Positions 1 through 64,000 of a stretch of DNA of 64,000 nt are shown here, one piece after another. Made by a program: the position numbers and the translations under genes. Where the stretch lies: contig JAPYUM010000004.1 of assembly GCA_029940535.1 (NCBI GenBank), positions 24,296 to 88,295 of the forward strand, in the 5' to 3' direction. This DNA comes from Vicinamibacterales bacterium (GTDB lineage Bacteria; Acidobacteriota; Vicinamibacteria; Vicinamibacterales; UBA8438). The notes under the pieces are model-generated. The model was not told where the DNA came from and did no database searches. It saw only the letters and a program-made list of their open reading frames with translations. Position 1 is the stretch's first letter, and each line of letters begins with the position of its first letter.

Positions 1-900
1 AACGCCGTGTCCGAACCCCCGGCCGGTGAACTCGAAACCGTCCTGGGAGGTCTCGACCCCAAAGAACGTGCTGCGGAAGGCACGCGCACCCAGTTGCTGG
101 GTGATGACGGCGCGGAATTGGGTGGCCCGCACGATTCGGCGCTCGTGGCCGCGAATCTCTATCAGCGTGGCTCGCCCCGTCACATCCCGCTGCGTGATGG
201 ACACGTCGTCCAGCCGTCCACCCACCGCGGTCTCGGCATCCGTGTTCAGCATGCGTCGAAGATGGTCGCGCCCCAGGGCGAGACGCCAGTGGTTGCGTGC
301 CTCGGTGACGCAGAAGGCGTCCGGCACCCCCGCGAGGTAGTCGGGGGCCGGCCCGCCCCAGACCGCCGTGGCCGAGCTCGTATGTCCGCCGCAATCCGCG
401 TGGAACAGCGCCTGAATCGGGCCGCTTCCGCTGGTGATGATCACACCGCGGGTGTCGGCGACGGCGTCCGCGACCACGCGCGCCACGGCCGCACCCTGGG
501 TGGCGGCCGGTACGTAGACCTGGCAGTGAGTCGATGAGCAGAGGTCGAACCCCTCGCTCCGGTGTCGACCACGATTCGCCAAGGCATACGTCCGGGCCAG
601 GATCGCCTGTAGGCGAGCCAGCGGTCCGCCCACGGCGTCATTCGTGCTGATCGGCATCTCGGCCGGCACCGATCCGCGGACGTACTCCTCCAGCGACACC
701 CTCCGCACCGTCCGGTCAACGCCGGTGCCCACCTCGACCCGCAGGGTCACCGCGTGGTCCGACGGTGGCGCCGGCGCCGGAGGCGGCGGCGCCACGCGCG
801 ATACGCAGCGCGCGGTGACAACGGCGAGGAGGAGGATCGGAAGGATGCGTGCGAGGCGGAGCCGTCGGGCGCAATGAGGCGCGGTCTCGAGACGTGTCAT
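1..900 (-). CDS. SpoIID/LytB-domain protein (C-terminus cut by window edge)
   Basis: This gene is absent from the ORF track because its stop lies outside the window. Reading the minus strand from the ATG at 900 gives 300 uninterrupted codons to base 1. A hydrophobic N-terminus (ILPILLLAVVTA, about residues 19-30) suggests export; a Cys follows but the lipobox is poor. A proline-rich linker leads into a SpoIID/LytB-type domain: EEYVRGSVPAEMP, LQAILARTYAL, CSSTHCQVY, HADCGGHTS and GRGFGHGV at the edge. SpoIID of Bacillus is a peptidoglycan lytic transglycosylase, and the Glu in PAEMP matches its catalytic position. A cell-wall role in the envelope is inferred. It is divergent from pckA. Confidence 0.88.
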   Translation of the reverse strand, partial: MTRLETAPHCARRLRLARILPILLLAVVTARCVSRVAPPPPAPAPPSDHAVTLRVEVGTGVDRTVRRVSLEEYVRGSVPAEMPISTNDAVGGPLARLQAILARTYALANRGRHRSEGFDLCSSTHCQVYVPAATQGAAVARVVADAVADTRGVIITSGSGPIQALFHADCGGHTSSATAVWGGPAPDYLAGVPDAFCVTEARNHWRLALGRDHLRRMLNTDAETAVGGRLDDVSITQRDVTGRATLIEIRGHERRIVRATQFRAVITQQLGARAFRSTFFGVETSQDGFEFTGRGFGHGV

Positions 901-1003
901 GACAACGGTCTTATCGGACGGATGATGAGTGGGATGCACGCAGTTGCCCAGAACCGCATATTTGACGCGATTCCCGGCTGATCGTACGATGTGCCGCCAT
1001 ATT

Positions 1004-1031
1004 TTGTTAAGCGCATCCCTCTTTGTATAGA
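1004..1031 (+). promoter_or_regulatory. Candidate sigma-70 promoter for pckA
   Basis: TTGTTA (1004-1009) and TATAGA (1026-1031) are separated by 16 bp in the AT-richer gap between the divergent spoIID-like gene and pckA. The pckA GTG start is 26 bp downstream of the -10, with a GGAG ribosome-binding site between them. Prediction by eye only. Confidence 0.5.
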
Positions 1032-1057
1032 CCTAGCGGGTACCAACGGAGTGACAC

Positions 1058-2647
1058 GTGACAGCGGATCAGCGTCTTGAGGCAGTTGGCATCGTAGACC
1101 CAGCGTCAGTATTTTGGAATCTGTCCACCGCCGCGCTGTACGAGGAGGCCATAGCGCGCCGCGAAGGGACGGTGGTGGCCGGCGGCCCGATCGTGTGTCG
1201 CACTGGCCAGCACACGGGACGGTCTCCGAATGACCGATTTCTGGTCGAGGAACCGACGAGCGCAGGGAACATCGACTGGGGCACCGTGAACCGTCCGATG
1301 TCGGGCGACTGTTTCGACGCAGTGCATCGGCTGATCGGGGAGCACCTACGGGACAAAGATCTCTTCGTCCAGGACTGTTACACCGGCGCTGACCCGTCGT
1401 TCCGGCTTCCGGTACGGGTGGTCACGGAACGTGCCTGGCACAGTCTGTTCGCGCGTCACATGTTCATCACGGAAGTGGACCGCTCCAGGCTGAACGATTT
1501 CCAGCCGGAGTTCACGGTGATCGACGCCGCGACGTGTCGCGCCGATCCCGCGGTGCACGGCACCAACTCGGACGTGTTCATTCTGCTGAACCTCGCCAAG
1601 AAACTGGTGTTGATTGGCGGGACCGCGTATGCCGGAGAGATCAAGAAGTCGATCTTCACGGTCATGAACTATCTGCTCCCTTTGCGCCGCGTCATGCCGA
1701 TGCACTGTTCGGCCAACGTTGGCGGGGACGGCGATGTCGCGCTGTTCTTTGGGTTGTCAGGCACCGGCAAGACCACCTTGTCGAGCGACCCGGCCCGTCA
1801 TCTCATCGGCGACGACGAGCATGGTTGGAGCGATAAGGGTGTGTTCAACTTCGAGGGCGGCTGCTACGCGAAGATGATCAAGTTGTCGGCGGAAGCCGAG
1901 CCGCAGATCTATGCGACGACCGGTCAGTTCGGGACCGTGCTCGAGAACGTGACCGTCGACCCCGTGACCCGCCAACTCGATTTCGACGATGCCTCGGTCA
2001 CCGAGAACACCCGCGGCGCTTACCCGCTCTCGGCCATTGACGGCGTGGTCCGGTCGGGCCAGGCCGGGCACCCGCGGAACGTCATCATGCTGACCGCTGA
2101 CGCGTTCGGGGTGTTGCCGCCAATCGCTCGACTCTCGCCGGCCGCCGCGATGTATCACTTCCTGTCTGGGTACACCGCCAAGGTGGCCGGTACCGAGCGA
2201 GGAGTTACGGAGCCCACGGCCACGTTCAGTACGTGTTTCGGCGCCCCGTTCATGGTGTGGGCGCCCACGACCTACTCGGCGTTGCTGGGAGCGCGTTTGG
2301 CCGCCCACGGGTCGACCACGTGGCTCGTCAATACCGGCTGGACCGGCGGCGCGTTCGGCACGGGGCACCGGATGCCGATCGCCCACACCCGCGCCCTGAT
2401 TACCGCGGCCCTGGCCGGTGATCTGGACGACGTGGCGTGCGAGACGGACCCGGTGTTCAACATCGACGTGCCGCTCAGCTGTCCGGGAGTGCCGTCCGAG
2501 GTCTTGCGGCCGCGGCAGACGTGGGCGAATCCGGCGGACTATGACGAGCAGGCCGGGAAGCTGGCCGCGATGTTCAGGAAGAACTTCGAGTCGTTCGCCA
2601 AGTCCGCCGAGGCCGAGGTCCTGGCGGCCGGTCCTCGCGCGACCTAA
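1058..2647 (+). CDS. pckA: Phosphoenolpyruvate carboxykinase (ATP)
   Basis: Converts oxaloacetate plus ATP to phosphoenolpyruvate, CO2 and ADP, the entry step of gluconeogenesis in the cytoplasm. The 529-aa product has family length. Visible hallmarks are RTGQHTGRSPNDRF near residue 50, the P-loop GLSGTGKTTLS at about residue 232, the metal/nucleotide motif IGDDEHGW shortly after, and FNFEGGCYAK. The GTG start has a GGAG ribosome-binding site seven bases upstream, and the N-terminus reads naturally from there. It is the first gene of a plus-strand run; gatB follows after 5 bp, so the two are probably co-transcribed although functionally unrelated. Confidence 0.97.
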   Translation: MTADQRLEAVGIVDPASVFWNLSTAALYEEAIARREGTVVAGGPIVCRTGQHTGRSPNDRFLVEEPTSAGNIDWGTVNRPMSGDCFDAVHRLIGEHLRDKDLFVQDCYTGADPSFRLPVRVVTERAWHSLFARHMFITEVDRSRLNDFQPEFTVIDAATCRADPAVHGTNSDVFILLNLAKKLVLIGGTAYAGEIKKSIFTVMNYLLPLRRVMPMHCSANVGGDGDVALFFGLSGTGKTTLSSDPARHLIGDDEHGWSDKGVFNFEGGCYAKMIKLSAEAEPQIYATTGQFGTVLENVTVDPVTRQLDFDDASVTENTRGAYPLSAIDGVVRSGQAGHPRNVIMLTADAFGVLPPIARLSPAAAMYHFLSGYTAKVAGTERGVTEPTATFSTCFGAPFMVWAPTTYSALLGARLAAHGSTTWLVNTGWTGGAFGTGHRMPIAHTRALITAALAGDLDDVACETDPVFNIDVPLSCPGVPSEVLRPRQTWANPADYDEQAGKLAAMFRKNFESFAKSAEAEVLAAGPRAT

Positions 2648-2652
2648 CCGGT

Positions 2653-4116
2653 ATGACGAGTACCACGGTGTTCGAACCGGTCATCGGGCTCGAAATTCAC
2701 GCGCAGCTACGAACCGAGACGAAAATCTTCTGCGGGTGTGCCACCGCGTTCGGGGCGGCCCCGAACGCGCACGTGTGCCCCGTGTGTCTCGGGTTTCCGG
2801 GCGCGCTCCCGGTACTGAATCGTCAGGTCGTCGAACTGGCGATGCGAGTCGGACTGGCGCTGGGGTGCACCATCCAGACGCGCTCGATTTTTGCGCGCAA
2901 GAACTACTTCTATCCCGACTTGCCGAAGGGATATCAGATCTCCCAGTACGAGCACCCCATCGCCACCGACGGTGTCCTGAACTATGAGGCGGATGACGGA
3001 CCGCACTCGGTCCGAATCCTTCGCGTCCATCTAGAAGAGGACGCGGGGAAGTCGCTCCATGTTGGCACCAGCGGGGGGGACGGGCATAGCCACCTCGATT
3101 TCAACCGTAGCGGGGTGCCGCTCGTCGAGATCGTCACGCATCCGGACTTGCGTTCTGCGGCCGACGCATCAGATAGTTTCGCCCGGTTGCGGGCGATGCT
3201 GCTGGCCGTCGGCGCCAATGACGGCAGTATGGAGGAGGGGAGTCTGCGCTGCGACGCCAACGTGTCGATCCGTCCGGTTGGTCAGTCGAAGCTCGGGGTC
3301 AAGGTCGAGGTTAAGAACGTGAACTCCTTTCGCTTCCTGGCGCGTGCGATCGAGCACGAGGTGACCAGACAGACGGCGCGGTGCGTCGCCGGTGACCGGG
3401 TCGTCCAGGAGTCCCGCCAGTGGGATGAAGCGCGGGGCCGTACGGTGTCAATGCGAAGCAAGGAAGAGGCCCATGACTACCGCTATTTTCCGGAGCCGGA
3501 CCTGCCCCCGGTAGACGTGACCGACGAGTGGATCGCCGAGGTTCGTGAAAGTTTGCCAGAGCTTCCCGAGGCCAGAAAACAGCGGCTGATCCGAGACTAT
3601 GCGTTGTCGTCGTCGGACGCGGGACAGATCGCCGAGACGGCGTCCTTGACGCGGTTCTTTGAAGCGACCGCCGCCGTGGCCACCAATGCGCGGGCCGCCG
3701 CCAACTGGGTCACCGGGGAAGTGACCAGACGACTGAAGCAGGACGGTGGGGCCGTCGACGCCGTCGCCGTGACACCTGACGCGCTCGGTCGTCTCCTGCT
3801 CCTGGTCGACACCGGACGGGTGAGCGCCAGCGCCGCGAAGGACGTGTTCGAGTTGATGTACGGATCCGGCCGTGAGGCGGAGGAGATCGTCCTGACGGAG
3901 GGATTGTCCCAGATTGGCGACGAGGCTGAACTGCAAGAGATTGTGGCAGGGGTGATTGCCGAGCACGCGGATGCCGTCGGGCGTTTCCGCGCCGGCCACG
4001 AAGGGACACTCGGGTTTCTGGTGGGACAGGTCATGCGAGCCACCCGCGGCCGCGCCAACCCCACGCTGGTCAACGAGTTACTGCGACGCAGACTCGCGGA
4101 CGGGAGCGGGGAGTGA
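2653..4116 (+). CDS. gatB: Aspartyl/glutamyl-tRNA amidotransferase subunit B
   Basis: GatB is the kinase/transferase subunit of GatCAB, which converts misacylated Glu-tRNA(Gln) or Asp-tRNA(Asn) to the amidated form using ammonia supplied by GatA. The 487-aa product starts FEPVIGLEIHAQLRTETKIFCGC and carries the Cys pairs of the family zinc site (CGC and CPVC around residues 25-42), followed by conserved blocks such as KNYFYPDLPKGYQISQY and LEEDAGKSLH, and a YqeY-like C-terminal tRNA-binding region. gatA and gatC are not in the window, so the complex is encoded at split loci. Confidence 0.97.
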   Translation: MTSTTVFEPVIGLEIHAQLRTETKIFCGCATAFGAAPNAHVCPVCLGFPGALPVLNRQVVELAMRVGLALGCTIQTRSIFARKNYFYPDLPKGYQISQYEHPIATDGVLNYEADDGPHSVRILRVHLEEDAGKSLHVGTSGGDGHSHLDFNRSGVPLVEIVTHPDLRSAADASDSFARLRAMLLAVGANDGSMEEGSLRCDANVSIRPVGQSKLGVKVEVKNVNSFRFLARAIEHEVTRQTARCVAGDRVVQESRQWDEARGRTVSMRSKEEAHDYRYFPEPDLPPVDVTDEWIAEVRESLPELPEARKQRLIRDYALSSSDAGQIAETASLTRFFEATAAVATNARAAANWVTGEVTRRLKQDGGAVDAVAVTPDALGRLLLLVDTGRVSASAAKDVFELMYGSGREAEEIVLTEGLSQIGDEAELQEIVAGVIAEHADAVGRFRAGHEGTLGFLVGQVMRATRGRANPTLVNELLRRRLADGSGE

Positions 4117-4128
4117 CGACGGCCTGCA

Positions 4129-4137
4129 TGCTACAAT
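4129..4137 (+). promoter_or_regulatory. Extended -10 promoter candidate for ftsEX
   Basis: TGCTACAAT matches the extended -10 consensus TGnTATAAT with one mismatch, and lies between the gatB stop and the ftsE GTG. No good -35 is visible 16-18 bp upstream, as is common for extended -10 promoters. The ftsE start is 14 bp after it, leaving a very short leader. Confidence 0.4.
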
Positions 4138-4151
4138 GAGTCTATCTAGCT

Positions 4152-5075
4152 GTGATTGAGGCTCTCCACCTTTCCAAGGCGTGCCGTCTTGGCGTTCACG
4201 CGCTTCACGACCTGTCTCTCTCCGTAGGGACAGGTGAGTTCGTGTTCTTGACCGGCCCCAGTGGAGCGGGCAAGTCGACCCTCCTACGTCTCTTGTTATG
4301 TCAGGAACGGCCGACCGAGGGTCGACTGGTGGTGGACGGTGAAGACCTGTCTCAGATGGGCGCGGGAGAGACACAGGCGTATCGTCGCTAGGTCGGATTC
4401 GTGTTTCAGGATTTCAAGCTGATCGACCGTATGACCGTGGTCGAAAACGCGGCCTTCGTGCTTCGGGTGATGGGCGCGGACGAGACGGTGCAGCAACGGC
4501 GTGCCGAGCAGGCCCTCAAGTGGGTCGGTCTCGAGGATCGACTCGATGCGTACCCGTCGGAATTGTCAGCGGGAGAGCAACAGCGGGTTGCCGTCGCACG
4601 GGCTCTCATCAACCGCCCGATGATGGTCCTGGCCGACGAACCGACCGGCAATCTGGACCCCGATCTCGCGCTGGAGATCATGAACCTGTTCCGTGAGATC
4701 AACGCCGCCGGCACCACGGTACTGGTTGCCACCCATGATCGAGAGTTGATTCGTCAGGTGGGCTGTCGGGCCATCTTGCTCGAGCAGGGAGTGCTCACGG
4801 AGGAGACGCCGGCCGTCGGGCACGTGGCGCCATCGGAGGCGTTCGGTCTCGAGATCGATGCCGACGAGGTCACCGGGGACGACGCGAACATCGCTGAGCC
4901 CGAGCCGTTCCAGTCCGTCGCCAGCGGTGGGACACCGACTGCAGAGTCGGACAAGCTGGCGCCAAGCGACATCTTTGCCGAGTTGGACGCGGCCTTGGCC
5001 GGGAGCGAGCCGGCGGGGCACGTGGAGGCGGACGATCTTACTGACGACGAGGTTCGTCGAGACGACACAGGGTGA
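4152..5075 (+). pseudogene. ftsE: Cell-division ABC transporter ATPase FtsE, interrupted by an in-frame TAG
   Basis: FtsE is the ATPase of the FtsEX complex, which activates septal peptidoglycan hydrolases during division. The frame is continuous from the GTG at 4152 to 5075 except for a TAG at 4389-4391. The first 79 codons hold Walker A (GPSGAGKST); directly after the TAG the same frame continues VGFVFQDFKLIDRMTV, the Q-loop region, then the signature LSAGEQQR and Walker B MVLADEPT. The TAG sits where relatives have Gln or Lys (RRxVGFVFQ), so a single C-to-T or A-to-T change explains it. A C-terminal acidic extension of about 80 residues goes beyond the usual 220-230. The ORF track shows two pieces, but this is one gene. 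ftsX follows. Confidence 0.88.
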
Positions 5076-5111
5076 GCGGTGTGAGCACTTCGGTATAGCT
5101 TCGAAGAAGCG

Positions 5112-5966
5112 GTGGTGAGTTTGTGGCGTCGGCGACGGTCCAGTGCGCTGTCGGTCGCCACCATCACGGCCGCGATCCTTGTGTTCGGGATCCTGTTGAC
5201 GGCGAGCTGGAATCTGGACGGCTTGCTGGCGGAATGGGCCGCGTCGGCTGAGATGTCGGTGTATCTCGGCGACGACGTGACACCGGAGGCACGGGCGACC
5301 GTCGAACAGATGCTCCGCGACAGCGATCTGGTCACCGCGTTCGAATTCGTGTCGAAAGAGGAAGCGTTGGCACGGTTCACCCGCGACTTCGCCGACCTTG
5401 CCGCGGTCGCCGAGCAAGGTGCGGGGAATCCGATCCCCGCCTCGTTCGAGGCGCGGGTACCGCCGACGTCGGGCGATTCGGCCGCGGTGGGTCAACTCGC
5501 GGCCAGACTTGAGGCGGTGGCTGGCGTCGATGACGTCTGGTTGGACCAGCGGTGGATCCAACGTCTGACCACGGCCGTCATGGTTGTCCGCGGCGTCGGC
5601 CTCGTGTTCGTGTGCGTATTGGTCATGGCTGCCGCGTTGACGGTAGCGAACGTTGTCCGGCTTGCGTGCGTGGCGCGCAGTGACGAGATCGAGATCATGC
5701 GACTGGTTGGCGCGCCGCTGGCGTATGTGCGGGGTCCGTTCGTGCTCGAGGGGGTTCTGCAGGGCGGGGTGGGGGCGTCCGTAGCGCTCGCGCTCCTAGC
5801 CGCCGGCCTCTTCGCCGGGGAATCGCTGTACGGTGACGTCGTGAGGCAAGTGCTTGGGGCGGACGTGATGATCTTCCTGCCGCCGGCGTTGGGGGCGCTG
5901 CTTGTCTTCGGTGGGATGGCGGTCGGGTGCGTAGGGGGGGCTGGTCGCGTCGCTGAGTACCCGTGA
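5112..5966 (+). CDS. ftsX: Cell-division membrane protein FtsX, C-terminus probably frameshifted
   Basis: FtsX is the membrane partner of FtsE that passes the ATPase cycle to periplasmic amidase activators. The 284-aa product has the family layout: first TM segment at residues about 15-33 (ATITAAILVFGILLTASW), a periplasmic domain with GDDVTPEARATVEQ and KEEALARF, then three more hydrophobic segments after residue 155. The last residues AGRVAEYP look wrong for the family. A run of seven G (5934-5940) precedes them; with six G the frame would end GGLVASLSTRE, a typical FtsX tail, reaching a stop near 5980. The defect touches only the extreme C-terminus. Confidence 0.88.
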   Translation: MVSLWRRRRSSALSVATITAAILVFGILLTASWNLDGLLAEWAASAEMSVYLGDDVTPEARATVEQMLRDSDLVTAFEFVSKEEALARFTRDFADLAAVAEQGAGNPIPASFEARVPPTSGDSAAVGQLAARLEAVAGVDDVWLDQRWIQRLTTAVMVVRGVGLVFVCVLVMAAALTVANVVRLACVARSDEIEIMRLVGAPLAYVRGPFVLEGVLQGGVGASVALALLAAGLFAGESLYGDVVRQVLGADVMIFLPPALGALLVFGGMAVGCVGGAGRVAEYP

Positions 5967-6016
5967 GACCCCAACGAGTGAATGACATGCGCGCGGCCGC
6001 TGGCGGTCGGTGCGCG

Positions 6017-6046
6017 TTGACAGCGGCGAAACCACCCGCATAAACT
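6017..6046 (+). promoter_or_regulatory. Candidate sigma-70 promoter upstream of the small ORF and glycerate kinase
   Basis: A perfect TTGACA (6017-6022) is followed after 18 bp by TAAACT (6041-6046). It lies downstream of ftsX and would start transcription near 6053, so the upstream ORF-track start at 6010 for the small gene cannot be used and the ATG at 6064 is preferred. Confidence 0.5.
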
Positions 6047-6063
6047 GGGTGCTCCTAACGCAC

Positions 6064-6384
6064 ATGTCGCGGACAGTTTGCCCCTTCTCTCGTTTGTTGG
6101 TCGATGCGCGCCCGTCCCGGGTCCCGACAGCGGGCACCATACGCACGAATTTCTACCGGGAAGAGTTCCTCAAGCACCAGGAGTGCCTGCACCAGCAGCG
6201 AGATGCTTACTCGGAGTGCACCATCACGGAGATGGAGACGGCTCTTCGTCGCGTGATGGCTCGAGTCGATGAGTTGTGCGCGCAAGGCCACGCCGATGTC
6301 GACCTGGTGGTGAGCCGTCTGCTCCAGACATTCGACGGCGTGACGAAGTTGTCCGCCTGGTCAGACCCGTCACGCATCCACTGA
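6064..6384 (+). CDS. Hypothetical protein
   Basis: Not recognised. The 106-aa frame from the ATG at 6064 has the strong third-position G/C bias of real genes here, so it looks coding. The second half (FYREEFLKHQECLHQQ to VSRLLQTFDG) should be helical and charged, with several Cys and His (QECLHQQ, SECTITE, DELCAQGH). No signal peptide or TM segment is visible. It follows a good TTGACA promoter and ends 4 bp before the glycerate kinase TTG, so the two are probably one transcript. A regulatory or accessory role is possible but unsupported. Confidence 0.55.
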   Translation: MSRTVCPFSRLLVDARPSRVPTAGTIRTNFYREEFLKHQECLHQQRDAYSECTITEMETALRRVMARVDELCAQGHADVDLVVSRLLQTFDGVTKLSAWSDPSRIH

Positions 6385-6388
6385 GTAT

Positions 6389-7765
6389 TTGCTCTCACGA
6401 GTCTTCCACACCCTGTCCTTCCACCATCGGCCGCTCGCGCTTCTTCGTCAACACACTGTTGAGATCGTTCGTGCCGCGCTCGAGGCGGTGTCGCCGGTTC
6501 GGCTGATGCGCTTCGCGCTCGAGGAACGGTGGGTGCGGGACGCCGTGACCGATGCGCCGATCGCCGTGATTGCCGCCGGGAAAGCGTCCGAAGGCATGGT
6601 GCGTGGACTCCTGGAGGCGCCCGGCGTGCGAATCGCTCGAGGGGTTGCGGTTGGCCCCGGGGCATCCACGACCGGGCCTGGGCCGTTCACCTGGTATGCG
6701 GCTGGCCACCCCGTGCCGAATGCCGGGAGCATCGCCGCTGGACGGGCGGTCCTGCGGTGCGCGGCGCAGACGGGTCCGTTGGAACGGCTGTTGGTGCTCC
6801 TGTCCGGCGGGGCCTCTGCCCTGATGGCGGCTCCGGTTGCCGGGCTGACGCTGGGGGAGAAAATCGAGGCGACACGGCTCCTTCTGAGCTCTGGCGTGCC
6901 GATCCATGAATTGAACTGCGTGCGAAAACATCTGTCGAACGTGAAGGGTGGCCGCGTGGCGCTGGCCGCCAAGGGTCCCATACTGACGCTGGCCATCTCT
7001 GACGTGGTCTCGCCGCTGGAAGACGACCCGAGCGTTATCGGGTCGGGACCCACCGTGCCTGATCGGACGACCTATGCCGAGGCGCTGGCAGTCGCCACCG
7101 GGCCGACGATTGTCGGTCGGATGCCGGCCGCGGTTGTCGAGGTGCTGGAGCGTGGCTGTGCTGGCATGCTCGACGAGACACTGAAGGCGGGCGACGCGCG
7201 TGCAGAGGCCACGGACTATCGCGTGATCGGCAACCGCCGCCAGGCGATGGCGGGGGCGCTGACGGCGGCTCGAGGGCTGGGATACGCGGCCGCGTCACTT
7301 GACACGCCGGTCACCGGCGAGGCTCGGGTGACGGGCCCGCGTCACGTCGAGCGGTTGCTCGGTCTGTGTCACAAATTGCAGCACGAGCACGAGGGGGCCG
7401 CCTGTGCCGTATCGTCTGGGGAAACGACCGTGACGTTGACCGGCGGCGGCCGAGGTGGTCGCAATCAAGAAATGGCGTTGGCGGCCGCATCGCTGTTGAA
7501 GGACCATCCCGGCACTGTGTTCGCGAGCGTCGGAACCGACGGTGTGGATGGGCCGACCGACGCCGCCGGGGCAGTGGTCGACACCACCACGATGGCACGG
7601 GCCAGCGGTGTCGGCCTGGCCGCCCCGAGTCGCTATCTTGCGACCAACGACTCGTATCGATTTTTCGACCCGCTGGGCGACTTGATCAAGACCGGACCCA
7701 GTGGCACAAACGTAGGAGACTTGCAGATCGTGCTAACAACCGGGACCGAGGGCCACACGTTGTGA
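6389..7765 (+). CDS. Glycerate 2-kinase (DUF4147/MOFRL family)
   Basis: Phosphorylates D-glycerate to 2-phosphoglycerate, feeding glyoxylate or hydroxypyruvate pathways into glycolysis. The 458-aa product matches the GckA/TtuD type: AALEAVSPVRLMRFAL at the N-terminus, AAGKASEGMV, the Gly-rich LLVLLSGGASALMAAP near residue 140, LNCVRKHLSNVKGG, ISDVVSPLEDDPSVIGSGPTVPD, and the C-terminal MOFRL block GGGRGGRNQEMALAAA to SVGTDGVDGPTDAAGA. The start is TTG in the track; the true start may lie a little further in, since conserved sequence begins about 25 residues later. Its TGA overlaps the GTG of rnr by four bases (GTGA), implying translational coupling. Confidence 0.92.
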   Translation: MLSRVFHTLSFHHRPLALLRQHTVEIVRAALEAVSPVRLMRFALEERWVRDAVTDAPIAVIAAGKASEGMVRGLLEAPGVRIARGVAVGPGASTTGPGPFTWYAAGHPVPNAGSIAAGRAVLRCAAQTGPLERLLVLLSGGASALMAAPVAGLTLGEKIEATRLLLSSGVPIHELNCVRKHLSNVKGGRVALAAKGPILTLAISDVVSPLEDDPSVIGSGPTVPDRTTYAEALAVATGPTIVGRMPAAVVEVLERGCAGMLDETLKAGDARAEATDYRVIGNRRQAMAGALTAARGLGYAAASLDTPVTGEARVTGPRHVERLLGLCHKLQHEHEGAACAVSSGETTVTLTGGGRGGRNQEMALAAASLLKDHPGTVFASVGTDGVDGPTDAAGAVVDTTTMARASGVGLAAPSRYLATNDSYRFFDPLGDLIKTGPSGTNVGDLQIVLTTGTEGHTL

Positions 7766-10032
7766 GCGGGCACGAGCGTGGAGCGACGGCGTGGCCGGCC
7801 GAGACGGTGCTGGATCGGATTCGCGAGCGCGTGGGTCACCCCGCCACCATGCGGGAGATCGTTCGCGTGCTGGACATTTCGCCGGATGAACGGTCTCGGT
7901 TTCGTCGTCGGATTCGGCAACTCGTCGAGACAGGCGAGATGATTCGCATCCGGGGCAACCGCTATGGCGTCGCCGACCGGATGAATCTCGTGGTGGGTCG
8001 CCTGCAGGTCAATCCCCGGGGGTTCGGTTTCGTGACGCCGGAGCATCACGTGGAGCGAACCGGTGAGGATATTTACGTGGCGGGGGTCAATTTGCATCAC
8101 GCGTTGCACGGCGACCGGGTGGCGGTGCGCATCGAGCGATCCGACGGCCGCTCGGAGGGGCGTATCGTGCGCGTGCTCGAGCGTGCCCACCACGATGTCG
8201 TGGGCCGGTATGACGTTGACGAGAGTGGCGTAGGTTTCGTCGCGCCGTTCGATCCACGGGTTGTCATGGACGTGCAGATTCCGGTCGGCGCGGCCGGCGA
8301 GGCTCGTTCTGACCAGATGGTGGTTGCGGAGATCGATCGGTGGCCCACGGGAACCCGCAACCCGGTCGGTCATGTCGTCGAGGTGCTGGGAGCCGTGGAC
8401 GATCCGGCGGTCGATACCGAGTTGATCGTCAGGAAGTATCACATTCCCGACCGGCATGACCCGACGGCGGTGGCCGAGGCGGAACGGTTGGGAGACGTGG
8501 TCGCGCGCGCCGATCGGCGCGGCCGAACCGACTTTCGGGAGATGGTCACGGTCACCATTGATGGAGAGACCGCCCGCGACTTTGACGACGCCATCACCCT
8601 CGAGCCATTGCCGGACGGCCATCACTGGTTGGGCGTGCACATCGCCGACGTGGCCCATTATGTGCGGGAAGGCAGCGCACTCGACCAGTGCGCGTATACG
8701 CGCGGCACCTCGGTCTACTTCCCGGAACGGGCACTGCACATGTTTCCGGCTCCGCTGGCGACCGGGCTGTGCAGTCTGAACCCCGGCGTTGACCGTCTCG
8801 TGCAGTCCGTTCTGATGGAGGTCGATCGGCGAGGCGCCGTCGTGCGGTTCGAACTCCACGACGGGGTGATTCGATCCGACGCACGGATGACCTATACGGC
8901 GGTTGACGCGATCCTGACCGAGCGAGACGCCGGGACCCGCAAGACGCACGCGGCACTGGTGCCACTCTTCGAAGCCATGGAGACCGTGTATCGGCGATTG
9001 CACGCGCGTCGTGTTCGCCGCGGGTCTATTGACTTTGACCTGAAGGCGACTCGTCTGGTGCTCGACGAGGCCGGACTGGTCGAGGACATCGTGGCCGCTG
9101 ATCGCAACGTGGCCCATCGCATCATCGAGGAGTTCATGCTCGTGGCGAACGAGACGGTGGCTGGGTATCTGCAAGACAGCGGTGCGCCGGCGTTGTTTCG
9201 GGTCCACCCGGTTCCGGACCCCATGAAGGTGGCTGAGTTCGACGCGTTTGCGAGCTCGCTGGGGTATGGGCTCGGCGTACCGGCTGAGCAGGTGCGACCG
9301 CGGCACTTCCAGCAGCTTCTGAAGCGTCTCCACGGACAGCCGGAGGAACGGCCGGTGGCGTTGCTGATGCTCCGAACGATGCAGAAGGCCCAGTACGACC
9401 CGATCAACGTCGGGCACTTCGGGCTGGCCTCAAAGACCTACACGCACTTCACGTCCCCCATTCGTCGATACCCCGACCTTGTCGTGCACCGCCTGCTCCG
9501 CGAGCGGCGTACACGTGAGCTGTCGCCCCAGCGGCAGGACGAGCTCAGAGATGAGCTGCCGGAGGTGGGACAACACACATCGGCGATGGAGCGCCGAGCC
9601 GAGGAAGCGGAACGCGAGATCATCCAGTGGAAGAAGGTCCGATTCATGACGGACAAGGTGGGTGACGAATTCACCGGCTACGTGACCGGCGTGACTGGGT
9701 TCGGGCTGTTTGTCGAGTTGATCGAGCATTTCGTAGAAGGTCTGGTTCACATTTCGAGCATGGCCGACGACTACTACCGCTTCTTGGACGCCGACCATGC
9801 CCTGTTCGGGGAGAACACCGGTAAGACCTACAAACTGGGCGACACGGTGGCGGTGCAGGTCGTTCGGGTCGACACGGCACGACGTCAGATCGATCTCGGA
9901 CTGGTGGAGATACTCGAGGCGGTTCGCGAGTCGGAGCGCAATCGAGGGCCGAGCCGGAGTCGGGTCGCCCCGCGGGGACAACCGCCCGGGGGCGTGCGAC
10001 GGGGAACTCGCCGACGCCGCACCCGCCGATAG
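7762..10032 (+). CDS. rnr: Ribonuclease R (RNase II/R family)
   Basis: Processive 3'-to-5' exoribonuclease that degrades structured RNA. The ORF track begins at 7366 inside the kinase gene; the GTG at 7762 overlapping the kinase TGA gives a sensible 756-aa protein beginning SGHERGATAWPAETVLDRI. Domains in order: N-terminal winged helix (TMREIVRVLDISPDERS), cold-shock RNA-binding domains (GRLQVNPRGFGFVTPE), catalytic RNB domain with ETARDFDDAITLE holding the metal-binding Asp residues, HFTSPIRRYPDLVVHR, and a C-terminal S1 domain (GDEFTGYVTGVTGFGLFVEL) ending in an Arg-rich tail. The long antisense ORF across it is a shadow. Confidence 0.96.
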   Translation: MSGHERGATAWPAETVLDRIRERVGHPATMREIVRVLDISPDERSRFRRRIRQLVETGEMIRIRGNRYGVADRMNLVVGRLQVNPRGFGFVTPEHHVERTGEDIYVAGVNLHHALHGDRVAVRIERSDGRSEGRIVRVLERAHHDVVGRYDVDESGVGFVAPFDPRVVMDVQIPVGAAGEARSDQMVVAEIDRWPTGTRNPVGHVVEVLGAVDDPAVDTELIVRKYHIPDRHDPTAVAEAERLGDVVARADRRGRTDFREMVTVTIDGETARDFDDAITLEPLPDGHHWLGVHIADVAHYVREGSALDQCAYTRGTSVYFPERALHMFPAPLATGLCSLNPGVDRLVQSVLMEVDRRGAVVRFELHDGVIRSDARMTYTAVDAILTERDAGTRKTHAALVPLFEAMETVYRRLHARRVRRGSIDFDLKATRLVLDEAGLVEDIVAADRNVAHRIIEEFMLVANETVAGYLQDSGAPALFRVHPVPDPMKVAEFDAFASSLGYGLGVPAEQVRPRHFQQLLKRLHGQPEERPVALLMLRTMQKAQYDPINVGHFGLASKTYTHFTSPIRRYPDLVVHRLLRERRTRELSPQRQDELRDELPEVGQHTSAMERRAEEAEREIIQWKKVRFMTDKVGDEFTGYVTGVTGFGLFVELIEHFVEGLVHISSMADDYYRFLDADHALFGENTGKTYKLGDTVAVQVVRVDTARRQIDLGLVEILEAVRESERNRGPSRSRVAPRGQPPGGVRRGTRRRRTRR

Positions 10033-10078
10033 TGCCCATGTTTCACCGCGACGGTAGAGAACTGGCGAGGGACACAGC

Positions 10079-12049
10079 GTGACACGGTATGTGGTCGTCG
10101 GCACCGCGGGTCATATCGATCATGGGAAGAGCGCGCTCGTCAAGGCCTTGACGGGGACGGATCCCGATCGGCTCAAGGAGGAGAAGTCTCGAGGTATCAC
10201 CATCGATTTGGGGTTCGCGCATCTTGACGGCGGCGACACACAGCTGGCGTTTGTTGATGTGCCAGGCCATGAGCGGTTCGTCAAGAACATGCTGGCCGGG
10301 GCGAGTGGCGTGGACGGCGTCCTCTTGGTGGTGGCGGCCGACGAGTCGGTCATGCCGCAGACTCGCGAGCATTTCGACATCTGTCGACTGCTCGGCGTGT
10401 CCGGAGGCGTCATCGCGCTGACCAAGGCGGACCTGGTCGATGCGGAGACGGTCGAACTGGTGAGTATGGAAACCGCGGAGTTGGTGTCCGGCTCATTTCT
10501 CGCCGATGCGCCGGTGGTGCCAGTGTCAGCCAAGACCGGAGCGGGCCTGGCCGACCTGAGGGCGGCGCTCCTCGAGATGGCCCGACGAGCCGGTCGACGG
10601 CCAACCGACGGACCGGTGCGGTTGCCGATAGACCGTGCGTTTTCCGTCAAGGGATTTGGCACGGTGGTGACGGGCACGCTCGTGTCCGGTCGGATGACGG
10701 CCGGCACCGCCCTGCGAGTGCTGCCGGCTGGACGAGACATCAAGATCCGTGGGTTGCAGGTCCACGGGGTATCGCAGTCGGCTGCGGTGGCCGGACAACG
10801 CGTGGCGGCGAATCTGTCAGGGGTCGAGGTGGCGGAGATCGCGCGTGGCGATACCGCCGTCACGCCGGGGCGTTTCGATGCCACCAGGCGTCTGGATGCG
10901 CTACTCGATCTGCTTCCGGCCGCGCGTCGCCTGCGGCATGGGGCGCGGGTGCGCTTTCATCAGGGAACCAGTGAAGTGCTGGGTCGTGTCGCGATCGGGC
11001 CCCTGGTCGATCGTTCCGGCGCGTCCGCCGAGCCGGGCGACGACGACGAGCATGAGGACGCGCCCGGAGCGCTGCAACCCGGGGGCCGTGCCTTCGTGCG
11101 GTTGCGACTCGAGTCACCGGCGGTGTTGACCCGCGGCGACCGGTTCATTCTCCGCGCGTACTCGCCCCCGCTCACCATTGCCGGCGGGCTCGTGATTGAC
11201 CCGCAGCCGCCGCGCGGGGGGATGCGCACCGCGGCGGGGCGCCGACGTCTCGAACGATTGCGCGTCGGTCTGGGAGCGGAGGAGGCCGGCGAGGACGAAG
11301 CGGTCACCTTGCTGGTCGGTGAGCGCGGTATCGCCGGCATTCCCGTGGCGGAGCTACTCACCCGAGCTGGTCTGCGTACGGACACCGCGGATGGGCTGAT
11401 CGACCAGCTCGAGTCGGCCGGCACGATTCGACGAATCGCCGGTCTCGTGGTCGATACCGCCGCGTTGTCGGCGGTCGCCGAGCGTCTCGTGGCGCTGGTG
11501 ACCGCGTACCACGCGGAACAGCCGTTGAGTGAGGGCGCCCCCCGCGAGGAGGTGCGCGAGCGGCTGTTTCGCCAGGCGGACCCTGCGGTGTTCGACGCCG
11601 TCATCAAGGACCTGGTGCAGGCCGGGCGTGTGGTGGCACGCGATCGGTTGGCGCTGGCGAGCCACCAGGTGACGTTGTCACCGGAAGAGGCACGGATCAG
11701 CGAGGCGGTGCAGGTCTTGCTGGCGGATGCGGGGTTGTCACCTCCAGCGGTCGCGCTCGTGCCTGGCCAACTCGGGTGCGATCCAGATCCGCTCGACCGG
11801 GTCTTGCGTTGGCTGGTGCGTGAGGCCACCGTGGTCAGGGTGGGGGCGTTAGTGTTCGATGCCTTGGCGCTCGACGGCCTGAAACAGGATATCCGACAGA
11901 TGGAGACGGTCGAGCAGCCGGCGCGTATCGACGTCGGCACGTTCAAGGAACGTTACGGGGTCAGCCGAAAGTTTGCGATCCCACTGCTCGAGTATTTGGA
12001 CCGGGAGCGCGTGACGAGGCGCATGGGGCAATACCGGATCGTGCTATGA
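10079..12049 (+). CDS. selB: Selenocysteine-specific translation elongation factor SelB
   Basis: SelB brings Sec-tRNA(Sec) to UGA codons followed by a SECIS hairpin. The 656-aa product has an EF-Tu-like GTPase domain: G1 [29 protein letters not shown]3 [13 protein letters not shown]4 TKAD, then the beta-barrel domains ([16 protein letters not shown]) and C-terminal winged-helix repeats (about residues 390-656) that bind SECIS RNA. The GTG start follows a GCGAGG-like region 46 bp after rnr. selA, selD and tRNA-Sec were not seen in the window, so selenocysteine use is implied but not demonstrated here. Confidence 0.95.
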
Positions 12050-12081
12050 GGCGACTTCGCCGTCGCCAGGTGCCTCCGTCT

Positions 12082-12110
12082 TTGCCAACGATGGTGTCTG
12101 TCGGTAGACT
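12082..12110 (+). promoter_or_regulatory. Candidate promoter for the 12.2-kb gene
   Basis: TTGCCA (12082-12087) and TAGACT (12105-12110) with a 17-bp spacer lie between selB and the next gene, in an AT-richer patch. The ATG at 12191 is about 80 bp downstream. Confidence 0.35.
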
Positions 12111-12190
12111 AAAATAACCACCGGGGCGTGTGTGATCCGAGGCGATCGGCGAATACTCGATGGCGGCGCGCCGGTGATGCGAGGGTAGGT

Positions 12191-12649
12191 ATGAGCGACG
12201 AAGAGCGACAGAGTTTTACGGTTGGGGTCTTCCAGGATACAGAGTGGGCGGAACGCGGACTGGAGGCGCTGGCGAAGGAGGGGTTCCCGTCTGAGTCCCT
12301 GTCGATGATCAGCAAAGAATCGCCTGAGGCCTCGGCGCTGTTCCAGCGCACATTCGCGGTCGACGGCACGGCGTTGGACATCGTCCGGATCGGCCCGGTC
12401 GTGGCTCACGGACCACTTCTGGGCACACTGCAGGGGCGTTCGCGTGATCTGGACACGTCCGGTGTCTCGGCGACGATGCGTCGCGCTGGTTTTCAAACGC
12501 ATGACGGGTTTATTTTCGAAACCCTGACCGCGCGTGGCGGCGTGCTGGTTGCCGTGCACAGCGAACCGCGCGCGGCCGACGCACTGGCCGTGATGTTTGC
12601 GTATGGTGGCGGCAATGCGGCTATAGGGGCGTGGGCAGGACGAGTCTAA
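12191..12649 (+). CDS. Small protein resembling general stress protein 17M-type domains
   Basis: A 152-aa protein from the ATG at 12191, which has a GAGGGTAGG ribosome-binding site; the longer track start at 12128 adds a low-quality N-terminus. The opening FTVGVFQDTEWAERGLEALAKEGFPSESLSMISKE resembles the alpha/beta start of general stress protein 17M/DUF1269-like proteins, in which a VGVF..ALxxLxxxGF pattern recurs. The C-terminus contains GGVLVAVHSEPRAADALAVMFAYGG. No membrane segment is obvious. It stands alone between selB and the TonB-family gene. The family call is tentative. Confidence 0.6.
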   Translation: MSDEERQSFTVGVFQDTEWAERGLEALAKEGFPSESLSMISKESPEASALFQRTFAVDGTALDIVRIGPVVAHGPLLGTLQGRSRDLDTSGVSATMRRAGFQTHDGFIFETLTARGGVLVAVHSEPRAADALAVMFAYGGGNAAIGAWAGRV

Positions 12650-12829
12650 ACGGCTCCCTCTGACGTCTGACTACGTGGTGCGGCCTGAACCAGTGGTGGA
12701 GGGCGGGTGACTTCGACACGGAAGACGGGCATCGGTGTAGCCCAGGGAGGTCAGTCAGGACCACCGGGGCTGTAGCTAGGTTCGTGCACAAAGTCCGCAA
12801 TCTGTTGATACAGTGTTAGTTCGGGGTCA

Positions 12830-12858
12830 GGGTGCCCCAAACGCCCGGCCGGGCACCC
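12830..12858. repeat. GC-rich hairpin upstream of the TonB-family gene
   Basis: GGGTGCCC (12830-12837) and GGGCACCC (12851-12858) form a perfect 8-bp stem with a 13-nt loop. If translation starts at 12925 it lies in the gap or leader. No T-run follows, so it is not an obvious intrinsic terminator. The rest of the 275-bp gap (12650-12924) shows no other feature I can support. Confidence 0.45.
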
Positions 12859-12924
12859 CGATTGCAGCGTGTGTGTTCGACAGTCGGTGACGAGAACGCA
12901 GTAATTAGGAAGGGAGCGCGTCGC

Positions 12925-13944
12925 GTGAACGGCCTGGACCTCGGACCCGTACGGTTTGCTCCCGGGGCGTCGTACACGCCGCCCGCGCGTCGGGGGCGCA
13001 AGCGGCGCGGGGCTGGGGCGTTGCGGGCTGCGATGCAGGTCGCCACCACCGATGTTGCGGCCGGGGCCTGGCTCTCGATCCATCCAGACGGCGGGGCGTC
13101 GTATACGCCACTGCTCTCCGTCCAGCCCGAGCGTGTGCGCGGTGCGCTCGGCGCGTCTCTCGCGAGTCATGCCGTGCTTGTGCTCTTTTTCTTCTTGGCG
13201 CTGCGCGCGGCACCGCCTGAGGAGATTATTGTCGCGATCGAGCGGGTCCCCTACGACAGCATTGTCTGGATTTCCCAAGAAGGTCCTGGCGGGGGCGGTG
13301 GGGGCGGCGGCAACGAGTCGTTGGAGATGCCGCGCGAGGTCGAAGTTGAGGGGGCGGATGACATCAACATTCCGATCGAAGAGCCGGAGGAGTTTGTCGC
13401 GCCACCGGAAATCGCTCCTGAGCCAGAGGAGATTCCGCTCGAAGCGCAGAACACCATTCGACTCTCTGCCGTCCCGATGGCCGCCGCCCCAAGGACGCGG
13501 ACCGGGGTGCTGCAGGGGTTGATGGCCCGGTCTCTCGATTCGGCTGGCAGCGGGACGGGTGGCGGCGCGGGAGAGGGCGCTGGCGGCGGGATCGGTCCGG
13601 GACAGGGCGACGGGCTTGGTCCTGGGACGGGTGGAGGATCGGGCGGAGGCCCTTACCGCCCCGGCAACGGGGTTGAGACCCCACAACCGCTGAATCAGGT
13701 GCGACCGAATTACACCTCGGAGGCGATGCGGGCGAAAATCCAGGGCGAGGTCGTCATCGAGGCAGTCGTCTTGCCGGACGGCACCGTGGGCGATGTCAAG
13801 GTCGTGCGTTCACTAGACACCAACTTTGGCCTGGACCAAGAGGCTCTGAAGGCCGCGCGTCAATGGCGGTTCAGGCCGGGCACCAGGTTCGGTGAACCCG
13901 TGGCCGTGCTCGTGACCATTGCGTTGACCTTTACCTTGCGGTGA
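12925..13944 (+). CDS. TonB-family energy transducer protein
   Basis: Links inner-membrane proton-motive force to outer-membrane transporters, by family. From the GTG at 12925, which has an AGGAAGGGAG ribosome-binding site, the protein is about 339 aa; the track start at 12832 lacks this. A single TM segment (ASHAVLVLFFFLALRAAP) is preceded by a cytoplasmic basic region; the periplasmic part is acidic and Pro-rich (EEPEEFVAPPEIAPEPEE), then a Gly-rich linker, then a TonB C-terminal domain: VRPNYTSEAMRAKIQGEVVIEAVVLPDGTVGDVKVVRSL and ALKAARQWRFRPGTRFGEPV. No ExbB/ExbD is nearby. The N-terminus ahead of the TM segment is unusually long and Arg-rich, so an internal start at 13031 (MQVATTDV) is possible. 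Confidence 0.85.
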   Translation: MNGLDLGPVRFAPGASYTPPARRGRKRRGAGALRAAMQVATTDVAAGAWLSIHPDGGASYTPLLSVQPERVRGALGASLASHAVLVLFFFLALRAAPPEEIIVAIERVPYDSIVWISQEGPGGGGGGGGNESLEMPREVEVEGADDINIPIEEPEEFVAPPEIAPEPEEIPLEAQNTIRLSAVPMAAAPRTRTGVLQGLMARSLDSAGSGTGGGAGEGAGGGIGPGQGDGLGPGTGGGSGGGPYRPGNGVETPQPLNQVRPNYTSEAMRAKIQGEVVIEAVVLPDGTVGDVKVVRSLDTNFGLDQEALKAARQWRFRPGTRFGEPVAVLVTIALTFTLR

Positions 13945-13992
13945 CGTACCGCGGCTGACAGGCGAGCACACGCCACTCAACACGGAAGCGGT

Positions 13993-14040
13993 AAAAAAAC
14001 GTGGGGGGTGCCCCGGTGGTGCCCGCCCCTCTTGTCGTCC
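13993..14040 (-). terminator. Possible terminator of groESL
   Basis: Downstream of the groL stop, the minus strand shows a G/C-rich segment with a short GGGG-CAC-CCCC hairpin followed by ACG and seven T (A-run 13993-13999 on the plus strand). The stem is short, so this is weak. It lies between convergent groL and the TonB-family gene. Confidence 0.35.
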
Positions 14041-14062
14041 GACGAGCCGGCGGCACGCCTGT

Positions 14063-15730
<1,668 letters not shown>

Positions 15731-15805
15731 TTATGAAAGGGTTATCCGCCGCGACTTCACTCCAGCGCTGGGTCTCGTCTCGGCTGAAACAGGTCCTGGT
15801 GCTTG

Positions 15806-16102
15806 TTACTGGATGACGCCCAATACCTCGTCCTCGCGCATGATCAAATACTCCTCGCCGTCGAGCTTGATCTCCTGGCCCGAGTACTTCCCGAAGAGGA
15901 TGGTGTCGCCTTCCTTGACGTCCATCGGCGCGAGGCCGCCATCGTCCTTGACCTTGCCCTTGCCCGCCGCCATGACCTTGCCCTGCTGGGGCTTTTCCTT
16001 GGCCGTGTCCGGGATGATGATCGAGCCGACGTGCTCGTCTCCTTCTTCATCCAGACGCAGGACGATGATTCGGTCGTGCAGCGGTCGTACTTTGATTGCC
16101 AT
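15806..16102 (-). CDS. groS: Co-chaperonin GroES
   Basis: Ten-kDa lid of the GroEL chamber. The ATG at 16102 yields 98 aa starting [21 protein letters not shown]; the longer track start at 16177 would run into the CIRCE operator and is rejected. The mobile loop ([19 protein letters not shown]), the [10 protein letters not shown] strand, [29 protein letters not shown] and total length all match the family. groL follows after about 90 bp, in the usual groES-groEL order. Confidence 0.98.
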
Positions 16103-16170
16103 GGTGTGTCCGACTCCCTTGAGTTGTTGATGAAAGGCCCCTCGAGCAAGGGGCGTGACCAGAGTTTGCA

Positions 16171-16197
16171 TTAGCACTCTCTGCAGTCGAGTGCTAA
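16171..16197 (-). promoter_or_regulatory. CIRCE operator (HrcA site) of groESL
   Basis: TTAGCACTC-N9-GAGTGCTAA is present as a perfect inverted repeat 69 bp upstream of the groS start. CIRCE is the binding site of the heat-shock repressor HrcA, so groESL is predicted to be HrcA-controlled. hrcA itself is not in the window. Confidence 0.97.
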
Positions 16198-16254
16198 TTC
16201 TATCGAGCGGGCGCGAAAACTGTCAACTCGCGCGGTCGGCCCGGGACGGTGCCG

Positions 16255-16464
16255 TCAGCCGGTGCGCTTGAGACGGTACTCGGTCACCTTCCGGCTGAGG
16301 GTATTGCGGTGCAGTCCGATCATCTTCGCGGCGCGGCCGACCTTGCCCTCTGAGCGGGCCAGGGCGCGGCTGATGAACCGGCGTTCGAACTCTTGGCGCG
16401 CATCGTCGTACCGGATGCCCTTCGCCACCATCTCGTCCACCAATCGGTTCAGCTCGTCGCGCAC
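16255..16464 (-). CDS. Fis-type helix-turn-helix protein
   Basis: A 69-aa protein from the GTG at 16464, which has a GGGGGA ribosome-binding site six bases upstream; the track extension to 16602 runs inside purC and lacks conservation. The C-terminal half FERRFISRALARSEGKVGRAAKMIGLHRNTLSRKVTEYRL is the Fis/NtrC C-terminal HTH (HTH_8), as in the last domain of sigma-54 activators, but with no ATPase or receiver. The N-terminal helix (DELNRLVDEMVAKGIRYDDAR) is dimerisation-like. It follows purC by 29 bp on the same strand and precedes the CIRCE. A small DNA-binding regulator is inferred; targets are unknown. Confidence 0.82.
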   Translation of the reverse strand: MRDELNRLVDEMVAKGIRYDDARQEFERRFISRALARSEGKVGRAAKMIGLHRNTLSRKVTEYRLKRTG

Positions 16465-16493
16465 TGTGGATCCCCCGTCACACCTGGGCTCGT

Positions 16494-17429
16494 CTACTGC
16501 AACTCCTGGCCTGTCAGGAGACGGTATGCCTCGAGATACTTCTCGCGGGTCTTGGCGATGACGGCATCCGGGAGCACGGGCGCCGGCGGTTGCCGGTTCC
16601 ACTGCACCGCATCCAAGTGATCGCGAACGAACTGTTTGTCGAAACTGGGTTGGGCCTGGTCGGGTCGATAGGTGTCCTTCGGCCAGAAGCGCGACGAGTC
16701 CGACGTGAGTGTTTCGTCGATCAGGATGAGCTCATCGCCGTCTTCAAGGTCGGCCGCGTCCTCGTGACCGGCCGCACGTATGAGGCCAAATTCGAACTTG
16801 GTGTCGGCCACGATGATGCCGCACGATTCCGCGTGCGCCGCGCCATGCGCGTAGAGCGCGAGCGTCAGTTCCCGAAGCCGCGCCATCAGTTTCGGGCCGA
16901 CCAGTTCGGCGGCCTCGGCCGCGCTGATGTTCTCGTCGTGACCGCTGGTCGCCTTGGTGGCTGGCGTGAAGATCGGTGCCGGCAATCGATCCGACTGTCG
17001 CAAGCCGTTCGGGAGCGCGACTCCGCACACCGACCGGGAACGCTGGTAATCCACCCAGCCAGAGCCGGCCAGGTACCCACGAGCGACACACTCGACGGGA
17101 ATCGGCTCGGTGCGGCGCACCAGCATGGAGCGCCCACGGAGGACATCGCCGTGTGGCAGACACGCGCCCGGGTAATCCTCGGGCGTCGTGGACACCAGAT
17201 GGTTCGGCACGATGTCTCCCGTGCGCGCAAACCAGAACGCCGACAGCTGGGTCAGGACCTTGCCCTTGTCCGGGATCATCGACCCCAACACCACGTCGTA
17301 GGCGGAGATCCTGTCGGTGGCCACCATAAGGAGGTGGTCGTCGACGGTGTACATGTCGCGTACTTTGCCGCGTCGGTGAAGGGTAAGACCGTGGAGGGCC
17401 GTTTCGAATAAGGGAACTGCAGACGTCAC
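16494..17429 (-). CDS. purC: Phosphoribosylaminoimidazole-succinocarboxamide synthase
   Basis: SAICAR synthase joins aspartate to CAIR using ATP in purine synthesis. The 311-aa product is the longer (ADE1-like) form. Motifs: HRRGKVRDMYTVDDHLLMVATDRISAYDVVLGSMIPDKGKVLTQLS at the N-terminus, ECVARGYLAGSGWVDYQ, ATKATSGHDENIS, IIVADTKFEFGL, and LIDETLTSDSSRFWP. Start ATG at 17429. It heads a minus-strand run with the Fis-type gene downstream, and is divergent from the membrane protein at 17794 across a 364-bp gap that holds structured element A. Confidence 0.97.
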   Translation of the reverse strand: MTSAVPLFETALHGLTLHRRGKVRDMYTVDDHLLMVATDRISAYDVVLGSMIPDKGKVLTQLSAFWFARTGDIVPNHLVSTTPEDYPGACLPHGDVLRGRSMLVRRTEPIPVECVARGYLAGSGWVDYQRSRSVCGVALPNGLRQSDRLPAPIFTPATKATSGHDENISAAEAAELVGPKLMARLRELTLALYAHGAAHAESCGIIVADTKFEFGLIRAAGHEDAADLEDGDELILIDETLTSDSSRFWPKDTYRPDQAQPSFDKQFVRDHLDAVQWNRQPPAPVLPDAVIAKTREKYLEAYRLLTGQELQ

Positions 17430-17445
17430 GGAGAGCCTCTCACGG

Positions 17446-17550
17446 TCGACGGGAGCGCCTGGCAGCCTGGGACGACACCCGGTGCTGCACCAGGGCTGGC
17501 TGTATTCGACCGAGAAGCAACGCCGTCAGCCGGGATGAAGCGCTCGTCGA
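17446..17550 (+). repeat. Structured intergenic element A (about 105 bp, diverged copy)
   Basis: Lies between divergent purC and the gene at 17794. It contains GACCGAGAAGCAACGCCG, the 3' half of the core shared with elements B, C and D. Its outer ends TCGACG..AGCGC and GCGCTCGTCGA are complementary, and an inner stem GGCTGGC/GTCAGCC encloses the core. The 5' half of the core is diverged. The rest of this 364-bp gap (17551-17793) shows nothing I can support. Confidence 0.6.
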
Positions 17551-17793
17551 ATGTGGCGGGGTTGTCACAACGGGCTGCTAGCTTACAGAACACTCGCTCA
17601 GGCGGCAAGAGCGAATGTGCTCGGAGTGCACCATGACGTCGTTGTAGTACAGTCGTCGGAGCTTGAACAATCGCATCCCTGAGCCGGCGGTCTTCCACCG
17701 ACAGGGCGGGCGTCCTGTCCCGTTCCGGAGCTGGTCGCAAGAGACGAGTGCCGATGGTGGCTGAGTGCCCCCTGCGCGCCATCGGCGTATCGC

Positions 17794-18888
17794 ATGCGTG
17801 ATTACCTGCGCACCGCAGCCGTCATCGGGCTGACGGTGGGGCTCATGGCGTTCTTCTTGCGCAACGCGGATCTGTCGTCCGTGTGGTCTGAGATTCGGCG
17901 AGCTCGGCTGGACCTGCTTGTGGCGTCAGTCCTCACGATTGCGCTGTCGTATGTCATTCGGATCCGGCGGTGGCAGCTGCTGTTGGCCCCCATCGGTCAG
18001 GTGGGGTTTGGTTCCGCCGGCCGTGCCACGGTCATTGGGTTTGCCACGAACGCCGTGTTGCCCGGCCGGCTGGGCGAGGCGCTGCGACCGTATCTGCTGG
18101 CGCGGGGTGAACGTCTCAGCACCAGCGCCACGATTGCCACAATCGTCCTGGAGCGGGTGACGGACCTGATCACCGTGGTTGCGCTTCTTGGTGTGTTCCT
18201 CCTGTTTTTCAGTGATGGTCTGCTGCAGACCGACGACCAGGTCCTCGTAGCACTCAGAGGTGGTGGCGCGCTCGCGGCGCTCGGCGCGGCGGCTGCCTTG
18301 GCGGTGATCGTGTTCGCCGCTCGGACGCCAGACCGGCTCGGCGCGGTCGTGGCCTGGGCGCTGCCGGATCGCTTCGGCGACCGTGTCCGTGCCGCGCTCA
18401 CTCACTTTGGCGACGGACTCGGTGTCGCCCGTCAGCCGACCCGACTGGCCGTTGTCCTCGCCTGGTCGCTCGCGCTGTGGTTGTGTGTCTGTGCGTCTGC
18501 CTGGTATGTGTGTCACGCGTTTGGCATCGGGCTCCCCGCGAGTGGGTCGCTCGTGGTGATGGTGATGATGGTGCTGGGCGTGGCGGTGCCCACACCAGCC
18601 GGCGCCGGTGGGTTTCACGCGGCCTTTCAGCTGGGGGTGACGAGTTTCTACGGTGCGCCGACCGACGCTGCCGTCGGGGCCGCTCTGATACTCCACCTTG
18701 CATCGTTCGGACCGGTGACCGTGCTCGGTTTGGTGCTGATGATTCGCACCGGTTTGACGTTCCGTGGAGCGGCTGATCTGGCGTCGTCCGTCTGCGGTGA
18801 CGAGACCCCGGAACCCGCGCAGGTTGAGTCAGCCGGAAGCATCGTCAGCATTGACGCGGCCGACCCGGTAGAGCCTTCGGGCACATGA
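17794..18888 (+). CDS. Lysylphosphatidylglycerol synthase-TM/flippase-like membrane protein
   Basis: A 364-aa multi-pass inner-membrane protein of the UPF0104/LPG_synthase_TM (AglD-like) family. Evidence: IGLTVGLMAFFLRNADLSSVWSEIRRARLDLLVASVLTIALSYVIRIRRWQLLLAPIG at the N-terminus, GFATNAVLPGRLGEALRPYLLARGE (the family PGRxGExxRP motif), ATIVLERVTDLI, and GVAVPTPAGAGGFHAAFQLG near the C-terminus. About eight hydrophobic segments are seen. Family members are lipid-modifying or flippase-like; no catalytic domain is fused here, so the substrate is unknown. The C-terminal 35 residues are hydrophilic. Confidence 0.88.
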   Translation: MRDYLRTAAVIGLTVGLMAFFLRNADLSSVWSEIRRARLDLLVASVLTIALSYVIRIRRWQLLLAPIGQVGFGSAGRATVIGFATNAVLPGRLGEALRPYLLARGERLSTSATIATIVLERVTDLITVVALLGVFLLFFSDGLLQTDDQVLVALRGGGALAALGAAAALAVIVFAARTPDRLGAVVAWALPDRFGDRVRAALTHFGDGLGVARQPTRLAVVLAWSLALWLCVCASAWYVCHAFGIGLPASGSLVVMVMMVLGVAVPTPAGAGGFHAAFQLGVTSFYGAPTDAAVGAALILHLASFGPVTVLGLVLMIRTGLTFRGAADLASSVCGDETPEPAQVESAGSIVSIDAADPVEPSGT

Positions 18889-19000
18889 CGACACGTATTT
18901 TGATCAGGGTCCTCAGACCGAGACAGCGAGGAGGCGCCGTGGCGCAACCCGGTCTTGGGGCTGAGCCAGTCGGCCGGTCGCGCCGGCCAGGGAGACGCAC

Positions 19001-19459
19001 GTGAAGTGTCCGTTTTGTGGCCGTCTCGGAGACAAAGTCGTCGACTCCAGAGAGAGCAAGGAAGGCGAGGTCATCCGGCGTCGGCGCGAGTGTCAGGACT
19101 GCGGTCGTCGATTTACCAGCTACGAGCGGATCGATGAGATCCCGTATATGGTGGTCAAGAAAGACGGCAGTCGAGAGCGCTTCGATCGTCAGAAGGTGAC
19201 CGCCGGCATGCTCAGAGCCTGTGAGAAACGACCGGTATCGGTGGCGGCGGTCGAAGCGATCGCGGATCGCGTTGAGACGATTCTGCAGGAGCGCTCAGAG
19301 AAGGAGATCCCCACCGATGAAGTCGGTGCCTTCGTCATGCAGGAGCTGAAGCGTCTGGACAAGGTGGCGTATGTGCGCTTTGCGTCCGTCTACCGGCACT
19401 TTCGCGACATCGGGGAGTTCATGACCGAGTTGCGCGACCTGCTCGACACGAAGGAGTGA
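19001..19459 (+). CDS. nrdR: Transcriptional repressor NrdR
   Basis: Represses ribonucleotide reductase genes in response to dATP/ATP. The 152-aa product has the zinc ribbon MKCPFCG...[15 protein letters not shown] (residues 1-45) and an ATP-cone ([32 protein letters not shown], about 49-140). The GTG start at 19001 follows GGGAGACGCAC. The stop codon is directly followed by the next gene's ATG with no gap, so the two are coupled. No nrd genes are nearby; the 112-bp gap upstream shows no NrdR box I can identify. Confidence 0.97.
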
Positions 19460-20008
19460 ATGCGTCAGACGCTGAGTAAGTTGCCGGTAGTGTTGGCGCT
19501 GGTGACGGCGGCCGTGCCGGCAGCCGTGCTGGCCCAGGACGACGTGGAGATCACGACGCTGACCCGAGAAGACCATCTGCTCGTGTCGCTCGAACTGCCG
19601 GGCGCCTATAGTGACGACGTTCGGGAGGCGGTCGCCAGCGGACTCGAGACGACGTTCAGTTTCGATGTCGAACTGCGGCGGGCGGTCGCGTACTGGCCGG
19701 ACGAGACGGTCGATCGGGCTTCCATCTCGGCCAGCGTGTCACTCGACGGACTTACCGGGAGGTATCGCGTCGTGCGCACGGTAAACGGCGCGGTGGAGGA
19801 TGTGCGGGTCGTCGAGGAGGAAGGAGCGGCGCGGGAGCTGTTGACCACCATGGAACGGCTGCCGTTGTTCAGCACGCAGGATCTGGAGACCAACGGTGAC
19901 TACGACGTGCGAGTTCGTGTGGATCGCCGGCCGCGCACGTCCTGGTTTCGCTGGCCCTGGGATCGCGCAGCGGCCCTTGGTCGCGCCAGCTTTACCTTTC
20001 TACCGTAG
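19460..20008 (+). CDS. DUF4390 domain protein, exported
   Basis: The 182-aa product begins with a signal peptide (LPVVLALVTAAVPAAVLAQ, cleavage after AQ near residue 26). The mature part matches DUF4390: LLVSLELPGAYSDDVREAVASGLETTFSFDVEL, AYWPDETVDRASISASVSLDGLTGRYRVVRTVNG and SWFRWPWDRAA near the end. DUF4390 proteins commonly sit beside NtrY/NtrX-type two-component genes, as here. Function is unknown; a periplasmic or envelope-sensing partner is only an inference from context. Confidence 0.85.
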   Translation: MRQTLSKLPVVLALVTAAVPAAVLAQDDVEITTLTREDHLLVSLELPGAYSDDVREAVASGLETTFSFDVELRRAVAYWPDETVDRASISASVSLDGLTGRYRVVRTVNGAVEDVRVVEEEGAARELLTTMERLPLFSTQDLETNGDYDVRVRVDRRPRTSWFRWPWDRAAALGRASFTFLP

Positions 20009-20075
20009 CTCCTCGTCGGCGTCTGGGCGTCGAAACACAGGGCACTAGCCAGCTGGCTCGGACGGAGGGCGCGGC

Positions 20076-22424
20076 ATGGCCGATCAATTGCCATCCACAG
20101 ACCGGATCTTCGCGGCGCCTGGCGCCAGGCCGCCGGGCGGGCCCCAGGATAGCCCGAGGCTTGTCTTGGTCGCGATCGCCGTGGTGGTCGTCGCCTTGGT
20201 CTGGCTCGTGCGGTTGGCTCGTCGGTCCAGCGAGTTCACTCCAGACTATCTGGCGGAAGTAGTCCTCTATGCGCTGTCGGCGGCATGCGTGGTCATGCTG
20301 TTGGCCTTGGGCTTCGTGCTGGCCCGCAACCTCATCAAGATCCTTGCCGAGCGCCGTCGCGCGGTGCCATTCGCGCGCTTTCGGTCCAAGCTTGTCGCCG
20401 CCCTTGTCGGACTCACGTTGATTCCGTCGATGCTTGTGCTGATTGTCGGCAGCGAAGTGATCCGTAGCAGTGCCGAGCGCTGGTTCAGCGCCCCGATTGA
20501 TGATGTGCTGCGGTCAGCGAACGCGATCGCGCGTGGCGTCTATCAAGACCAGCAACAAGCGGCCGAGGACCGCGCCGGGCGTTTGGCGGTGCGACTGGCG
20601 GCCGTGGACCTGGCGCGGGTGCCGGAAGAAACCCTACGGGACATCGTGGCCGAGGAGCGTGCTGTCGGCGGTGGCGATGTCGTGGACATTTACGTGGTCG
20701 AGATCGACGACGAAGGAGAGGCCACCACCACACGGCTCGTCGAGGTGGCCGATCCTTTCCTGCCGCCCGGCTACCCGCGCGCCTCGGCCGACGCACTGGC
20801 GGCCAGCCTCGCGGCCGGGAACGTGGAGAGCGCGCCAGCCGAGCCACTGAGTGATGGGGCTGAACTGTTGCGTGGCGCGGCCCTCGTGCGGGCTACCGTC
20901 GACGGGCCGGTGGTGGGTGTGGTGGTGGCGAGTAATGTGCTGTCAGGCGAGCTGACCGCGCACGCCCGGCGGATCAACGGGGCGTTTGGTACCTACAACC
21001 AGTTGCGCGTGCTGACGCGACCCGTCACCGGCGTCTATCTCTCGTTCTTCTTGATGACGACCCTGATGATTCTGATTGCGGCGACCTGGCTCGGTACCTA
21101 CGTCGCCAAGCGGATTACCCGACCGGTCCTGCAGCTGGCTGAGGGCGCCAGGCAGATCGGCACCGGCCACCTCGACCATCGGATCGAGCCGGAATCGTCG
21201 GATGAGTTCGGGGGGATGGTCGAGGCGTTCAATGCGATGGCGGCCGACCTCTCGACCAGTCAGCGCAAGCTGATTCAATCGCGTGGCGATCTCGAGCACA
21301 AGACGCGCGAGACGGAACGGCGGCGACGGGATACTGAAACGATTCTCGAGCGGATCGCCACCGGCGTGGTCTCGATCGATGCGGCGGGTCGACTCACCAC
21401 CGTGAACGCGGCGGCGGCCCGGTTGCTTAGTCTCGAGGCGACGGTCATTGGTGAGCCGGCGGCCCTGATCTTCGAACGTTCGGATCTGGCTCCGTTGGGT
21501 GCCATGCTGCGCGAGGCTCGGCGGGGAGCGGTGGGACAAGCCGCGCGCGAGGTGGCCCTTGCGCGCGGAGGGCGCGAGTGTCACCTCGCGGTCGCGGCGA
21601 CGACCTTGCCGGGCGAGCGTGGCTTGGACGGCGTGGTGATGGTCTTCGACGACGTCACGCCCTTGTTTCGCGCGCAGCGGGTTGCCACCTGGCGCGACGT
21701 GGCGCGTCGGCTGGCTCACGAGATCAAGAACCCCCTCACGCCCATCCAGCTCTGTGCCGAGCGGCTGCGTCGCAACTTGGCGACCGCCGCGCCCCAGACC
21801 AGGGAACTGGTCAATGAGTGCACCTCCACCATCGTTGGCGAAGTCGAGGCGCTCAAGGGACTGGTCGATGAGTTCTCCCACTTTGCCCGTCTGCCGTCGC
21901 CCCGGGCGGTGCCGGCCGACATCAATGTGCTGCTCGCCGACACCCTGAGCCTATATGCGGGGTTGTTTGATGGCATCACGATCGAGGCGACCTATGATCC
22001 CGGTTTGCCGGTGGTTCGGTTGGATCCGGATCAAATTCAACGGGTCGTGGTCAACCTGGTGGACAACGCGGCGGCCGCGCTTGGCGGCGACCGCGGCCGC
22101 ACCTCCAGGCCAGGCGGTACTATCGGCGTTGCGACCTACCATGACGCGACGAACTATGTCGCCCGAGTGACGGTCAGCGACAACGGGCCTGGCATCGCGG
22201 AGGTCGACCGTGACAAGTTATTCTTACCCTATTTTTCGACGAAAGGTCGGGGGAGCGGTCTTGGTCTCGCCATTGTTCGGCGGATCGTTGTCGAGCACGG
22301 AGGAAGTATTCAGGTGACGGACAATCGGCCCCGAGGCACTCGTTTCTCCATCGAGCTTCCCTGCGGCGCGTCCGCGCTGGATGAGACGCCGGTTGTCGCA
22401 CCGGCCGAGGGTGAGCGGGCGTGA
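20076..22424 (+). CDS. ntrY: Sensor histidine kinase NtrY
   Basis: A 782-aa membrane histidine kinase. Order: Pro/Gly N-terminus, TM segments at about residues 27-46, 58-83 and 105-125, a periplasmic sensor domain, a TM segment near 330-350, a HAMP domain (KRITRPVLQLAEGARQIGTGHLDHRI), a PAS domain (ILERIATGVVSIDAAGRLTTVN), the phospho-acceptor helix RRLAHEIKNPLTPIQLCAERLRR, and a HATPase domain with VVNLVDNAAAAL, DNGPGI and GRGSGLGLAIVRRI. This layout is that of NtrY, which regulates nitrogen or redox responses in other bacteria. The TGA overlaps the ntrX GTG by four bases. Confidence 0.93.
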   Translation: MADQLPSTDRIFAAPGARPPGGPQDSPRLVLVAIAVVVVALVWLVRLARRSSEFTPDYLAEVVLYALSAACVVMLLALGFVLARNLIKILAERRRAVPFARFRSKLVAALVGLTLIPSMLVLIVGSEVIRSSAERWFSAPIDDVLRSANAIARGVYQDQQQAAEDRAGRLAVRLAAVDLARVPEETLRDIVAEERAVGGGDVVDIYVVEIDDEGEATTTRLVEVADPFLPPGYPRASADALAASLAAGNVESAPAEPLSDGAELLRGAALVRATVDGPVVGVVVASNVLSGELTAHARRINGAFGTYNQLRVLTRPVTGVYLSFFLMTTLMILIAATWLGTYVAKRITRPVLQLAEGARQIGTGHLDHRIEPESSDEFGGMVEAFNAMAADLSTSQRKLIQSRGDLEHKTRETERRRRDTETILERIATGVVSIDAAGRLTTVNAAAARLLSLEATVIGEPAALIFERSDLAPLGAMLREARRGAVGQAAREVALARGGRECHLAVAATTLPGERGLDGVVMVFDDVTPLFRAQRVATWRDVARRLAHEIKNPLTPIQLCAERLRRNLATAAPQTRELVNECTSTIVGEVEALKGLVDEFSHFARLPSPRAVPADINVLLADTLSLYAGLFDGITIEATYDPGLPVVRLDPDQIQRVVVNLVDNAAAALGGDRGRTSRPGGTIGVATYHDATNYVARVTVSDNGPGIAEVDRDKLFLPYFSTKGRGSGLGLAIVRRIVVEHGGSIQVTDNRPRGTRFSIELPCGASALDETPVVAPAEGERA

Positions 22425-23848
22425 AGCCGGCGGTGCTCATCGTCGATGACGAGGCTGGCGTGCGGTCCTCGCTCGTCGGCGTCTTGGGTGACGAGGGATA
22501 CGCCGTCGAGGCGGTCGACTCCGGTGAAGCGTGCCTGCAGCGCGCTGCGAGTCACGTGTTCGACCTCATCATTCTGGATATCTGGTTGCCTGGTGCGGAC
22601 GGGCTGGAGACGCTGACGGCGCTTCGGAAGCGCGGTGTCGACGCGCAGGTCGTGATGATCTCCGGCCACGGGAGCATTGAGACGGCAGTACGGGCCATCA
22701 AGCTGGGCGCGTTCGATTTCGTCGAAAAGCCCCTTTCTCTCGAAAAGACCGTGCTGGTTGTGCGCAACGCGTTGCGACAGCGGCGTCTCGAGGTGGAGAA
22801 CCAGGCTCTGCGTGCCGACGCTGATCGCGGGCAGGTGATGGTGGGAGAGAGCCCCGTCATGGCGGAACTCCGAGAGCAGGTGGCGATGGCCGCGCCCACC
22901 AACGGCCGGGTGTTGATTCATGGCGAGAATGGCACCGGTAAGGAACTGGTGGCCAGGAGCCTGCACGCCCTGAGCCGGCGGGCCGCCGGTCCGTTTGTCG
23001 ACGTCAATTGCGCGGCCATTCCTGAGGAATTGATCGAAAGCGAACTCTTTGGACACGTGCGCGGCGCGTTTACCGGGGCGGTGCGCGACCGTCGGGGCAA
23101 GTTTGAGCTGGCTGACGAAGGCACCATCTTCCTCGACGAGATCGCCGACATGAGTTTGAAGACCCAGGCCAAGGTGCTCCGGGTGCTGCAGGAACAGGTG
23201 GTCGAGCCGGTCGGCGGTCGGGAGGGGATACCGGTCGACGTGCGTGTCGTCGCGGCCACGAACAAGAGCCTACCGGAAGAGATCCAGGCCGGCCGATTCC
23301 GCGACGACCTGTTCTACCGACTGAATGTCGTGCCGATCGTCGTGCCCCCGTTGCGAGACCGCCGGGAGGATGTGGGTCGCCTCAGCGAGCACTTTCTCAG
23401 CGTCTACGCCGGTGAGTATGGGCACGGGGTGAAGCGCATGGATCCGGACGGGTTGGCAGTGCTCCGTCAGTATGACTGGCCGGGGAACGTCCGGGAGCTA
23501 CGCAATGTCATCGAACGCGTTGTCATCATGGTTCCCGGGCCGGTGATCACGGTCCAGGATCTGTCTTTTCTCGAGACCGCGGTTCCGGCATCGGCTGGAC
23601 CGTCCGGTCACACGTCCGCCCCGGTGAGACTGCACGAGGCGCGGGATCGGTTCGAGCGCGACTACATTGTCAGCGCTCTGGCGGTGGAGCGCGGCAACAT
23701 CAGTCGCGCCGCTGATACGCTGGGTCTGGAACGTAGCAACCTCTATCGGAAGATGCGCGCGTTCGGTATCCGGCCATCCCGCCCCGCTGGGCCGCGGCGT
23801 TCGTCGCTCAGCGCGGGAGCCGGCAGTCCAGGACCTGATCCATCGTAA
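22421..23848 (+). CDS. ntrX: Sigma-54-dependent response regulator NtrX
   Basis: A 475-aa activator. Receiver domain (residues 1-120) with VLIVDDE, the phospho-acceptor Asp in LIILDIWLPG and KPLSLEK; AAA+ domain with Walker A GENGTGKE, the sigma-54 contact loop GAFTGA, Walker B TIFLDEIADM and WPGNVRELRN; C-terminal Fis-type HTH (ERGNISRAADTLGLERSNLYRKM). An intact GAFTGA implies true sigma-54 activation. It starts with a GTG inside the ntrY stop, so kinase and regulator are co-translated. Its 3' end overlaps the convergent ftcD by about 41 bp, and the last 30 residues are low-complexity. Confidence 0.95.
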   Translation: MKPAVLIVDDEAGVRSSLVGVLGDEGYAVEAVDSGEACLQRAASHVFDLIILDIWLPGADGLETLTALRKRGVDAQVVMISGHGSIETAVRAIKLGAFDFVEKPLSLEKTVLVVRNALRQRRLEVENQALRADADRGQVMVGESPVMAELREQVAMAAPTNGRVLIHGENGTGKELVARSLHALSRRAAGPFVDVNCAAIPEELIESELFGHVRGAFTGAVRDRRGKFELADEGTIFLDEIADMSLKTQAKVLRVLQEQVVEPVGGREGIPVDVRVVAATNKSLPEEIQAGRFRDDLFYRLNVVPIVVPPLRDRREDVGRLSEHFLSVYAGEYGHGVKRMDPDGLAVLRQYDWPGNVRELRNVIERVVIMVPGPVITVQDLSFLETAVPASAGPSGHTSAPVRLHEARDRFERDYIVSALAVERGNISRAADTLGLERSNLYRKMRAFGIRPSRPAGPRRSSLSAGAGSPGPDPS

Positions 23849-24701
23849 CGTCACGCAACCCCAGGCAGTGGGCGGCCGTCGAGAGGAGCGCGCCCGCCGG
23901 GGCCAGCCCGACGATTTCGCTGGCCTCCACCACTACCCCACGGCGTTGTGCCTCGTTCTCCACGGCGGCGAACACGGTGTGGAGCGCCGTGGTCTCGTGG
24001 TCTACCAGGTTGATCGACACCTGGACGATCTCCGGATCCTCGGTGCGCACCCCGATCGCCTTTACGGCCGGAAGACCGCCGCTGGAGGCGCGGATGCGGC
24101 GAGCGATCTGGCGGGCGATGTCGAGGTCGGCGGTGCGCAGGTTGACGTTGAACGCGATCAAGATCTTCCGCGCCCCAATGGCGGACGCGCCGGCCGATGG
24201 ATGCGGCCGGGCCGGTCCGAAATCGGGGTCCCACGAGTGCCCGCTCATCTTTGACGCAAGCCCTTCGAATTCGCCCCGGCGGACCAACTCGAGTCGCTCC
24301 CGTTCCGGCCCCCGAGCCGCCCGACCATACAGATAGACCGGAATGTCGAACCGTGCTGCCACCGCCTCCGCGAGGGCGGTCGCCGTGCTGACACACACCC
24401 CCATGTCCGCCACGGCCAAGGGAACCAGCGGCACAACATCCACCGCTCCGATGCGGGGGTGTTCGCCCGTGTGACTCCGGAGGTCGATCGCCTCGATGGC
24501 GACCGCGTACAACGAGAGCAACGCCGAGTGCAACGCGTTGGGGAGACCAACCAGCGTGAAGACGGTTCGGTTGTGCGCGGCATCAGACGACACGTCGAGC
24601 AGGGTCACGCCCGGTTGGCCACGGACGGCGGCCGCCAGCGCCTGAATGACCGGCGCGCGGCGACCCTCGCTGACGTTCGGCACGGCTTCGATAAGTGTCA
24701 C
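23808..24701 (-). CDS. ftcD: Glutamate formimidoyltransferase
   Basis: Transfers the formimino group of N-formimino-glutamate (from histidine breakdown) to tetrahydrofolate. From the GTG at 24701 the product is 297 aa and begins TLIEAVPNVSEGRR, the family start; the longer track start overlaps the divergent gene's promoter region. Motifs: LLDVSSDAAHNRTVFTLVG, DLRSHTGEHPRIGAVDVVPLVPL, VYLYGRAA, ILIAFNVNLRT and VSINLVDHETTALHTVFAAVENEA. Only the transferase domain is present; the cyclodeaminase domain is not fused. It is convergent with, and overlaps, ntrX. Confidence 0.9.
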   Translation of the reverse strand: MTLIEAVPNVSEGRRAPVIQALAAAVRGQPGVTLLDVSSDAAHNRTVFTLVGLPNALHSALLSLYAVAIEAIDLRSHTGEHPRIGAVDVVPLVPLAVADMGVCVSTATALAEAVAARFDIPVYLYGRAARGPERERLELVRRGEFEGLASKMSGHSWDPDFGPARPHPSAGASAIGARKILIAFNVNLRTADLDIARQIARRIRASSGGLPAVKAIGVRTEDPEIVQVSINLVDHETTALHTVFAAVENEAQRRGVVVEASEIVGLAPAGALLSTAAHCLGLRDVTMDQVLDCRLPR

Positions 24702-24832
24702 GCGGGGACGTATACCACAGTCACCCGGTGGAAGGTCTTCAGAGTGACAGGCCATCGGACCGCCCGGTTGACGATCCCCGTGCGGTGGCCCATAATCGGC
24801 CACGGTTCGCCCGTTGCTGGCGGCCTTTCCCC

Positions 24833-25693
24833 ATGTCGGACCCAGCCCAGCGTAACGACGTTCCCGCCACGACGGTGGCCGGCGCGGATCGTGCCGCCAA
24901 GATCGAACAGCTACTGCTGTCCGGGCTCGACCGCTACGTCCAAGGACAATTCGACCGGGCCGTGGACGTCTGGACCCGAGTCCTGTTTCTGGATCAGACC
25001 CATGCTGGGGCGAGGGCGTATATCAAACGCGCCCGGGAGGCAATGGCCGAGCGGCTTCGCGAATCGGAAGCCTTGCTCCATGCCGGCGTCGACGCCTGCG
25101 AGCGAGGAGAGGCGGTCGAGGCGCGGGCGCTGCTCACCAAGGCCATCGAGCGTGGCGGGGCGAACGATGAAGTGCTCGCCGCGCTGGATCGGGTGGAGCG
25201 CCTCGGTGTGGTGACCCCGACCGCGTCGGGAGACGCGGTGCGGCGTCGTGGCCGCGTCAGACATCCCCGGCACGATGTCGGGCGAGTCGTCCCACGCGGC
25301 CCGCGTCGACCCTCGGCCCTCTGGCTGCTGCCGTTGGTCGTGACGGCGGCGGTCACCGCCTATTTCGTGGGCGGCTGGGCCTCGAGCGAGCTCGGGCCGA
25401 TGGATGCCCGACCCCGAGGGGCGGTGAGCGTGTCTCTTGAGTCGGTCGAGCCGTTGCCGGTGCCGTCCGTGCCCGAGCTGGCGCTCAGGCGCGCAGAGGC
25501 ATTGGCAGATGAGGGGCGCGTGAGTGAGGCGCTCGGCGTGCTGGCGACCGTCGGACGTGGCGCCGGGGTGGGTCAGGGGCTCGAGGCGTTGCGGGGACAG
25601 CTTCAGCGACGCTTGGTGGACGGGGTGACGGCCGGTGATCGTGGGACGCTCCGCTCGACCGACGCCGCTCCAACCGGGAGACCCACGCCCTGA
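24833..25693 (+). CDS. TPR-like protein with one transmembrane segment
   Basis: A 286-aa protein from the ATG at 24833; the track extension upstream is inside the divergent spacer. An N-terminal repeat region (KIEQLLLSGLDRYVQGQFDRAVDVWTRVLFLDQTHAGARAYIKRAREA, then a second helical pair to residue 125) is TPR-like. A basic linker precedes one TM segment (ALWLLPLVVTAAVTAYFVGGW, about 163-183), and the C-terminal part has another repeat-like helix pair (ALRRAEALADEGRVSEALGVL). This is a scaffold-type architecture with no enzyme motif. The RDD protein follows 21 bp later. Confidence 0.72.
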   Translation: MSDPAQRNDVPATTVAGADRAAKIEQLLLSGLDRYVQGQFDRAVDVWTRVLFLDQTHAGARAYIKRAREAMAERLRESEALLHAGVDACERGEAVEARALLTKAIERGGANDEVLAALDRVERLGVVTPTASGDAVRRRGRVRHPRHDVGRVVPRGPRRPSALWLLPLVVTAAVTAYFVGGWASSELGPMDARPRGAVSVSLESVEPLPVPSVPELALRRAEALADEGRVSEALGVLATVGRGAGVGQGLEALRGQLQRRLVDGVTAGDRGTLRSTDAAPTGRPTP

Positions 25694-25714
25694 CCTCCAG
25701 AAACGATTGGGACG

Positions 25715-26473
25715 GTGTCGGTCGTGGGGCGGCCGGTGGCGCGCGAGCGGCGTCTCGAGGGAAGAGCAGAACAGATGGTGACACGTCCAGCGCGCGGCGG
25801 TCGACCGAGGCGGCCCGCGGGCGAGCCGGGGGGGCGCGCGCCCAAGCCGCTCGGGACGAGTTCCGGTCTTCCACTGTTTCCCAACGCTACGAGTCCCTCC
25901 GCGGCCGCCGCCCCGGAGGGACCGCGGACTCGCTCGCCGCTGGCCGTTCGACGCCCTCCGCCGGATCCGACGCAGCCGTCTGTGCGGGCGGGCCGCGAGA
26001 AGTCCGAGCGACAGCTGTCGTTCGACGCGCCGGCGGTGGGGACGACGACGGATGGGCTCGCGGCGGCGGCGAGCCTATCGTCACGGCTGATAGCCGGGGG
26101 GCTCGATGCCGCATTCCTCCTACTGCTGGACGCGGTCGTGGTCGGACTCACGCTTCGGCTGGCTGGGCTTGATGTCGACTCGCTCGACGCGTTGCCCATC
26201 GCGCCCCTCGCCGTGTTCCTGCTCTTGCTGGACGCCGGCTATGTCGTCGTGCTCACCTCCACGAGGGGGCAGACATTTGGAAAGATGGCGGTCGGGATCC
26301 GCGCGGTCGACGCCGCGGGTCATCCAGTCACCATCGCCGCGGCGCTGATTCGGGCGGCCACGATGGTGGTGTCCATGTTGCCGGCTGGCGCTGGTCTGGT
26401 CTGGATGTGTGTCGTGCGGGACCGGCGCGGGTTGCACGACCGTGTCGCCGGTACGCGGGTCGTTGTGGTGTAG
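25715..26473 (+). CDS. RDD-domain membrane protein
   Basis: A 252-aa protein. The first 115 residues are Pro/Arg/Gly-rich and look disordered; the RDD domain follows: SLSSRLIAGGLDAAFLLLLDAVVVGLTLRLAG, a TM segment at PLAVFLLLLDAGYVVVLTS, the diagnostic RGQTFGKMAVGIRAVDAAG, then WMCVVRDRRGLHDRVAGTRVVVV at the end. RDD proteins are inner-membrane proteins of unclear function, some acting as ion antiporters. The disordered N-terminus is unusually long. The start is a GTG and could be internal (GTG at residue 22). Confidence 0.8.
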   Translation: MSVVGRPVARERRLEGRAEQMVTRPARGGRPRRPAGEPGGRAPKPLGTSSGLPLFPNATSPSAAAAPEGPRTRSPLAVRRPPPDPTQPSVRAGREKSERQLSFDAPAVGTTTDGLAAAASLSSRLIAGGLDAAFLLLLDAVVVGLTLRLAGLDVDSLDALPIAPLAVFLLLLDAGYVVVLTSTRGQTFGKMAVGIRAVDAAGHPVTIAAALIRAATMVVSMLPAGAGLVWMCVVRDRRGLHDRVAGTRVVVV

Positions 26474-26600
26474 CGGTCGTGGTACCCGTGTTTCAGTTTG
26501 GCAGTCCTCTTTGTTCGATGTCTGACTGCACCCGGTCGGTCGCCGGCTGGCCCGGCGTCACTCAACATTCCACGATGGCATGGGTGGCGCGAGGCGCCGT

Positions 26601-27071
26601 ATGACCGAGACCGTACGGCGGGTGTTGGTCGGCGTCGCGACCGTTGGCCCCTGCGGGTTCGTTCCGAGAGCACCGGGGACCGTGGGGTCAGTGGCTGGGG
26701 TGGCGCTCTTCTGGGTGGTCCGATCGGCTCACTCTCTCTGGCTCGAGGCCGTGGTGCTGATCGCGGTGATCCTGGTGGGCGTCGTCGCAGCGTTCGAGGC
26801 CGAGTCGAAGTATGAGCGCCGAGATCCTGGATACATCGTCATCGACGAAGTGGCGGGCATGTTGCTGACGCTTCTGGCGGTGCCGGTGGGAGTAGGCGGC
26901 GTCCTGATCGGGTTCGTGGCGTTTCGTGTGTTCGATGTCGTGAAGCCGTTTCCCGCTAGGCAGGCCGAGGCACTGCCCGGTGGGTGGGGGGTCATGGTCG
27001 ATGACCTTGTGGCGGGCCTCTATGCCCAGGGGGCGTTGCGGCTCCTTCTGTGGGTCGGGGCCCTCGCGTGA
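26601..27071 (+). CDS. pgpA: Phosphatidylglycerophosphatase A
   Basis: Dephosphorylates phosphatidylglycerophosphate to phosphatidylglycerol at the inner membrane. The ATG at 26601 gives 156 aa; the track start seven codons upstream adds MGGARRR. Conserved motifs: GPCGFVPRAPGTVGS, the metal-binding DPGYIVIDEVAGM, and FRVFDVVKPFPARQAEALPGGWGVMVDDLVAG, with TM segments between them. The TGA overlaps the cinA GTG (GTGA), so the two are coupled. pgsA is not in the window. Confidence 0.95.
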   Translation: MTETVRRVLVGVATVGPCGFVPRAPGTVGSVAGVALFWVVRSAHSLWLEAVVLIAVILVGVVAAFEAESKYERRDPGYIVIDEVAGMLLTLLAVPVGVGGVLIGFVAFRVFDVVKPFPARQAEALPGGWGVMVDDLVAGLYAQGALRLLLWVGALA

Positions 27072-28384
27072 GCGTCGAGGCGCCGGACAGCCTGCCTCGC
27101 CTTGCGACCGCGGAGGTTATCGCAGTCGGCTCCGAGCTCCTGACGCCTTTTCGTACCGACACAAACTCACTGTTTTTGACCGCGAGACTCAACGAAATAG
27201 GGGTCGTGGTTCGGCGGAAATCGATCGTGGGTGACTCGCCGACCGACCTCGCCGGTGCCATCGGCGAGGCGCTCGCACGTGTGGATTTGCTCGTGGTCTG
27301 TGGCGGACTGGGCCCGACTGACGACGATCTGACGCGAGAGACGGTGGCCGAGGTGCTTGGTCGCTCGCTGCATGAGGACTCTGACATCCTCCAGCAGCTC
27401 CGCGAGCGGTTCGAGGCGCGGGGATGGACGATGCCGGAGAACAATCGGCGTCAGGCGTGCGTCCCCGACGGAGCGGTCGTGCTCGAGAATCCGCGCGGCA
27501 CGGCTCCCGGGCTGTGGCTCGAAGCGGGCGGTCGAGTGGTCGTCTTGCTGCCAGGTCCACCCCGCGAACTCGAGCCGATGTTCGCCGATCTCGCGCGCGG
27601 CCGGTTGGCGGAACGCGTGTCAGACGAGCGGCTCTATCGTCGAGTGGTGCGGGTCGCCGGGCGAGGGGAGTCGCACGTTGAGGAGTTGGCGCAGCCGGTC
27701 TACGCGGCGTGGCGACACGGCGACCCGGCGATCGACACCACGATCCTGGCGTCGCCGGGGTCCGTCGAGCTGCACCTCTCGACGCGGGTCGCCACGGCGC
27801 CCGAGGCCACGATTGTCCTCGACCGGGCGACCGCGCAGTTGGCCGTGGTACTCGGTGACCATGTGGTCAGCACGGATGGCCGTACGCTGTCCGAGGTGGT
27901 GGGTGACTCGCTCCGCCGCCACGGCCATCGTGTGGCGGTCGGAGAGTCATGTACCGGGGGGCTCGTCTCGGCCGCGCTCGTCGATACGCCCGGGAGTTCG
28001 CGCTATGTCGTGGCGGGGTTCGTCGCGTACTCGAACGAGACCAAGCGTTCCGTGCTCGGAGTCGGCGCCGCACTATTGGCGGAGCATGGCGCTGTCAGCG
28101 AGCCGGTGGCGCTGGCCATGGCGGAGGGGGCGCGTCGCGCCGCGGACGTAGAGATCGGAGTCGGCGTCACGGGGATCGCGGGACCCGGTGGGGGCACCGC
28201 GGAGAAACCGGTGGGCACCGTGTGCATCGCGGTCGTGGCGCCGGACGGTGGCCGGACCGTCAGGACACTCCAGCTTCCCGGTGACCGCGCGATGATCAGG
28301 CAGATGGCGACGCGTACCACCGTGGATCTACTCCGCCGCGTGTTGGCGCGGATGGAGACGCATGAGGCTGTTCGTGGCGATTGA
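27068..28384 (+). CDS. cinA: CinA-family protein (nicotinamide-nucleotide amidase)
   Basis: CinA couples an N-terminal MoCF/COG1058 pyrophosphatase domain to a C-terminal NMN deamidase (PncC-like) used in NAD salvage. The GTG at 27068, overlapping the pgpA stop, gives 438 aa. N-terminal motifs: EVIAVGSELLTPFRTDTNSLFLTARLNEIGV, VVCGGLGPTDDDLTRE, and LENPRGTAPGLWLE with VVLLPGPPRELEPMF. C-terminal motifs: VAVGESCTGGLVSAALVDTPGSSRYV with the catalytic Ser, and GVTGIAGPGGGTAEKPVGTV. The last codons overlap the start of a thpR remnant. Confidence 0.95.
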   Translation: MSVEAPDSLPRLATAEVIAVGSELLTPFRTDTNSLFLTARLNEIGVVVRRKSIVGDSPTDLAGAIGEALARVDLLVVCGGLGPTDDDLTRETVAEVLGRSLHEDSDILQQLRERFEARGWTMPENNRRQACVPDGAVVLENPRGTAPGLWLEAGGRVVVLLPGPPRELEPMFADLARGRLAERVSDERLYRRVVRVAGRGESHVEELAQPVYAAWRHGDPAIDTTILASPGSVELHLSTRVATAPEATIVLDRATAQLAVVLGDHVVSTDGRTLSEVVGDSLRRHGHRVAVGESCTGGLVSAALVDTPGSSRYVVAGFVAYSNETKRSVLGVGAALLAEHGAVSEPVALAMAEGARRAADVEIGVGVTGIAGPGGGTAEKPVGTVCIAVVAPDGGRTVRTLQLPGDRAMIRQMATRTTVDLLRRVLARMETHEAVRGD

Positions 28385-28508
28385 TCTGGACGAGGCCGCG
28401 CGGGCTGCATCATCACAGGGCGCGGCGACAATCGGGTTGTCAGTGGGGGTGGGTGAGAGGGGCCTTCCGCGGCGGTATCGAGTGGCCAGGCCACCACGAT
28501 GGAGATGA
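28362..28508 (+). pseudogene. thpR: Remnant of RNA 2',3'-cyclic phosphodiesterase (ThpR) start
   Basis: An ATG inside the last codons of cinA opens MRLFVAIDLDEAARAA, which is the conserved N-terminus of ThpR/LigT 2H phosphoesterases. After about 17 codons the sequence stops resembling the family and reaches a TGA at 28506; no HxTx motif is present. The gene therefore looks deleted, with its start left in place between cinA and gpsA. The identification rests on one short but distinctive motif. Confidence 0.6.
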
Positions 28509-28513
28509 CGAGG

Positions 28514-29542
28514 ATGAGGGAGGTCACCGTACTCGGGGCTGGAGGGTGGGGCACCGCGCTCGCAATTCATATCGGCCGTCTGGGAACGCCCGTGCGTCTG
28601 TGGGGTCGCAACGCGGCGCTGGTCGACACGTTGCGGGACGAGCGGCGCAACCAGGCCTATTTGGCGGATGTGATGTTCCCGCCGGCATTGACTCCAACGA
28701 CGTCCCTCGAAGATGCGCTGGCCACCGCGGACTGTGTCGTGTCGGCCGTGCCGTCGCATGGCACCCGCGAGGTGATGCGCCGCGCCGCACCATTGATGCG
28801 GCCGGACGTCACCATCGTCAGCGCGACGAAGGGGTTCGAGGGCGGGACTCTGAACCGGATGTCAGAGGTCATCCAGCAGGAGGCGGGACCGTCGCGTTCG
28901 ACGGCCGTGTTGTCGGGACCCAGTTTCGCGGCGGAGTTGGCGCGAGGGGCGCCCACCGCGGTGCTCGTCGCCAGCTCGTCGCCTGATGTCACCTTTCGGG
29001 TCCAAGAGGACTTCCGGTCGGCCTATCTCCGGCTCTACGCGAGCGACGATGTCGTCGGGGTTGAGGTGGGCGGCGCCATGAAGAACGTCATCGCGATCGC
29101 GGCCGGTGTCGTCGAGGGTCTGGGCCTGGGCTCGAACGCGCTGGCGGCATTGATGACCAGGGGGCTGGCGGAGATTTCGCGGTTGGCCTACGCGATGGGA
29201 GGACGCCGCGAGACGTTGGCGGGGCTGAGCGGACTGGGCGATCTCATCTTGACGTGCACCGGGCGACTGAGTCGCAACCGCCATGTGGGGATCGAACTGG
29301 GTCGGGGCCGAACCCTGCCGGAGATTCTGGCCGAGGCACGAACCGTAGCCGAGGGAGTCAGGACCACCGAGGTCGCCCTGCAACTCGGCCGCCGACACGG
29401 CGTGGACCTGCCGATTGCGACTCAAATGGCCGCGGTCCTGGCGGGACGCACTGAGGCGCGGGTCGCGGTCGACGAGCTGATGCTCAGGCGACAGCGGCCG
29501 GAAGCCGACGGTCCCCCGAGCGGCTCCCCTCCTGTGACATAG
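28514..29542 (+). CDS. gpsA: Glycerol-3-phosphate dehydrogenase (NAD(P)+)
   Basis: Reduces dihydroxyacetone phosphate to sn-glycerol-3-phosphate for phospholipid synthesis, fitting with pgpA nearby. The ATG at 28514 has a GGAG site nine bases upstream and gives MREVTVLGAGGWGTALA, a typical Rossmann start; in-frame ATGs at 28499 and 28505 are alternatives. Motifs: GAGGWGTALA, VSAVPSHGTREVM, ATKGFE, VLSGPSFAAELARGAPTAV, the active-site helix GGAMKNVIAIAAGVVEGLGLGSNALAALMTRG, and GLSGLGDLILTCTGRLSRNRHVG. About 342 aa. The C-terminus is slightly extended and Pro-rich. Confidence 0.96.
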   Translation: MREVTVLGAGGWGTALAIHIGRLGTPVRLWGRNAALVDTLRDERRNQAYLADVMFPPALTPTTSLEDALATADCVVSAVPSHGTREVMRRAAPLMRPDVTIVSATKGFEGGTLNRMSEVIQQEAGPSRSTAVLSGPSFAAELARGAPTAVLVASSSPDVTFRVQEDFRSAYLRLYASDDVVGVEVGGAMKNVIAIAAGVVEGLGLGSNALAALMTRGLAEISRLAYAMGGRRETLAGLSGLGDLILTCTGRLSRNRHVGIELGRGRTLPEILAEARTVAEGVRTTEVALQLGRRHGVDLPIATQMAAVLAGRTEARVAVDELMLRRQRPEADGPPSGSPPVT

Positions 29543-29549
29543 TGAATCC

Positions 29550-30461
29550 GTGAGCGTTCTCGAACGGCTTCGGGCCGGTCTGCGGCGTACCGCCGCACAA
29601 CTCGTGGACCGCATCGACGGTCTTGACGCCGGTCGGCGTGCTGACGGCGGCGGTCCTGCTGTCGATACGCTGGATGACCTGGAGGGCATTCTGCTCGAGG
29701 CGGACATCGGGGTCGCGGCCACCGCCCGTTTGCTCGAGGTCGCGAGGGGCCAGACTGCCGCGTCGGATCTGCGCACGGTCGTCAAGACGGAGTTGCTCCG
29801 GCTGCTCGAGCTGTCCGGTCCAGCGCCGGCGAGCGACGCCCATCCGCGGGTCGTGCTCGTCGTTGGGGTCAACGGCACCGGCAAGACCACCACGGTCGGG
29901 CGTCTGGCGCGGCTGTTGGCGCTGTCGGGAGAGCGGGCGGTGATTTGTGCCGCCGATACGTTTCGCGCCGCCGCCGTTGAACAGCTGGAAGTCTGGGCCC
30001 GACGGGTCGACGCGGACTTCGTCAGAGCGCGGCCCGGGTCTGACCCGGCCGCCGTGGTGTTCGATGCGATTACGGCCGGCAAGGCGCGGGGACGTGATGT
30101 CGTGCTGGTCGACACCGCGGGTCGTCTACATACTCGTGCCAATCTCATGGATGAGCTCGACAAGATCCGTCGTGTGGCCGGCCGGGCCGTGGCCGGCGCG
30201 CCGCATGAGACGCTGCTGGTGCTCGACGCCACCGTCGGGCAGAACGGATTGGCTCAGGCTCGCGCTTTTCTCGAGGTCGCGGGCGTCACCGGGATCGTGT
30301 TGACGAAGCTGGACGGTACGGCCAAGGGAGGGATTGCCGTGGCTATTTCGGCCGAGCTCGGGGTGCCCATCCGGTATGTGGGAGTGGGGGAGCAACTGGA
30401 CGACCTGGTGCCGTTTTCGCCAGCCGAGTATGTGGACGCGTTGTTCGAGCCGGTGTGGTGA
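29550..30461 (+). CDS. ftsY: Signal recognition particle receptor FtsY
   Basis: SRP receptor GTPase that docks Ffh-ribosome complexes on the membrane. The 303-aa product lacks a long acidic A domain and consists of the N domain (about residues 1-85) and the G domain: G1 [61 protein letters not shown] and the G4 [13 protein letters not shown] start 7 bp after gpsA. It is separated from ffh by the riboflavin genes, and its stop overlaps the ribD start. Confidence 0.96.
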
Positions 30462-31561
30462 TTGCGGTGATTGCCGTCAGCGCCGAGGAGGCGTCGATGG
30501 ACGAGGCCCTGGCGCTCGCGGCTCGCGGCCGCGGCGCGACCAGCCCGAACCCGATGGTCGGTGCCGTCGTGACGCACGGGGATCGCGTCGTCGGCCGCGG
30601 ATACCACGTCCGGGCGGGGGCGCCCCACGCCGAGGTGATGGCCCTCAACGACGCCGGCGAGGCGGCTCGAGGCGGGCGGCTCTATTGCACCCTTGAGCCG
30701 TGCGCACATACCGGACGCACCGGGCCGTGTGTCGAACGGATCGTCAACGCCGGGCTGCACGACGTGGTGGTAGGGGTCGAGGATCCGAATCCACGCGTGA
30801 ACGGGGCCGGCATCCAGTACTTGCGCGATCACGGCATCGCCGTGTCGGTTGGTCTCCGTCGCGTAGAGGCGACGCGTCTCAATGAGGCGTTCTTCAGCGT
30901 TCAGCGACGCGCGCGGCCGTTTGTAACGATGAAGGCTGCGGTCAGTCTCGACGGATGCATCGCCGCGGCTCCCGGTGAGCGGACCGCGTTGACCGGACCC
31001 GAGTCCGCGGCTCACGCTCACCGCGTGCGGGCGTGGGTGGACGCGATCGGCGTTGGCTCGGAAACGGTGCTCGTCGACGATCCGTTATTGACGGCGCGCG
31101 GCGTCTCTCGGACCCGGCCGCTCGTGCGCGTGCTCTTTGACACCCGGATGCGCACGCCGACCACGGCTCGCGTGCTCACGACCACCGACACCGGCCCGGT
31201 CGTGGTGATGACGACCGAGGCCGCGGTGGACGCCTGGCCGGCGCGCGCGGCGGGGCTCGAGGCGGCTGGCGCCCTCATTGAGGCGTTGCCTCGTCGTGAC
31301 CCCGCCCTGGCGATGTCACGGCTGGTCGCCTACGACGTGAGCGACATGCTGGTGGAGGGGGGCGCCGTGCTGCACCGCGGCGTCTGGGACGCGGACGTGG
31401 TCGACCGCGTTCGCTTCTATGTGGCTCCGGTTACCTTGGGTCGGGGCGCGGTGCCGTGGATGTCGGACGGGGGACCGTCGATTGCCGCGCTGGGCGGCGG
31501 CGAGCCACGTTGGTTAGGTGACGACGTGTTAGTGGAGGCAGATGTTCAACGGACTGATTGA
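30455..31561 (+). CDS. ribD: Bifunctional riboflavin deaminase/reductase RibD
   Basis: Deaminates the GTP-derived pyrimidine and reduces its ribosyl side chain. The 368-aa product has an N-terminal cytidine-deaminase fold ([24 protein letters not shown], zinc ligands in HAEV and [13 protein letters not shown]) and a C-terminal reductase domain ([32 protein letters not shown]). The start overlaps the end of ftsY; a second GTG at 30458 would give a four-base GTGA overlap and is equally likely. The end overlaps ribE by 20 bp. No FMN riboswitch is possible here because the start lies inside ftsY. Confidence 0.95.
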
Positions 31562-32198
31562 ATCGTGCGGCACGGTTGCCGAACTCCGGCCGATACCGGC
31601 CGGTTATCGTATCCTCGTGGCGACGCCGCTGGCGGGTGAGTTGCAGCTCGGGGAGAGCATCGCCGTCAACGGCGTCTGCCTGACCGTCGTCCACACCGAG
31701 GTCGGGGTGGAGGGACGGCGGAAGGACGGGGGGGCCTTCCACGCTGAGATCTCGCCAGAAACGGCGCGCGTGACCGGTCTCGGCTTGCTCGAGGCTGGGA
31801 GCGTCGTCAATCTGGAACGGTCGATGCGAGCAGATGCGCGCGTCGGGGGACACTTCGTTCAGGGACATGTGGACGCCACCGGCCAGATCGAGACCGTGCG
31901 GCATGAGGCGGAGTTCCATTGGGTCACGGTCAGTTTTCCGGCGGTGCTGACCCCGCTTCTGGTTCGAAAAGGGTCAATCGCGGTCGACGGGATCAGTCTC
32001 ACCGTGGCCGGGCTCGATGACGCCCAGTTCGTCGTGCAGATCGTGCCCTTCACCTGGGACCACACGAACCTCAGTCACCTGGACGTGGGTGCGACCGTCA
32101 ACCTGGAGTGCGATATCATCGGAAAATACGTCGTACGAGCATTGGAGGTCGGCGAGTTCGCCAGGCCTAAGCTCGACGTCGAGGAGCAGGATGGCTGA
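31542..32198 (+). CDS. ribE: Riboflavin synthase alpha chain
   Basis: Dismutates two 6,7-dimethyl-8-ribityllumazine molecules to riboflavin. The 218-aa product shows the two tandem lumazine-binding barrels: [12 protein letters not shown] with LGESIAVNGVCLTVV and FHAEISPETA in the first, and GGHFVQGHVDATGQI with GSIAVDGISLTV and VQIVPFTWDHTNLSHLDVGATVNLECDIIGKYV in the second. The insert between them is slightly longer than usual. The 3' end overlaps ribBA by 8 bp. Confidence 0.96.
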   Translation: MFNGLIESCGTVAELRPIPAGYRILVATPLAGELQLGESIAVNGVCLTVVHTEVGVEGRRKDGGAFHAEISPETARVTGLGLLEAGSVVNLERSMRADARVGGHFVQGHVDATGQIETVRHEAEFHWVTVSFPAVLTPLLVRKGSIAVDGISLTVAGLDDAQFVVQIVPFTWDHTNLSHLDVGATVNLECDIIGKYVVRALEVGEFARPKLDVEEQDG

Positions 32199-33471
32199 GA
32201 AAACTACTCGAAAGCGGTCCCGTCGACAGACGCCCAAACTGAAGCTGGCCGCGGGTCGCCGCACCCCGGGACCGTTCGCCCCGATCGAGGACGCGGTCGC
32301 CGCCATCAAGGCCGGACAGATGGTCATCGTCGTCGATGACGAGGACCGGGAGAACGAGGGCGACCTCACAATCGCGGCGGAGAAGACCACTCCCGAGATC
32401 ATCAATTTCATGGCGAAGTACGGCCGCGGCCTGATTTGCCTGCCGATGGTCGGGGAGCGGCTCGACGCGCTCGACATTCCGTTGATGGTGCGGGACAACA
32501 CGTCACAGTTCAATACGGCCTTTTGTGTCACGGTCGAGGCCAAGGAGTCGACGAGCACCGGGATTTCAGCCGCCGACCGCGCCAAGACGGCGCGGGTTGT
32601 CGCCGATCCGAAGAGCACGGCGGCCGACTTGCTTCGTCCGGGGCACATGTTCCCGTTGCGGGCTCGGGAGGGCGGTGTGCTCGTCCGCGCCGGTCAGACC
32701 GAGGCGGCGGTCGATCTTGCTCGCATGGCGGGTCTGGAGCCGGTGGGGGTGATTTGCGAGATCATGAACGATGACGGCACGATGGCCCGGGTGCCGGACC
32801 TTCGACGATTTGCCCGCAAGCACAAGCTGGTCATGGTCACGATCGCCGACCTGATCAAATACCGTATGCGCCACGAGCGGCTCGTGCGTCGCGAGGCGGC
32901 GTCCAAGCTTCCGACCGAGTTCGGGGACTTCCGGCTTGTCGCGTTCGAGAGCATCATCAACGGTGAGACGCACGTGGCGCTGGTCCGCGGCGACATCGGC
33001 GACGGCGAGGACGTCTTGGTTCGCGTGCATTCCCGCTGTCTCACCGGCGAGGCCTTTCATTCGGCTCGATGCGATTGCGGCGCCCAGTTGACGACAGCGA
33101 TGAAACGGATCGCGACCGAGGGGCGCGGGGTGCTGTTGTATCTCAATCAGGAGGGCCGCGGAATCGGGCTCACCAACAAGATTCGGGCCTACGAGCTGCA
33201 AGATCAGGGATATGACACCGTTGAGGCCAACGAGCGCCTCGGTTTTCAGCCAGATCAGCGGGACTACGGCATCGGGGCACAGATTCTCGGCGATCTGGGG
33301 GTTCGCAGCATGCGACTGCTTACCAATAATCCGCGCAAGTTCATCGGACTGGAAGGCTATGGGCTGTCGGTGACCGCTTCGCTGGGGCTGGAGGTGCCGA
33401 CGACCGGGGCGGCCACGACGTATCTTCGCACCAAGAAGAAGAAGCTCGGGCATACACTGAAATCCGTGTAA
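32191..33471 (+). CDS. ribBA: Bifunctional DHBP synthase/GTP cyclohydrolase II RibBA
   Basis: Supplies both riboflavin precursors. The ATG at 32191 has an AGGAG site and gives 426 aa; the track start at 32017 lies inside ribE. The N-terminal DHBP synthase (about 30-235) has DDEDRENEGDLTIAAE and RPGHMFPLRAREGGVLVRAGQTEAAVDL. The C-terminal GTP cyclohydrolase II has the zinc site CLTGEAFHSARCDCG, YLNQEGRGIGLTNKIRAYELQDQG and LLTNNPRKFIGLEGYGL. A Lys/Arg-rich N-terminal tail precedes the domains. It ends the rib run; ribH is not adjacent. Confidence 0.96.
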   Translation: MAEKTTRKRSRRQTPKLKLAAGRRTPGPFAPIEDAVAAIKAGQMVIVVDDEDRENEGDLTIAAEKTTPEIINFMAKYGRGLICLPMVGERLDALDIPLMVRDNTSQFNTAFCVTVEAKESTSTGISAADRAKTARVVADPKSTAADLLRPGHMFPLRAREGGVLVRAGQTEAAVDLARMAGLEPVGVICEIMNDDGTMARVPDLRRFARKHKLVMVTIADLIKYRMRHERLVRREAASKLPTEFGDFRLVAFESIINGETHVALVRGDIGDGEDVLVRVHSRCLTGEAFHSARCDCGAQLTTAMKRIATEGRGVLLYLNQEGRGIGLTNKIRAYELQDQGYDTVEANERLGFQPDQRDYGIGAQILGDLGVRSMRLLTNNPRKFIGLEGYGLSVTASLGLEVPTTGAATTYLRTKKKKLGHTLKSV

Positions 33472-33567
33472 CGCACCTTCCCGCGCGCTCCTCGCGCCTC
33501 GCTCAACCGGTGCCCCGACGTTCCCAGGGATGTCGACCTTGTCTTGGACGGGTCTTGCCCCATTTAG

Positions 33568-33597
33568 TTGACAGTTCAGCCCACGCAGAGTTACGAT
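33568..33597 (+). promoter_or_regulatory. Candidate promoter of the ffh-rpsP-rplS run
   Basis: A perfect TTGACA (33568-33573) is followed by TACGAT (33592-33597) after 18 bp, about 60 bp upstream of the ffh ATG, in the gap after ribBA. A short palindrome AGTGC-TTA-GCACT (33614-33626) lies in the expected leader. Confidence 0.5.
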
Positions 33598-33656
33598 AAA
33601 CGTTTGCGTTTGAAGTGCTTAGCACTCTCCCCGCTGGATCTCTAGAGCGATTGTCC

Positions 33657-35021
33657 ATGTTCGCCTCACTGAGTGATCGTCTGCAGGCTGTCTTCGCCTC
33701 TGTCAGGCGCGAAACCCGTCTGACCCCAGAGTCCGTCGAGACCGCGTTACGCGAGATTCGGCTGGCGCTGCTCGAGGCGGACGTGAACTTCAAGGTGGTC
33801 AAGGCGTTCATTGATCGTGTTCGCGACCGCGCTGTGGACCGTGCGGTGCTTGACAGCCTGACACCGACCCAGCAGGTCGTGGTGATTGTGCGTGACGAGT
33901 TGCTGGCGCTCCTCGGCGACGGACAGCCGGGGTTGTCCGCCAGCAAGCAGCGGCCGCAGGTCGTTCTGCTGCTGGGGTTGCAGGGCGCCGGCAAGACCAC
34001 CACCACGGTCAAGCTCGCCAGGTGGCTGGGCGCGAACGGGCGGCATCCGCTGGTGGTGTCGACCGACGTACGGCGGCCGGCCGCGATCGAACAGCTGGGG
34101 GTGCTGGCCGGCGACGCCGGCGTGCGAGTGCACGACCCGGACCGTGATACGGCGGTCGTCGCTCGCGCCGAAGGTGCGGTGCAGATGGCCAAGTCGTTCG
34201 GGTTCGACGTGGTGCTCGTGGACACCGCGGGGCGTCTGCACGTCGATGACGATCTCATGGGGGAGTTGGATGCCCTGAAGGCGGCCGTGGAGCCGTCCGA
34301 CCTTCTGTATGTGGCCGATGCGATGACCGGGCAGGATGCCATCAAGAGCGCCGGCGAGTTCAATCGGCGCGTGGGTATCAGCGGTGTGGTGTTGACCAAG
34401 ATGGATGGGGACGCCCGAGGGGGCGCGGCGTTGTCGGTGGTGTCGGTCGTCGGCGTCCCGGTCTCCTTCATCGGCGATGGTGAGCGATTGGAGGATCTCC
34501 AACCGTTCCACCCCGAACGGCTCGTCTCGCGCCTGCTTGGCATGGGCGACGTGCTCTCCCTGGTCGAGAAGGCCGAGCAGGTGGTGAGCCCGGAGGAGGC
34601 CACGCGACTTGAGCGGAAAATTCGCGGCAACGATTTCACGTTGCAGGACATGCGCGACCAACTCAAGACGGTCATGCGAATGGGGCCGTTGGACCGGTTG
34701 GCGGAGATGATCCCCGGCATGAGCCAGATGTCCGGGCAGATGTCGACGCAGGTCGACCCGAAGGCGCTGTCGCAGACGATGGCTATCATCGACTCCATGA
34801 CCCGGCGAGAACGTGCGCACTATCAGGTCATCGACGGCAGCCGTCGACGGCGCATCGCGCTGGGCAGCGGCACGACGGTGCAGGACGTCAATCGTCTCTT
34901 GAAGCAGTTCATGGAGATGCGGCGGATGCTACGAGCGGTCGGCGGGGCATCCCGGTCGCGAACGAAGAAGGGCGGTCGGCGACGAAGCATGTCGGCCGGG
35001 CGGCGTTTTCCGGTGAGATAG
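33657..35021 (+). CDS. ffh: Signal recognition particle protein Ffh
   Basis: SRP54 GTPase that binds signal sequences and SRP RNA. The ATG at 33657 gives 454 aa starting FASLSDRLQAVFASVRRETRLTPESVETALREIRLALLEADVNF; the track start 14 codons earlier runs into the leader. NG domain: LLGLQGAGKTTTTVKLARWL, STDVRRPAAIEQL, DTAGRLHVDD, TKMDGDARGGAALSV. Met-rich M domain from about residue 325 (MRDQLKTVMRMGPLDRLAEMIPGMSQMSGQM and SRRRRIALGSGTTVQDVNRLLKQFMEMRRM), with an Arg/Lys-rich tail. It heads the ribosome/SRP gene run. The SRP RNA gene was not found nearby. Confidence 0.97.
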   Translation: MFASLSDRLQAVFASVRRETRLTPESVETALREIRLALLEADVNFKVVKAFIDRVRDRAVDRAVLDSLTPTQQVVVIVRDELLALLGDGQPGLSASKQRPQVVLLLGLQGAGKTTTTVKLARWLGANGRHPLVVSTDVRRPAAIEQLGVLAGDAGVRVHDPDRDTAVVARAEGAVQMAKSFGFDVVLVDTAGRLHVDDDLMGELDALKAAVEPSDLLYVADAMTGQDAIKSAGEFNRRVGISGVVLTKMDGDARGGAALSVVSVVGVPVSFIGDGERLEDLQPFHPERLVSRLLGMGDVLSLVEKAEQVVSPEEATRLERKIRGNDFTLQDMRDQLKTVMRMGPLDRLAEMIPGMSQMSGQMSTQVDPKALSQTMAIIDSMTRRERAHYQVIDGSRRRRIALGSGTTVQDVNRLLKQFMEMRRMLRAVGGASRSRTKKGGRRRSMSAGRRFPVR

Positions 35022-35051
35022 TGAACCCAGGAGTGAGGAGTTGATAGACGC

Positions 35052-35387
35052 ATGTTGACAATTCGATTGAGTCGGGTTGGCACGACGAAACGGCCGTTCT
35101 ATCGGGTCGTCGTGGTCGAATCGAGCGCGCCGCGCGATGGGCGGTTCGTGGAGATATTGGGCCACTACAACCCGCGCGCGGAACCAGAGGTACTCGAGGT
35201 TGATCGCGCGCGGGTGAGTCACTGGATTAGCAACGGTGCCTCTCCCTCGGATACGGTTCGGACGCTGCTCGCGCGTCATCCGGTGCCGGATCCGGCGGAC
35301 GCGTCGGTTGAGGCGGCGGAAGCCCCCGCGGTGGTCGAGACTGCGACGCCGGCTGAGAGCGCCGACGAGACCCAGGCGGTGACGTGA
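35052..35387 (+). CDS. rpsP: 30S ribosomal protein bS16
   Basis: Ribosomal protein of the small subunit. The 111-aa product starts MLTIRLSRVGTTKRPFYRVVVVESSAPRDGRFVEILGHYNP, the conserved bS16 fold, then an Ala/Glu-rich C-terminal tail (about residues 80-111) not found in short versions. It is preceded by GGAGTGAGGAG and overlaps the KH-domain gene by four bases. The order rpsP-khpA-rimM-trmD-rplS is the classic operon. Confidence 0.98.
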   Translation: MLTIRLSRVGTTKRPFYRVVVVESSAPRDGRFVEILGHYNPRAEPEVLEVDRARVSHWISNGASPSDTVRTLLARHPVPDPADASVEAAEAPAVVETATPAESADETQAVT

Positions 35388-35626
35388 GTCGGGCCCGTGA
35401 TGTCGTGGAGACGGTCGCCCGGGCACTGGCCGATCACGCCGACGACGTGTCGGTGACCGAGCGGGAGGACCGCGGGGCGATCCATGTCGAGCTGTCGACC
35501 GCGGGGCACGACCTGGGGCGAATGATCGGGCGACAAGGGCGGACGGCCGCGTCGATTCGCACGTTGGCCGAGCTGGCCGAGGCGCCGGATGAGCGACGCG
35601 TGACCGTGGACTTCCTTGACGAGTGA
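35384..35626 (+). CDS. khpA: KH-domain RNA-binding protein KhpA
   Basis: An 80-aa single-KH RNA-binding protein of the YlqC/KhpA family. The KH signature is DLGRMIGRQGRTAASIRTL with the GxxG loop (GRQG), preceded by VETVARALADHADDV. In Gram-positive bacteria KhpA works with KhpB/Jag in RNA binding and cell-length control; that role is untested in this lineage. Four-base overlaps with both rpsP and rimM indicate tight coupling. Confidence 0.93.
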   Translation: MSRARDVVETVARALADHADDVSVTEREDRGAIHVELSTAGHDLGRMIGRQGRTAASIRTLAELAEAPDERRVTVDFLDE

Positions 35627-36177
35627 CGCTGGACTGGGACTCGATGGTGTCAGTGGGGCGTGTCGCGCGAGCTCACGGTAACCGCGGCTGCGTGATCATC
35701 AATCCGGATACCGACTTTCCGGACGAGCGTTTTTGTGCCGGGAACACGCTCTATGTGCGCCGAGGGAATGACGTCGCGGGGCTGTCCATCAGCGATGTTC
35801 GGTTTCACCGGGGTCGTCCGATTGTGGCGTTCGAGGAGGTCAGCACGATGGACGACGCTGAGGCGCTGGCGTCGGTCGATCTGCGGGTGCCGGCCGGGAC
35901 GCGCGGTGCGTTGCCGGAGGGGTCCTACTATCACCACGAGCTCATTGGCTGCGAGGTCGAGACCGTCGACGGGGCCACGGTCGGTGTCGTGCGGGCCGTC
36001 GAAGGGGACGATGGGGCGCACCGGTTGATCGTGGACGGCCAGGCTGGTGACATCCACGTACCGCTGGTGACGGCGATCTGCGTGAGGATCGACCCGGCCG
36101 ACCGGGTGATCACTATCGACCCGCCGGACGGTCTGCTGGCCTTGAATCCGACGCGGGCGGCGAGGGGGTCTGACTGA
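35623..36177 (+). CDS. rimM: Ribosome maturation factor RimM
   Basis: Assists 30S maturation, working near S19 in the head domain. The 184-aa product has the N-terminal barrel (VSVGRVARAHGNRGCVIINPDTDFPDERF) and C-terminal PRC-barrel (YYHHELIGCEVETVDGATVGVVRAVE ... GDIHVPLVTAICVRIDPADRVITIDPPDGLL). GTG start overlapping the khpA stop. The residue pattern GRVARAHGNRG is close to the usual GRIxGxHGxxG. It continues directly into trmD. Confidence 0.95.
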   Translation: MTLDWDSMVSVGRVARAHGNRGCVIINPDTDFPDERFCAGNTLYVRRGNDVAGLSISDVRFHRGRPIVAFEEVSTMDDAEALASVDLRVPAGTRGALPEGSYYHHELIGCEVETVDGATVGVVRAVEGDDGAHRLIVDGQAGDIHVPLVTAICVRIDPADRVITIDPPDGLLALNPTRAARGSD

Positions 36178-36185
36178 GGTTCGAC

Positions 36186-36917
36186 GTGGTCACGATCTTT
36201 CCGGGTATGCTCCGGGCGGTGCTCGCCGAGGGTGTGCTCGGTCGCGCGGTCGAGCGGGGTGTCGTGGAGGTGGGGGTTCATGACCTCCGCGATTACACAT
36301 CGGACCGGCATCGGACGGTGGATGACGTGCCGTATGGCGGTGGGCCCGGCATGGTGCTCAAACCTGAACCGTTCGTCCGTGCCAGCGACGCGATCCGGCG
36401 TCAGTACGGGGAGCCCGCCGCGGTGGTGCTGCTGTCACCGCAGGGGCGGCCGTTCAGTCACGTTGAGGCGGTCAGGCTGAGTCGATTGCGCCACGTCATG
36501 CTGCTGTGCGGTCGCTACGAGGGGATTGACGAGCGGGTACGGCAGCGGCTGGCGACCGAGGAGATTTCGATCGGTGACTACGTGTTGAGCGGCGGCGAGT
36601 TGCCGGCAGCGGTGGTGGTGGAGACGGTGGCCCGTCTCGTCCCGGGTGTTGTCGGGGATGCCGACTCGGTGCGAGAGGATTCGTTCGCGAGAGGGCTGCT
36701 CGACTACCCGGACTATACGAGGCCCGCGTCGCTCGATGGGGATGACGTGCCACAGGTTCTCTTGTCGGGGCACCATGCCGACATTCGGACATGGCGCAAA
36801 CACCAGGCGGTGCGTCGGACCCGCGAGCGCCGGCCGGACCTGCTGGAGCGTGCCGCGCTTGACGAGGAAGAGCGGGCCATGTTGCGAGACATGTCGCGGG
36901 ACATGGAGAACGAGTAG
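36186..36917 (+). CDS. trmD: tRNA (guanine37-N1)-methyltransferase
   Basis: Methylates G37 of tRNAs reading CNN codons, preventing frameshifting. The track start (GTG 36186) gives 243 aa beginning VTIFPGM, but the conserved family start [11 protein letters not shown] continues four codons upstream to a CTG at 36174, which would overlap the rimM stop as CTGA. That CTG is probably the true start or a mutated ATG/GTG. Motifs: [72 protein letters not shown] (trefoil-knot SAM site), and [12 protein letters not shown]. Confidence 0.96.
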
Positions 36918-36945
36918 TGTCGTGGCGGATACGGGAGTGACACAG

Positions 36946-37317
36946 GTGACCGAAGTGACAACAACGAATGCGATCGAAACGATAGAGCAGGCTCAGCTGC
37001 AGGAACGTCCGGACCTCCGGCCTGGCCTGACGGTGCGCGTCCACGCCAAGATTCGTGAAGGCGAGAAGGAACGGATCCAGGTGTTTGAGGGCGTGGTCAT
37101 CGGGCTCAAACGCGCGGGCGCCCGGAGTACGTTCACGGTCCGGAAGGTGTCGTTCGGTCAGGGCGTGGAGCGGATTTTCCCGTTGCACTCGCCGTCGATT
37201 GACAAGATCGAGATCGGTCGGGCGGCGCGCGTGCGGCGCGCGAAACTCTACTTCTTGCGCAAGCTGCGTGGGCGGGCGGCCCGGCTCCGCGAGAAGCGCC
37301 GGCCCGCCGCTGGGTGA
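36946..37317 (+). CDS. rplS: 50S ribosomal protein bL19
   Basis: Large-subunit protein at the 30S-50S interface. The ORF track hides it in a longer frame. The GTG at 36946 has a GGGAG site seven bases upstream and gives about 123 aa; GTGs at 36922, 36937 and 36955 are alternatives. Core sequence: [98 protein letters not shown], which is clear bL19. The short N-terminal tail is Thr/Glu-rich. It overlaps rnhB by four bases. Confidence 0.95.
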
Positions 37318-37964
37318 CAGGTCGGACTCACTCGAATCGGCGCGGGCGCGTGTCGGCGCGCCGCACCATCGAGAACGAGTTGCGTCGGCTGGGGTTCGCA
37401 CGGATCGCCGGGGTCGACGAGGTCGGACGCGGATCGCTGGCTGGTCCGGTCGTCGCGGCGGCGGTCGTACTGCCGCCAGGCGATCGTCTGGTCGGCTTGC
37501 GCGACTCGAAACTTCTGACCGCGGCGGCGCGCGACCGACTCTATGAGAAAATTCTGACCGCCTGCGTCTCGTGGTCGGTCGGCGTTGGCGACACGGAGGC
37601 GATCGATCGGCTCAACATTCACCGTGCGTCGCTGGTGGCGATGCGAGCCGCGGTCACGGGGCTGGCGCCGCTGCCGGATTTCGCGCTGGTTGACGCATTC
37701 CGCATTCCCGACCTGTTCATCCCCCAGCGCGGTATCGTCGGTGGCGATCGTCGTTGTGCCGGTGTCGCGGCCGCATCCATCGTCGCCAAGGTGTTCCGTG
37801 ACCGTCTGATGATTAAGTTGCATCGGACGGATTCCCGCTACGGTTTTGATCGGCACAAGGGGTACGGCACGGCGGACCACCTGACCGCTCTGGCGAGGTA
37901 CGGCTATTCGCCGGCGCACCGGCGCTCGTTCCGACCGACTGCCCTGTCTGATACCATCGATTGA
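37314..37964 (+). CDS. rnhB: Ribonuclease HII
   Basis: Cleaves the RNA strand of RNA-DNA hybrids and removes misincorporated ribonucleotides. The 216-aa product has the type 2 RNase H motifs: [23 protein letters not shown] (catalytic Asp-Glu), [29 protein letters not shown] (third acidic residue) and [19 protein letters not shown], then [16 protein letters not shown]. It is coupled to rplS through a GTGA overlap and ends the well-defined operon; the next frame begins 19 bp later. Confidence 0.96.
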
Positions 37965-37983
37965 CTTCACGGAGACGCGCAGA

Positions 37984-38428
37984 GTGGCGGACGAGGGACA
38001 CGAGAACGGAGAGGGTGCCGGCGACGCGGCTGGTCCGCTCGGCGACATTCTCGAGACGTTTCGACACCGGATCTCCGAGGCGCAGGGGGACGACGCGATC
38101 GCTGAGCGACACTACTTGCTGGGTGTCGCGTGCGGTCGGGCCGGTCGCTACGACGAGGCGAAGGGACAGCTCGAAGACGCGTCTGAATCATCAAGATACT
38201 GTTTTTCGGCGGCGTCGCTGTTGGGGCGGATCTATCGAGACGAAGGCAACCCCGCCGACGCCCGATGAGGGATGGACGCTGCTCTATCATCTCGGGACGA
38301 CGCTCGACGGGATGGACGAGTCGGCTCGCGCGCTGGCCGAGTTCTTGGAGTTACAGGGGACCGCCGGCGAGTATCGGGATGTCGAGCAGCGGGTTGGCCG
38401 GCTGACAGAGACCTTGCTGGGAGGATGA
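37984..38428 (+). pseudogene. TPR-like protein, frameshifted
   Basis: The first frame (GTG 37984 to TGA 38268) encodes a TPR-like stretch, AERHYLLGVACGRAGRYDEAKGQLEDA and CFSAASLLGRIYRDEGNPADA. Immediately after, a different frame continues PDEGWTLLYHLGTTLDGMDESARALAEFLELQGTAGEYRDVEQRVGRLTETLLGG to the TGA at 38428. The two halves read as one tetratricopeptide protein of roughly 150 aa, with an out-of-frame deletion, possibly of a dozen residues, around 38258-38268. Function is unknown. It lies between rnhB and a small membrane gene. Confidence 0.7.
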
Positions 38429-38696
38429 GATTCATCGCCTGGGCCGAACGCTGCTGATCGTCTATCTGCTCGAGACAGGGGCGGTGCTGTTGATTGCCCC
38501 GTGGTCTACCTTCTGGGAGCGTAACTTGCTCGTGGACACGTTGCCCGTGTTCGGCGGGGTCGTGCAACTGGCGATGGTACGGGGTGCCGTCTCCGGGGTT
38601 GGGGCCGTCAACCTGGGCGCCGGAGCCTGGGAACTGGTGGCGTGGATCCGTGCGGGAGCGCGTCGCTTCGGGACGCACGGTGGTCAGAGTCTTTAA
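38425..38696 (+). pseudogene. Small membrane protein, frameshifted near its start
   Basis: The ATG at 38425 overlaps the TPR gene stop (ATGA) but stops after ten codons (MRFIAWAERC). The other frame reads IHRLGRTLLIVYLLETGAVLLIAPWSTFWERNLLVDTLPVFGGVVQLAMVRGAVSGVGAVNLGAGAWELVAW to the TAA at 38696, a hydrophobic protein with two probable TM segments, but has no ATG, GTG or TTG ahead of LGRTLL. One base gained or lost at 38425-38441 would join start and body. The body has the sharp coding bias of a real gene. Function is unknown. Confidence 0.6.
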
Positions 38697-39366
38697 TCGT
38701 CGCCCGATTCTTTCACTCGTCACGGGTCGTGAGCGTCTTCCTGCGTCGAGATCCGGTGTCACCGGACTGCTCGACCTGGTGGCAGCGGCGGTGACGGCGG
38801 GCGTGGATCTCATCCAGGTGCGAGAGCCTGATCTGCCCGACGCGGACCTTTTTGCTCTCGTCCACCGATGCGTGGGGCTCGCCGCCGGGTCGCACACTTC
38901 GGTCCTGGTCAATGACCGGCTGGACATCGCGTTGGCGGCTCGGGCCGCGGGTGTGCATCTGCGGGGGGACTCGGTGACCGCCTCGGCGATGCGCCGGCAT
39001 ACCCCACCGGGGTTTCTGTTGGGTCGGTCGGTGCATGGCGCGGCCGAGGCGGCGGCGGTCGAGTCCGGCGGTGGCGTGGACTACGTGACCTTCGGAACCG
39101 TCTATCGGTCGCGGTCGAAACCTGGGCTGGCGCCTCACGGGGTCGAATCGCTGGCCGCGGCAGTCCGAGCGGTCAGCGTGCCGGTGCTGGCGATCGGCGG
39201 CGTAACGGTCGATAACACCGGGGAAGTGTTTCGGGCCGGTGCAGCCGGCGTGGCCGCCATTGGTCTCTTCGCCGATGCGACCGCAGTCGGCGATACTGCT
39301 GGTCTCCGGCAGGTCGTCGGCGCGATCCGCGGCTCGTATGCGAGACATTATGTCCACCGAGAGTGA
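38680..39366 (+). CDS. thiE: Thiamine-phosphate synthase family protein (ThiE/TenI)
   Basis: Couples HMP-pyrophosphate with thiazole phosphate, or acts as the related TenI isomerase. The GTG at 38680 gives 228 aa; the track start at 38494 lies inside the small membrane gene. TIM-barrel motifs: RPILSLVTGRERLP, AAVTAGVDLIQVREPDLPDADLFALV, VLVNDRLDIALAARAAGVHLRGDSV, LLGRSVHGAAEAAAVESGGGVDYVTFGTVYRSRSKPGLAPHG and VPVLAIGGVTVDNTGEVFRAGAAGVAAIGLFA. No thiamine riboswitch or other thi gene is seen nearby. ThiE versus TenI cannot be settled here. Confidence 0.88.
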   Translation: MVRVFNRRPILSLVTGRERLPASRSGVTGLLDLVAAAVTAGVDLIQVREPDLPDADLFALVHRCVGLAAGSHTSVLVNDRLDIALAARAAGVHLRGDSVTASAMRRHTPPGFLLGRSVHGAAEAAAVESGGGVDYVTFGTVYRSRSKPGLAPHGVESLAAAVRAVSVPVLAIGGVTVDNTGEVFRAGAAGVAAIGLFADATAVGDTAGLRQVVGAIRGSYARHYVHRE

Positions 39367-40183
39367 CGGAACACCCGCTTCGGCCGGCAGCGTCGGCGCA
39401 CGTCTCCGTGCGGCCCGCGAGGCGCGACAGGTCTCTCTGCGGCAGATTGCTGCCACCACAAAAATCTCCGTCGGCGCGTTGGAGGCGCTGGAGCAGACCG
39501 ACCTCTCGCGTCTGCCAGGCGGAATCTTCACCCGTGCCTTCGTGCGGTCCTACGCCACGGAAGTGGGGCTCGACCCCGAGGAGACGATGCGGGACTTCAC
39601 GGTCGAGGTGGACGAGGCGCAGGTCTCCGAGTCCGCGTTGGCCGACGCCGAGTCACAGCAACACGATCTGTTCCAGAGCCAGCAACGTATGGCGGGGACG
39701 GCACTCACGCTGGTTCTGATCGGATTGCCAGTGGCCTTGCTGCTCGGGTTTCTCGGCACGCGGGGCTCGTCGACCCCCGACGACGGGACCGCGCCGTTAT
39801 CAGTCGCCGCCGTCGAGACACCGGCGCCGACCGCCGCGGTCGTCGAAACGCCGGTGGCGCCGCCACGGGTCGAGCCCCCCGTACGTCCAGTCCCGGCACC
39901 GCCCGTGCCTGCATCGAATGACTCGCTCGCTCTGGTCTTGAGCCCGCGTGACGAGTGCTGGGTGTCGCTGACGATTGATGGCGACCTGGTGTTTTCACGC
40001 GTCATGCGCGGGGGCGAACGCGCGTCCTATGAGGCCAATGAGGAGATCATCCTCAACATCGGTGACGCCGGCGCATTCGGGTTCGTGCTCAATGAACAAG
40101 ATGGCCGTACCCTCGGCGATTCCGGTGAGGTGGTGACGGAAACCATCACCCTCGAGAACTATCGCAGCTTCATTGCCCCTTAG
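39350..40183 (+). CDS. RodZ-like helix-turn-helix membrane protein
   Basis: A 277-aa protein from the ATG at 39350, overlapping thiE. N-terminal HTH_25 domain (VGARLRAAREARQVSLRQIAATTKISVGALEALEQTDLSRLPGGIFTRAFVRSYA, about residues 15-70), one TM segment (GTALTLVLIGLPVALLLGFLG), a Pro/Ala/Val-rich linker, and a C-terminal DUF4115 domain (DECWVSLTIDGDLVFSRVMRGGERASYEANEEIILNIGDAGAFGFVLN). This is the RodZ layout, which ties MreB to the rod-shape machinery. The MreB partner is not in the window. Confidence 0.9.
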   Translation: MSTESDGTPASAGSVGARLRAAREARQVSLRQIAATTKISVGALEALEQTDLSRLPGGIFTRAFVRSYATEVGLDPEETMRDFTVEVDEAQVSESALADAESQQHDLFQSQQRMAGTALTLVLIGLPVALLLGFLGTRGSSTPDDGTAPLSVAAVETPAPTAAVVETPVAPPRVEPPVRPVPAPPVPASNDSLALVLSPRDECWVSLTIDGDLVFSRVMRGGERASYEANEEIILNIGDAGAFGFVLNEQDGRTLGDSGEVVTETITLENYRSFIAP

Positions 40184-40224
40184 CCACGTCAAGTCAGCCT
40201 GGAGGTCGTCTGTCTTCTGCGCTC

Positions 40225-40970
40225 GTGATGTTGTTCCGCCGTGGGCGCATCCCGCTGGATGTACGGGAGTTCGCGGCTCGAGGTGGGTTGACCGGGACCG
40301 TGTCCGACCAACTCGAGTTGCTGTTGTGCCTGCTGGAGGATCCGGATCCGGGCGTGGTGCAGTTGGCCGAGCAGACCCTCGACGCGATTCCGACGGACGC
40401 GCTGGCTGGCTGGCTGGCGGGACGGGCGGCGACGCCCGAGCTGCGCGCGGCTTTCGCATCGCGAGGCATCGCCCGTCGGTTCGACCGGCGCCGGAGGGGG
40501 CGCCGTCACCGTTGCCGGAGCCAAGCGAGGAACCGGACGAGCAGACGGAGGCCGACGTGCGTCCTCAGGTCCTGTCCTCGCTGCCGGTCATCGAACGCAT
40601 CAAGCTCGCACTCCGGGGGAGTCGGGAGCAGCGGTCGGTGTTGATCCGGGATCCAAGCAAGGTGGTGTCGGTGGCGGTGCTCGGGAGTCCCAAGCTGAAC
40701 GTGAACGAGATCGAGGCCTACGCCCGGATGACGAGTGTGCAAGAGGAAGTCTTGCGGGTCATCGGCACCGGTCGCCAGTGGGTCAAGCACTACTCAGTCA
40801 TGTCGGCGCTGGTCGGCAACCCAAAGACGCCGATCGCGATCGCGATGCCGCTGGTGACCCGGCTCAACGAGCGCGATTTGAAACTGGTCACGCGCGACCG
40901 CACCGTCTCCGACGGCGTGCGGGCGGCGGCGCGCAAGTTCCTGATGTCGGGGGAAGCCCGGCGGCGCTAG
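40225..40970 (+). pseudogene. Conserved orphan protein, frameshifted
   Basis: Two frames join at about 40480-40490. The first (from GTG 40225) reads RRGRIPLDVREFAARGGLTGTVSDQLELLLCLLEDPDPGVVQLAEQTLDAIPTDALAGWLAGRAATPELRAAFASRGIA. The second then reads PSVRPAPEGAPSPLPEPSEEPDEQTEADVRPQVLSSLPVIERIKLALRGSREQRSVLIRDPSKVVSVAVLGSPKLNVNEIEAYARMTSVQEEVLRVIG to the TAG at 40970. Together they make about 248 aa: an HEAT-like N-terminus, a Pro/Glu linker and a helical C-terminus with a NPKTPIAIAMPLVTRLNERDLKLV repeat. One base deleted in the linker explains the break. Function is unknown. Confidence 0.72.
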
Positions 40971-40993
40971 TGGCCAGACCCTGGTCACGTCCG

Positions 40994-41155
40994 AGCAGCC
41001 CGTGGTGAAAGTCCCGATGTATTCGACCGACGCTGAATCCCGCCGATCGGCGTTGTTCATCGGTCGCATACTGCCGGTCTTCTCCCTCTTCTCGCCTTGT
41101 TCGGCGGGTCCAGCGGCGGTCTCGGTGCTGACCGGGACTTTCACCACGGACTGCT
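40994..41155 (-). repeat. Structured intergenic element D (about 162 bp, long complementary arms)
   Basis: Lies between convergent genes. The arms at 40994-41016 and 41133-41155 (AGCAGTCCGTGGTGAAAGTC... read on the minus strand) are complementary over 23 nt with one mismatch. A second, nested stem CCCGCCGA/TTCGGCGGG surrounds the core, which on the minus strand contains AAGGCGAGAAGAGGGAG and GACCGATGAACAACGCCG, shared with elements B and C. The outer arm overlaps the TAG stop of the minus-strand gene. Confidence 0.75.
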
Positions 41156-41402
41156 AGGACGCCTTCCCACGACCCTTTCGCGTGACCCCGGTCCGCTTTC
41201 TGGCCGCGCTCCGTGCGGCCAGAATCCACTCCGATCGCATTTGGGACAGGCCGTCCATGTAGACGGCGACACGGACTCGTTCCTGCTCGCCGTCGAGTGT
41301 CTTCAACAGCGTCACGGCTCGTTGGAGATCTCGTTCCACGGTGGCGCGGGTCGTGTCGTTGTACAGCCGCTTGATCTCCGCTCGTATCTCGGTCGGTGTC
41401 AT
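41154..41402 (-). CDS. Hypothetical protein
   Basis: Not recognised. The ATG at 41402 gives 82 aa: TPTEIRAEIKRLYNDTTRATVERDLQRAVTLLKTLDGEQERVRVAVYMDGLSQMRSEWILAARSAARKR. It is helical and charged, with a basic C-terminal tail (KRTGVTRKGRGKAS) suggesting nucleic-acid contact. The track start five codons earlier is possible. It lies downstream of polX on the same strand, 37 bp after its stop, so it is probably cotranscribed with polX. Its TAG stop lies within the arm of element D. Confidence 0.65.
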   Translation of the reverse strand: MTPTEIRAEIKRLYNDTTRATVERDLQRAVTLLKTLDGEQERVRVAVYMDGLSQMRSEWILAARSAARKRTGVTRKGRGKAS

Positions 41403-41438
41403 AAGCCTGTAACGCACTCTACGTCTGTTGGTGGCTCC

Positions 41439-43166
41439 TCATCCGTCGACCCGATGGCGTCGGAGCGATGCGCGAAAGGCATCGAGCGGCAGCGTATTGA
41501 GGACATCGCCAGGCTCAGCCCAGGCCCGGCGGGCGGTCGTCACCCCCCAGCGCAACAGATTGAACGCCGTGGGGGCATGCGCGTCGGTGGAGATGACGAG
41601 TTTGACCCCACGCTCGCGCGCCAGTCGAGCGTGGCTATCCGACAGGTCGAGACGATGGATCTGCGAGTTGATCTCCATGGCCACGCCGGTCCGCGCCGCC
41701 GCGTCGAACACCGGTTCGAGCTTCAGCTTGTAGGGAGCGCGTCGCAACAGGAGGCGGCCGGTGGGATGGCCAATGATGTCGACCATTGGCGACTCGATGG
41801 CTCGCAGGAGCCGGTCGGTCATCTGGTGCTCGTCCTGTCCAAACGCGGAATGGACGGACGCCACGACGAGATCGAGCTCGGCCAGGCAGTCATCGGCGAG
41901 ATCCAGGGTGCCGTCGGCCCGGATGTCACATTCGATACCGGCCAGGAGCGTGATGCCCTCGAGTGTCGAGCTCACCTCGCGAATACGTCTGGCGTGGTCG
42001 AGCGCGCGCCGCTCGTCGAGGCCGTTCGCCATCGCCAGTGCCTGACTATGGTCGGTCACCGCCAGATACTCCAAACCGGCCTCTCGGGCCGCTCTAGCCA
42101 TGGTCTCGACATCCGCCTTGCCATCGGTGGCCGTCGTGTGGCTGTGCAGGTCGCCTCTCAAGTCGGAGCGCTCGATCAAGCACGGTAGGTTCCCGTTCGC
42201 CGCGGCCTCGATTTCGCCTCGATTCTCTCGTAGCTCGGGAGGCACGTAGGCAAGACCGAGCGTCGCATAGACATCGGCTTCCGACGCGCCGGCGACATAC
42301 TCGCCGTCGGCCACGCGGAAAAGACCATACTCGTTCAACTTGAGACCGCGTCGTAGCGCGAGGTCTCTGACGGCAATGTTGTGGGCCTTGGACCCGGTGA
42401 AGTACTGCGCGGCGGCGCCCGCGCTCTCGGAGGCCACGACGCGCAGGTCGACCTGAATGCCGCCTCGCAGCAGGACGCTGGACTTGGTCGGGCCCTGACC
42501 CAGCACCCGTTCGACGTCCGGGAACCGGACGAAGTGGGGCATCAGCGCGTCAGTCGCGCCGACGGCCAACAGGTCGATGTCGCCACAGGTCTCGCACCCG
42601 CGACGCAGACTGCCGACCGGGAAGATCGTTGCGTCAGGGGCTGCGGTGCGCAGGTGCTCGGCGAGTCGCGTGGCGATCGCGTCGGCACGCCCGACCAGGT
42701 GCCGCCCGACTCGTGCCCGGTGCTCAGCCAGCGAGCGGAGCAGGAGCGCTTCCTTCTTGGCCCCCATGCCCTTGAGCTGTCGGAGCCGACCCTCGGTGGC
42801 GGCGGACTCGAGCTCGTCCAGGGTCTCGATGCCAAGCTCGCCATACAGGGTCCTCACCGTTTTCGGACCGACGCCCTGGAGTCGGAGCATGTCCAGGATG
42901 GAGGCCGGGAACTCCTGACGCAGCTCATCGAAATAGACGAGCCCCTTGGTATCGACGAGCTCGCGAATCTTCGCGGCGAGATCCTTGCCGATACCGGGGA
43001 TGCCGCGTAGGTCCGGGTCCGTCAGATCGGCGATGCTCTCCGCCATGTGGCCGACGATATCGGCCGCGTTGCGGTACGCACGGATCTTGAACGGGTTGGC
43101 GCCCTTGATCTCCAAGAGATCGCCAATGTCACTGAAGATCCGTGCGATGCCAACATTGTCAGTCAT
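41439..43166 (-). CDS. polX: DNA polymerase X family protein with PHP domain
   Basis: PolX fills short gaps in base-excision repair and has a PHP-domain 3'-5' exonuclease/AP endonuclease. The 575-aa product: helix-hairpin-helix region (KIRAYRNAADIV, GIPGIGKDLAAKIREL, LQGVGPKTVRTLYGELG), polymerase palm with the catalytic GSLRRGCETCGDIDLL and VDLRVV, a segment FTGSKAHNIAVRDLALRRGLKLNEYGLF, and a C-terminal PHP domain (DLRGDLHSHTTATDGKADVETMARAAREAGLEYLAVTDHS, HPTGRLLLRR, STDAHAP). ATG at 43166. A strong GC hairpin (43188-43216) lies just upstream. Confidence 0.96.
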   Translation of the reverse strand: MTDNVGIARIFSDIGDLLEIKGANPFKIRAYRNAADIVGHMAESIADLTDPDLRGIPGIGKDLAAKIRELVDTKGLVYFDELRQEFPASILDMLRLQGVGPKTVRTLYGELGIETLDELESAATEGRLRQLKGMGAKKEALLLRSLAEHRARVGRHLVGRADAIATRLAEHLRTAAPDATIFPVGSLRRGCETCGDIDLLAVGATDALMPHFVRFPDVERVLGQGPTKSSVLLRGGIQVDLRVVASESAGAAAQYFTGSKAHNIAVRDLALRRGLKLNEYGLFRVADGEYVAGASEADVYATLGLAYVPPELRENRGEIEAAANGNLPCLIERSDLRGDLHSHTTATDGKADVETMARAAREAGLEYLAVTDHSQALAMANGLDERRALDHARRIREVSSTLEGITLLAGIECDIRADGTLDLADDCLAELDLVVASVHSAFGQDEHQMTDRLLRAIESPMVDIIGHPTGRLLLRRAPYKLKLEPVFDAAARTGVAMEINSQIHRLDLSDSHARLARERGVKLVISTDAHAPTAFNLLRWGVTTARRAWAEPGDVLNTLPLDAFRASLRRHRVDG

Positions 43167-43187
43167 TACTCAGACGGGGCTGCGCCC

Positions 43188-43216
43188 GGGCCCCACGCGG
43201 GCCCTCGCGGGGGCCC
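43188..43216. repeat. GC-rich hairpin upstream of polX
   Basis: GGGCCCC (43188-43194) and GGGGCCC (43210-43216) form a perfect stem, with an inner CGCG pair in the loop. It lies 22 bp upstream of the polX start in the gap that also holds element B. It could act on transcription or translation of polX; this is a structural observation only. Confidence 0.5.
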
Positions 43217-43290
43217 CAAAGCCCCACTCCGGTCCCGCGGGCCGCGCATTGTCGCGCGCCCTGGTTAGGGTGCTAAAAACGCCGCAGGGT

Positions 43291-43395
43291 GGTTTCCTGG
43301 CAAGCCGTTCGTCTGGCCAGGCGCAAGGAGGGAGCATGCAGGCGGCATGTGACCGACGAAGCAACGCCGCCAGGCGGACGGATCGCCAGGAAACC
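43291..43395 (+). repeat. Structured intergenic element B (about 105 bp)
   Basis: Ends GGTTTCCTGGC and GCCAGGAAACC form a perfect 11-bp terminal stem; inner CCGT/ACGG and GTCTGGC/GCCAGGC (one G-U pair) stems follow. The core reads AGGCGCAAGGAGGGAGCA and GACCGACGAAGCAACGCCG on the plus strand, nearly identical to element C. The outermost base is the G of the TAG stop of the minus-strand GHMP kinase gene. It is antisense to both neighbouring genes. Confidence 0.78.
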
Positions 43396-44396
43396 TAGGT
43401 GTCATGTGACTTTACCAGTAGACCGTCGGTGTCGATGCTGCACTCCAGCAGTTGCGCGCCCGCGTCGGCGAGCGCCTGGCAGACTTCGGCCCGGCGATCC
43501 GGGTCGACCAGAAAGAAGATGCATCCGCCGCCGCCCGCGCCGCAGACCTTTCCCGCCTCGGCGCCGGCACTACGGGCGCTCGCCATCAGGGTCTCGATGG
43601 TGGGGGTGGTGACGCCCGGCGCCAGCGCTTGGCGTGCCTGCCACTCGCGGTTTACCTGTGTTGACAGCTCTGTCCAATCGCCGCGAGTCAGCGCGTCTCG
43701 AATGTCCGTCGCGATGTCGCGAATGCGGTCGAACTCCGCGGACAGCGCGTCGTCGCCCTCGATGTGACGCCTTGTGATATCCCAGTTGTTGAGACCCGAG
43801 GACCGGGAGTCGCCGCTGTAGACCAACACGAGGCGGCGTTGTAGCTCGGCCGTGTCGACCTCGATGGGCACCCTCGTGACGCCGACCGGGCCGAGCTCGA
43901 CCGCCGAGACCCCACCGTACAGCGCAGGCCGGTAGTCCTGGACACCGGTCGGGATTCCGAGTGTCCGCGCCTCGAGGTTCATCGCGAGGGCGAGCAGTTG
44001 CTCCGACGAGTACTGGTTGCCACGCCAGCGCGCGAGTGCGGCGCAGACCGCGATGGTCAGAGCGGATGAGCCGGCGATGCCGGCCCCCATCGGCGAAGCC
44101 GCGCGGGTGGTGATCTGGACCCCGTCGACCTGAAAAAATCGTGCAATGTGGGCCAGCAGCCGGTTCTCACCGGTGGTGTCGAGTTCTTCCCACCGGCCGG
44201 CGGTCAGGGTGTGGCCGGTGTCCTCCGACCGCACGCTCACACGGCCGTCACGTCTGGCCGTCACGGTGCAGGCGGCACGCAAGCGAATGGCGACGTTGAC
44301 GGTCTGTGCGCCCGGATGAAACAGATAGAGCGGCCAGATATCGAGCGTGCCCCCACCGAAGTCGAGACGGGTCGGTGCGGAAGAGTTAACCTGCAC
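43395..44396 (-). CDS. GHMP family sugar kinase (D-glycero-D-manno-heptose 7-phosphate kinase-like)
   Basis: From the GTG at 44396 the product is 333 aa and begins QVNSSAPTRLDFGGGTLDIWPLYLFHPGAQTVNVAI, the typical start of the HddA/galactokinase-like GHMP group; the track start 20 codons upstream lies ahead of a TATAAT box and is rejected. Motifs: the ATP-binding SPMGAGIAGSSALTIAV near residue 105, GIPTGVQDYRPALYGGVSAVELG, and the C-terminal KVCGAGGGGCIFFLV. The family phosphorylates sugars for LPS heptose or fucose metabolism; the substrate is undecided. Its TAG stop abuts element B. Confidence 0.88.
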   Translation of the reverse strand: MQVNSSAPTRLDFGGGTLDIWPLYLFHPGAQTVNVAIRLRAACTVTARRDGRVSVRSEDTGHTLTAGRWEELDTTGENRLLAHIARFFQVDGVQITTRAASPMGAGIAGSSALTIAVCAALARWRGNQYSSEQLLALAMNLEARTLGIPTGVQDYRPALYGGVSAVELGPVGVTRVPIEVDTAELQRRLVLVYSGDSRSSGLNNWDITRRHIEGDDALSAEFDRIRDIATDIRDALTRGDWTELSTQVNREWQARQALAPGVTTPTIETLMASARSAGAEAGKVCGAGGGGCIFFLVDPDRRAEVCQALADAGAQLLECSIDTDGLLVKSHDT

Positions 44397-44402
44397 CGGC
44401 GC

Positions 44403-44410
44403 ATTATAAT
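44403..44410. promoter_or_regulatory. Palindromic -10 box shared by divergent promoters
   Basis: ATTATAAT contains TATAAT on the plus strand (44405-44410) and on the minus strand (44408-44403), the only such AT-rich box in this gap. On the minus strand the expected start point is about 7 nt downstream, at the GTG of the sugar kinase, predicting a leaderless mRNA. On the plus strand nagZ begins 47 bp away. No convincing -35 is visible on either side. Confidence 0.5.
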
Positions 44411-44456
44411 GGGCTCCGGTAGTCTGCGCTGAAACCCCAGTTCCAACCATTGTCAC

Positions 44457-45545
44457 GTGAAGAAACTACATCGTCACATTGGACAGCTTGTGGTGGCCGG
44501 GTTCGATGGGTACGTGGTGCCCATCGAGCTGCGCGCCCTGGCCCGCGAGTGGGACTTGGGGGGGGTGGTGCTGTTTGGGCGGAATGTCGAGGCACCGGAG
44601 CAAGTGGCCGAGCTTGCGTTCGAGGCGCAGGAGTTGGCGCACGACGTCCCGCTCTGGATCGGCGTCGACCAGGAAGGCGGCCGCGTGGCGCGTCTCCGCG
44701 CCCCGTTCACAGAGTGGCCGCCGATGGAAGGGCTCGGCCGCCAGCGTGACGACGGTCTGGCCGGGCGGTTCGCGGCCGCCCTGGCCGACGAGCTCTCCGC
44801 GGTCGGGGTCTCGCTGGACTTCGCTCCGGTCCTCGATATCAGGCACGACGGGGCGGACCCCGTCATCGGCGACCGGGCGCTGTCGTCCGACCCGGCGACG
44901 GTCGGTCGCATCGGCGCGGTCATCATCGAGACGCTGCAGCGAAACGGCATTGCCGCGTGCGCGAAGCATTTTCCCGGGCACGGGGACGCCCGCGCCGACT
45001 CTCACGCAGAACTGCCGGTCATCGAGCATCCACCGGAGCGTCTGCGCGAGCAGGACATGGCCCCGTTCCGGGCGGCGGTTGGCGCCAACGTGGCGGGGGT
45101 CATGACCGCCCACATTCTGTATCCGGCGTTGGATGTGGAGCAGCCCGCCACATTATCCCGAACCATCGTGCGCGACCTGCTTCGGGACGAGATCGGACAC
45201 CGGGGGTTGGTCGTGACCGACGACCTGGAGATGGGCGCGATCACCCAGACGCACACGGTTGAGCAGGCGGCGGTGGCCGCCCTCGACGTCGGCTGCGATA
45301 CCGCGCTGCTGTGCGGCACCTCGGTGGAGCGCCACGTGTCCGTATTGGAGGCGATCATCCGTGCCGTCGAGGCAAAGACGCTCGCGGTCCGGACCGTGGA
45401 AGACGCGTTGGCCCGGCAACGGCGGGTGAAGGGGCGCTTTCTGGCCGGGGCACGTCCGCGCCGGCCGCTCTCCGGCACGGCGCTCCAGGCGCGTCTGGGA
45501 ACCTCGGCGCACCAGGCGGTGGCCGAAGAAATTGCGAGGGCATGA
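44457..45545 (+). CDS. nagZ: Beta-N-acetylhexosaminidase (GH3)
   Basis: Removes GlcNAc from GlcNAc-anhydroMurNAc muropeptides in peptidoglycan recycling. The 362-aa product: GQLVVAGFDG, WDLGGVVLFGRNVEAPEQVAEL, IGVDQEGGRVARLRAPFTEWPPM, GVSLDFAPVLDI, the GH3 histidine-loop signature KHFPGHGDARADSHAELP, and the nucleophile-bearing VTDDLEMGAI. A long C-terminal tail with RQRRVKGRFL follows. GTG start at 44457. It opens a run of peptidoglycan genes and is divergent from the sugar kinase. Confidence 0.95.
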   Translation: MKKLHRHIGQLVVAGFDGYVVPIELRALAREWDLGGVVLFGRNVEAPEQVAELAFEAQELAHDVPLWIGVDQEGGRVARLRAPFTEWPPMEGLGRQRDDGLAGRFAAALADELSAVGVSLDFAPVLDIRHDGADPVIGDRALSSDPATVGRIGAVIIETLQRNGIAACAKHFPGHGDARADSHAELPVIEHPPERLREQDMAPFRAAVGANVAGVMTAHILYPALDVEQPATLSRTIVRDLLRDEIGHRGLVVTDDLEMGAITQTHTVEQAAVAALDVGCDTALLCGTSVERHVSVLEAIIRAVEAKTLAVRTVEDALARQRRVKGRFLAGARPRRPLSGTALQARLGTSAHQAVAEEIARA

Positions 45546-45594
45546 TGAGACCGTGGGCCCACGCGAAGGCGATATGGCTCGGGCCGCCTGATTC

Positions 45595-46530
45595 ATGGCC
45601 AGGTCGATGATGCGGAAGCCACGGGCGCTCAGACCGGGAGATCGAATTGCGCTGGTGGCTCCGGCGAGTCCGTTCGACCGCGACCGTTTCGACGCCGGGG
45701 TGACGGAGATTGAGCGACTCGGCCTGACCCCGGTCGTCACCGAGGGAGTCTTCGCCCGGCGCGGGTATGTCGCGGGCGATGCCCAAAGTCGGGCGGCTTC
45801 GCTCGCCGCGGCGTGGTGTGACCGCTCGATCGCGGCGGTCATGGCCGCGCGCGGAGGGTATGGGAGCGCTCAGCTACTGCCGTTTCTCGATCTCGCGGTT
45901 TTTCGCGCGTCGAACAAGCCGTTCATCGGACACAGCGACCTGACCGCGCTCCTGACGTGTCTGACCTGCTACTGCGCGACAACCTGTTTTCACGGGCCGA
46001 TGGTGTTGAATCTGGCCGGCGGGGAGGCGCGCTACGACCGTGATTCCTTCGTGCGGTCGCTCATGACGACAGAGCCGGTGGGGGAGCTTGCGCCGGAGGG
46101 GCTCGTGCCGTTCAGGTCGGGTGTGGCGGCTGGAATCCTGATGGGCGGTACGCTGACCCAGCTGGTGGCGTCACTCGGCACCCCGTTCGCCTTCGCACCC
46201 CCGCCTGGATACATCCTGTTGCTCGACGAAATCGGCGAGCGGCCCTATCGCCTGGATCGGATGTTGACGCAACTCTCGTCCAGCGGGCTTCTGGCCCGAG
46301 CGTCGGGCGTCGTGTGTGGCGAGTTCCCGGACTGCGACGAGCCGGGCGGGCGCCCAACCGCTCGTGAGGTCATGGCGGAACTGTTCGACACGGTCCCGGG
46401 TCCGGTGGTCTTCGGGTTCCCGACGGGGCACACCAGGGGGCCGGCCTTCACGGTGCCACTCGGGGTCCAGGTGACGCTCGAGGCTGGTCATCGGTCCCGG
46501 CTCGTGGTGACGGAGTCGGCTGTCGTATGA
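45595..46530 (+). CDS. ldcA: LD-carboxypeptidase (murein tetrapeptide carboxypeptidase)
   Basis: Serine peptidase S66 that trims the terminal D-Ala from recycled tetrapeptides. The 311-aa product: LRPGDRIALVAPASPFDRDRFDAG, VMAARGGYGSAQLLPFLD, FIGHSDLTALLTCL with the nucleophile Ser in GHSD, HGPMVLNLAGG, GYILLLDEIGERPYRLDRMLTQL and FGFPTGHTRGPAFTVPLG with the catalytic His. Start ATG 45595, with a second pair of ATGs at 45607-45610 as alternatives. Its TGA overlaps the mpl ATG by four bases (ATGA). Confidence 0.93.
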   Translation: MARSMMRKPRALRPGDRIALVAPASPFDRDRFDAGVTEIERLGLTPVVTEGVFARRGYVAGDAQSRAASLAAAWCDRSIAAVMAARGGYGSAQLLPFLDLAVFRASNKPFIGHSDLTALLTCLTCYCATTCFHGPMVLNLAGGEARYDRDSFVRSLMTTEPVGELAPEGLVPFRSGVAAGILMGGTLTQLVASLGTPFAFAPPPGYILLLDEIGERPYRLDRMLTQLSSSGLLARASGVVCGEFPDCDEPGGRPTAREVMAELFDTVPGPVVFGFPTGHTRGPAFTVPLGVQVTLEAGHRSRLVVTESAVV

Positions 46531-47951
46531 AGGTCTATCTCATCGGCGTCTGCGGCACCGCGATGGCCACGCTGGCCGCAATGCTGAGCGACCGGGGCCA
46601 TGCGGTGCACGGATCTGACGCGCATGTCTATCCGCCGATGAGCGACTTCCTGGCCGCTCGGGGGATCACGTGTCTCGACGGATTCGACGAGGCGCACATC
46701 ACCTCGGACATCGAGCTCGTGGTCATCGGGAATGCCGTGTCCCGCGGCAATCCCGAGGTCGAAGCGGTACTGGACCGCAAACTCCGGTATCGGTCGTTGC
46801 CGGAGATGGTGCGTGAGACGTTTCTCTGGGACCGAGACTCCATCGTCATCGCCGGGACCCACGGCAAGACCACGACCGCATCTTTGGTGAGTTGGGTGCT
46901 GGCCGACGGGGGACGTGATCCGAGTTTCCTCATCGGCGGGTTGGCCGCTAATTTCGACTCGAGCTACCGATTGGGCGAGGGGCGAGAATTTGTCATTGAG
47001 GGCGATGAGTATGACAGTGCGTTCTTCGACAAAACCGCGAAGTTCCTGAAGTATCTGCCGAACGTCGCGGTGGTCGGCAATCTCGAGTTCGACCACGCGG
47101 ATATCTATGATGACTTCGAGGCGATTCGTCTCGCCGTACGACGTCTGGTCTCGCTGTTACCGCGCGGGGGGAGTCTGGTGCTCGGTGCCGACAACGCGGC
47201 GGCGCTGGAGATCGCCGAGGGTGCGCCGTGCCCGGTCACGACCTTCGGACTGGTGAGCACCGCGGACTGGCGGGCCACCGACATCGAGACGTCGCCCGAT
47301 GGGATGACCTTCGGGGTGGAGCACCGCGGGGCCCGAGTGAGCGAGGTGCAGGTCCCGCTGGTGGGGGCGTTCAACGTCAGAAACGTGCTCGCCGCCATCG
47401 CGGTGGCGCACGGAGTAGGGCTCGACATGCCCACCATCGCTGCCACGCTCGCCCGATTCAAGGGGGTCAAGCGGCGGCTGGAAGTGCGTGGCCGGGCTCG
47501 GGGTGTCACCGTGTTCGACGACTTTGCGCATCACCCCACAGCGGTCAGGGAAACGCTGGCCGGCGTGCGCGCGGCGTTCCCGTCGCGAACGATCTGGGCG
47601 GTGTTCGAGCCACGGTCGGCCACGGCCTGTCGGCGGGTCTTTCAGGTGGAGTTCGCCGCCGCTTTCCATCAGGCCGACGAAGTGATCGTCGGTCCGGTCT
47701 ACCGGTCGTCATTGCCGGACGACGAGCGGCTGTCCGAGTCTGAGCTCGTGGACGGGATTCGACGCACCGGTCCTCGCGCCCGACATTTCGCCGATGTAGC
47801 CGACATCGTGCGAGCGGTGGCCGCGGAGGCCGGTGACGGAGACCAGGTCGTGGTGATGTCGAACGGCGGGTTCGGCGGGATTCATCAGCGACTACTGGAC
47901 GCCCTGTCCGCCCCAGAAACGCCGTCCGCCGGCGTAGCCTCCGTCAAATAA
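46527..47951 (+). CDS. mpl: UDP-MurNAc:L-Ala-gamma-D-Glu-mDAP ligase
   Basis: Religates recycled tripeptide to UDP-MurNAc. The 474-aa product has the Mur ligase layout: VYLIGVCGTAMATLAAMLSDRGHAVHGSDAHVYPPMSD, the ATP P-loop IAGTHGKTTTASLVSWVLAD, Mpl-specific FVIEGDEYDSAFFDKTAKFLKYLP, NLEFDHADIYDD, GAFNVRNVLAAIAVA, FKGVKRRLEVRG and the C-terminal FDDFAHHPTAVRETL. Mpl matches better than MurC because of the EGDEYD and KFLKY motifs. It sits between ldcA and pxpB, and its TAA shares one base with the next ATG. Confidence 0.95.
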   Translation: MKVYLIGVCGTAMATLAAMLSDRGHAVHGSDAHVYPPMSDFLAARGITCLDGFDEAHITSDIELVVIGNAVSRGNPEVEAVLDRKLRYRSLPEMVRETFLWDRDSIVIAGTHGKTTTASLVSWVLADGGRDPSFLIGGLAANFDSSYRLGEGREFVIEGDEYDSAFFDKTAKFLKYLPNVAVVGNLEFDHADIYDDFEAIRLAVRRLVSLLPRGGSLVLGADNAAALEIAEGAPCPVTTFGLVSTADWRATDIETSPDGMTFGVEHRGARVSEVQVPLVGAFNVRNVLAAIAVAHGVGLDMPTIAATLARFKGVKRRLEVRGRARGVTVFDDFAHHPTAVRETLAGVRAAFPSRTIWAVFEPRSATACRRVFQVEFAAAFHQADEVIVGPVYRSSLPDDERLSESELVDGIRRTGPRARHFADVADIVRAVAAEAGDGDQVVVMSNGGFGGIHQRLLDALSAPETPSAGVASVK

Positions 47952-48616
47952 TGCCGACATGGCGCATCGCGATGACGGGGGACGCCGCCGTGACCGTCTC
48001 CTTCCCGGCGCGGATCGACCGGGACATCAGCGCTCGGGTGGTGGCATTGGCGGAGACGGTCCGGGCGGCGGGATACCCCGGGGTCCGGGATGTCGTGCCG
48101 AGCTACCATTCCGTGACCGTGTATCTGGACCCGATTCGGACAGATCTCGACTCCCTCTGGACGACGCTGGAGGAGGCCGCGGCCGCCCCGCTCGAGTCCG
48201 GGCGGCCCCAACGGGACATCGTCGTCCCCGTGGTGTACGGCGGAGACGCCGGCCGAGATCTGGCCGAGGTCGCCCGCTTTGCCGGGGTTTCTCCGGATGA
48301 GGTGATTCGACTCCACACCCAGCGGCGCTATCGAGTGTATATGGTGGGTTTTCTGGCCGGTTTCCCCTATATGGGCATTGTCGACCCGCGGATCGCGATC
48401 CCGCGTCGGGCCACCCCGCGGCCGGCGGTCGCGGCCGGGTCCGTGGGCATCGCGGGGGCGCAGACCGGGATCTACCCGGCCACGGCGCCTGGGGGCTGGC
48501 ATCTGATTGGTCGCGCGACGGTGGAGCCGTTCGACCCACGGCGTGACCCACCGTGTCCGTGGCGACCGGGTGACGTGGTCACGTTCGAGTCGGTGAGCGA
48601 GGGTGGCGGGCGGTGA
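47951..48616 (+). CDS. pxpB: 5-oxoprolinase subunit PxpB (KipI family)
   Basis: Part of the PxpABC 5-oxoprolinase that opens pyroglutamate with ATP. The 221-aa product: ALAETVRAAGYPGVRDVVPSYHSVTVYLDP, VVPVVYGGDAGRDLAEVARFAGVSPDEVIRLHTQRRYRVYMVGFLAGFPYMGIVDPRIAIPRRATPRPAVAAGSVGIAGAQTGIYPATAPGGWHLIGR, the KipI/PxpB core with GFxPGFPYM and QTGIYP motifs. It overlaps both mpl and pxpC. The pxpA subunit (LamB/YcsF) is not in the window. Confidence 0.9.
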   Translation: MPTWRIAMTGDAAVTVSFPARIDRDISARVVALAETVRAAGYPGVRDVVPSYHSVTVYLDPIRTDLDSLWTTLEEAAAAPLESGRPQRDIVVPVVYGGDAGRDLAEVARFAGVSPDEVIRLHTQRRYRVYMVGFLAGFPYMGIVDPRIAIPRRATPRPAVAAGSVGIAGAQTGIYPATAPGGWHLIGRATVEPFDPRRDPPCPWRPGDVVTFESVSEGGGR

Positions 48617-49569
48617 CCATCCGACTCGTGGACCCAGGGCTGTTGACCACCGTGCAGGACCGCGGGCGGTGGGGCCGTCAATCGCTTGGGGTCCCGGTGG
48701 CGGGGCCGATGGACGAGGTGTCACATCAGCTCGCGAACGTCGTGGTGGGTAACCCGGCTGACCGCGCGACTCTCGAGGTGACACTGGTGGGCCCGGCGCT
48801 CGAATTTCTCGCTGACATGACGTTCGCGGTCACTGGCGCGCAATTCGAGATGCGTCTCGACGACACCGCCGTCCAGATGGGGGTCGCCCATCGGGCCGGT
48901 CGCGGGAGCATTCTGCGATTCGGATCCCGCGGCGCCGGCGCCCGCGCGTATATCGGGGTTGCTGGGGGTATTGACGTCCCGCTGGTGCTCGGAAGTCGAA
49001 GCACCGATCTGGCCAGTGGGTTCGGAGGGTTGGCTGGGAGACGATTGCGTGAAGGGGACCAGCTGGCGGTGGGCCCATGGGAGGGACGAGCGCCACGGCG
49101 CGTGTCACTGAGTCCGCCGTTCGTGCTGCCGGAGGGCGGGAGCCGTATCCGGGCGATCGCCACCCCCGACGACGATGACCCCGGCCCGCGGTGCGGAGAC
49201 GCGGCGCTGGCGGGCTTCACCACGACCCGCTTCACGCTGGCGGCCGAGTCGAATCGGATGGGATACCGGCTGTGTGGGCCGCCGCTCGCGCTGGCGGACG
49301 AGACCCCCGTCTTGTCGGCCGCAACGCCGTTCGGTACCGTGCAGGTGCCACCGTCCGGGCACCCCATTCTGTTGATGGCCGACCGGCAAACCACCGGCGG
49401 ATACGCGAGGATCGCGACCGTGATCAGCGCCGATCTTCCGGTGGCTGGCCAGCTCGGCCCGGGCGATTGGATTCGATTCGAGCTGTGTGATCGACGGTCG
49501 GCGGTTGCCGCGCTGATCGCCCAACAGCAGACACTGATGCGGGTCACCCGATGTCCAGCCAAGCTGTAG
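48613..49569 (+). CDS. pxpC: 5-oxoprolinase subunit PxpC (KipA/biotin-dependent carboxylase-like)
   Basis: Partner of PxpB. The 318-aa product: IRLVDPGLLTTVQDRGRWGRQSLGVPVAGPMDEVSHQLANVVVGNPADRATLEVTLVGPALEF, AYIGVAGGIDVPLVLGSRSTDLASGFGGLAGRRLREGD, TTRFTLAAESNRMGYRLCGPPLA and GHPILLMADRQTTGGYARIATVISADLPVAGQLGPGDWIRFE, which are the family hallmarks. It overlaps pxpB by four bases and murB by 19. No transport gene is nearby, so the substrate source is not shown. Confidence 0.9.
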   Translation: MTIRLVDPGLLTTVQDRGRWGRQSLGVPVAGPMDEVSHQLANVVVGNPADRATLEVTLVGPALEFLADMTFAVTGAQFEMRLDDTAVQMGVAHRAGRGSILRFGSRGAGARAYIGVAGGIDVPLVLGSRSTDLASGFGGLAGRRLREGDQLAVGPWEGRAPRRVSLSPPFVLPEGGSRIRAIATPDDDDPGPRCGDAALAGFTTTRFTLAAESNRMGYRLCGPPLALADETPVLSAATPFGTVQVPPSGHPILLMADRQTTGGYARIATVISADLPVAGQLGPGDWIRFELCDRRSAVAALIAQQQTLMRVTRCPAKL

Positions 49570-50549
49570 GAGGCCGCGGGCACCCGCATCCAGACCAGAC
49601 CGATCGCCGGTTGCGCGCGGTATTTGGCGACCGGGTCGGCCGCCAGGTGCCGCTGGGTGAGCTGACGACGTTTCACACCGGTGGGGCGGCCGAGTGGCTG
49701 GTCGAGACCCGTAGCCCGGATGACATTGTGACCGCGGTCTGTCTGACGCGCGACCTCTCGGTGCCACTCACCGTGCTCGGCGGCGGCTCCAACGTGCTGG
49801 TGGGTGACGGGGGCGTGCGCGGGTTGGTGCTGCGGGTCCGACACGGCGCCATGGGTCGTGTCGACGCGCATCACGTGCGGGCTGACTGCGGCGTGACGAT
49901 CAACGGCCTTGTGCGGTGGACCGTTCACCGCGGGCTCGGCGGTCTCGAGCGGTGGGCCGGGACGCCAGGTACGGTGGGTGGGGGGATCTGCGGGAACGCG
50001 CATTTCGACGACCAGTTGCTGGGTGATAAGGTGACGGCGGTTGGTCTCGTCGATCGGGCTGGACGCGTCGCGCGTGTGCCGGCCTCGGACATGGGCTTCG
50101 GCTACGACGAGAGCCGTGTGCAGCACACCGGCGAACTGGTGCTGTGGGCCGAGTTTGCGGTCGCGGCCGGTGCGGTGACGGCGTTGCGGGCGGCCGCGCG
50201 CCGTTCGCTCGCCTTCCGCAAGCGTACCCAGCCGCTCGACCGGGCATCGGCCGGCTGTGTCTTTCAGAATCCCCGGCCCGACGATGGTCCGCTCCCGGAC
50301 GGCGTGCCCCGATCGGCCGGGGCGCTGGTCGACCTGGCCGGGCTCAAGGGCCATCGGGTGGGAGCCGCCGCGGTGTCGCCGGTGCACGCCAATTTCATCG
50401 TCAACGAGGGCGGGGCCTCGGCCCGCGATGTGCGCGCGCTCATCGAGCGATGCCGCGCGACCGTGCGCGAGCGATTCGGGCTCGTCTTGCGGGACGAGCT
50501 GATGTACCTCGGTGAGTTCGAGACCGAGGGTGGAAACGAGGTGGGATGA
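49551..50549 (+). CDS. murB: UDP-N-acetylenolpyruvoylglucosamine reductase
   Basis: Reduces enolpyruvyl-UDP-GlcNAc to UDP-MurNAc with NADPH and FAD. The 332-aa product: PLGELTTFHTGGAAEWLVE, LTVLGGGSNVLVGDGGVRGLVLRV, WAGTPGTVGGGICGNAHFDDQLLGDKV, FGYDESRVQHTGELVL, FRKRTQPLDRASAGCVFQNP, AGALVDLAGLKGHRVGAAAVSPVHANFIVNEGGASARDVRALIE. The proton-donor position in SAGCVFQNP is Cys rather than Ser, a known variation. It overlaps both pxpC and murA; the gene order reductase-then-transferase is as in many peptidoglycan clusters. Confidence 0.95.
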   Translation: MSSQAVGGRGHPHPDQTDRRLRAVFGDRVGRQVPLGELTTFHTGGAAEWLVETRSPDDIVTAVCLTRDLSVPLTVLGGGSNVLVGDGGVRGLVLRVRHGAMGRVDAHHVRADCGVTINGLVRWTVHRGLGGLERWAGTPGTVGGGICGNAHFDDQLLGDKVTAVGLVDRAGRVARVPASDMGFGYDESRVQHTGELVLWAEFAVAAGAVTALRAAARRSLAFRKRTQPLDRASAGCVFQNPRPDDGPLPDGVPRSAGALVDLAGLKGHRVGAAAVSPVHANFIVNEGGASARDVRALIERCRATVRERFGLVLRDELMYLGEFETEGGNEVG

Positions 50550-51844
50550 GTTCAGGTATCGCTCCAACCGGGGAAGCACTGACAACGTTGGTGGTCGAGG
50601 GTGGCCACCGGCTGATGGGTCGGCTCCAGGTCGAGGGCAACAAAAATTCGGCCTTGCCGCTGCTTGCGGCCTGTTTGCTGACCGACGCGCCGTGTGAGCT
50701 GACGAACGTACCTCGGATCAAGGACGTGCACGTCATGGCTGATCTGCTCCAGGGGCTCGGGGCCTCGGTGGAGGGGGTGGGCACAACGCGGCTCCGTGTG
50801 CAGTGCGCGCGGGTCACCGGTGACGAGCCGGACCGACGGTTAGTGGGACGGCTCCGCGGGTCGGTGCTGCTGTGTGGCCCGCTGTTGGCGCGCTGCGGGC
50901 GGGTGCGGCTGGCTCCGCCGGGTGGCGACTTTCCAGCGCGACGCACGTTGTCGGCACATCTCCAGGCGCTGGGGGCGATGGGGGTTCGACGCCGCGAGGA
51001 CACGGCCGCTGACTACGTGCTGGAAGCGCCGGGTGGCCTGGTGCCGGCCTCGGTGTATCTCGAGGAGGCGTCGGTGACCGGGACCGAAACCGCGCTGCTG
51101 GCGGCGGCCGCCGCCCCCGGCGAGAGTGAGATCCGCCATGCCGCCTGTGAGCCCCACGTGGTGGAGCTGTGCGAGTTTCTGACCCAGATGGGGGCGGAGG
51201 TCGCTGGCGCCGGCACTCCGACCATTCGTGTCTCCGGCGGGGCCCGGTTTGGCGGCGCCACCCACCGTTTGAGTGGTGACTACATCGAGGCCGGCAGTTG
51301 GGCCGTGGCGGCGGCGGTCACCGGCGGCGAGTTGGAGGTCGGCGGCGCCCGCGCCGGCGATCTGGAGCCGATCACCGCGATCTTGCGTCGCATGCAGGTG
51401 GACTGCGACGTCGACGCGGACCGTCTCCGCGTTCGCCCGTCCTCACCGGTCGCCATCCGGCAGATCACCACGGCGCCGTGGCCGGGGTTTCCGAGCGATA
51501 TGGTCAGCTTGATCAGTGTGCTGGCGACGCAGGCGACGGGGCGCACGTTGGTGCACGACTGGATGTACGAGCTTCGGCTGTTCGCCCTGGAGCAGTTGAG
51601 CGGCATGGGCGCGAACCTGTTCCTGTGTGATCCGCACCGGATGATCGTGGACGGTCCGGCTCGTCTCACCGGGCGCACGCTGGACAGCCGGGACCTTCGC
51701 TCCGGCATGGCCCTGATCGCCGCGGCGCTGGCCGCGACCGGAACAAGTCGTATCCAGCCGTTGGAGACGGTCGAGCGGGGCTACGCGCAACTGGTTGAGC
51801 GATTGCGCGCGCTGGGTGCGCAGATCGACGTGGAGCAGGGGTAG
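50546..51844 (+). CDS. murA: UDP-GlcNAc 1-carboxyvinyltransferase MurA, Cys-to-Asp active-site form
   Basis: First committed step of peptidoglycan synthesis: transfers enolpyruvate from PEP to UDP-GlcNAc. The 432-aa product: VEGGHRLMGRLQVEGNKNSALPLLAACLLTD with the active-site Lys-Asn (residues 33-34), IKDVHVMADLLQGLGA, PGGDFPARRTLSAHLQALGAMG, DYIEAGSWAVAAAV, and PWPGFPSDMVSLISVLATQATG with the catalytic Asp. In the loop where E. coli has PGGCxIG (Cys115), this protein has Asp128. Asp at this position occurs in Mycobacterium and Chlamydia MurA and confers intrinsic fosfomycin resistance. The four-base overlap with murB shows coupling. Confidence 0.92.
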   Translation: MSSGIAPTGEALTTLVVEGGHRLMGRLQVEGNKNSALPLLAACLLTDAPCELTNVPRIKDVHVMADLLQGLGASVEGVGTTRLRVQCARVTGDEPDRRLVGRLRGSVLLCGPLLARCGRVRLAPPGGDFPARRTLSAHLQALGAMGVRRREDTAADYVLEAPGGLVPASVYLEEASVTGTETALLAAAAAPGESEIRHAACEPHVVELCEFLTQMGAEVAGAGTPTIRVSGGARFGGATHRLSGDYIEAGSWAVAAAVTGGELEVGGARAGDLEPITAILRRMQVDCDVDADRLRVRPSSPVAIRQITTAPWPGFPSDMVSLISVLATQATGRTLVHDWMYELRLFALEQLSGMGANLFLCDPHRMIVDGPARLTGRTLDSRDLRSGMALIAAALAATGTSRIQPLETVERGYAQLVERLRALGAQIDVEQG

Positions 51845-51932
51845 GACACGCTACCCGTCCTTGGTTGGGTCGCGATCCTCGCAGGAGGGGGTTCCCTTTA
51901 GCGAGGGCCGCAGGCTAGCGTTGCCTGGGCGC

Positions 51933-53771
51933 CTATTGCGGTGGCGTAATCGGCGGCGGCAGGATCGGTGTGGCGCCGGCGCCGGGTCTATTCAGTGTGG
52001 CCGGCGGTCGGACCCCACCCGGGGTGACCGGTGCCGGCAGCGGCGCCCTGATATCGAGTCCGGTCCCCGTGTCCCGTTCGACTCGGAACGCTCGGAGATC
52101 CCGTTCTTCGAGATCGAGCACTCGGATAATGTGCGGCGTCAGAGTCACGATGATGTCGGTTTCCAGCGTGTCCTGCGTATTGCGCGCGAAAAGCCGTCCG
52201 ATGACCGGGAGGTCGCTCAGCCAGGGCACGCCGTCCAGCGTCTGTCGTTCGTCGTCTCGAATCAAACCGGCCAGGATATTCGTTTCGCCGTCGCGTAGCC
52301 TGATGGTGGTATTGATCGACCGGTTGCCGAAAGTTGGCAAGCCGCCGAATCCGCTGCCAGAGATGTTGCTGACCTCGATCGCGAGTTCCAGGGAGACGTC
52401 GTCGTTGTGGTGCGTGAACGGCGTAATGTCGATGTTGACGCCGATGTTCTCGTAGTTGAACGACGTGATCGGTTGTTGTTGAATACCGCCAGTCGCGATG
52501 GGCGAGAACGTGGTGGCCGGGACCGGCACCCGATCGCCGAAACGCGCTTGCGCCGCTAATCCCTCGGAGGTTCGCAGATGCGGGTTGGCCAGGGTCCGCG
52601 TGTCCGCGTCGTTCTGGAGGAGCCGGTAGAAGAGCCCGGGTAGGCTCGCCACGAACACGTCGGCGCTGGCGAGCCCCTGGAGTTCGTCTAGGAAGCGACC
52701 GCCGCCGTCGATGGTCACGGACCCATCCAGGCCGGACGCACCAGGCGACGCGAATTGGAGCCCGTACTCGCGAAACCGCTTCCGATTGACCTCGAGAAGC
52801 TCGACATCGATGACCACTTCAGGGCGCGCCTTGTCGATCGCGGAGATGAGTCTCGCGGTGGCGGCCAGACGTTCCGGGGTGTCCCTGACAGAAATGGCGC
52901 GGGTCGCCGTGACCGGAGCGAGGCGGCGCAGGTCAATCACGAGACGCAGCAGGTCCATCGTCTCCCCGACGTCGGCGTTGCTGAGGTAGAACGTCTGCAC
53001 GACCTCTTCCTCATACTCGCGCCGCTTGGCCGGGGTATCCGGGATCACGGTGACGGTCTGCTCACCGGTGACTCTGTAGAAGTTGCGAGTGGAGCGCGCC
53101 ACCGAGCTGAGCGCGGTCGACAACGTCGTGTCCCGGAGGTCGATCGAGACCTTCTCGTCGACAAAGGTCGGGTCGAAGATCACGCTCACATCGGCGAACT
53201 GACCAAGCGCGGAAAAGACGTCGCGCGTGCTGGCGTCACGAAACACCAGCGAGTCGGGGAGCGTGGCCTCGGGCAAGACGAGGCCCTCCGGCGGCAGCGC
53301 GCTCACTCGTTCGATCAGCGTTTCGAGCTGCGTCTGCCCGTCGTCGCGGGCGGCCAGGCGGGTTTGCACGGCGAGCCGCGTCTCTCGGAGCGCGTCCTGG
53401 ATGTCGCCGCTGCTGGGGTTCATCTCGGCCGCGATCTGATACTCGAGCAACGCGTCGTCGTAGTTGCCGAGACCAGCCTCCCGGCGCCCCAGGGCGTAGT
53501 GATATTGACCGGCCCGTAGCTTGGCCCGTTCCAGGTCCCGGCTCAACCCGCGATCCTCGGGACGCTCTCGCAGGGCTCGGGTGTACTCGATCACGGCCGC
53601 GTCGTAGTCCTGCGACAACTCGGCCGAGCGTGCCCGGTCTTGCGCCCGTGTGGCGCACGCGGCCCCGCCGAGGCAGACGAGCCCCAGTATCAGCAGGGCG
53701 CGGCCCGGGCGCCGCCGGCCCCGATTACTGGAGCGGCGTGGACTGGTTGGTGGAGATGATTTCGGTGCCAC
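51933..53771 (-). CDS. Secretin (GspD/PilQ-type) with N-terminal TPR
   Basis: Outer-membrane channel protein of secretion or pilus systems. The start is uncertain (GTG 53771 or TTG 53783), as it overlaps the end of lolA. The N-terminus has basic residues then a lipoprotein-type signal (ALLILGLVCLGGAAC). TPR-like repeats follow (YDAAVIEYTRALRERPEDRG, NYDDALLEYQIAAEMNPSSGD), then N-domains (VFSALGQFADVSVIFDPTFVDEKVSIDLRDTTLSTAL) and the secretin domain (VIDVELLEVNRKRFREYGLQF, VPVPATTFSPIATGG, INTTIRLRDGETNILAGLIRDDERQTLDGVPWLSDLPVIGRLFARN, DIIVTLTPHII). No other secretion genes are adjacent. Confidence 0.9.
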   Translation of the reverse strand: MAPKSSPPTSPRRSSNRGRRRPGRALLILGLVCLGGAACATRAQDRARSAELSQDYDAAVIEYTRALRERPEDRGLSRDLERAKLRAGQYHYALGRREAGLGNYDDALLEYQIAAEMNPSSGDIQDALRETRLAVQTRLAARDDGQTQLETLIERVSALPPEGLVLPEATLPDSLVFRDASTRDVFSALGQFADVSVIFDPTFVDEKVSIDLRDTTLSTALSSVARSTRNFYRVTGEQTVTVIPDTPAKRREYEEEVVQTFYLSNADVGETMDLLRLVIDLRRLAPVTATRAISVRDTPERLAATARLISAIDKARPEVVIDVELLEVNRKRFREYGLQFASPGASGLDGSVTIDGGGRFLDELQGLASADVFVASLPGLFYRLLQNDADTRTLANPHLRTSEGLAAQARFGDRVPVPATTFSPIATGGIQQQPITSFNYENIGVNIDITPFTHHNDDVSLELAIEVSNISGSGFGGLPTFGNRSINTTIRLRDGETNILAGLIRDDERQTLDGVPWLSDLPVIGRLFARNTQDTLETDIIVTLTPHIIRVLDLEERDLRAFRVERDTGTGLDIRAPLPAPVTPGGVRPPATLNRPGAGATPILPPPITPPQ

Positions 53772-54426
53772 GTGGGATCTCAAAGGTGAACGGTGTATCG
53801 GGCAAATAGAGGTTTTCCTGTAGGTTGGAGAAGAAGAAGGTGGAAGTGCCGCCCTGCAGGTCGTAGGCCATCAGACGCGTGATGGTCAACGACCTCGCGT
53901 CGAGGACGACGGTCAGGAATTCAAAATCTGCCTCCGCTCGCGTGGGCGTCAGCCGGAGCACGTAACTGTCGGGCGGGACGTCTTGGACCGTGTCGATGGC
54001 AGCCGTGAAGTCGTTGACGAAGTTACCGATACCCGCGAGGATCAGCGCCGGGGTGGTGCCCTGGTCAACCGAAGGTACCGCGAACACCATGACCTGCTCA
54101 TCGTCTGGGAAATACATGAACATCTGTTCCCCATCCGACACCATGAGTTTGTGCTCGGGTTCTTGATAGTCCCAGCGCATCTTGCCAGGTATCTTCAGCT
54201 GTACGCGGCCACTTTCGACGAGACGCGAGCGGAGGACGCCGCCCTCGTAGGTCTGGGTGAAATCGGCGGTGAGGTCGAGCATCGACTCATACCGTCCCTG
54301 CAGCGCCTGCTGCAACTCCTCCGCCGTGCGAACAGGAACCTGCGCTTGAGCCGCGCTCGGCCCATCCAGAGCCAGGCAGCTGGCGGCGACAATCGTGATC
54401 GTGTGGGTCCAGCTTCGCAACATCAT
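53725..54426 (-). CDS. lolA: Outer-membrane lipoprotein carrier protein LolA
   Basis: Periplasmic chaperone that ferries lipoproteins to the outer membrane. The 233-aa product has a signal peptide (ITIVAASCLALDGPSAAQAQ), then EELQQALQGRYESMLDLTADFTQTYEG, the core GRVQLKIPGKMRWDYQEPEHKLMVSDGEQMFMYFPDDEQVMV, and VVLDARSLTITRLMAYDLQGGTSTFFFSNLQENLYLPDTPFTFEIPRGTEI, all LolA hallmarks. It is transcribed after the rhodanese-like gene and its end overlaps the secretin start, consistent with joint expression of a lipoprotein chaperone and a lipidated secretin. Confidence 0.93.
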   Translation of the reverse strand: MMLRSWTHTITIVAASCLALDGPSAAQAQVPVRTAEELQQALQGRYESMLDLTADFTQTYEGGVLRSRLVESGRVQLKIPGKMRWDYQEPEHKLMVSDGEQMFMYFPDDEQVMVFAVPSVDQGTTPALILAGIGNFVNDFTAAIDTVQDVPPDSYVLRLTPTRAEADFEFLTVVLDARSLTITRLMAYDLQGGTSTFFFSNLQENLYLPDTPFTFEIPRGTEIISTNQSTPLQ

Positions 54427-54495
54427 CCTCCCGTGCGGCGCTGGCGTCCGAGACCTGGGCGTGGGGCGCCCGGCCGCCTCGGAGGGATAACGACG

Positions 54496-54867
54496 TCAGC
54501 CCTTCAGGCCACCCGCTTTCGGCGGTGCCTGCTTGGGCGCGTCTTTCTCGTCAGTCGGGAACTTCGCGGTGATCCATGCCGCGAGGCCTCCCTCCAGCGC
54601 CGCGGCGCGGTAGCCCTTTCGGATCAGCGCGGCGGCGACTGGCGCGCTGACGAGTTCCTCCGGGTCGGAGTCATAGGCGACGACGTCACGGTCCGTGGAG
54701 AGTCCGGCACTCACGTCGTCCGGGTTCACACGCACGGCGCCGGGCAACGTGACCGTGCTGTGCTCGTAAGGATATTTCAAGCGCGCATCGAGAATGACCG
54801 GCGGGCTCCCGCCCTCGTCCTCGAGTCTGGTTTTTAACTCTTCTGTCGTGATCCTGGGTACGGCCAT
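54496..54867 (-). CDS. Rhodanese-like domain protein lacking the catalytic Cys
   Basis: The ATG at 54867 gives 123 aa; the track start extends into the FmdB gap. Rhodanese fold: RITTEELKTRLEDEGGSPPVILDARLKYPYEHSTVTLPGAVRVNPDDV, then VVAYDSDPEELVSAPVAAALIRKGYRAAALEGGLAAWITAKFP. In active relatives the loop reads YCxCPNE or CxxGxRS; here Asp replaces both Cys positions (YDSDPEE), so sulfurtransferase activity is unlikely and a binding or regulatory role is inferred. A Lys/Pro/Ala-rich tail ends the protein. It lies between fmdB-like and lolA on the same strand. Confidence 0.85.
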   Translation of the reverse strand: MAVPRITTEELKTRLEDEGGSPPVILDARLKYPYEHSTVTLPGAVRVNPDDVSAGLSTDRDVVAYDSDPEELVSAPVAAALIRKGYRAAALEGGLAAWITAKFPTDEKDAPKQAPPKAGGLKG

Positions 54868-54939
54868 GAGCGGGCTCTGGTGTGAATGCGTTGGGCGTAA
54901 CAGCAAGTGGTCCAGTTTTAGAATTGCTTGGCAATCCAA

Positions 54940-55164
54940 TCAGTTCATCGAACAGGCCCCAGCGCCCCGTGGGTCGCCACAGCTGCCGCACGCCTGGGGT
55001 AGCGAAGCCGCTGCGGTCGCCCCCCCGCGGCCCACGGCGAAGGCCGACAGTCGCTTGTCCAGCGACGTGCTCTCACACGTCGGGCAGACCGGCGTGGCGC
55101 TCGCGCGTACCAGCAACTCGAAGTCTGTGCGGCACTCACGACACGCGTACTCGTAGATCGGCAT
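54940..55164 (-). CDS. FmdB-type zinc-ribbon protein
   Basis: A 74-aa protein beginning MPIYEYACRECRTDFELLVRASATPVCPTCESTSLDKRLSAFAV, the FmdB/CxxC_CXXC_SSSS family, with two CxxC pairs (CREC, CPTC) forming a zinc ribbon. The C-terminal CGSCGDPRGAGAC adds more Cys. The role is unknown; in some bacteria such proteins regulate amidase expression. It is divergent from ilvA, with only 35 bp between them. Confidence 0.88.
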   Translation of the reverse strand: MPIYEYACRECRTDFELLVRASATPVCPTCESTSLDKRLSAFAVGRGGATAAASLPQACGSCGDPRGAGACSMN

Positions 55165-55199
55165 CAGATGCCTCCAAAATCGAATGATAGCATGCGCTG

Positions 55200-56735
55200 A
55201 TGGCCTCCTGGACCCCGCGCGAGCTGGTCGAGCGGCTCCTGCGGGAGATTCTGACGAGCCGCGTCTACGACGTCGCCCGTGAGACCCCGCTCGAGACCGC
55301 CACCGGTCTCTCGTCCCGCGTGGGCGCTCCGGTGCTGCTCAAGCGTGAAGACCTCCAACCCGTGTTCAGCTTCAAGTTGCGCGGCGCCTACAACAAGATT
55401 GCGCAATTGGAGCCTGAGCGCCGCGCTCGAGGCGTGGTGTGCGCCAGCGCCGGAAACCATGCGCAAGGCGTCGCCTACGCCGCCCGCGCGCTGGACGTCC
55501 CGGCCCTTGTCGTCATGCCTCGGACGACACCGGAGATCAAGGTTCGCGCCGTTCGTCGGTTGGGGGCCGAGATCATGCTGGTCGGCGACGACTACGCTTC
55601 GGCGCAACAGCACGCCGAACAGGTTGGCGCCGAGCGTGCGCTCGAACTCGTGCACCCCTTCGACGATCTCTTCGTCGTGGCCGGACAGGGGACCGTGGCC
55701 GACGAACTGCGCCGCCAATGCCATGGGCCTCCGGGGGCCGTGTTCGTGCCGGTTGGCGGCGGGGGTCTGCTGGCCGGGGTGGCCGCCTACCTGAAGACCC
55801 TGATGCCATCCGTTCGGGTGATCGGGGTCGAGCCCGCCGAGTCCGATGCGATGTATCAGTCGCTCGCGGCCGGCCACCGGGTGACGCTCGACCATGTGGG
55901 CCTGTTCGCCGACGGCACCGCGGTGACGCGGGTGGGTGAGCTGGCGTTCACCGTTGCGACCAGTCACGTCGACGAGATCGTCCGGGTCTCTAATGATGAA
56001 ATTTGCGCGGCGATCAAGGACGTGTTCGACGACACGCGTTCGGTGGTGGAACCGGCGGGCGCGCTGGCGGTGGCCGGGCTCAAGCGATGGATGGCGACCC
56101 ATGAAGGGGGTGAGCGGCCGTTGGTGGCCATCTTGAGTGGTGCGAACATGAATTTCGACCGGCTCCGATTCGTGGCCGAGCGCGCCGAGCTCGGCGAGGC
56201 TCGCGAAGCGGTGTTTGGCGTCACGATTCCGGAACGGCCAGGGGCATTCCGGGCATTCTGCGCCGCCGTCGGTGCCCGGGTGGTCACCGAATTCAACTAT
56301 CGGTTTCGCGGCGGAGCGGACGCCCACATCTTCGTGGGGGTGGGAATCAGTTCACGCGCTGACGCGTCGGCGCTGCAGGCGCGGCTTGAGGCTGAGGGTT
56401 ACCCCGTGGTGGACCTCTCGGACGACGAGATGGCGAAGCTGCATGTCCGGCACCTGGTGGGCGGGCGGGCGGCCGGGGTGAGTCAGGAGCGTCCCTGTCG
56501 GTTCGAGTTTCCGGAGCGCCCCGGGGCCCTGCTCGAGTTTCTCGACAAGCTCGGCGGTCGATGGAACATCAGCCTGTTCCACTATCGCAACCACGGTGCC
56601 GACTTCGGCCGGGTGCTGGCGGCCTTCGAAGTGCCTGACGACGAACTCCCCCGGTTCGATGAGTTCCTGGCCGGTCTCGGCTACGCCTACGAGCTGCAGA
56701 CGAAGAATCCCGCCTACGAAATGTTCCTGGGCTAG
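55200..56735 (+). CDS. ilvA: Threonine ammonia-lyase (biosynthetic)
   Basis: PLP enzyme converting threonine to 2-oxobutyrate, the first step to isoleucine. The 511-aa product has the PLP domain (VLLKREDLQPVFSFKLRGAYNKIAQL with the Schiff-base Lys, CASAGNHAQGVAYAARAL, VPVGGGGLLAGVAAYLK, ILSGANMNFDRLRFVAERAE) and two C-terminal ACT-like regulatory domains (FGVTIPERPGAFRAFCAAVG and CRFEFPERPGALLEFLDKLGGRWNISLFHYRNHGADFGRVL), as in allosterically isoleucine-inhibited IlvA. Its TAG stop donates its G to element C. Confidence 0.96.
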   Translation: MASWTPRELVERLLREILTSRVYDVARETPLETATGLSSRVGAPVLLKREDLQPVFSFKLRGAYNKIAQLEPERRARGVVCASAGNHAQGVAYAARALDVPALVVMPRTTPEIKVRAVRRLGAEIMLVGDDYASAQQHAEQVGAERALELVHPFDDLFVVAGQGTVADELRRQCHGPPGAVFVPVGGGGLLAGVAAYLKTLMPSVRVIGVEPAESDAMYQSLAAGHRVTLDHVGLFADGTAVTRVGELAFTVATSHVDEIVRVSNDEICAAIKDVFDDTRSVVEPAGALAVAGLKRWMATHEGGERPLVAILSGANMNFDRLRFVAERAELGEAREAVFGVTIPERPGAFRAFCAAVGARVVTEFNYRFRGGADAHIFVGVGISSRADASALQARLEAEGYPVVDLSDDEMAKLHVRHLVGGRAAGVSQERPCRFEFPERPGALLEFLDKLGGRWNISLFHYRNHGADFGRVLAAFEVPDDELPRFDEFLAGLGYAYELQTKNPAYEMFLG

Positions 56736-56840
56736 GTTTCCTGCCGAGGTGCCCGTCTGGACGGCGTTGCTTCCTCGGTCACAGCCGGCCTGGCTGCTCC
56801 CTCGTCGCGCCTTGCCAGCCGAACACCTCGACAGGAAACC
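56735..56840 (-). repeat. Structured intergenic element C (about 106 bp)
   Basis: Between convergent ilvA and thrC. The ends GGTTTCCTG and CAGGAAACC pair, continuing CGAGGTG with CACCTCG, an 18-bp nearly continuous arm. On the minus strand the core is AAGGCGCGACGAGGGAGCA and GACCGAGGAAGCAACGCCG, closely matching element B while the arms differ. The first base is the G of the ilvA TAG stop. It is 68 bp from the thrC stop and could serve both genes as a 3' structure. Confidence 0.78.
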
Positions 56841-56907
56841 GGTTCGCCGGGGAGGTGGGTTGGCCGGTGCGTCGCCTCGTCGGGATCCTTGACACCCGCG
56901 CGACAGG

Positions 56908-58239
56908 TCAGGACTCGACGGTGGCGTGTTGGTCGATTGCGCGTCGCACGGCGTCGTAGTCGTTTGGCAGCTCCACCGGCGTATTGGCATAGCGCGGCGT
57001 GATGCCCGGGAGCCGGCCCTCGTGGTAGCCCAACTTGAAGTCGGTGAACTTCAGCCCGCTGGCGGTAGACACGACCACCACGCTGGCGGAGCGATCGATC
57101 TGGCCCTCGTCGAGCAATTTGATCAGCGCCGCCAGCGCGACCCCGGTGTGGGGGCAGTTGTACATGCCGGTCCGATCGGCCCGGGCGGCCGCCTCGGCCA
57201 GCTCCACCTCCGACGCCTGGGCCACGATGCCGCGGTGGGCCTGGAGGGTCCGAATCGCCTTGCGTACCGACACCGGGTTGCCGATCTGGATGGCTGAGGC
57301 TTGCGTCGGTTTGGCGGCGACCGGTGTGAACTCCCAGTTGTTCTGGTAGGCCAGATAGAGTGGATTCGCGGCCTGGGCTTGGGCGACGACGATCTGTGGC
57401 TGCTTGTTGATGATGCCCAGCGACGCCATCATCTCGAATCCGGCCCCGAGGGCGCTCACGTTACCGAGGTTGCCGCCGGGGATGATCACGACGTCCGGAA
57501 TTTTCCAGTCGAGCTGTTGCACCATCTCGATCGCGACGGTTTTTTGTCCCTCGAGTCGCAGACTGTTCATCGAGTTGGCGAGATAGATACCCTCGTCTTC
57601 CGAGAGCCGTTGCACGATCTCCATACACCCGTCGAAGTCGGTGTCCAGCGCGAGGACGAGGGCGCCGTTCGCGATCGGTTGCAACAGCTGGGCGGTCGAC
57701 ACCTTGCCGCGAGGAAGCAGCACAATGGCCGGAATGCCGCCACCAGCAGCATAGGCGGCGAGCGAGGCAGACGTGTCACCAGTGGAGGCGCAGGCCACCG
57801 CACGAATATTCCCGCCGTCGTGAATGATCTGTCGTACGACCGAGACCAGCACGGTCATCCCGAGGTCCTTGAATGACCCGGTGTGCGAGTTGCCGCACAG
57901 CTTGACCCACAGGTCACGCATGCCCAGCTCACGTCCGAACCGATCGGCCCAGAACAGGTTCGTACCGCCTTCGTCCATCGACACGATCGACTCGTCTCGC
58001 ACGTCCGGGCAGACCCACTCTTTCTTGCCCCAGACAGAGGAGCCGTAGGGCCAGGCGGTGCGCTTGTAGCGCTCGTCGAACAGACGCATCCAAGCTGCGG
58101 CGGAGCGGTCGCGGAGAGCGTCGAGGTCATGGGACACCTCGAGGAGGTCCCCACAACTCGGACACCGGTACATCGGTTTCCAGAGTGGATATTCGCCGGG
58201 ACACCCGGCAATGCAGCGGAACGCCGTACGATAGGCCAT
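56908..58239 (-). CDS. thrC: Threonine synthase
   Basis: PLP enzyme converting O-phosphohomoserine to threonine. The 443-aa product begins with a Cys-rich zinc-ribbon-like patch ([30 protein letters not shown]), then the fold: [49 protein letters not shown] with the PLP-binding Lys, [54 protein letters not shown] and [26 protein letters not shown] at 58239. Convergent with ilvA, which uses its product. Confidence 0.95.
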
Positions 58240-58276
58240 GCCCTTGTTATACCGCAGAGTGGCGGGGGGTGCAGCC

Positions 58277-59548
58277 TCAGGGAGCCATCAACTCGATGAC
58301 CAATGGGCAGTGGTCCGAGAGCCTGTCCCAGAACGGCCGGTCGGCGGGGCGAAAGTTCACCTGCCGGAAAGTGGATCGGTCAACGAACCGGATCGACCGA
58401 GCCCCGAACACGATGTGGTCGACGAACGTGGCGAACCGGTTGTCTCGACAGTCGACGGACATGCCCTCGGTCGCCGCCGTGAGGTCGGCGTTGACGGGCT
58501 GATGGTCGTCCAGGTCGGCCCAGATGGTATCGCCCGGCTCCGTGAGCCGTCGATTGAAGTCACCCAGGACAATGAACGGATCTGGCCCAGCCGACTGCCG
58601 GTCGATCCATTCCTTGAGGACCGGTACTTGCTGCCTCAGCCTCCCACAGTCCGGTCCAGTTGACGTATCGGCGAAACAGCCGCTCTTGAGGTGAACGCTC
58701 ATCAGCTGCAGGCGTTCGTCGCCGTAGGACACGCTGAGACGTGTCCCGTGGCGCAGCCCGCCGCGGCTGACATCAAGCGCGGCGAAATCGGGGAGTTCGG
58801 TGACGTCGAGCCCCTTCTTGTAAGCGAAACCGGTGTTTTGCCGGCCGTTCAGGTTTGGCGCGCGGGCTCGGTCTGACACATGCACGTCGTAGACGTCTCT
58901 ATCGACCACACGTCCCAGCGCGTCGGCACCGTCGATTTCTTGAACGGCGATGACGTCGGGATCGATCAGACGCACGTAGCAGCGAATCCGCTGGTAGTCG
59001 AGTGCGCGTCGCGTTACGGACGGCCGGGGAGAGCCGTAGGTTGATTGGCCGTCGCGGGCATGGAGATTCTCGACGTTCCAGGTCGCCAGCCGCAGGCTGC
59101 CGTTGGCGGGCGGATCCGGTGACCCCTTGGCCGGGCACCAGTCCAGGTCCAGCGTCGTGTCACCCCCGGTGGTCGTCGGACCGGCGGTGAGCGGCGTCTG
59201 GATGTATCGTGGGACGACCCAACCGACCGCCTCCTCGCCGTCGGTCCGTTCGCCGCGGAGTTGGATCCAACCGGTGTCCCCATCGGCAGACAGACTGTGG
59301 GCAAACGTCCCACTGGCGAATCGAAAAGGCACCGGCGCATCGCCCGGGGCGGCGTGCGCCGGAATGTCCAGGTCGCGCTCGACCAATCTGACACGCTGTC
59401 CTTCGCGAGGCGCCGGTCGTGAGGCCGGCTGGCCGGTGCCCACGATGGTGACGATGCTCACCACGGTGGCGATACCGAGGGTGGCGATGGGGATGATGAG
59501 TGCGCGCCGCAAGGATTGCCTCCACAAGATAGTATCGTTCGAGGACAC
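58277..59548 (-). CDS. Endonuclease/exonuclease/phosphatase family protein
   Basis: A 423-aa protein with an N-terminal membrane anchor or signal ([22 protein letters not shown]), a beta-rich unknown middle part (about 40-130), and an EEP domain: [47 protein letters not shown]-like loop ending [36 protein letters not shown], and the C-terminal [10 protein letters not shown]. The EEP motifs WNVENL, QEID, GDFNR and SDHCP are intact, so it is probably an active metal-dependent nuclease or phosphatase outside the cytoplasm. It starts 3 bp from the divergent pepE remnant. Confidence 0.88.
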
Positions 59549-59551
59549 GCT

Positions 59552-59740
59552 ATGAGCCTCGCTCTGCTACTCGTCAGCAATTCCACGAACCACGGTCAGG
59601 GTTACCTCGACCACTGCATGCCCGAGATGCTCGACCTGCTCGGGGAACAACGGCGCCTGGCGTTCATTCCGTTCGCGTTGTTGGACCGCGATGGCTACGG
59701 AGCGAAGGCACGGGATCGGTTCCGGCAGGACCGGCGGTGG
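59552..59740 (+). pseudogene. pepE: Dipeptidase E (peptidase S51) N-terminal remnant
   Basis: The ATG at 59552 opens SLALLLVSNSTNHGQGYLDHCMPEMLDLLGEQRRLAFIPFALLDRDGYGAKARDRFRQDR, the characteristic start of PepE (LLLSNSTNxGxGYL, VLFIPFA). After about 62 codons the similarity ends, and the following sequence is the antisense of the DUF3817 gene. The Ser-His-Asp/Glu active site is missing. Full-length PepE is about 230 aa, so roughly three quarters have been lost, with the break at about 59740. Confidence 0.78.
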
Positions 59741-59751
59741 TCGACCGTCCG

Positions 59752-60096
59752 TCACACGCGCTCGGTGTTACTACGCCCGGCGTCCACCTCGCCTCTGAGC
59801 CTCCGATCGATGACCAGAGTCCCAAACGGCAGCAGCGAGGCCACCATAATTCTCGCGGCCCAGCTGGCGGGTCGACCACGACTCGTGAGCCCGCGAAGCG
59901 CGAGCAGGCCCAGCCAGACGAAGAGCGCCCCATGGGCCGACCCCACGATACGTACCGCCATCGGCATGTCACCCAGATACTTGAGCGGCATCGCGATGAA
60001 GAGCAGAACGAGGTAGGACAGCCCCTCGAGGAGCGCGATCGAACGAAGATGCGATGCGGGGGTCCCGAAGTGTGTCTTGCCGACAGCGCTTCGCAT
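59752..60096 (-). CDS. DUF3817 small membrane protein
   Basis: The ATG at 60096 gives 114 aa: FGTPASHLRSIALLEGLSYLVLLFIAMPLKYLGDMPMAVRIVGSAHGALFVWLGLLALRGLTSRGRPASWAARIMVASLLPFGTLVIDRRLRGE. The pattern LLEGxSYLxLLxIAMPLKY and GxxHGxLF is that of DUF3817 integral membrane proteins with three TM segments. The track start at 60288 adds an uncharged, weakly coding lead (GWVCGKHPDHVVWMFGLNAEKH) which might be part of the gene. It sits in a decayed region but is itself intact. Function unknown. Confidence 0.78.
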   Translation of the reverse strand: MRSAVGKTHFGTPASHLRSIALLEGLSYLVLLFIAMPLKYLGDMPMAVRIVGSAHGALFVWLGLLALRGLTSRGRPASWAARIMVASLLPFGTLVIDRRLRGEVDAGRSNTERV

Positions 60097-60265
60097 AATT
60101 AGCGGACACCATAGCAGAAGTCTGAGTCGAAGGTGCGTCACGTGCTTCTCTGCGTTGAGCCCGAACATCCACACGACGTGATCCGGGTGCTTCCCGCAGA
60201 CCCAGCCCCGCCGCGGACCGACCACAGTGAATCGGGTCGGCTCTCCGACCTCGGACCATTCAGCG

Positions 60266-60510
60266 CTACTCTGCACGCAGCACCTCAAGCGGGTCGACCC
60301 GCATCGCCCGTTGGGCCGGCAGATATGCCGCCAGCGCGGCTGCCCCGAGCAGACACAGCCCCGCCGAAACGAGGGTGGCCGGATCGCCCGGCTCTACTTC
60401 GTAGAGCAGCGCGGTCAGCAGTTGCGACAGCGCGAGCGCGCCACCGGTGCCCAGCACCAGCCCGCACAGCGCCTGCCTAGCCGTGCGCCCGAATCTGCCA
60501 GCCGTCTCCT
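60266..60510 (-). pseudogene. C-terminal fragment of a MacB/ADOP-like ABC permease
   Basis: Minus-strand frame ending at 60266 reads GRTARQALCGLVLGTGGALALSQLLTALLYEVEPGDPATLVSAGLCLLGAAALAAYLPAQRAMRVDPLEVLRAE. This is the C-terminal TM pair of FtsX/MacB-type permeases (ADOP in acidobacteria), with the classic AxxxPAxRAxRVDPxxxLRxE ending. The rest of the roughly 800-aa protein is missing upstream, where a transposase fragment joins at about 60510. It is a truncation by rearrangement. Confidence 0.8.
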
Positions 60511-60599
60511 ACTCATGCCGTTCACGCAGATCGACCACATGCGTCACGCCGACATCGACGAGCCCCTGCGCGTGGACGCCGAGCCCGGCGAGCCGCCCG

Positions 60600-60960
60600 A
60601 CGACCCCGGGAATTCCACGGTGAACTTCCACGGCGAGTCGAGGCGGAATGACACCCATCAGTCGACGACCGATGGGGAGGCGATGCTGCATAAGAAGGGA
60701 CGAGGCAAGGAAGCCAAGTTGGCGTATCTGGGCCACGTGCTGCTGGACAACCGGGACGGGCTCGTCGCCAATGCCTGTGTGACCCATGCGCCGAACGCGA
60801 GGCGGCGGCGATCCTGCTGGCGGCCAGCGCGCCCCCCGGCAGTACGGTCGGGGCCGACAAAGGCTACGACGTGGCGAGTTGCGTGGCGGCGGTCCGTGGC
60901 CTGGCCGTCACCCCGCATGTCGCCCAGAAGGCCCGGCTTGGATCTGCAGATCGTGCAATG
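60600..60960 (+). mobile_element. IS5-family transposase fragment, frameshifted
   Basis: The plus strand reads NFHGESRRNDTHQSTTDGEAMLHKKGRGKEAKLAYLGHVLLDNRDGLVANACVTHA in one frame and then, after a single-base shift near 60788, EREAAAILLAASAPPGSTVGADKGYDVASCVAAVRGLAVTPHVAQ in another. These are the middle and DDE-type C-terminal part of IS5-family transposases (FHGExRxNDTHxSTTD, GADKGYD..VAxxRxLxVTPHVAQ). The start and end of the element are missing and no terminal inverted repeats were found. Limits are approximate. Confidence 0.8.
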
Positions 60961-61019
60961 CCTACAATTCCGTCGACTAGTCCTAGAACGTCACGGCACG
61001 ACCCGCGAAAAGCGCCTCG

Positions 61020-61718
61020 ATGACGGACCCGGCGCTGCTCGATCTCCGCGCTGAAATTGCGCTCGTGGATTTCCGGATCGAGGAACTGCTCGGCCGGATC
61101 AAGGCACAGAGTTGGACGAACCCGATGGAGAATGACCTCAGCGTAGAAGCGGCGCTGCCCAATCTGCTTGACGCGGCTTTGGATGACCAGTCTGTTGCCC
61201 GACTACAGGCGGTCGTCCGTACGACTCCTTGGCTGGCCGCAGGTTCAGTGCGGTCACTCGTGGTGCAATTCGGGGCCAGCCCAGGCGCCGCTGCGGAAAC
61301 GGACCCGGCTGCCGATGGCCCTCGCCTCGCGGCGGACTGTCGCCACACACGCAACTATCTCTGGGCGGAGCTGATGCGCCGGAGCCTGGATGTGCTCGCC
61401 TGTCCCCGGTGTGGCGGACGCTTGACCGTAATCGCCCTCATCGAAGATCCCGCAGTGCTTGCGCGCGTCCTCCGGCATCTGGGACTGCCGACGGACATAC
61501 CCGAGGCCCAGCCGGCCCGAGCACCGCCGCTGCACCTTGTCGTTGATGCGCCTCTGACTGAGGTCGCTGGCGACCAGTTCCGCTCCGACGAACCTGCCTG
61601 CGCCAGCCGATTCCACCCCTCAGCCAGGCAGAGGTGTGCCTCCCCGTCTGGAATCACGCGTGACCGCAACCCCTCGAACGGGCATCCTCAGCACCATGCG
61701 CTCCCTGGAGGCCCGTAG
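61020..61718 (+). pseudogene. Chimeric ORF with IS91-type transposase C-terminus
   Basis: A 232-aa open frame. The first part (TDPALLDLRAEIALVDFRIEELLGRIKAQ) resembles small phage or plasmid DNA-packaging-like proteins and ends in unmatched sequence. From about codon 110 it reads NYLWAELMRRSLDVLACPRCGGRLTVIALIEDPAVLARVLRHLGLPTDIPEAQPARAPPL, the conserved C-terminus of IS91/Y2-type transposases (LMRRxxxxDVLxCPxCGGRLxxxAxI). The N-terminal catalytic part is absent. Probably two unrelated pieces fused by deletion. The tail leads to the repeat at 61748. Confidence 0.7.
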
Positions 61719-61747
61719 TCCGCCTGTGGGGCGGCCAACCGCTTGTT

Positions 61748-61796
61748 CAGGGCGGCGCTCGGAGGCGGCGTCGAGCGGGCCTAATGCCGTCTATCG
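61748..61796 (+). repeat. Short hairpin repeat E, copy 1
   Basis: Begins CAGGGCGGC, then a hairpin GCTCG (61757-61761), loop GAGGCGGCGT, CGAGC (61772-61776), then CTAATGCCGTCTATCG ending at 61796. The same elements recur at 63373-63427. It lies about 190 bp after the IS91-type transposase tail and 50 bp before the VWFA gene. Confidence 0.75.
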
Positions 61797-61846
61797 TCAT
61801 CCTCCGCCTGTGCTCTTGATAAGATTGGGGTGTCGTAAGTCCATAG

Positions 61847-63316
61847 TTGTGCTTTCATTACCCCATGCTGTCTGGAACAGTCGTTCTCGATCACGTCATC
61901 ACTACGCCGACATCGAATCCGGTGACGGTTAGGCAGAGTCTTCACCGACACCGGTGGACGGTTACGCCTGGTTGGCGAGGGCGGGTGTCACCCCGGGGTC
62001 CGTGCCTACTGGCGTTGTTGCTCTTGATGCTCGGACCTCACCAAGGTCGAACGGTACTGGCCCAGACCGAGAGTCAGCTGTTCGTCCAGGTCTTCGCTGC
62101 AGACGGGTCGCCCGTCACCGACCTCACTGCCGAAGATTTCGTGATCGATCAGAACGGCGTCGAGGGCCGGGTGATTCGGGCCGAGATCGTGGAAGAGCCT
62201 CTGCGTCTAGCATTGCTCGTCGACGACGCTGATGGGGCCGACCCGTACTTTCGGGTTCTGCGAACCGGGTTGCCGATCTTCATTGATGCGTTACCCAGGA
62301 GGAGCCAGGTATCGCTCGTGTTGCTGTCGGGCAGGCCTCGAATCGTCGTTGATCACACAGAGGGACTGGCAAAGGTCAAGGACCGACTCAACGGACTGTT
62401 CACGAACCAGGGCACGTCGGCCGGTTTCTTCGACGGCCTCGACGAGACCCTGGCAGGCTTCGACCAGCAGCTCAACTGGCCCGTCATGGTAGTCGTCACC
62501 ACGGACGGCGCCTCCAAAGTTGATCTTTTCAGGCAGGCGAGATACACCGACTTTACAGAGCGGCTCGCCAGCAGCGGAGTGACCGTGTATGCCCTGGGAC
62601 TAAGCACGCCGAGAGGTGACGGGTTTCAGACTCGTCTTGTGGAGGATGTCACTCGGCTGTCGGGCGGTAGATACCTCACATTGAACTCGCCCAGTCAGGC
62701 GGTGACCGACCAACTCACTATCATTGCCGCGGAGATCTCTCGACGATATGCTGCGTCATTAAATCAGTACTTGGTCGTGTTCGAAGCGCCACCAGGCGCC
62801 AATGCCGGCGCGCGCGCTTCGGCCGGCGTGCGTCGCTCCGGTGTGACGCTGTATCTCTCGGCCGACGGCCGCCCGCGTTCGGACGGACTGACAGGGGCAG
62901 CCGCGAGGGCGCTCGCCATTCAGGAGGTCAACGACGCAATCAGCGCCAAGCAAGCCCAGTTAACGGCGCTCCAGGCGGAGATCGAGGACCTGCAGCGGGA
63001 GGCTAGCGCACTCGTCGGAACGACCCGACAGGCGGCGGGTGGGACCGCGAGCAGCGGGGGGGGGCGAGCGGAACCCTGGAACGCCGGAGAAGTGGCCTTT
63101 GCGAACGGACAAATGGACGAAGCGACGGCGCTCTACGAGCAGGCGCACCAAGCGGACCCTAGCTGGGGAAAACCGCTGTTCAAGCTTGGACTCGTAGCGC
63201 TGAATCAGGGCGATGTAGCGACCGCGGTCACCTACTTCGAGCAGGTCGTCTCGGTCGAGCCTGATTCGGAAGAAGGCGCCCAGGCTGCCGAGTTCGTCGC
63301 GCAATTAAAGCAATAG
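61847..63316 (+). CDS. VWFA-domain protein with C-terminal TPR
   Basis: A 489-aa exported protein of the VWFA-related acidobacterial type. The start is ambiguous: TTG 61847, ATG 61865 or GTG 61922 (MTVRQSLHRHRW), none with a clear ribosome-binding site. A TM/signal segment (GPCLLALLLLMLG) is followed by VQVFAADGSPVTDLTAEDFVIDQNGVEGRVI, a VWFA domain (LRLALLVDDADG, VSLVLLSGRPRIVVDHTEGLAKVKDRLNGLF, MVVVTTDG, VTVYALGLSTPRG) in which the MIDAS DxSxS is replaced by DDADG, a coiled coil (AKQAQLTALQAEIEDLQREASAL), and a TPR (AGEVAFANGQMDEATALYEQAHQADPSWGKPLFKLGLVALNQGDVATAVTYFEQV). It lies between two copies of repeat E. Confidence 0.85.
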   Translation: MCFHYPMLSGTVVLDHVITTPTSNPVTVRQSLHRHRWTVTPGWRGRVSPRGPCLLALLLLMLGPHQGRTVLAQTESQLFVQVFAADGSPVTDLTAEDFVIDQNGVEGRVIRAEIVEEPLRLALLVDDADGADPYFRVLRTGLPIFIDALPRRSQVSLVLLSGRPRIVVDHTEGLAKVKDRLNGLFTNQGTSAGFFDGLDETLAGFDQQLNWPVMVVVTTDGASKVDLFRQARYTDFTERLASSGVTVYALGLSTPRGDGFQTRLVEDVTRLSGGRYLTLNSPSQAVTDQLTIIAAEISRRYAASLNQYLVVFEAPPGANAGARASAGVRRSGVTLYLSADGRPRSDGLTGAAARALAIQEVNDAISAKQAQLTALQAEIEDLQREASALVGTTRQAAGGTASSGGGRAEPWNAGEVAFANGQMDEATALYEQAHQADPSWGKPLFKLGLVALNQGDVATAVTYFEQVVSVEPDSEEGAQAAEFVAQLKQ

Positions 63317-63372
63317 CCGGCGGTCGCGGTGCCGTAGAGCGCATCATAGAGACTGCCTTCTCGGGAACTGTG

Positions 63373-63427
63373 CAGGGCGGCGGCGGGCCTCGGAGGCGGC
63401 GTCGAGGGGGTCTAATGCCGTCTATCG
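63373..63427 (+). repeat. Short hairpin repeat E, copy 2
   Basis: Same plan as copy 1: CAGGGCGGC, hairpin CCTCG (63388-63392), identical loop GAGGCGGCGT, CGAGG (63403-63407), then CTAATGCCGTCTATCG. Compared with copy 1 the closing base pair is swapped (G-C to C-G) on both sides, a compensatory change. A truncated glycosyltransferase gene begins immediately beyond it. Confidence 0.75.
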
Positions 63428-63618
63428 GCCCCCACAATAGCGAACGTCTGGTCCACGCCATAGTGCGCGTGCAGGTCGGTTCCGCGACTGACGGACTTTG
63501 CCAGCAACGTCACCTCGTGACCGAGTGCGGCGAAAGCCCGGCACATCTTCATCACGGGCACGCTGTTCGCAGCGGTCGATGGCAATGTGGCGTCGCAAAC
63601 GTAAAGGATACGCATCAA
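63428..63618 (-). pseudogene. Glycosyltransferase N-terminal fragment
   Basis: From the ATG at 63618 the minus strand encodes MRILYVCDATLPSTAANSVPVMKMCRAFAALGHEVTLLAKSVSRGTDLHAHYGVDQTFAIV, the N-terminal Rossmann half of a GT4-type glycosyltransferase (MKILYV..PSTxxNSVxxxxMCxAFxxxGHEVTLL). It then runs into repeat E and a stop (GADRRH). The donor-binding C-terminal domain is absent, so the gene is cut at the repeat. Confidence 0.75.
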
Positions 63619-64000
63619 CTTGCTCCGTCTCTCCGTTACAAGCCGCTGCCCGGCTCAGCAGTTGGCGGCGGGTCTGCTGTGAGTGCGTATCCGCGGCGCT
63701 GCAGGATGGGCTCCATGACGACCGTCAGCGCCTTCCCTCCGTTAGTGTCCGACCCGACGCACCCTGACGTCGGGCCGGGCAACCTAAAGATATTCAATTG
63801 TCAAAGAACCTCACGGACACGGGCTACTCGGCCCGGCCCGGGTCGTCCGGCAGGATACGCCGAAGGAAGTCAGCCCGTCGGTGTGACAGGCGACATCGGT
63901 CCGAGCAGGATCCGTTCCGTCTGCGGCCCCCGACCGCTGTGGCGCTATCGCCGGGAGAAAATCGACCTGTGGCGCTCCGCTGGGTCCGATAGTGGGCGTT
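63619..64000. other. Region without a supported gene
   Basis: About 380 bp upstream of the glycosyltransferase fragment. On the minus strand ALTVVMEPILQRRGYALTADPPP could be the end of a gene but no start is in the window. GTTCTTTGACAATTGAATA (minus strand, near 63800) contains TTGACA but no matching -10 was found. The ORF-track frames here have poor coding bias. I see nothing else to annotate. Confidence 0.5.

Follow-up and report, generated by a model that had tools for sequence, protein, structure and literature searches.

The window, a 64-kb stretch corresponding to positions 24296-88295 of contig C84 in a 4.83-Mb, 228-contig genome (the source genome, G000), carries two short direct repeats close to its right-hand end. 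Remnants of IS5/IS1182-type transposases (60227-61051) lie directly upstream of the C-terminal remnant of an ISCR/IS91-type transposase (61020-61718, plus strand), which lacks the HUH/Y2 domain and matches NCBIfam ISCR_clade_Ia (1e-5). The first repeat, c1 (61751-61796, plus strand), is located 248 nt past the ARAPPL end of this truncated transposase and consists of a hairpin region and the 16-nt tail CTAATGCCGTCTATCG (61781-61796), with the boundary read as TATC|GTC. The second repeat, c2 (63382-63427, plus strand; tail at 63412-63427), has no transposase beside it. The segment between the repeats (61797-63381, plus strand) holds a gene called at 489 aa (61847-63316, plus strand; the true start is perhaps further in), whose product has a weak VWFA match and TPRs. 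On the other side, c2 cuts a glycosyltransferase gene after codon 63 (63427-63615, minus strand); homologues are about 390-480 aa in length, and the rest of the gene, encoding the C-terminus, was not found within the window. By direct alignment, c1 and c2 (46 nt each) are identical at 42/46 positions, including the loop GAGGCGGCGT. The tail has two exact matches in the window, where 0.41 would be expected even when three mismatches are allowed, and three in the whole genome (c1, c2, and one site on contig C220). The preliminary description of this locus, which reported a repeat present twice with the same loop and tail, one copy following an IS91-type transposase tail, the other truncating a glycosyltransferase gene, and both bracketing a VWFA gene, is borne out on all of these points.

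The preliminary description also proposed that the repeats are oriIS, the replication-origin ends of an IS91-like element, and this proposal is supported by the tail, its place behind transposases, and its sharp boundary. The C-terminus of the remnant has six matches in the source genome, itself counted, and the copy on contig C101 retains a Y2_Tnp domain (5.6e-21) and is followed by the tail CTAATCCGTCCTATCG at a place matching that of c1. Nineteen transposase loci of the order (Vicinamibacterales), all with 346 nt or more of 3′ flank, were picked blind to the motif, and a tail with no more than two mismatches to CTARTNNNNYCTATCG was present 224-407 nt downstream of 13 of them; at a fourteenth, a tail with three mismatches occurs at 264 nt. 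Control stretches had at least three mismatches to CTARTNNNNYCTATCG, with one exception. In related genomes, copies do lie 3′ of IS91/ISCR transposases, which is the check that the preliminary description had proposed. ISCR1, ISCR2, and ISCR15 have related tails (TTTATACTTCCTATACC, TTTATTCTTCCTATACG, and TTTGAACTTCCTATACG) behind their transposases at about the same distance, and the published ISCR1 oriIS is GTGGTTTATACTTCCTATACCC (PMC13023784). Three of the 13 transposase-linked tails bridge to the oriIS of these three elements, and intermediate tails such as TTTATACGGCCTATCGGC (L056, L060) connect the form found in the order to the ISCR form.

The boundary of the element was delineated from 92 distinct sites, at which conservation runs up to TATC|GTC and is random beyond; the first base after the tail is T in 84 and the second is C in 89, followed by background. 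The flank reads GTCN, equivalent to NGAC on the other strand, in 95/106 cases. Amongst solo copies, homology on the right-hand side ends at the tail or a few bases past it and homology on the left-hand side ends 40 to 220 nt before the tail, and a sharp right end with a variable left end is the pattern expected of one-ended transposition. No empty site of an insertion was found. Several copies (L119, L122, L092, and L094) consist of the tail only (16-25 nt), with no upstream hairpin region. In the source genome, a detected transposase adjoins only 2 of the 11 tail copies. Copies unlinked to Y2 transposases, which the preliminary description held to speak against an oriIS, therefore do occur, although the tail coincides with a sharp element boundary; moreover, unlinked copies are compatible with oriIS because solo right ends are documented one-ended products of the IS91 family (PMC3189936). 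Taken together, it is highly probable that c1 marks where a decayed ISCR/IS91-type element originally ended and that c2 is a solo oriIS, both representing right ends. The transposase copies found in the source genome look truncated, and therefore the oriIS system may be a fossil there.

The hairpin forms no part of the basis for this identification, which relies on tail sequence, tail position, and boundary. The stems of c1 and c2 (GCTCG/CGAGC and CCTCG/CGAGG) both still pair, as first described, and the compensatory change claimed for them is real at one pair (G-C to C-G); however, another of the four differences, which turns C into G beside the stem, abolishes a further possible pair. The predicted hairpins of c1 and c2 are no more stable than those of shuffled sequences (z = -0.25 and -0.29). 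Covariation, the main argument of the preliminary description, does not hold across copies: in 55 distinct copies anchored on the 3′ arm, 61% of positions pair, compared to 60% with the letters of the 3′ arm redealt, and 570/2000 shuffles attained the observed pairing. Stems can be drawn at oriIS, with neither covariation nor excess stability. Because pairing in the 55 copies hardly exceeds that of redealt letters, the two paired substitutions that distinguish c1 from c2 cannot be taken as a sign that pairing is under selection. On the other hand, AACGG-N5-CCGTTAAC is kept in 58/95 copies versus 1.5% of shuffled ones, and this conservation suggests that it may matter as sequence; c1 and c2 belong to the minority of copies that lack it.

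Within the order, oriIS ends occur mostly without a transposase, head to tail around ordinary genes. An indel-tolerant search revealed a wider tail family, and the pattern CTAATNNNNYCTATCG is strongly over-represented in the order: 52 genomes together contain at least 161 copies, compared to 8 for the reversed pattern (162 genomes searched). Neighbors no more than 3.5 kb apart have the same orientation in 21 cases and the opposite in one (p = 5e-6, a value that overstates independence, given the relatedness of copies from one genome and the draft state of most of the genomes). Genome G251 (L109-L112) has 19 oriIS copies and no transposase match with a C-terminal query. Contig G466:C25 carries a transposase followed by four oriIS at gene-sized spacing, with passengers encoding Ig-like, CAAX-protease, and RHS-repeat domains. 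The layout of c1 and c2 is repeated on G000:C101 (transposase, oriIS, 188-aa ORF, oriIS). On this contig, a solo oriIS (L034 42-130, minus strand) cuts an amidohydrolase-like ORF, a parallel to c2 and the glycosyltransferase gene. Tails 17 bp apart were identified in G044:C160 and G442:C347. L117 2355-2387 and L083 1501-1540 show tails doubled at this distance and a 7-bp repeat, CTATCGT, behind the tail, an arrangement resembling the insertion of ends into a tail already in place. Beyond the order, one match each was found in 2 of about 195 genomes of other Acidobacteriota, which is compatible with chance, and the tails of two other subtypes were absent from viral contigs. An exact scan of 84,980 genomes for the subtype of the window recovered a SAT150 pair, apparently on the same contig as in G003, and otherwise coincidental matches with no flanking context.

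That G003 pair (c4 and c5, L004 1502-2060), which has the CTAGT variant of the tail, is inverted around a 127-aa ORF with no Pfam match and is the only inverted pair of this subtype seen. Together with the short hairpin and conserved tail, it would suit REP/REPIN palindromes spread by a Y1 (RAYT) transposase, a reading that was rejected as very improbable since it is the tail and not the pairing that is conserved, copies sit behind IS91/ISCR transposases, and neighbors are mostly direct. Units of gene size in direct orientation, with a short site closing each of them, could also represent an integron-type cassette array with attC-like sites moved by a tyrosine recombinase. However, inspection of c1-c5 by eye did not reveal the paired core sites in the expected order (RYYYAAC ... 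GTTRRRY), and the tail recurs at a set position behind IS91/ISCR transposases, with a sequence like that of their oriIS, so that attC-like sites are hardly credible here.

The repeats thus being read as oriIS, the VWFA segment looks like a passenger, judging from the following: within the surrounding 6 kb, it alone matches the examined stretch of a sister species of the same genus (G003), it is followed by an oriIS there in different surroundings, and c2 cuts the glycosyltransferase gene. Positions 61832-63357, which fall 35 and 24 nt short of the two ends of the c1-c2 segment, are 94% identical to contig G003:C25 and are the sole part of the window between 58 and 64 kb to match the 10.5 kb of C25 examined. 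In G003, an oriIS of a different subtype, CTAATGTTGTCTATCG, lies about 115 nt beyond the segment, and a further oriIS in the same direction is located 4.8 kb upstream. In two species, an oriIS therefore lies no further than about 120 nt from this gene; none was detected near the more distant orthologues in G011, G006, and G008. In the source genome, the window and contig break off in the first part of another oriIS region, one of a second subtype (63945-64000, plus strand), as the same stretch precedes the tail CTAATCCGTCCTATCG on G000:C102. This repeat probably broke the assembly, and two G057 contigs likewise start just ahead of a second-subtype tail.

The bracketing of the VWFA gene may alternatively have arisen by ordinary recombination or deletion amongst dispersed oriIS remnants and IS debris, with no transposition of a gene together with an oriIS. 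IS5/IS1182 and other IS debris lies nearby, IS801 fragments in Pseudomonas were judged to be mostly rearrangement products (PMC3189936), and the oriIS behind the VWFA gene is of a different subtype in G000 and G003. This scenario is possible, if rather unlikely, as it is at odds with the 21:1 head-to-tail bias, the precision of the right ends over about 92 sites, and the oriIS no more than about 120 nt from the same gene in two species. Most likely, c2 would have taken the VWFA gene along in a one-ended, rolling-circle transposition event.

In the IS91 model, replication begins at ori and stops at ter or a look-alike (PMC5714925, PMC3189936). A likely mechanism by analogy is that a HUH transposase supplied in trans would nick at TATC|G, and replication would proceed leftwards through the VWFA gene until it reached c1 or a different NGAC-like site. 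The resulting single strand with gene and oriIS would then integrate elsewhere at an NGAC/GTCN site, often next to a resident oriIS, and head-to-tail arrays would build up. A solo oriIS could thus move the DNA on its left, and where one oriIS follows another, the upstream copy may offer an NGAC site where replication or insertion ends. This would account for units of gene size, the bias in direction, and left ends that vary. The observations behind this scheme are the tail identity, its place relative to transposases, the sharp right and variable left ends, the GTC flank, the head-to-tail bias, and the recurrence in G003. The general form of the scheme, in which oriIS in this order is a free-standing mobile end, present as short copies that are served in trans, capture the gene on their left, and insert beside resident tails, is put forward tentatively and is more doubtful than probable; if true, it would be a rolling-circle counterpart of integron gene-cassette arrays.

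Solo oriIS placed head to tail around ordinary genes suggest a simple way of moving genes. According to a 2018 paper, no ISCR element had been experimentally shown to transpose (PMC6218425). The copies described here form a natural set in which ends are sharp, sites are numerous, and one passenger recurs, and they provide exact substrates for testing ISCR-type movement of neighboring genes, including the capture of a gene by two successive oriIS. In addition, CTAATNNNNYCTATCGTC can serve as a search signature for unannotated mobile segments in genomes of the order. The tail type, its spread in the order, and the chains of solo ends seem to be new, as a literature search, whose coverage included few subscription journals, found no paper on such tails or chains.

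Similar to the oriIS of ISCR1, ISCR2 (ISVsa3), and ISCR15, the tail described here is about 16-22 nt long, lies 3′ of a related transposase gene, and delimits the element, although the order has CTAATNNNNYCTATCG in place of TTTATNCTTCCTATACG and its copies are mostly devoid of a transposase. Right-end fragments of IS801 (229-679 nt) transposed and mobilized adjacent DNA, and their one-ended products also have a fixed right end and a left end that varies, the targets being the tetranucleotides GAAC, GGAC, CAAG, and CGAC (PMC3189936); NGAC, the other-strand reading of the GTCN flank, is close to these targets, although the orientation convention may differ. Unlike those products, the ends found here form chains of solo copies at gene-sized spacing, with copies down to about 60 bp of shared sequence. 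A resistance gene is sandwiched between two oriIS in the case of ISCR28 (PMC12772301), as genes lie between two successive oriIS here; however, the extra oriIS there is on an ISCR28 remnant, whereas those in the order are mostly bare and their passengers look unselected. As a working comparison, integron gene cassettes likewise form head-to-tail, gene-sized units that each terminate in a short site, but no attC core order was seen in c1-c5, and the repeats of the order would move by rolling-circle chemistry rather than by a tyrosine recombinase.
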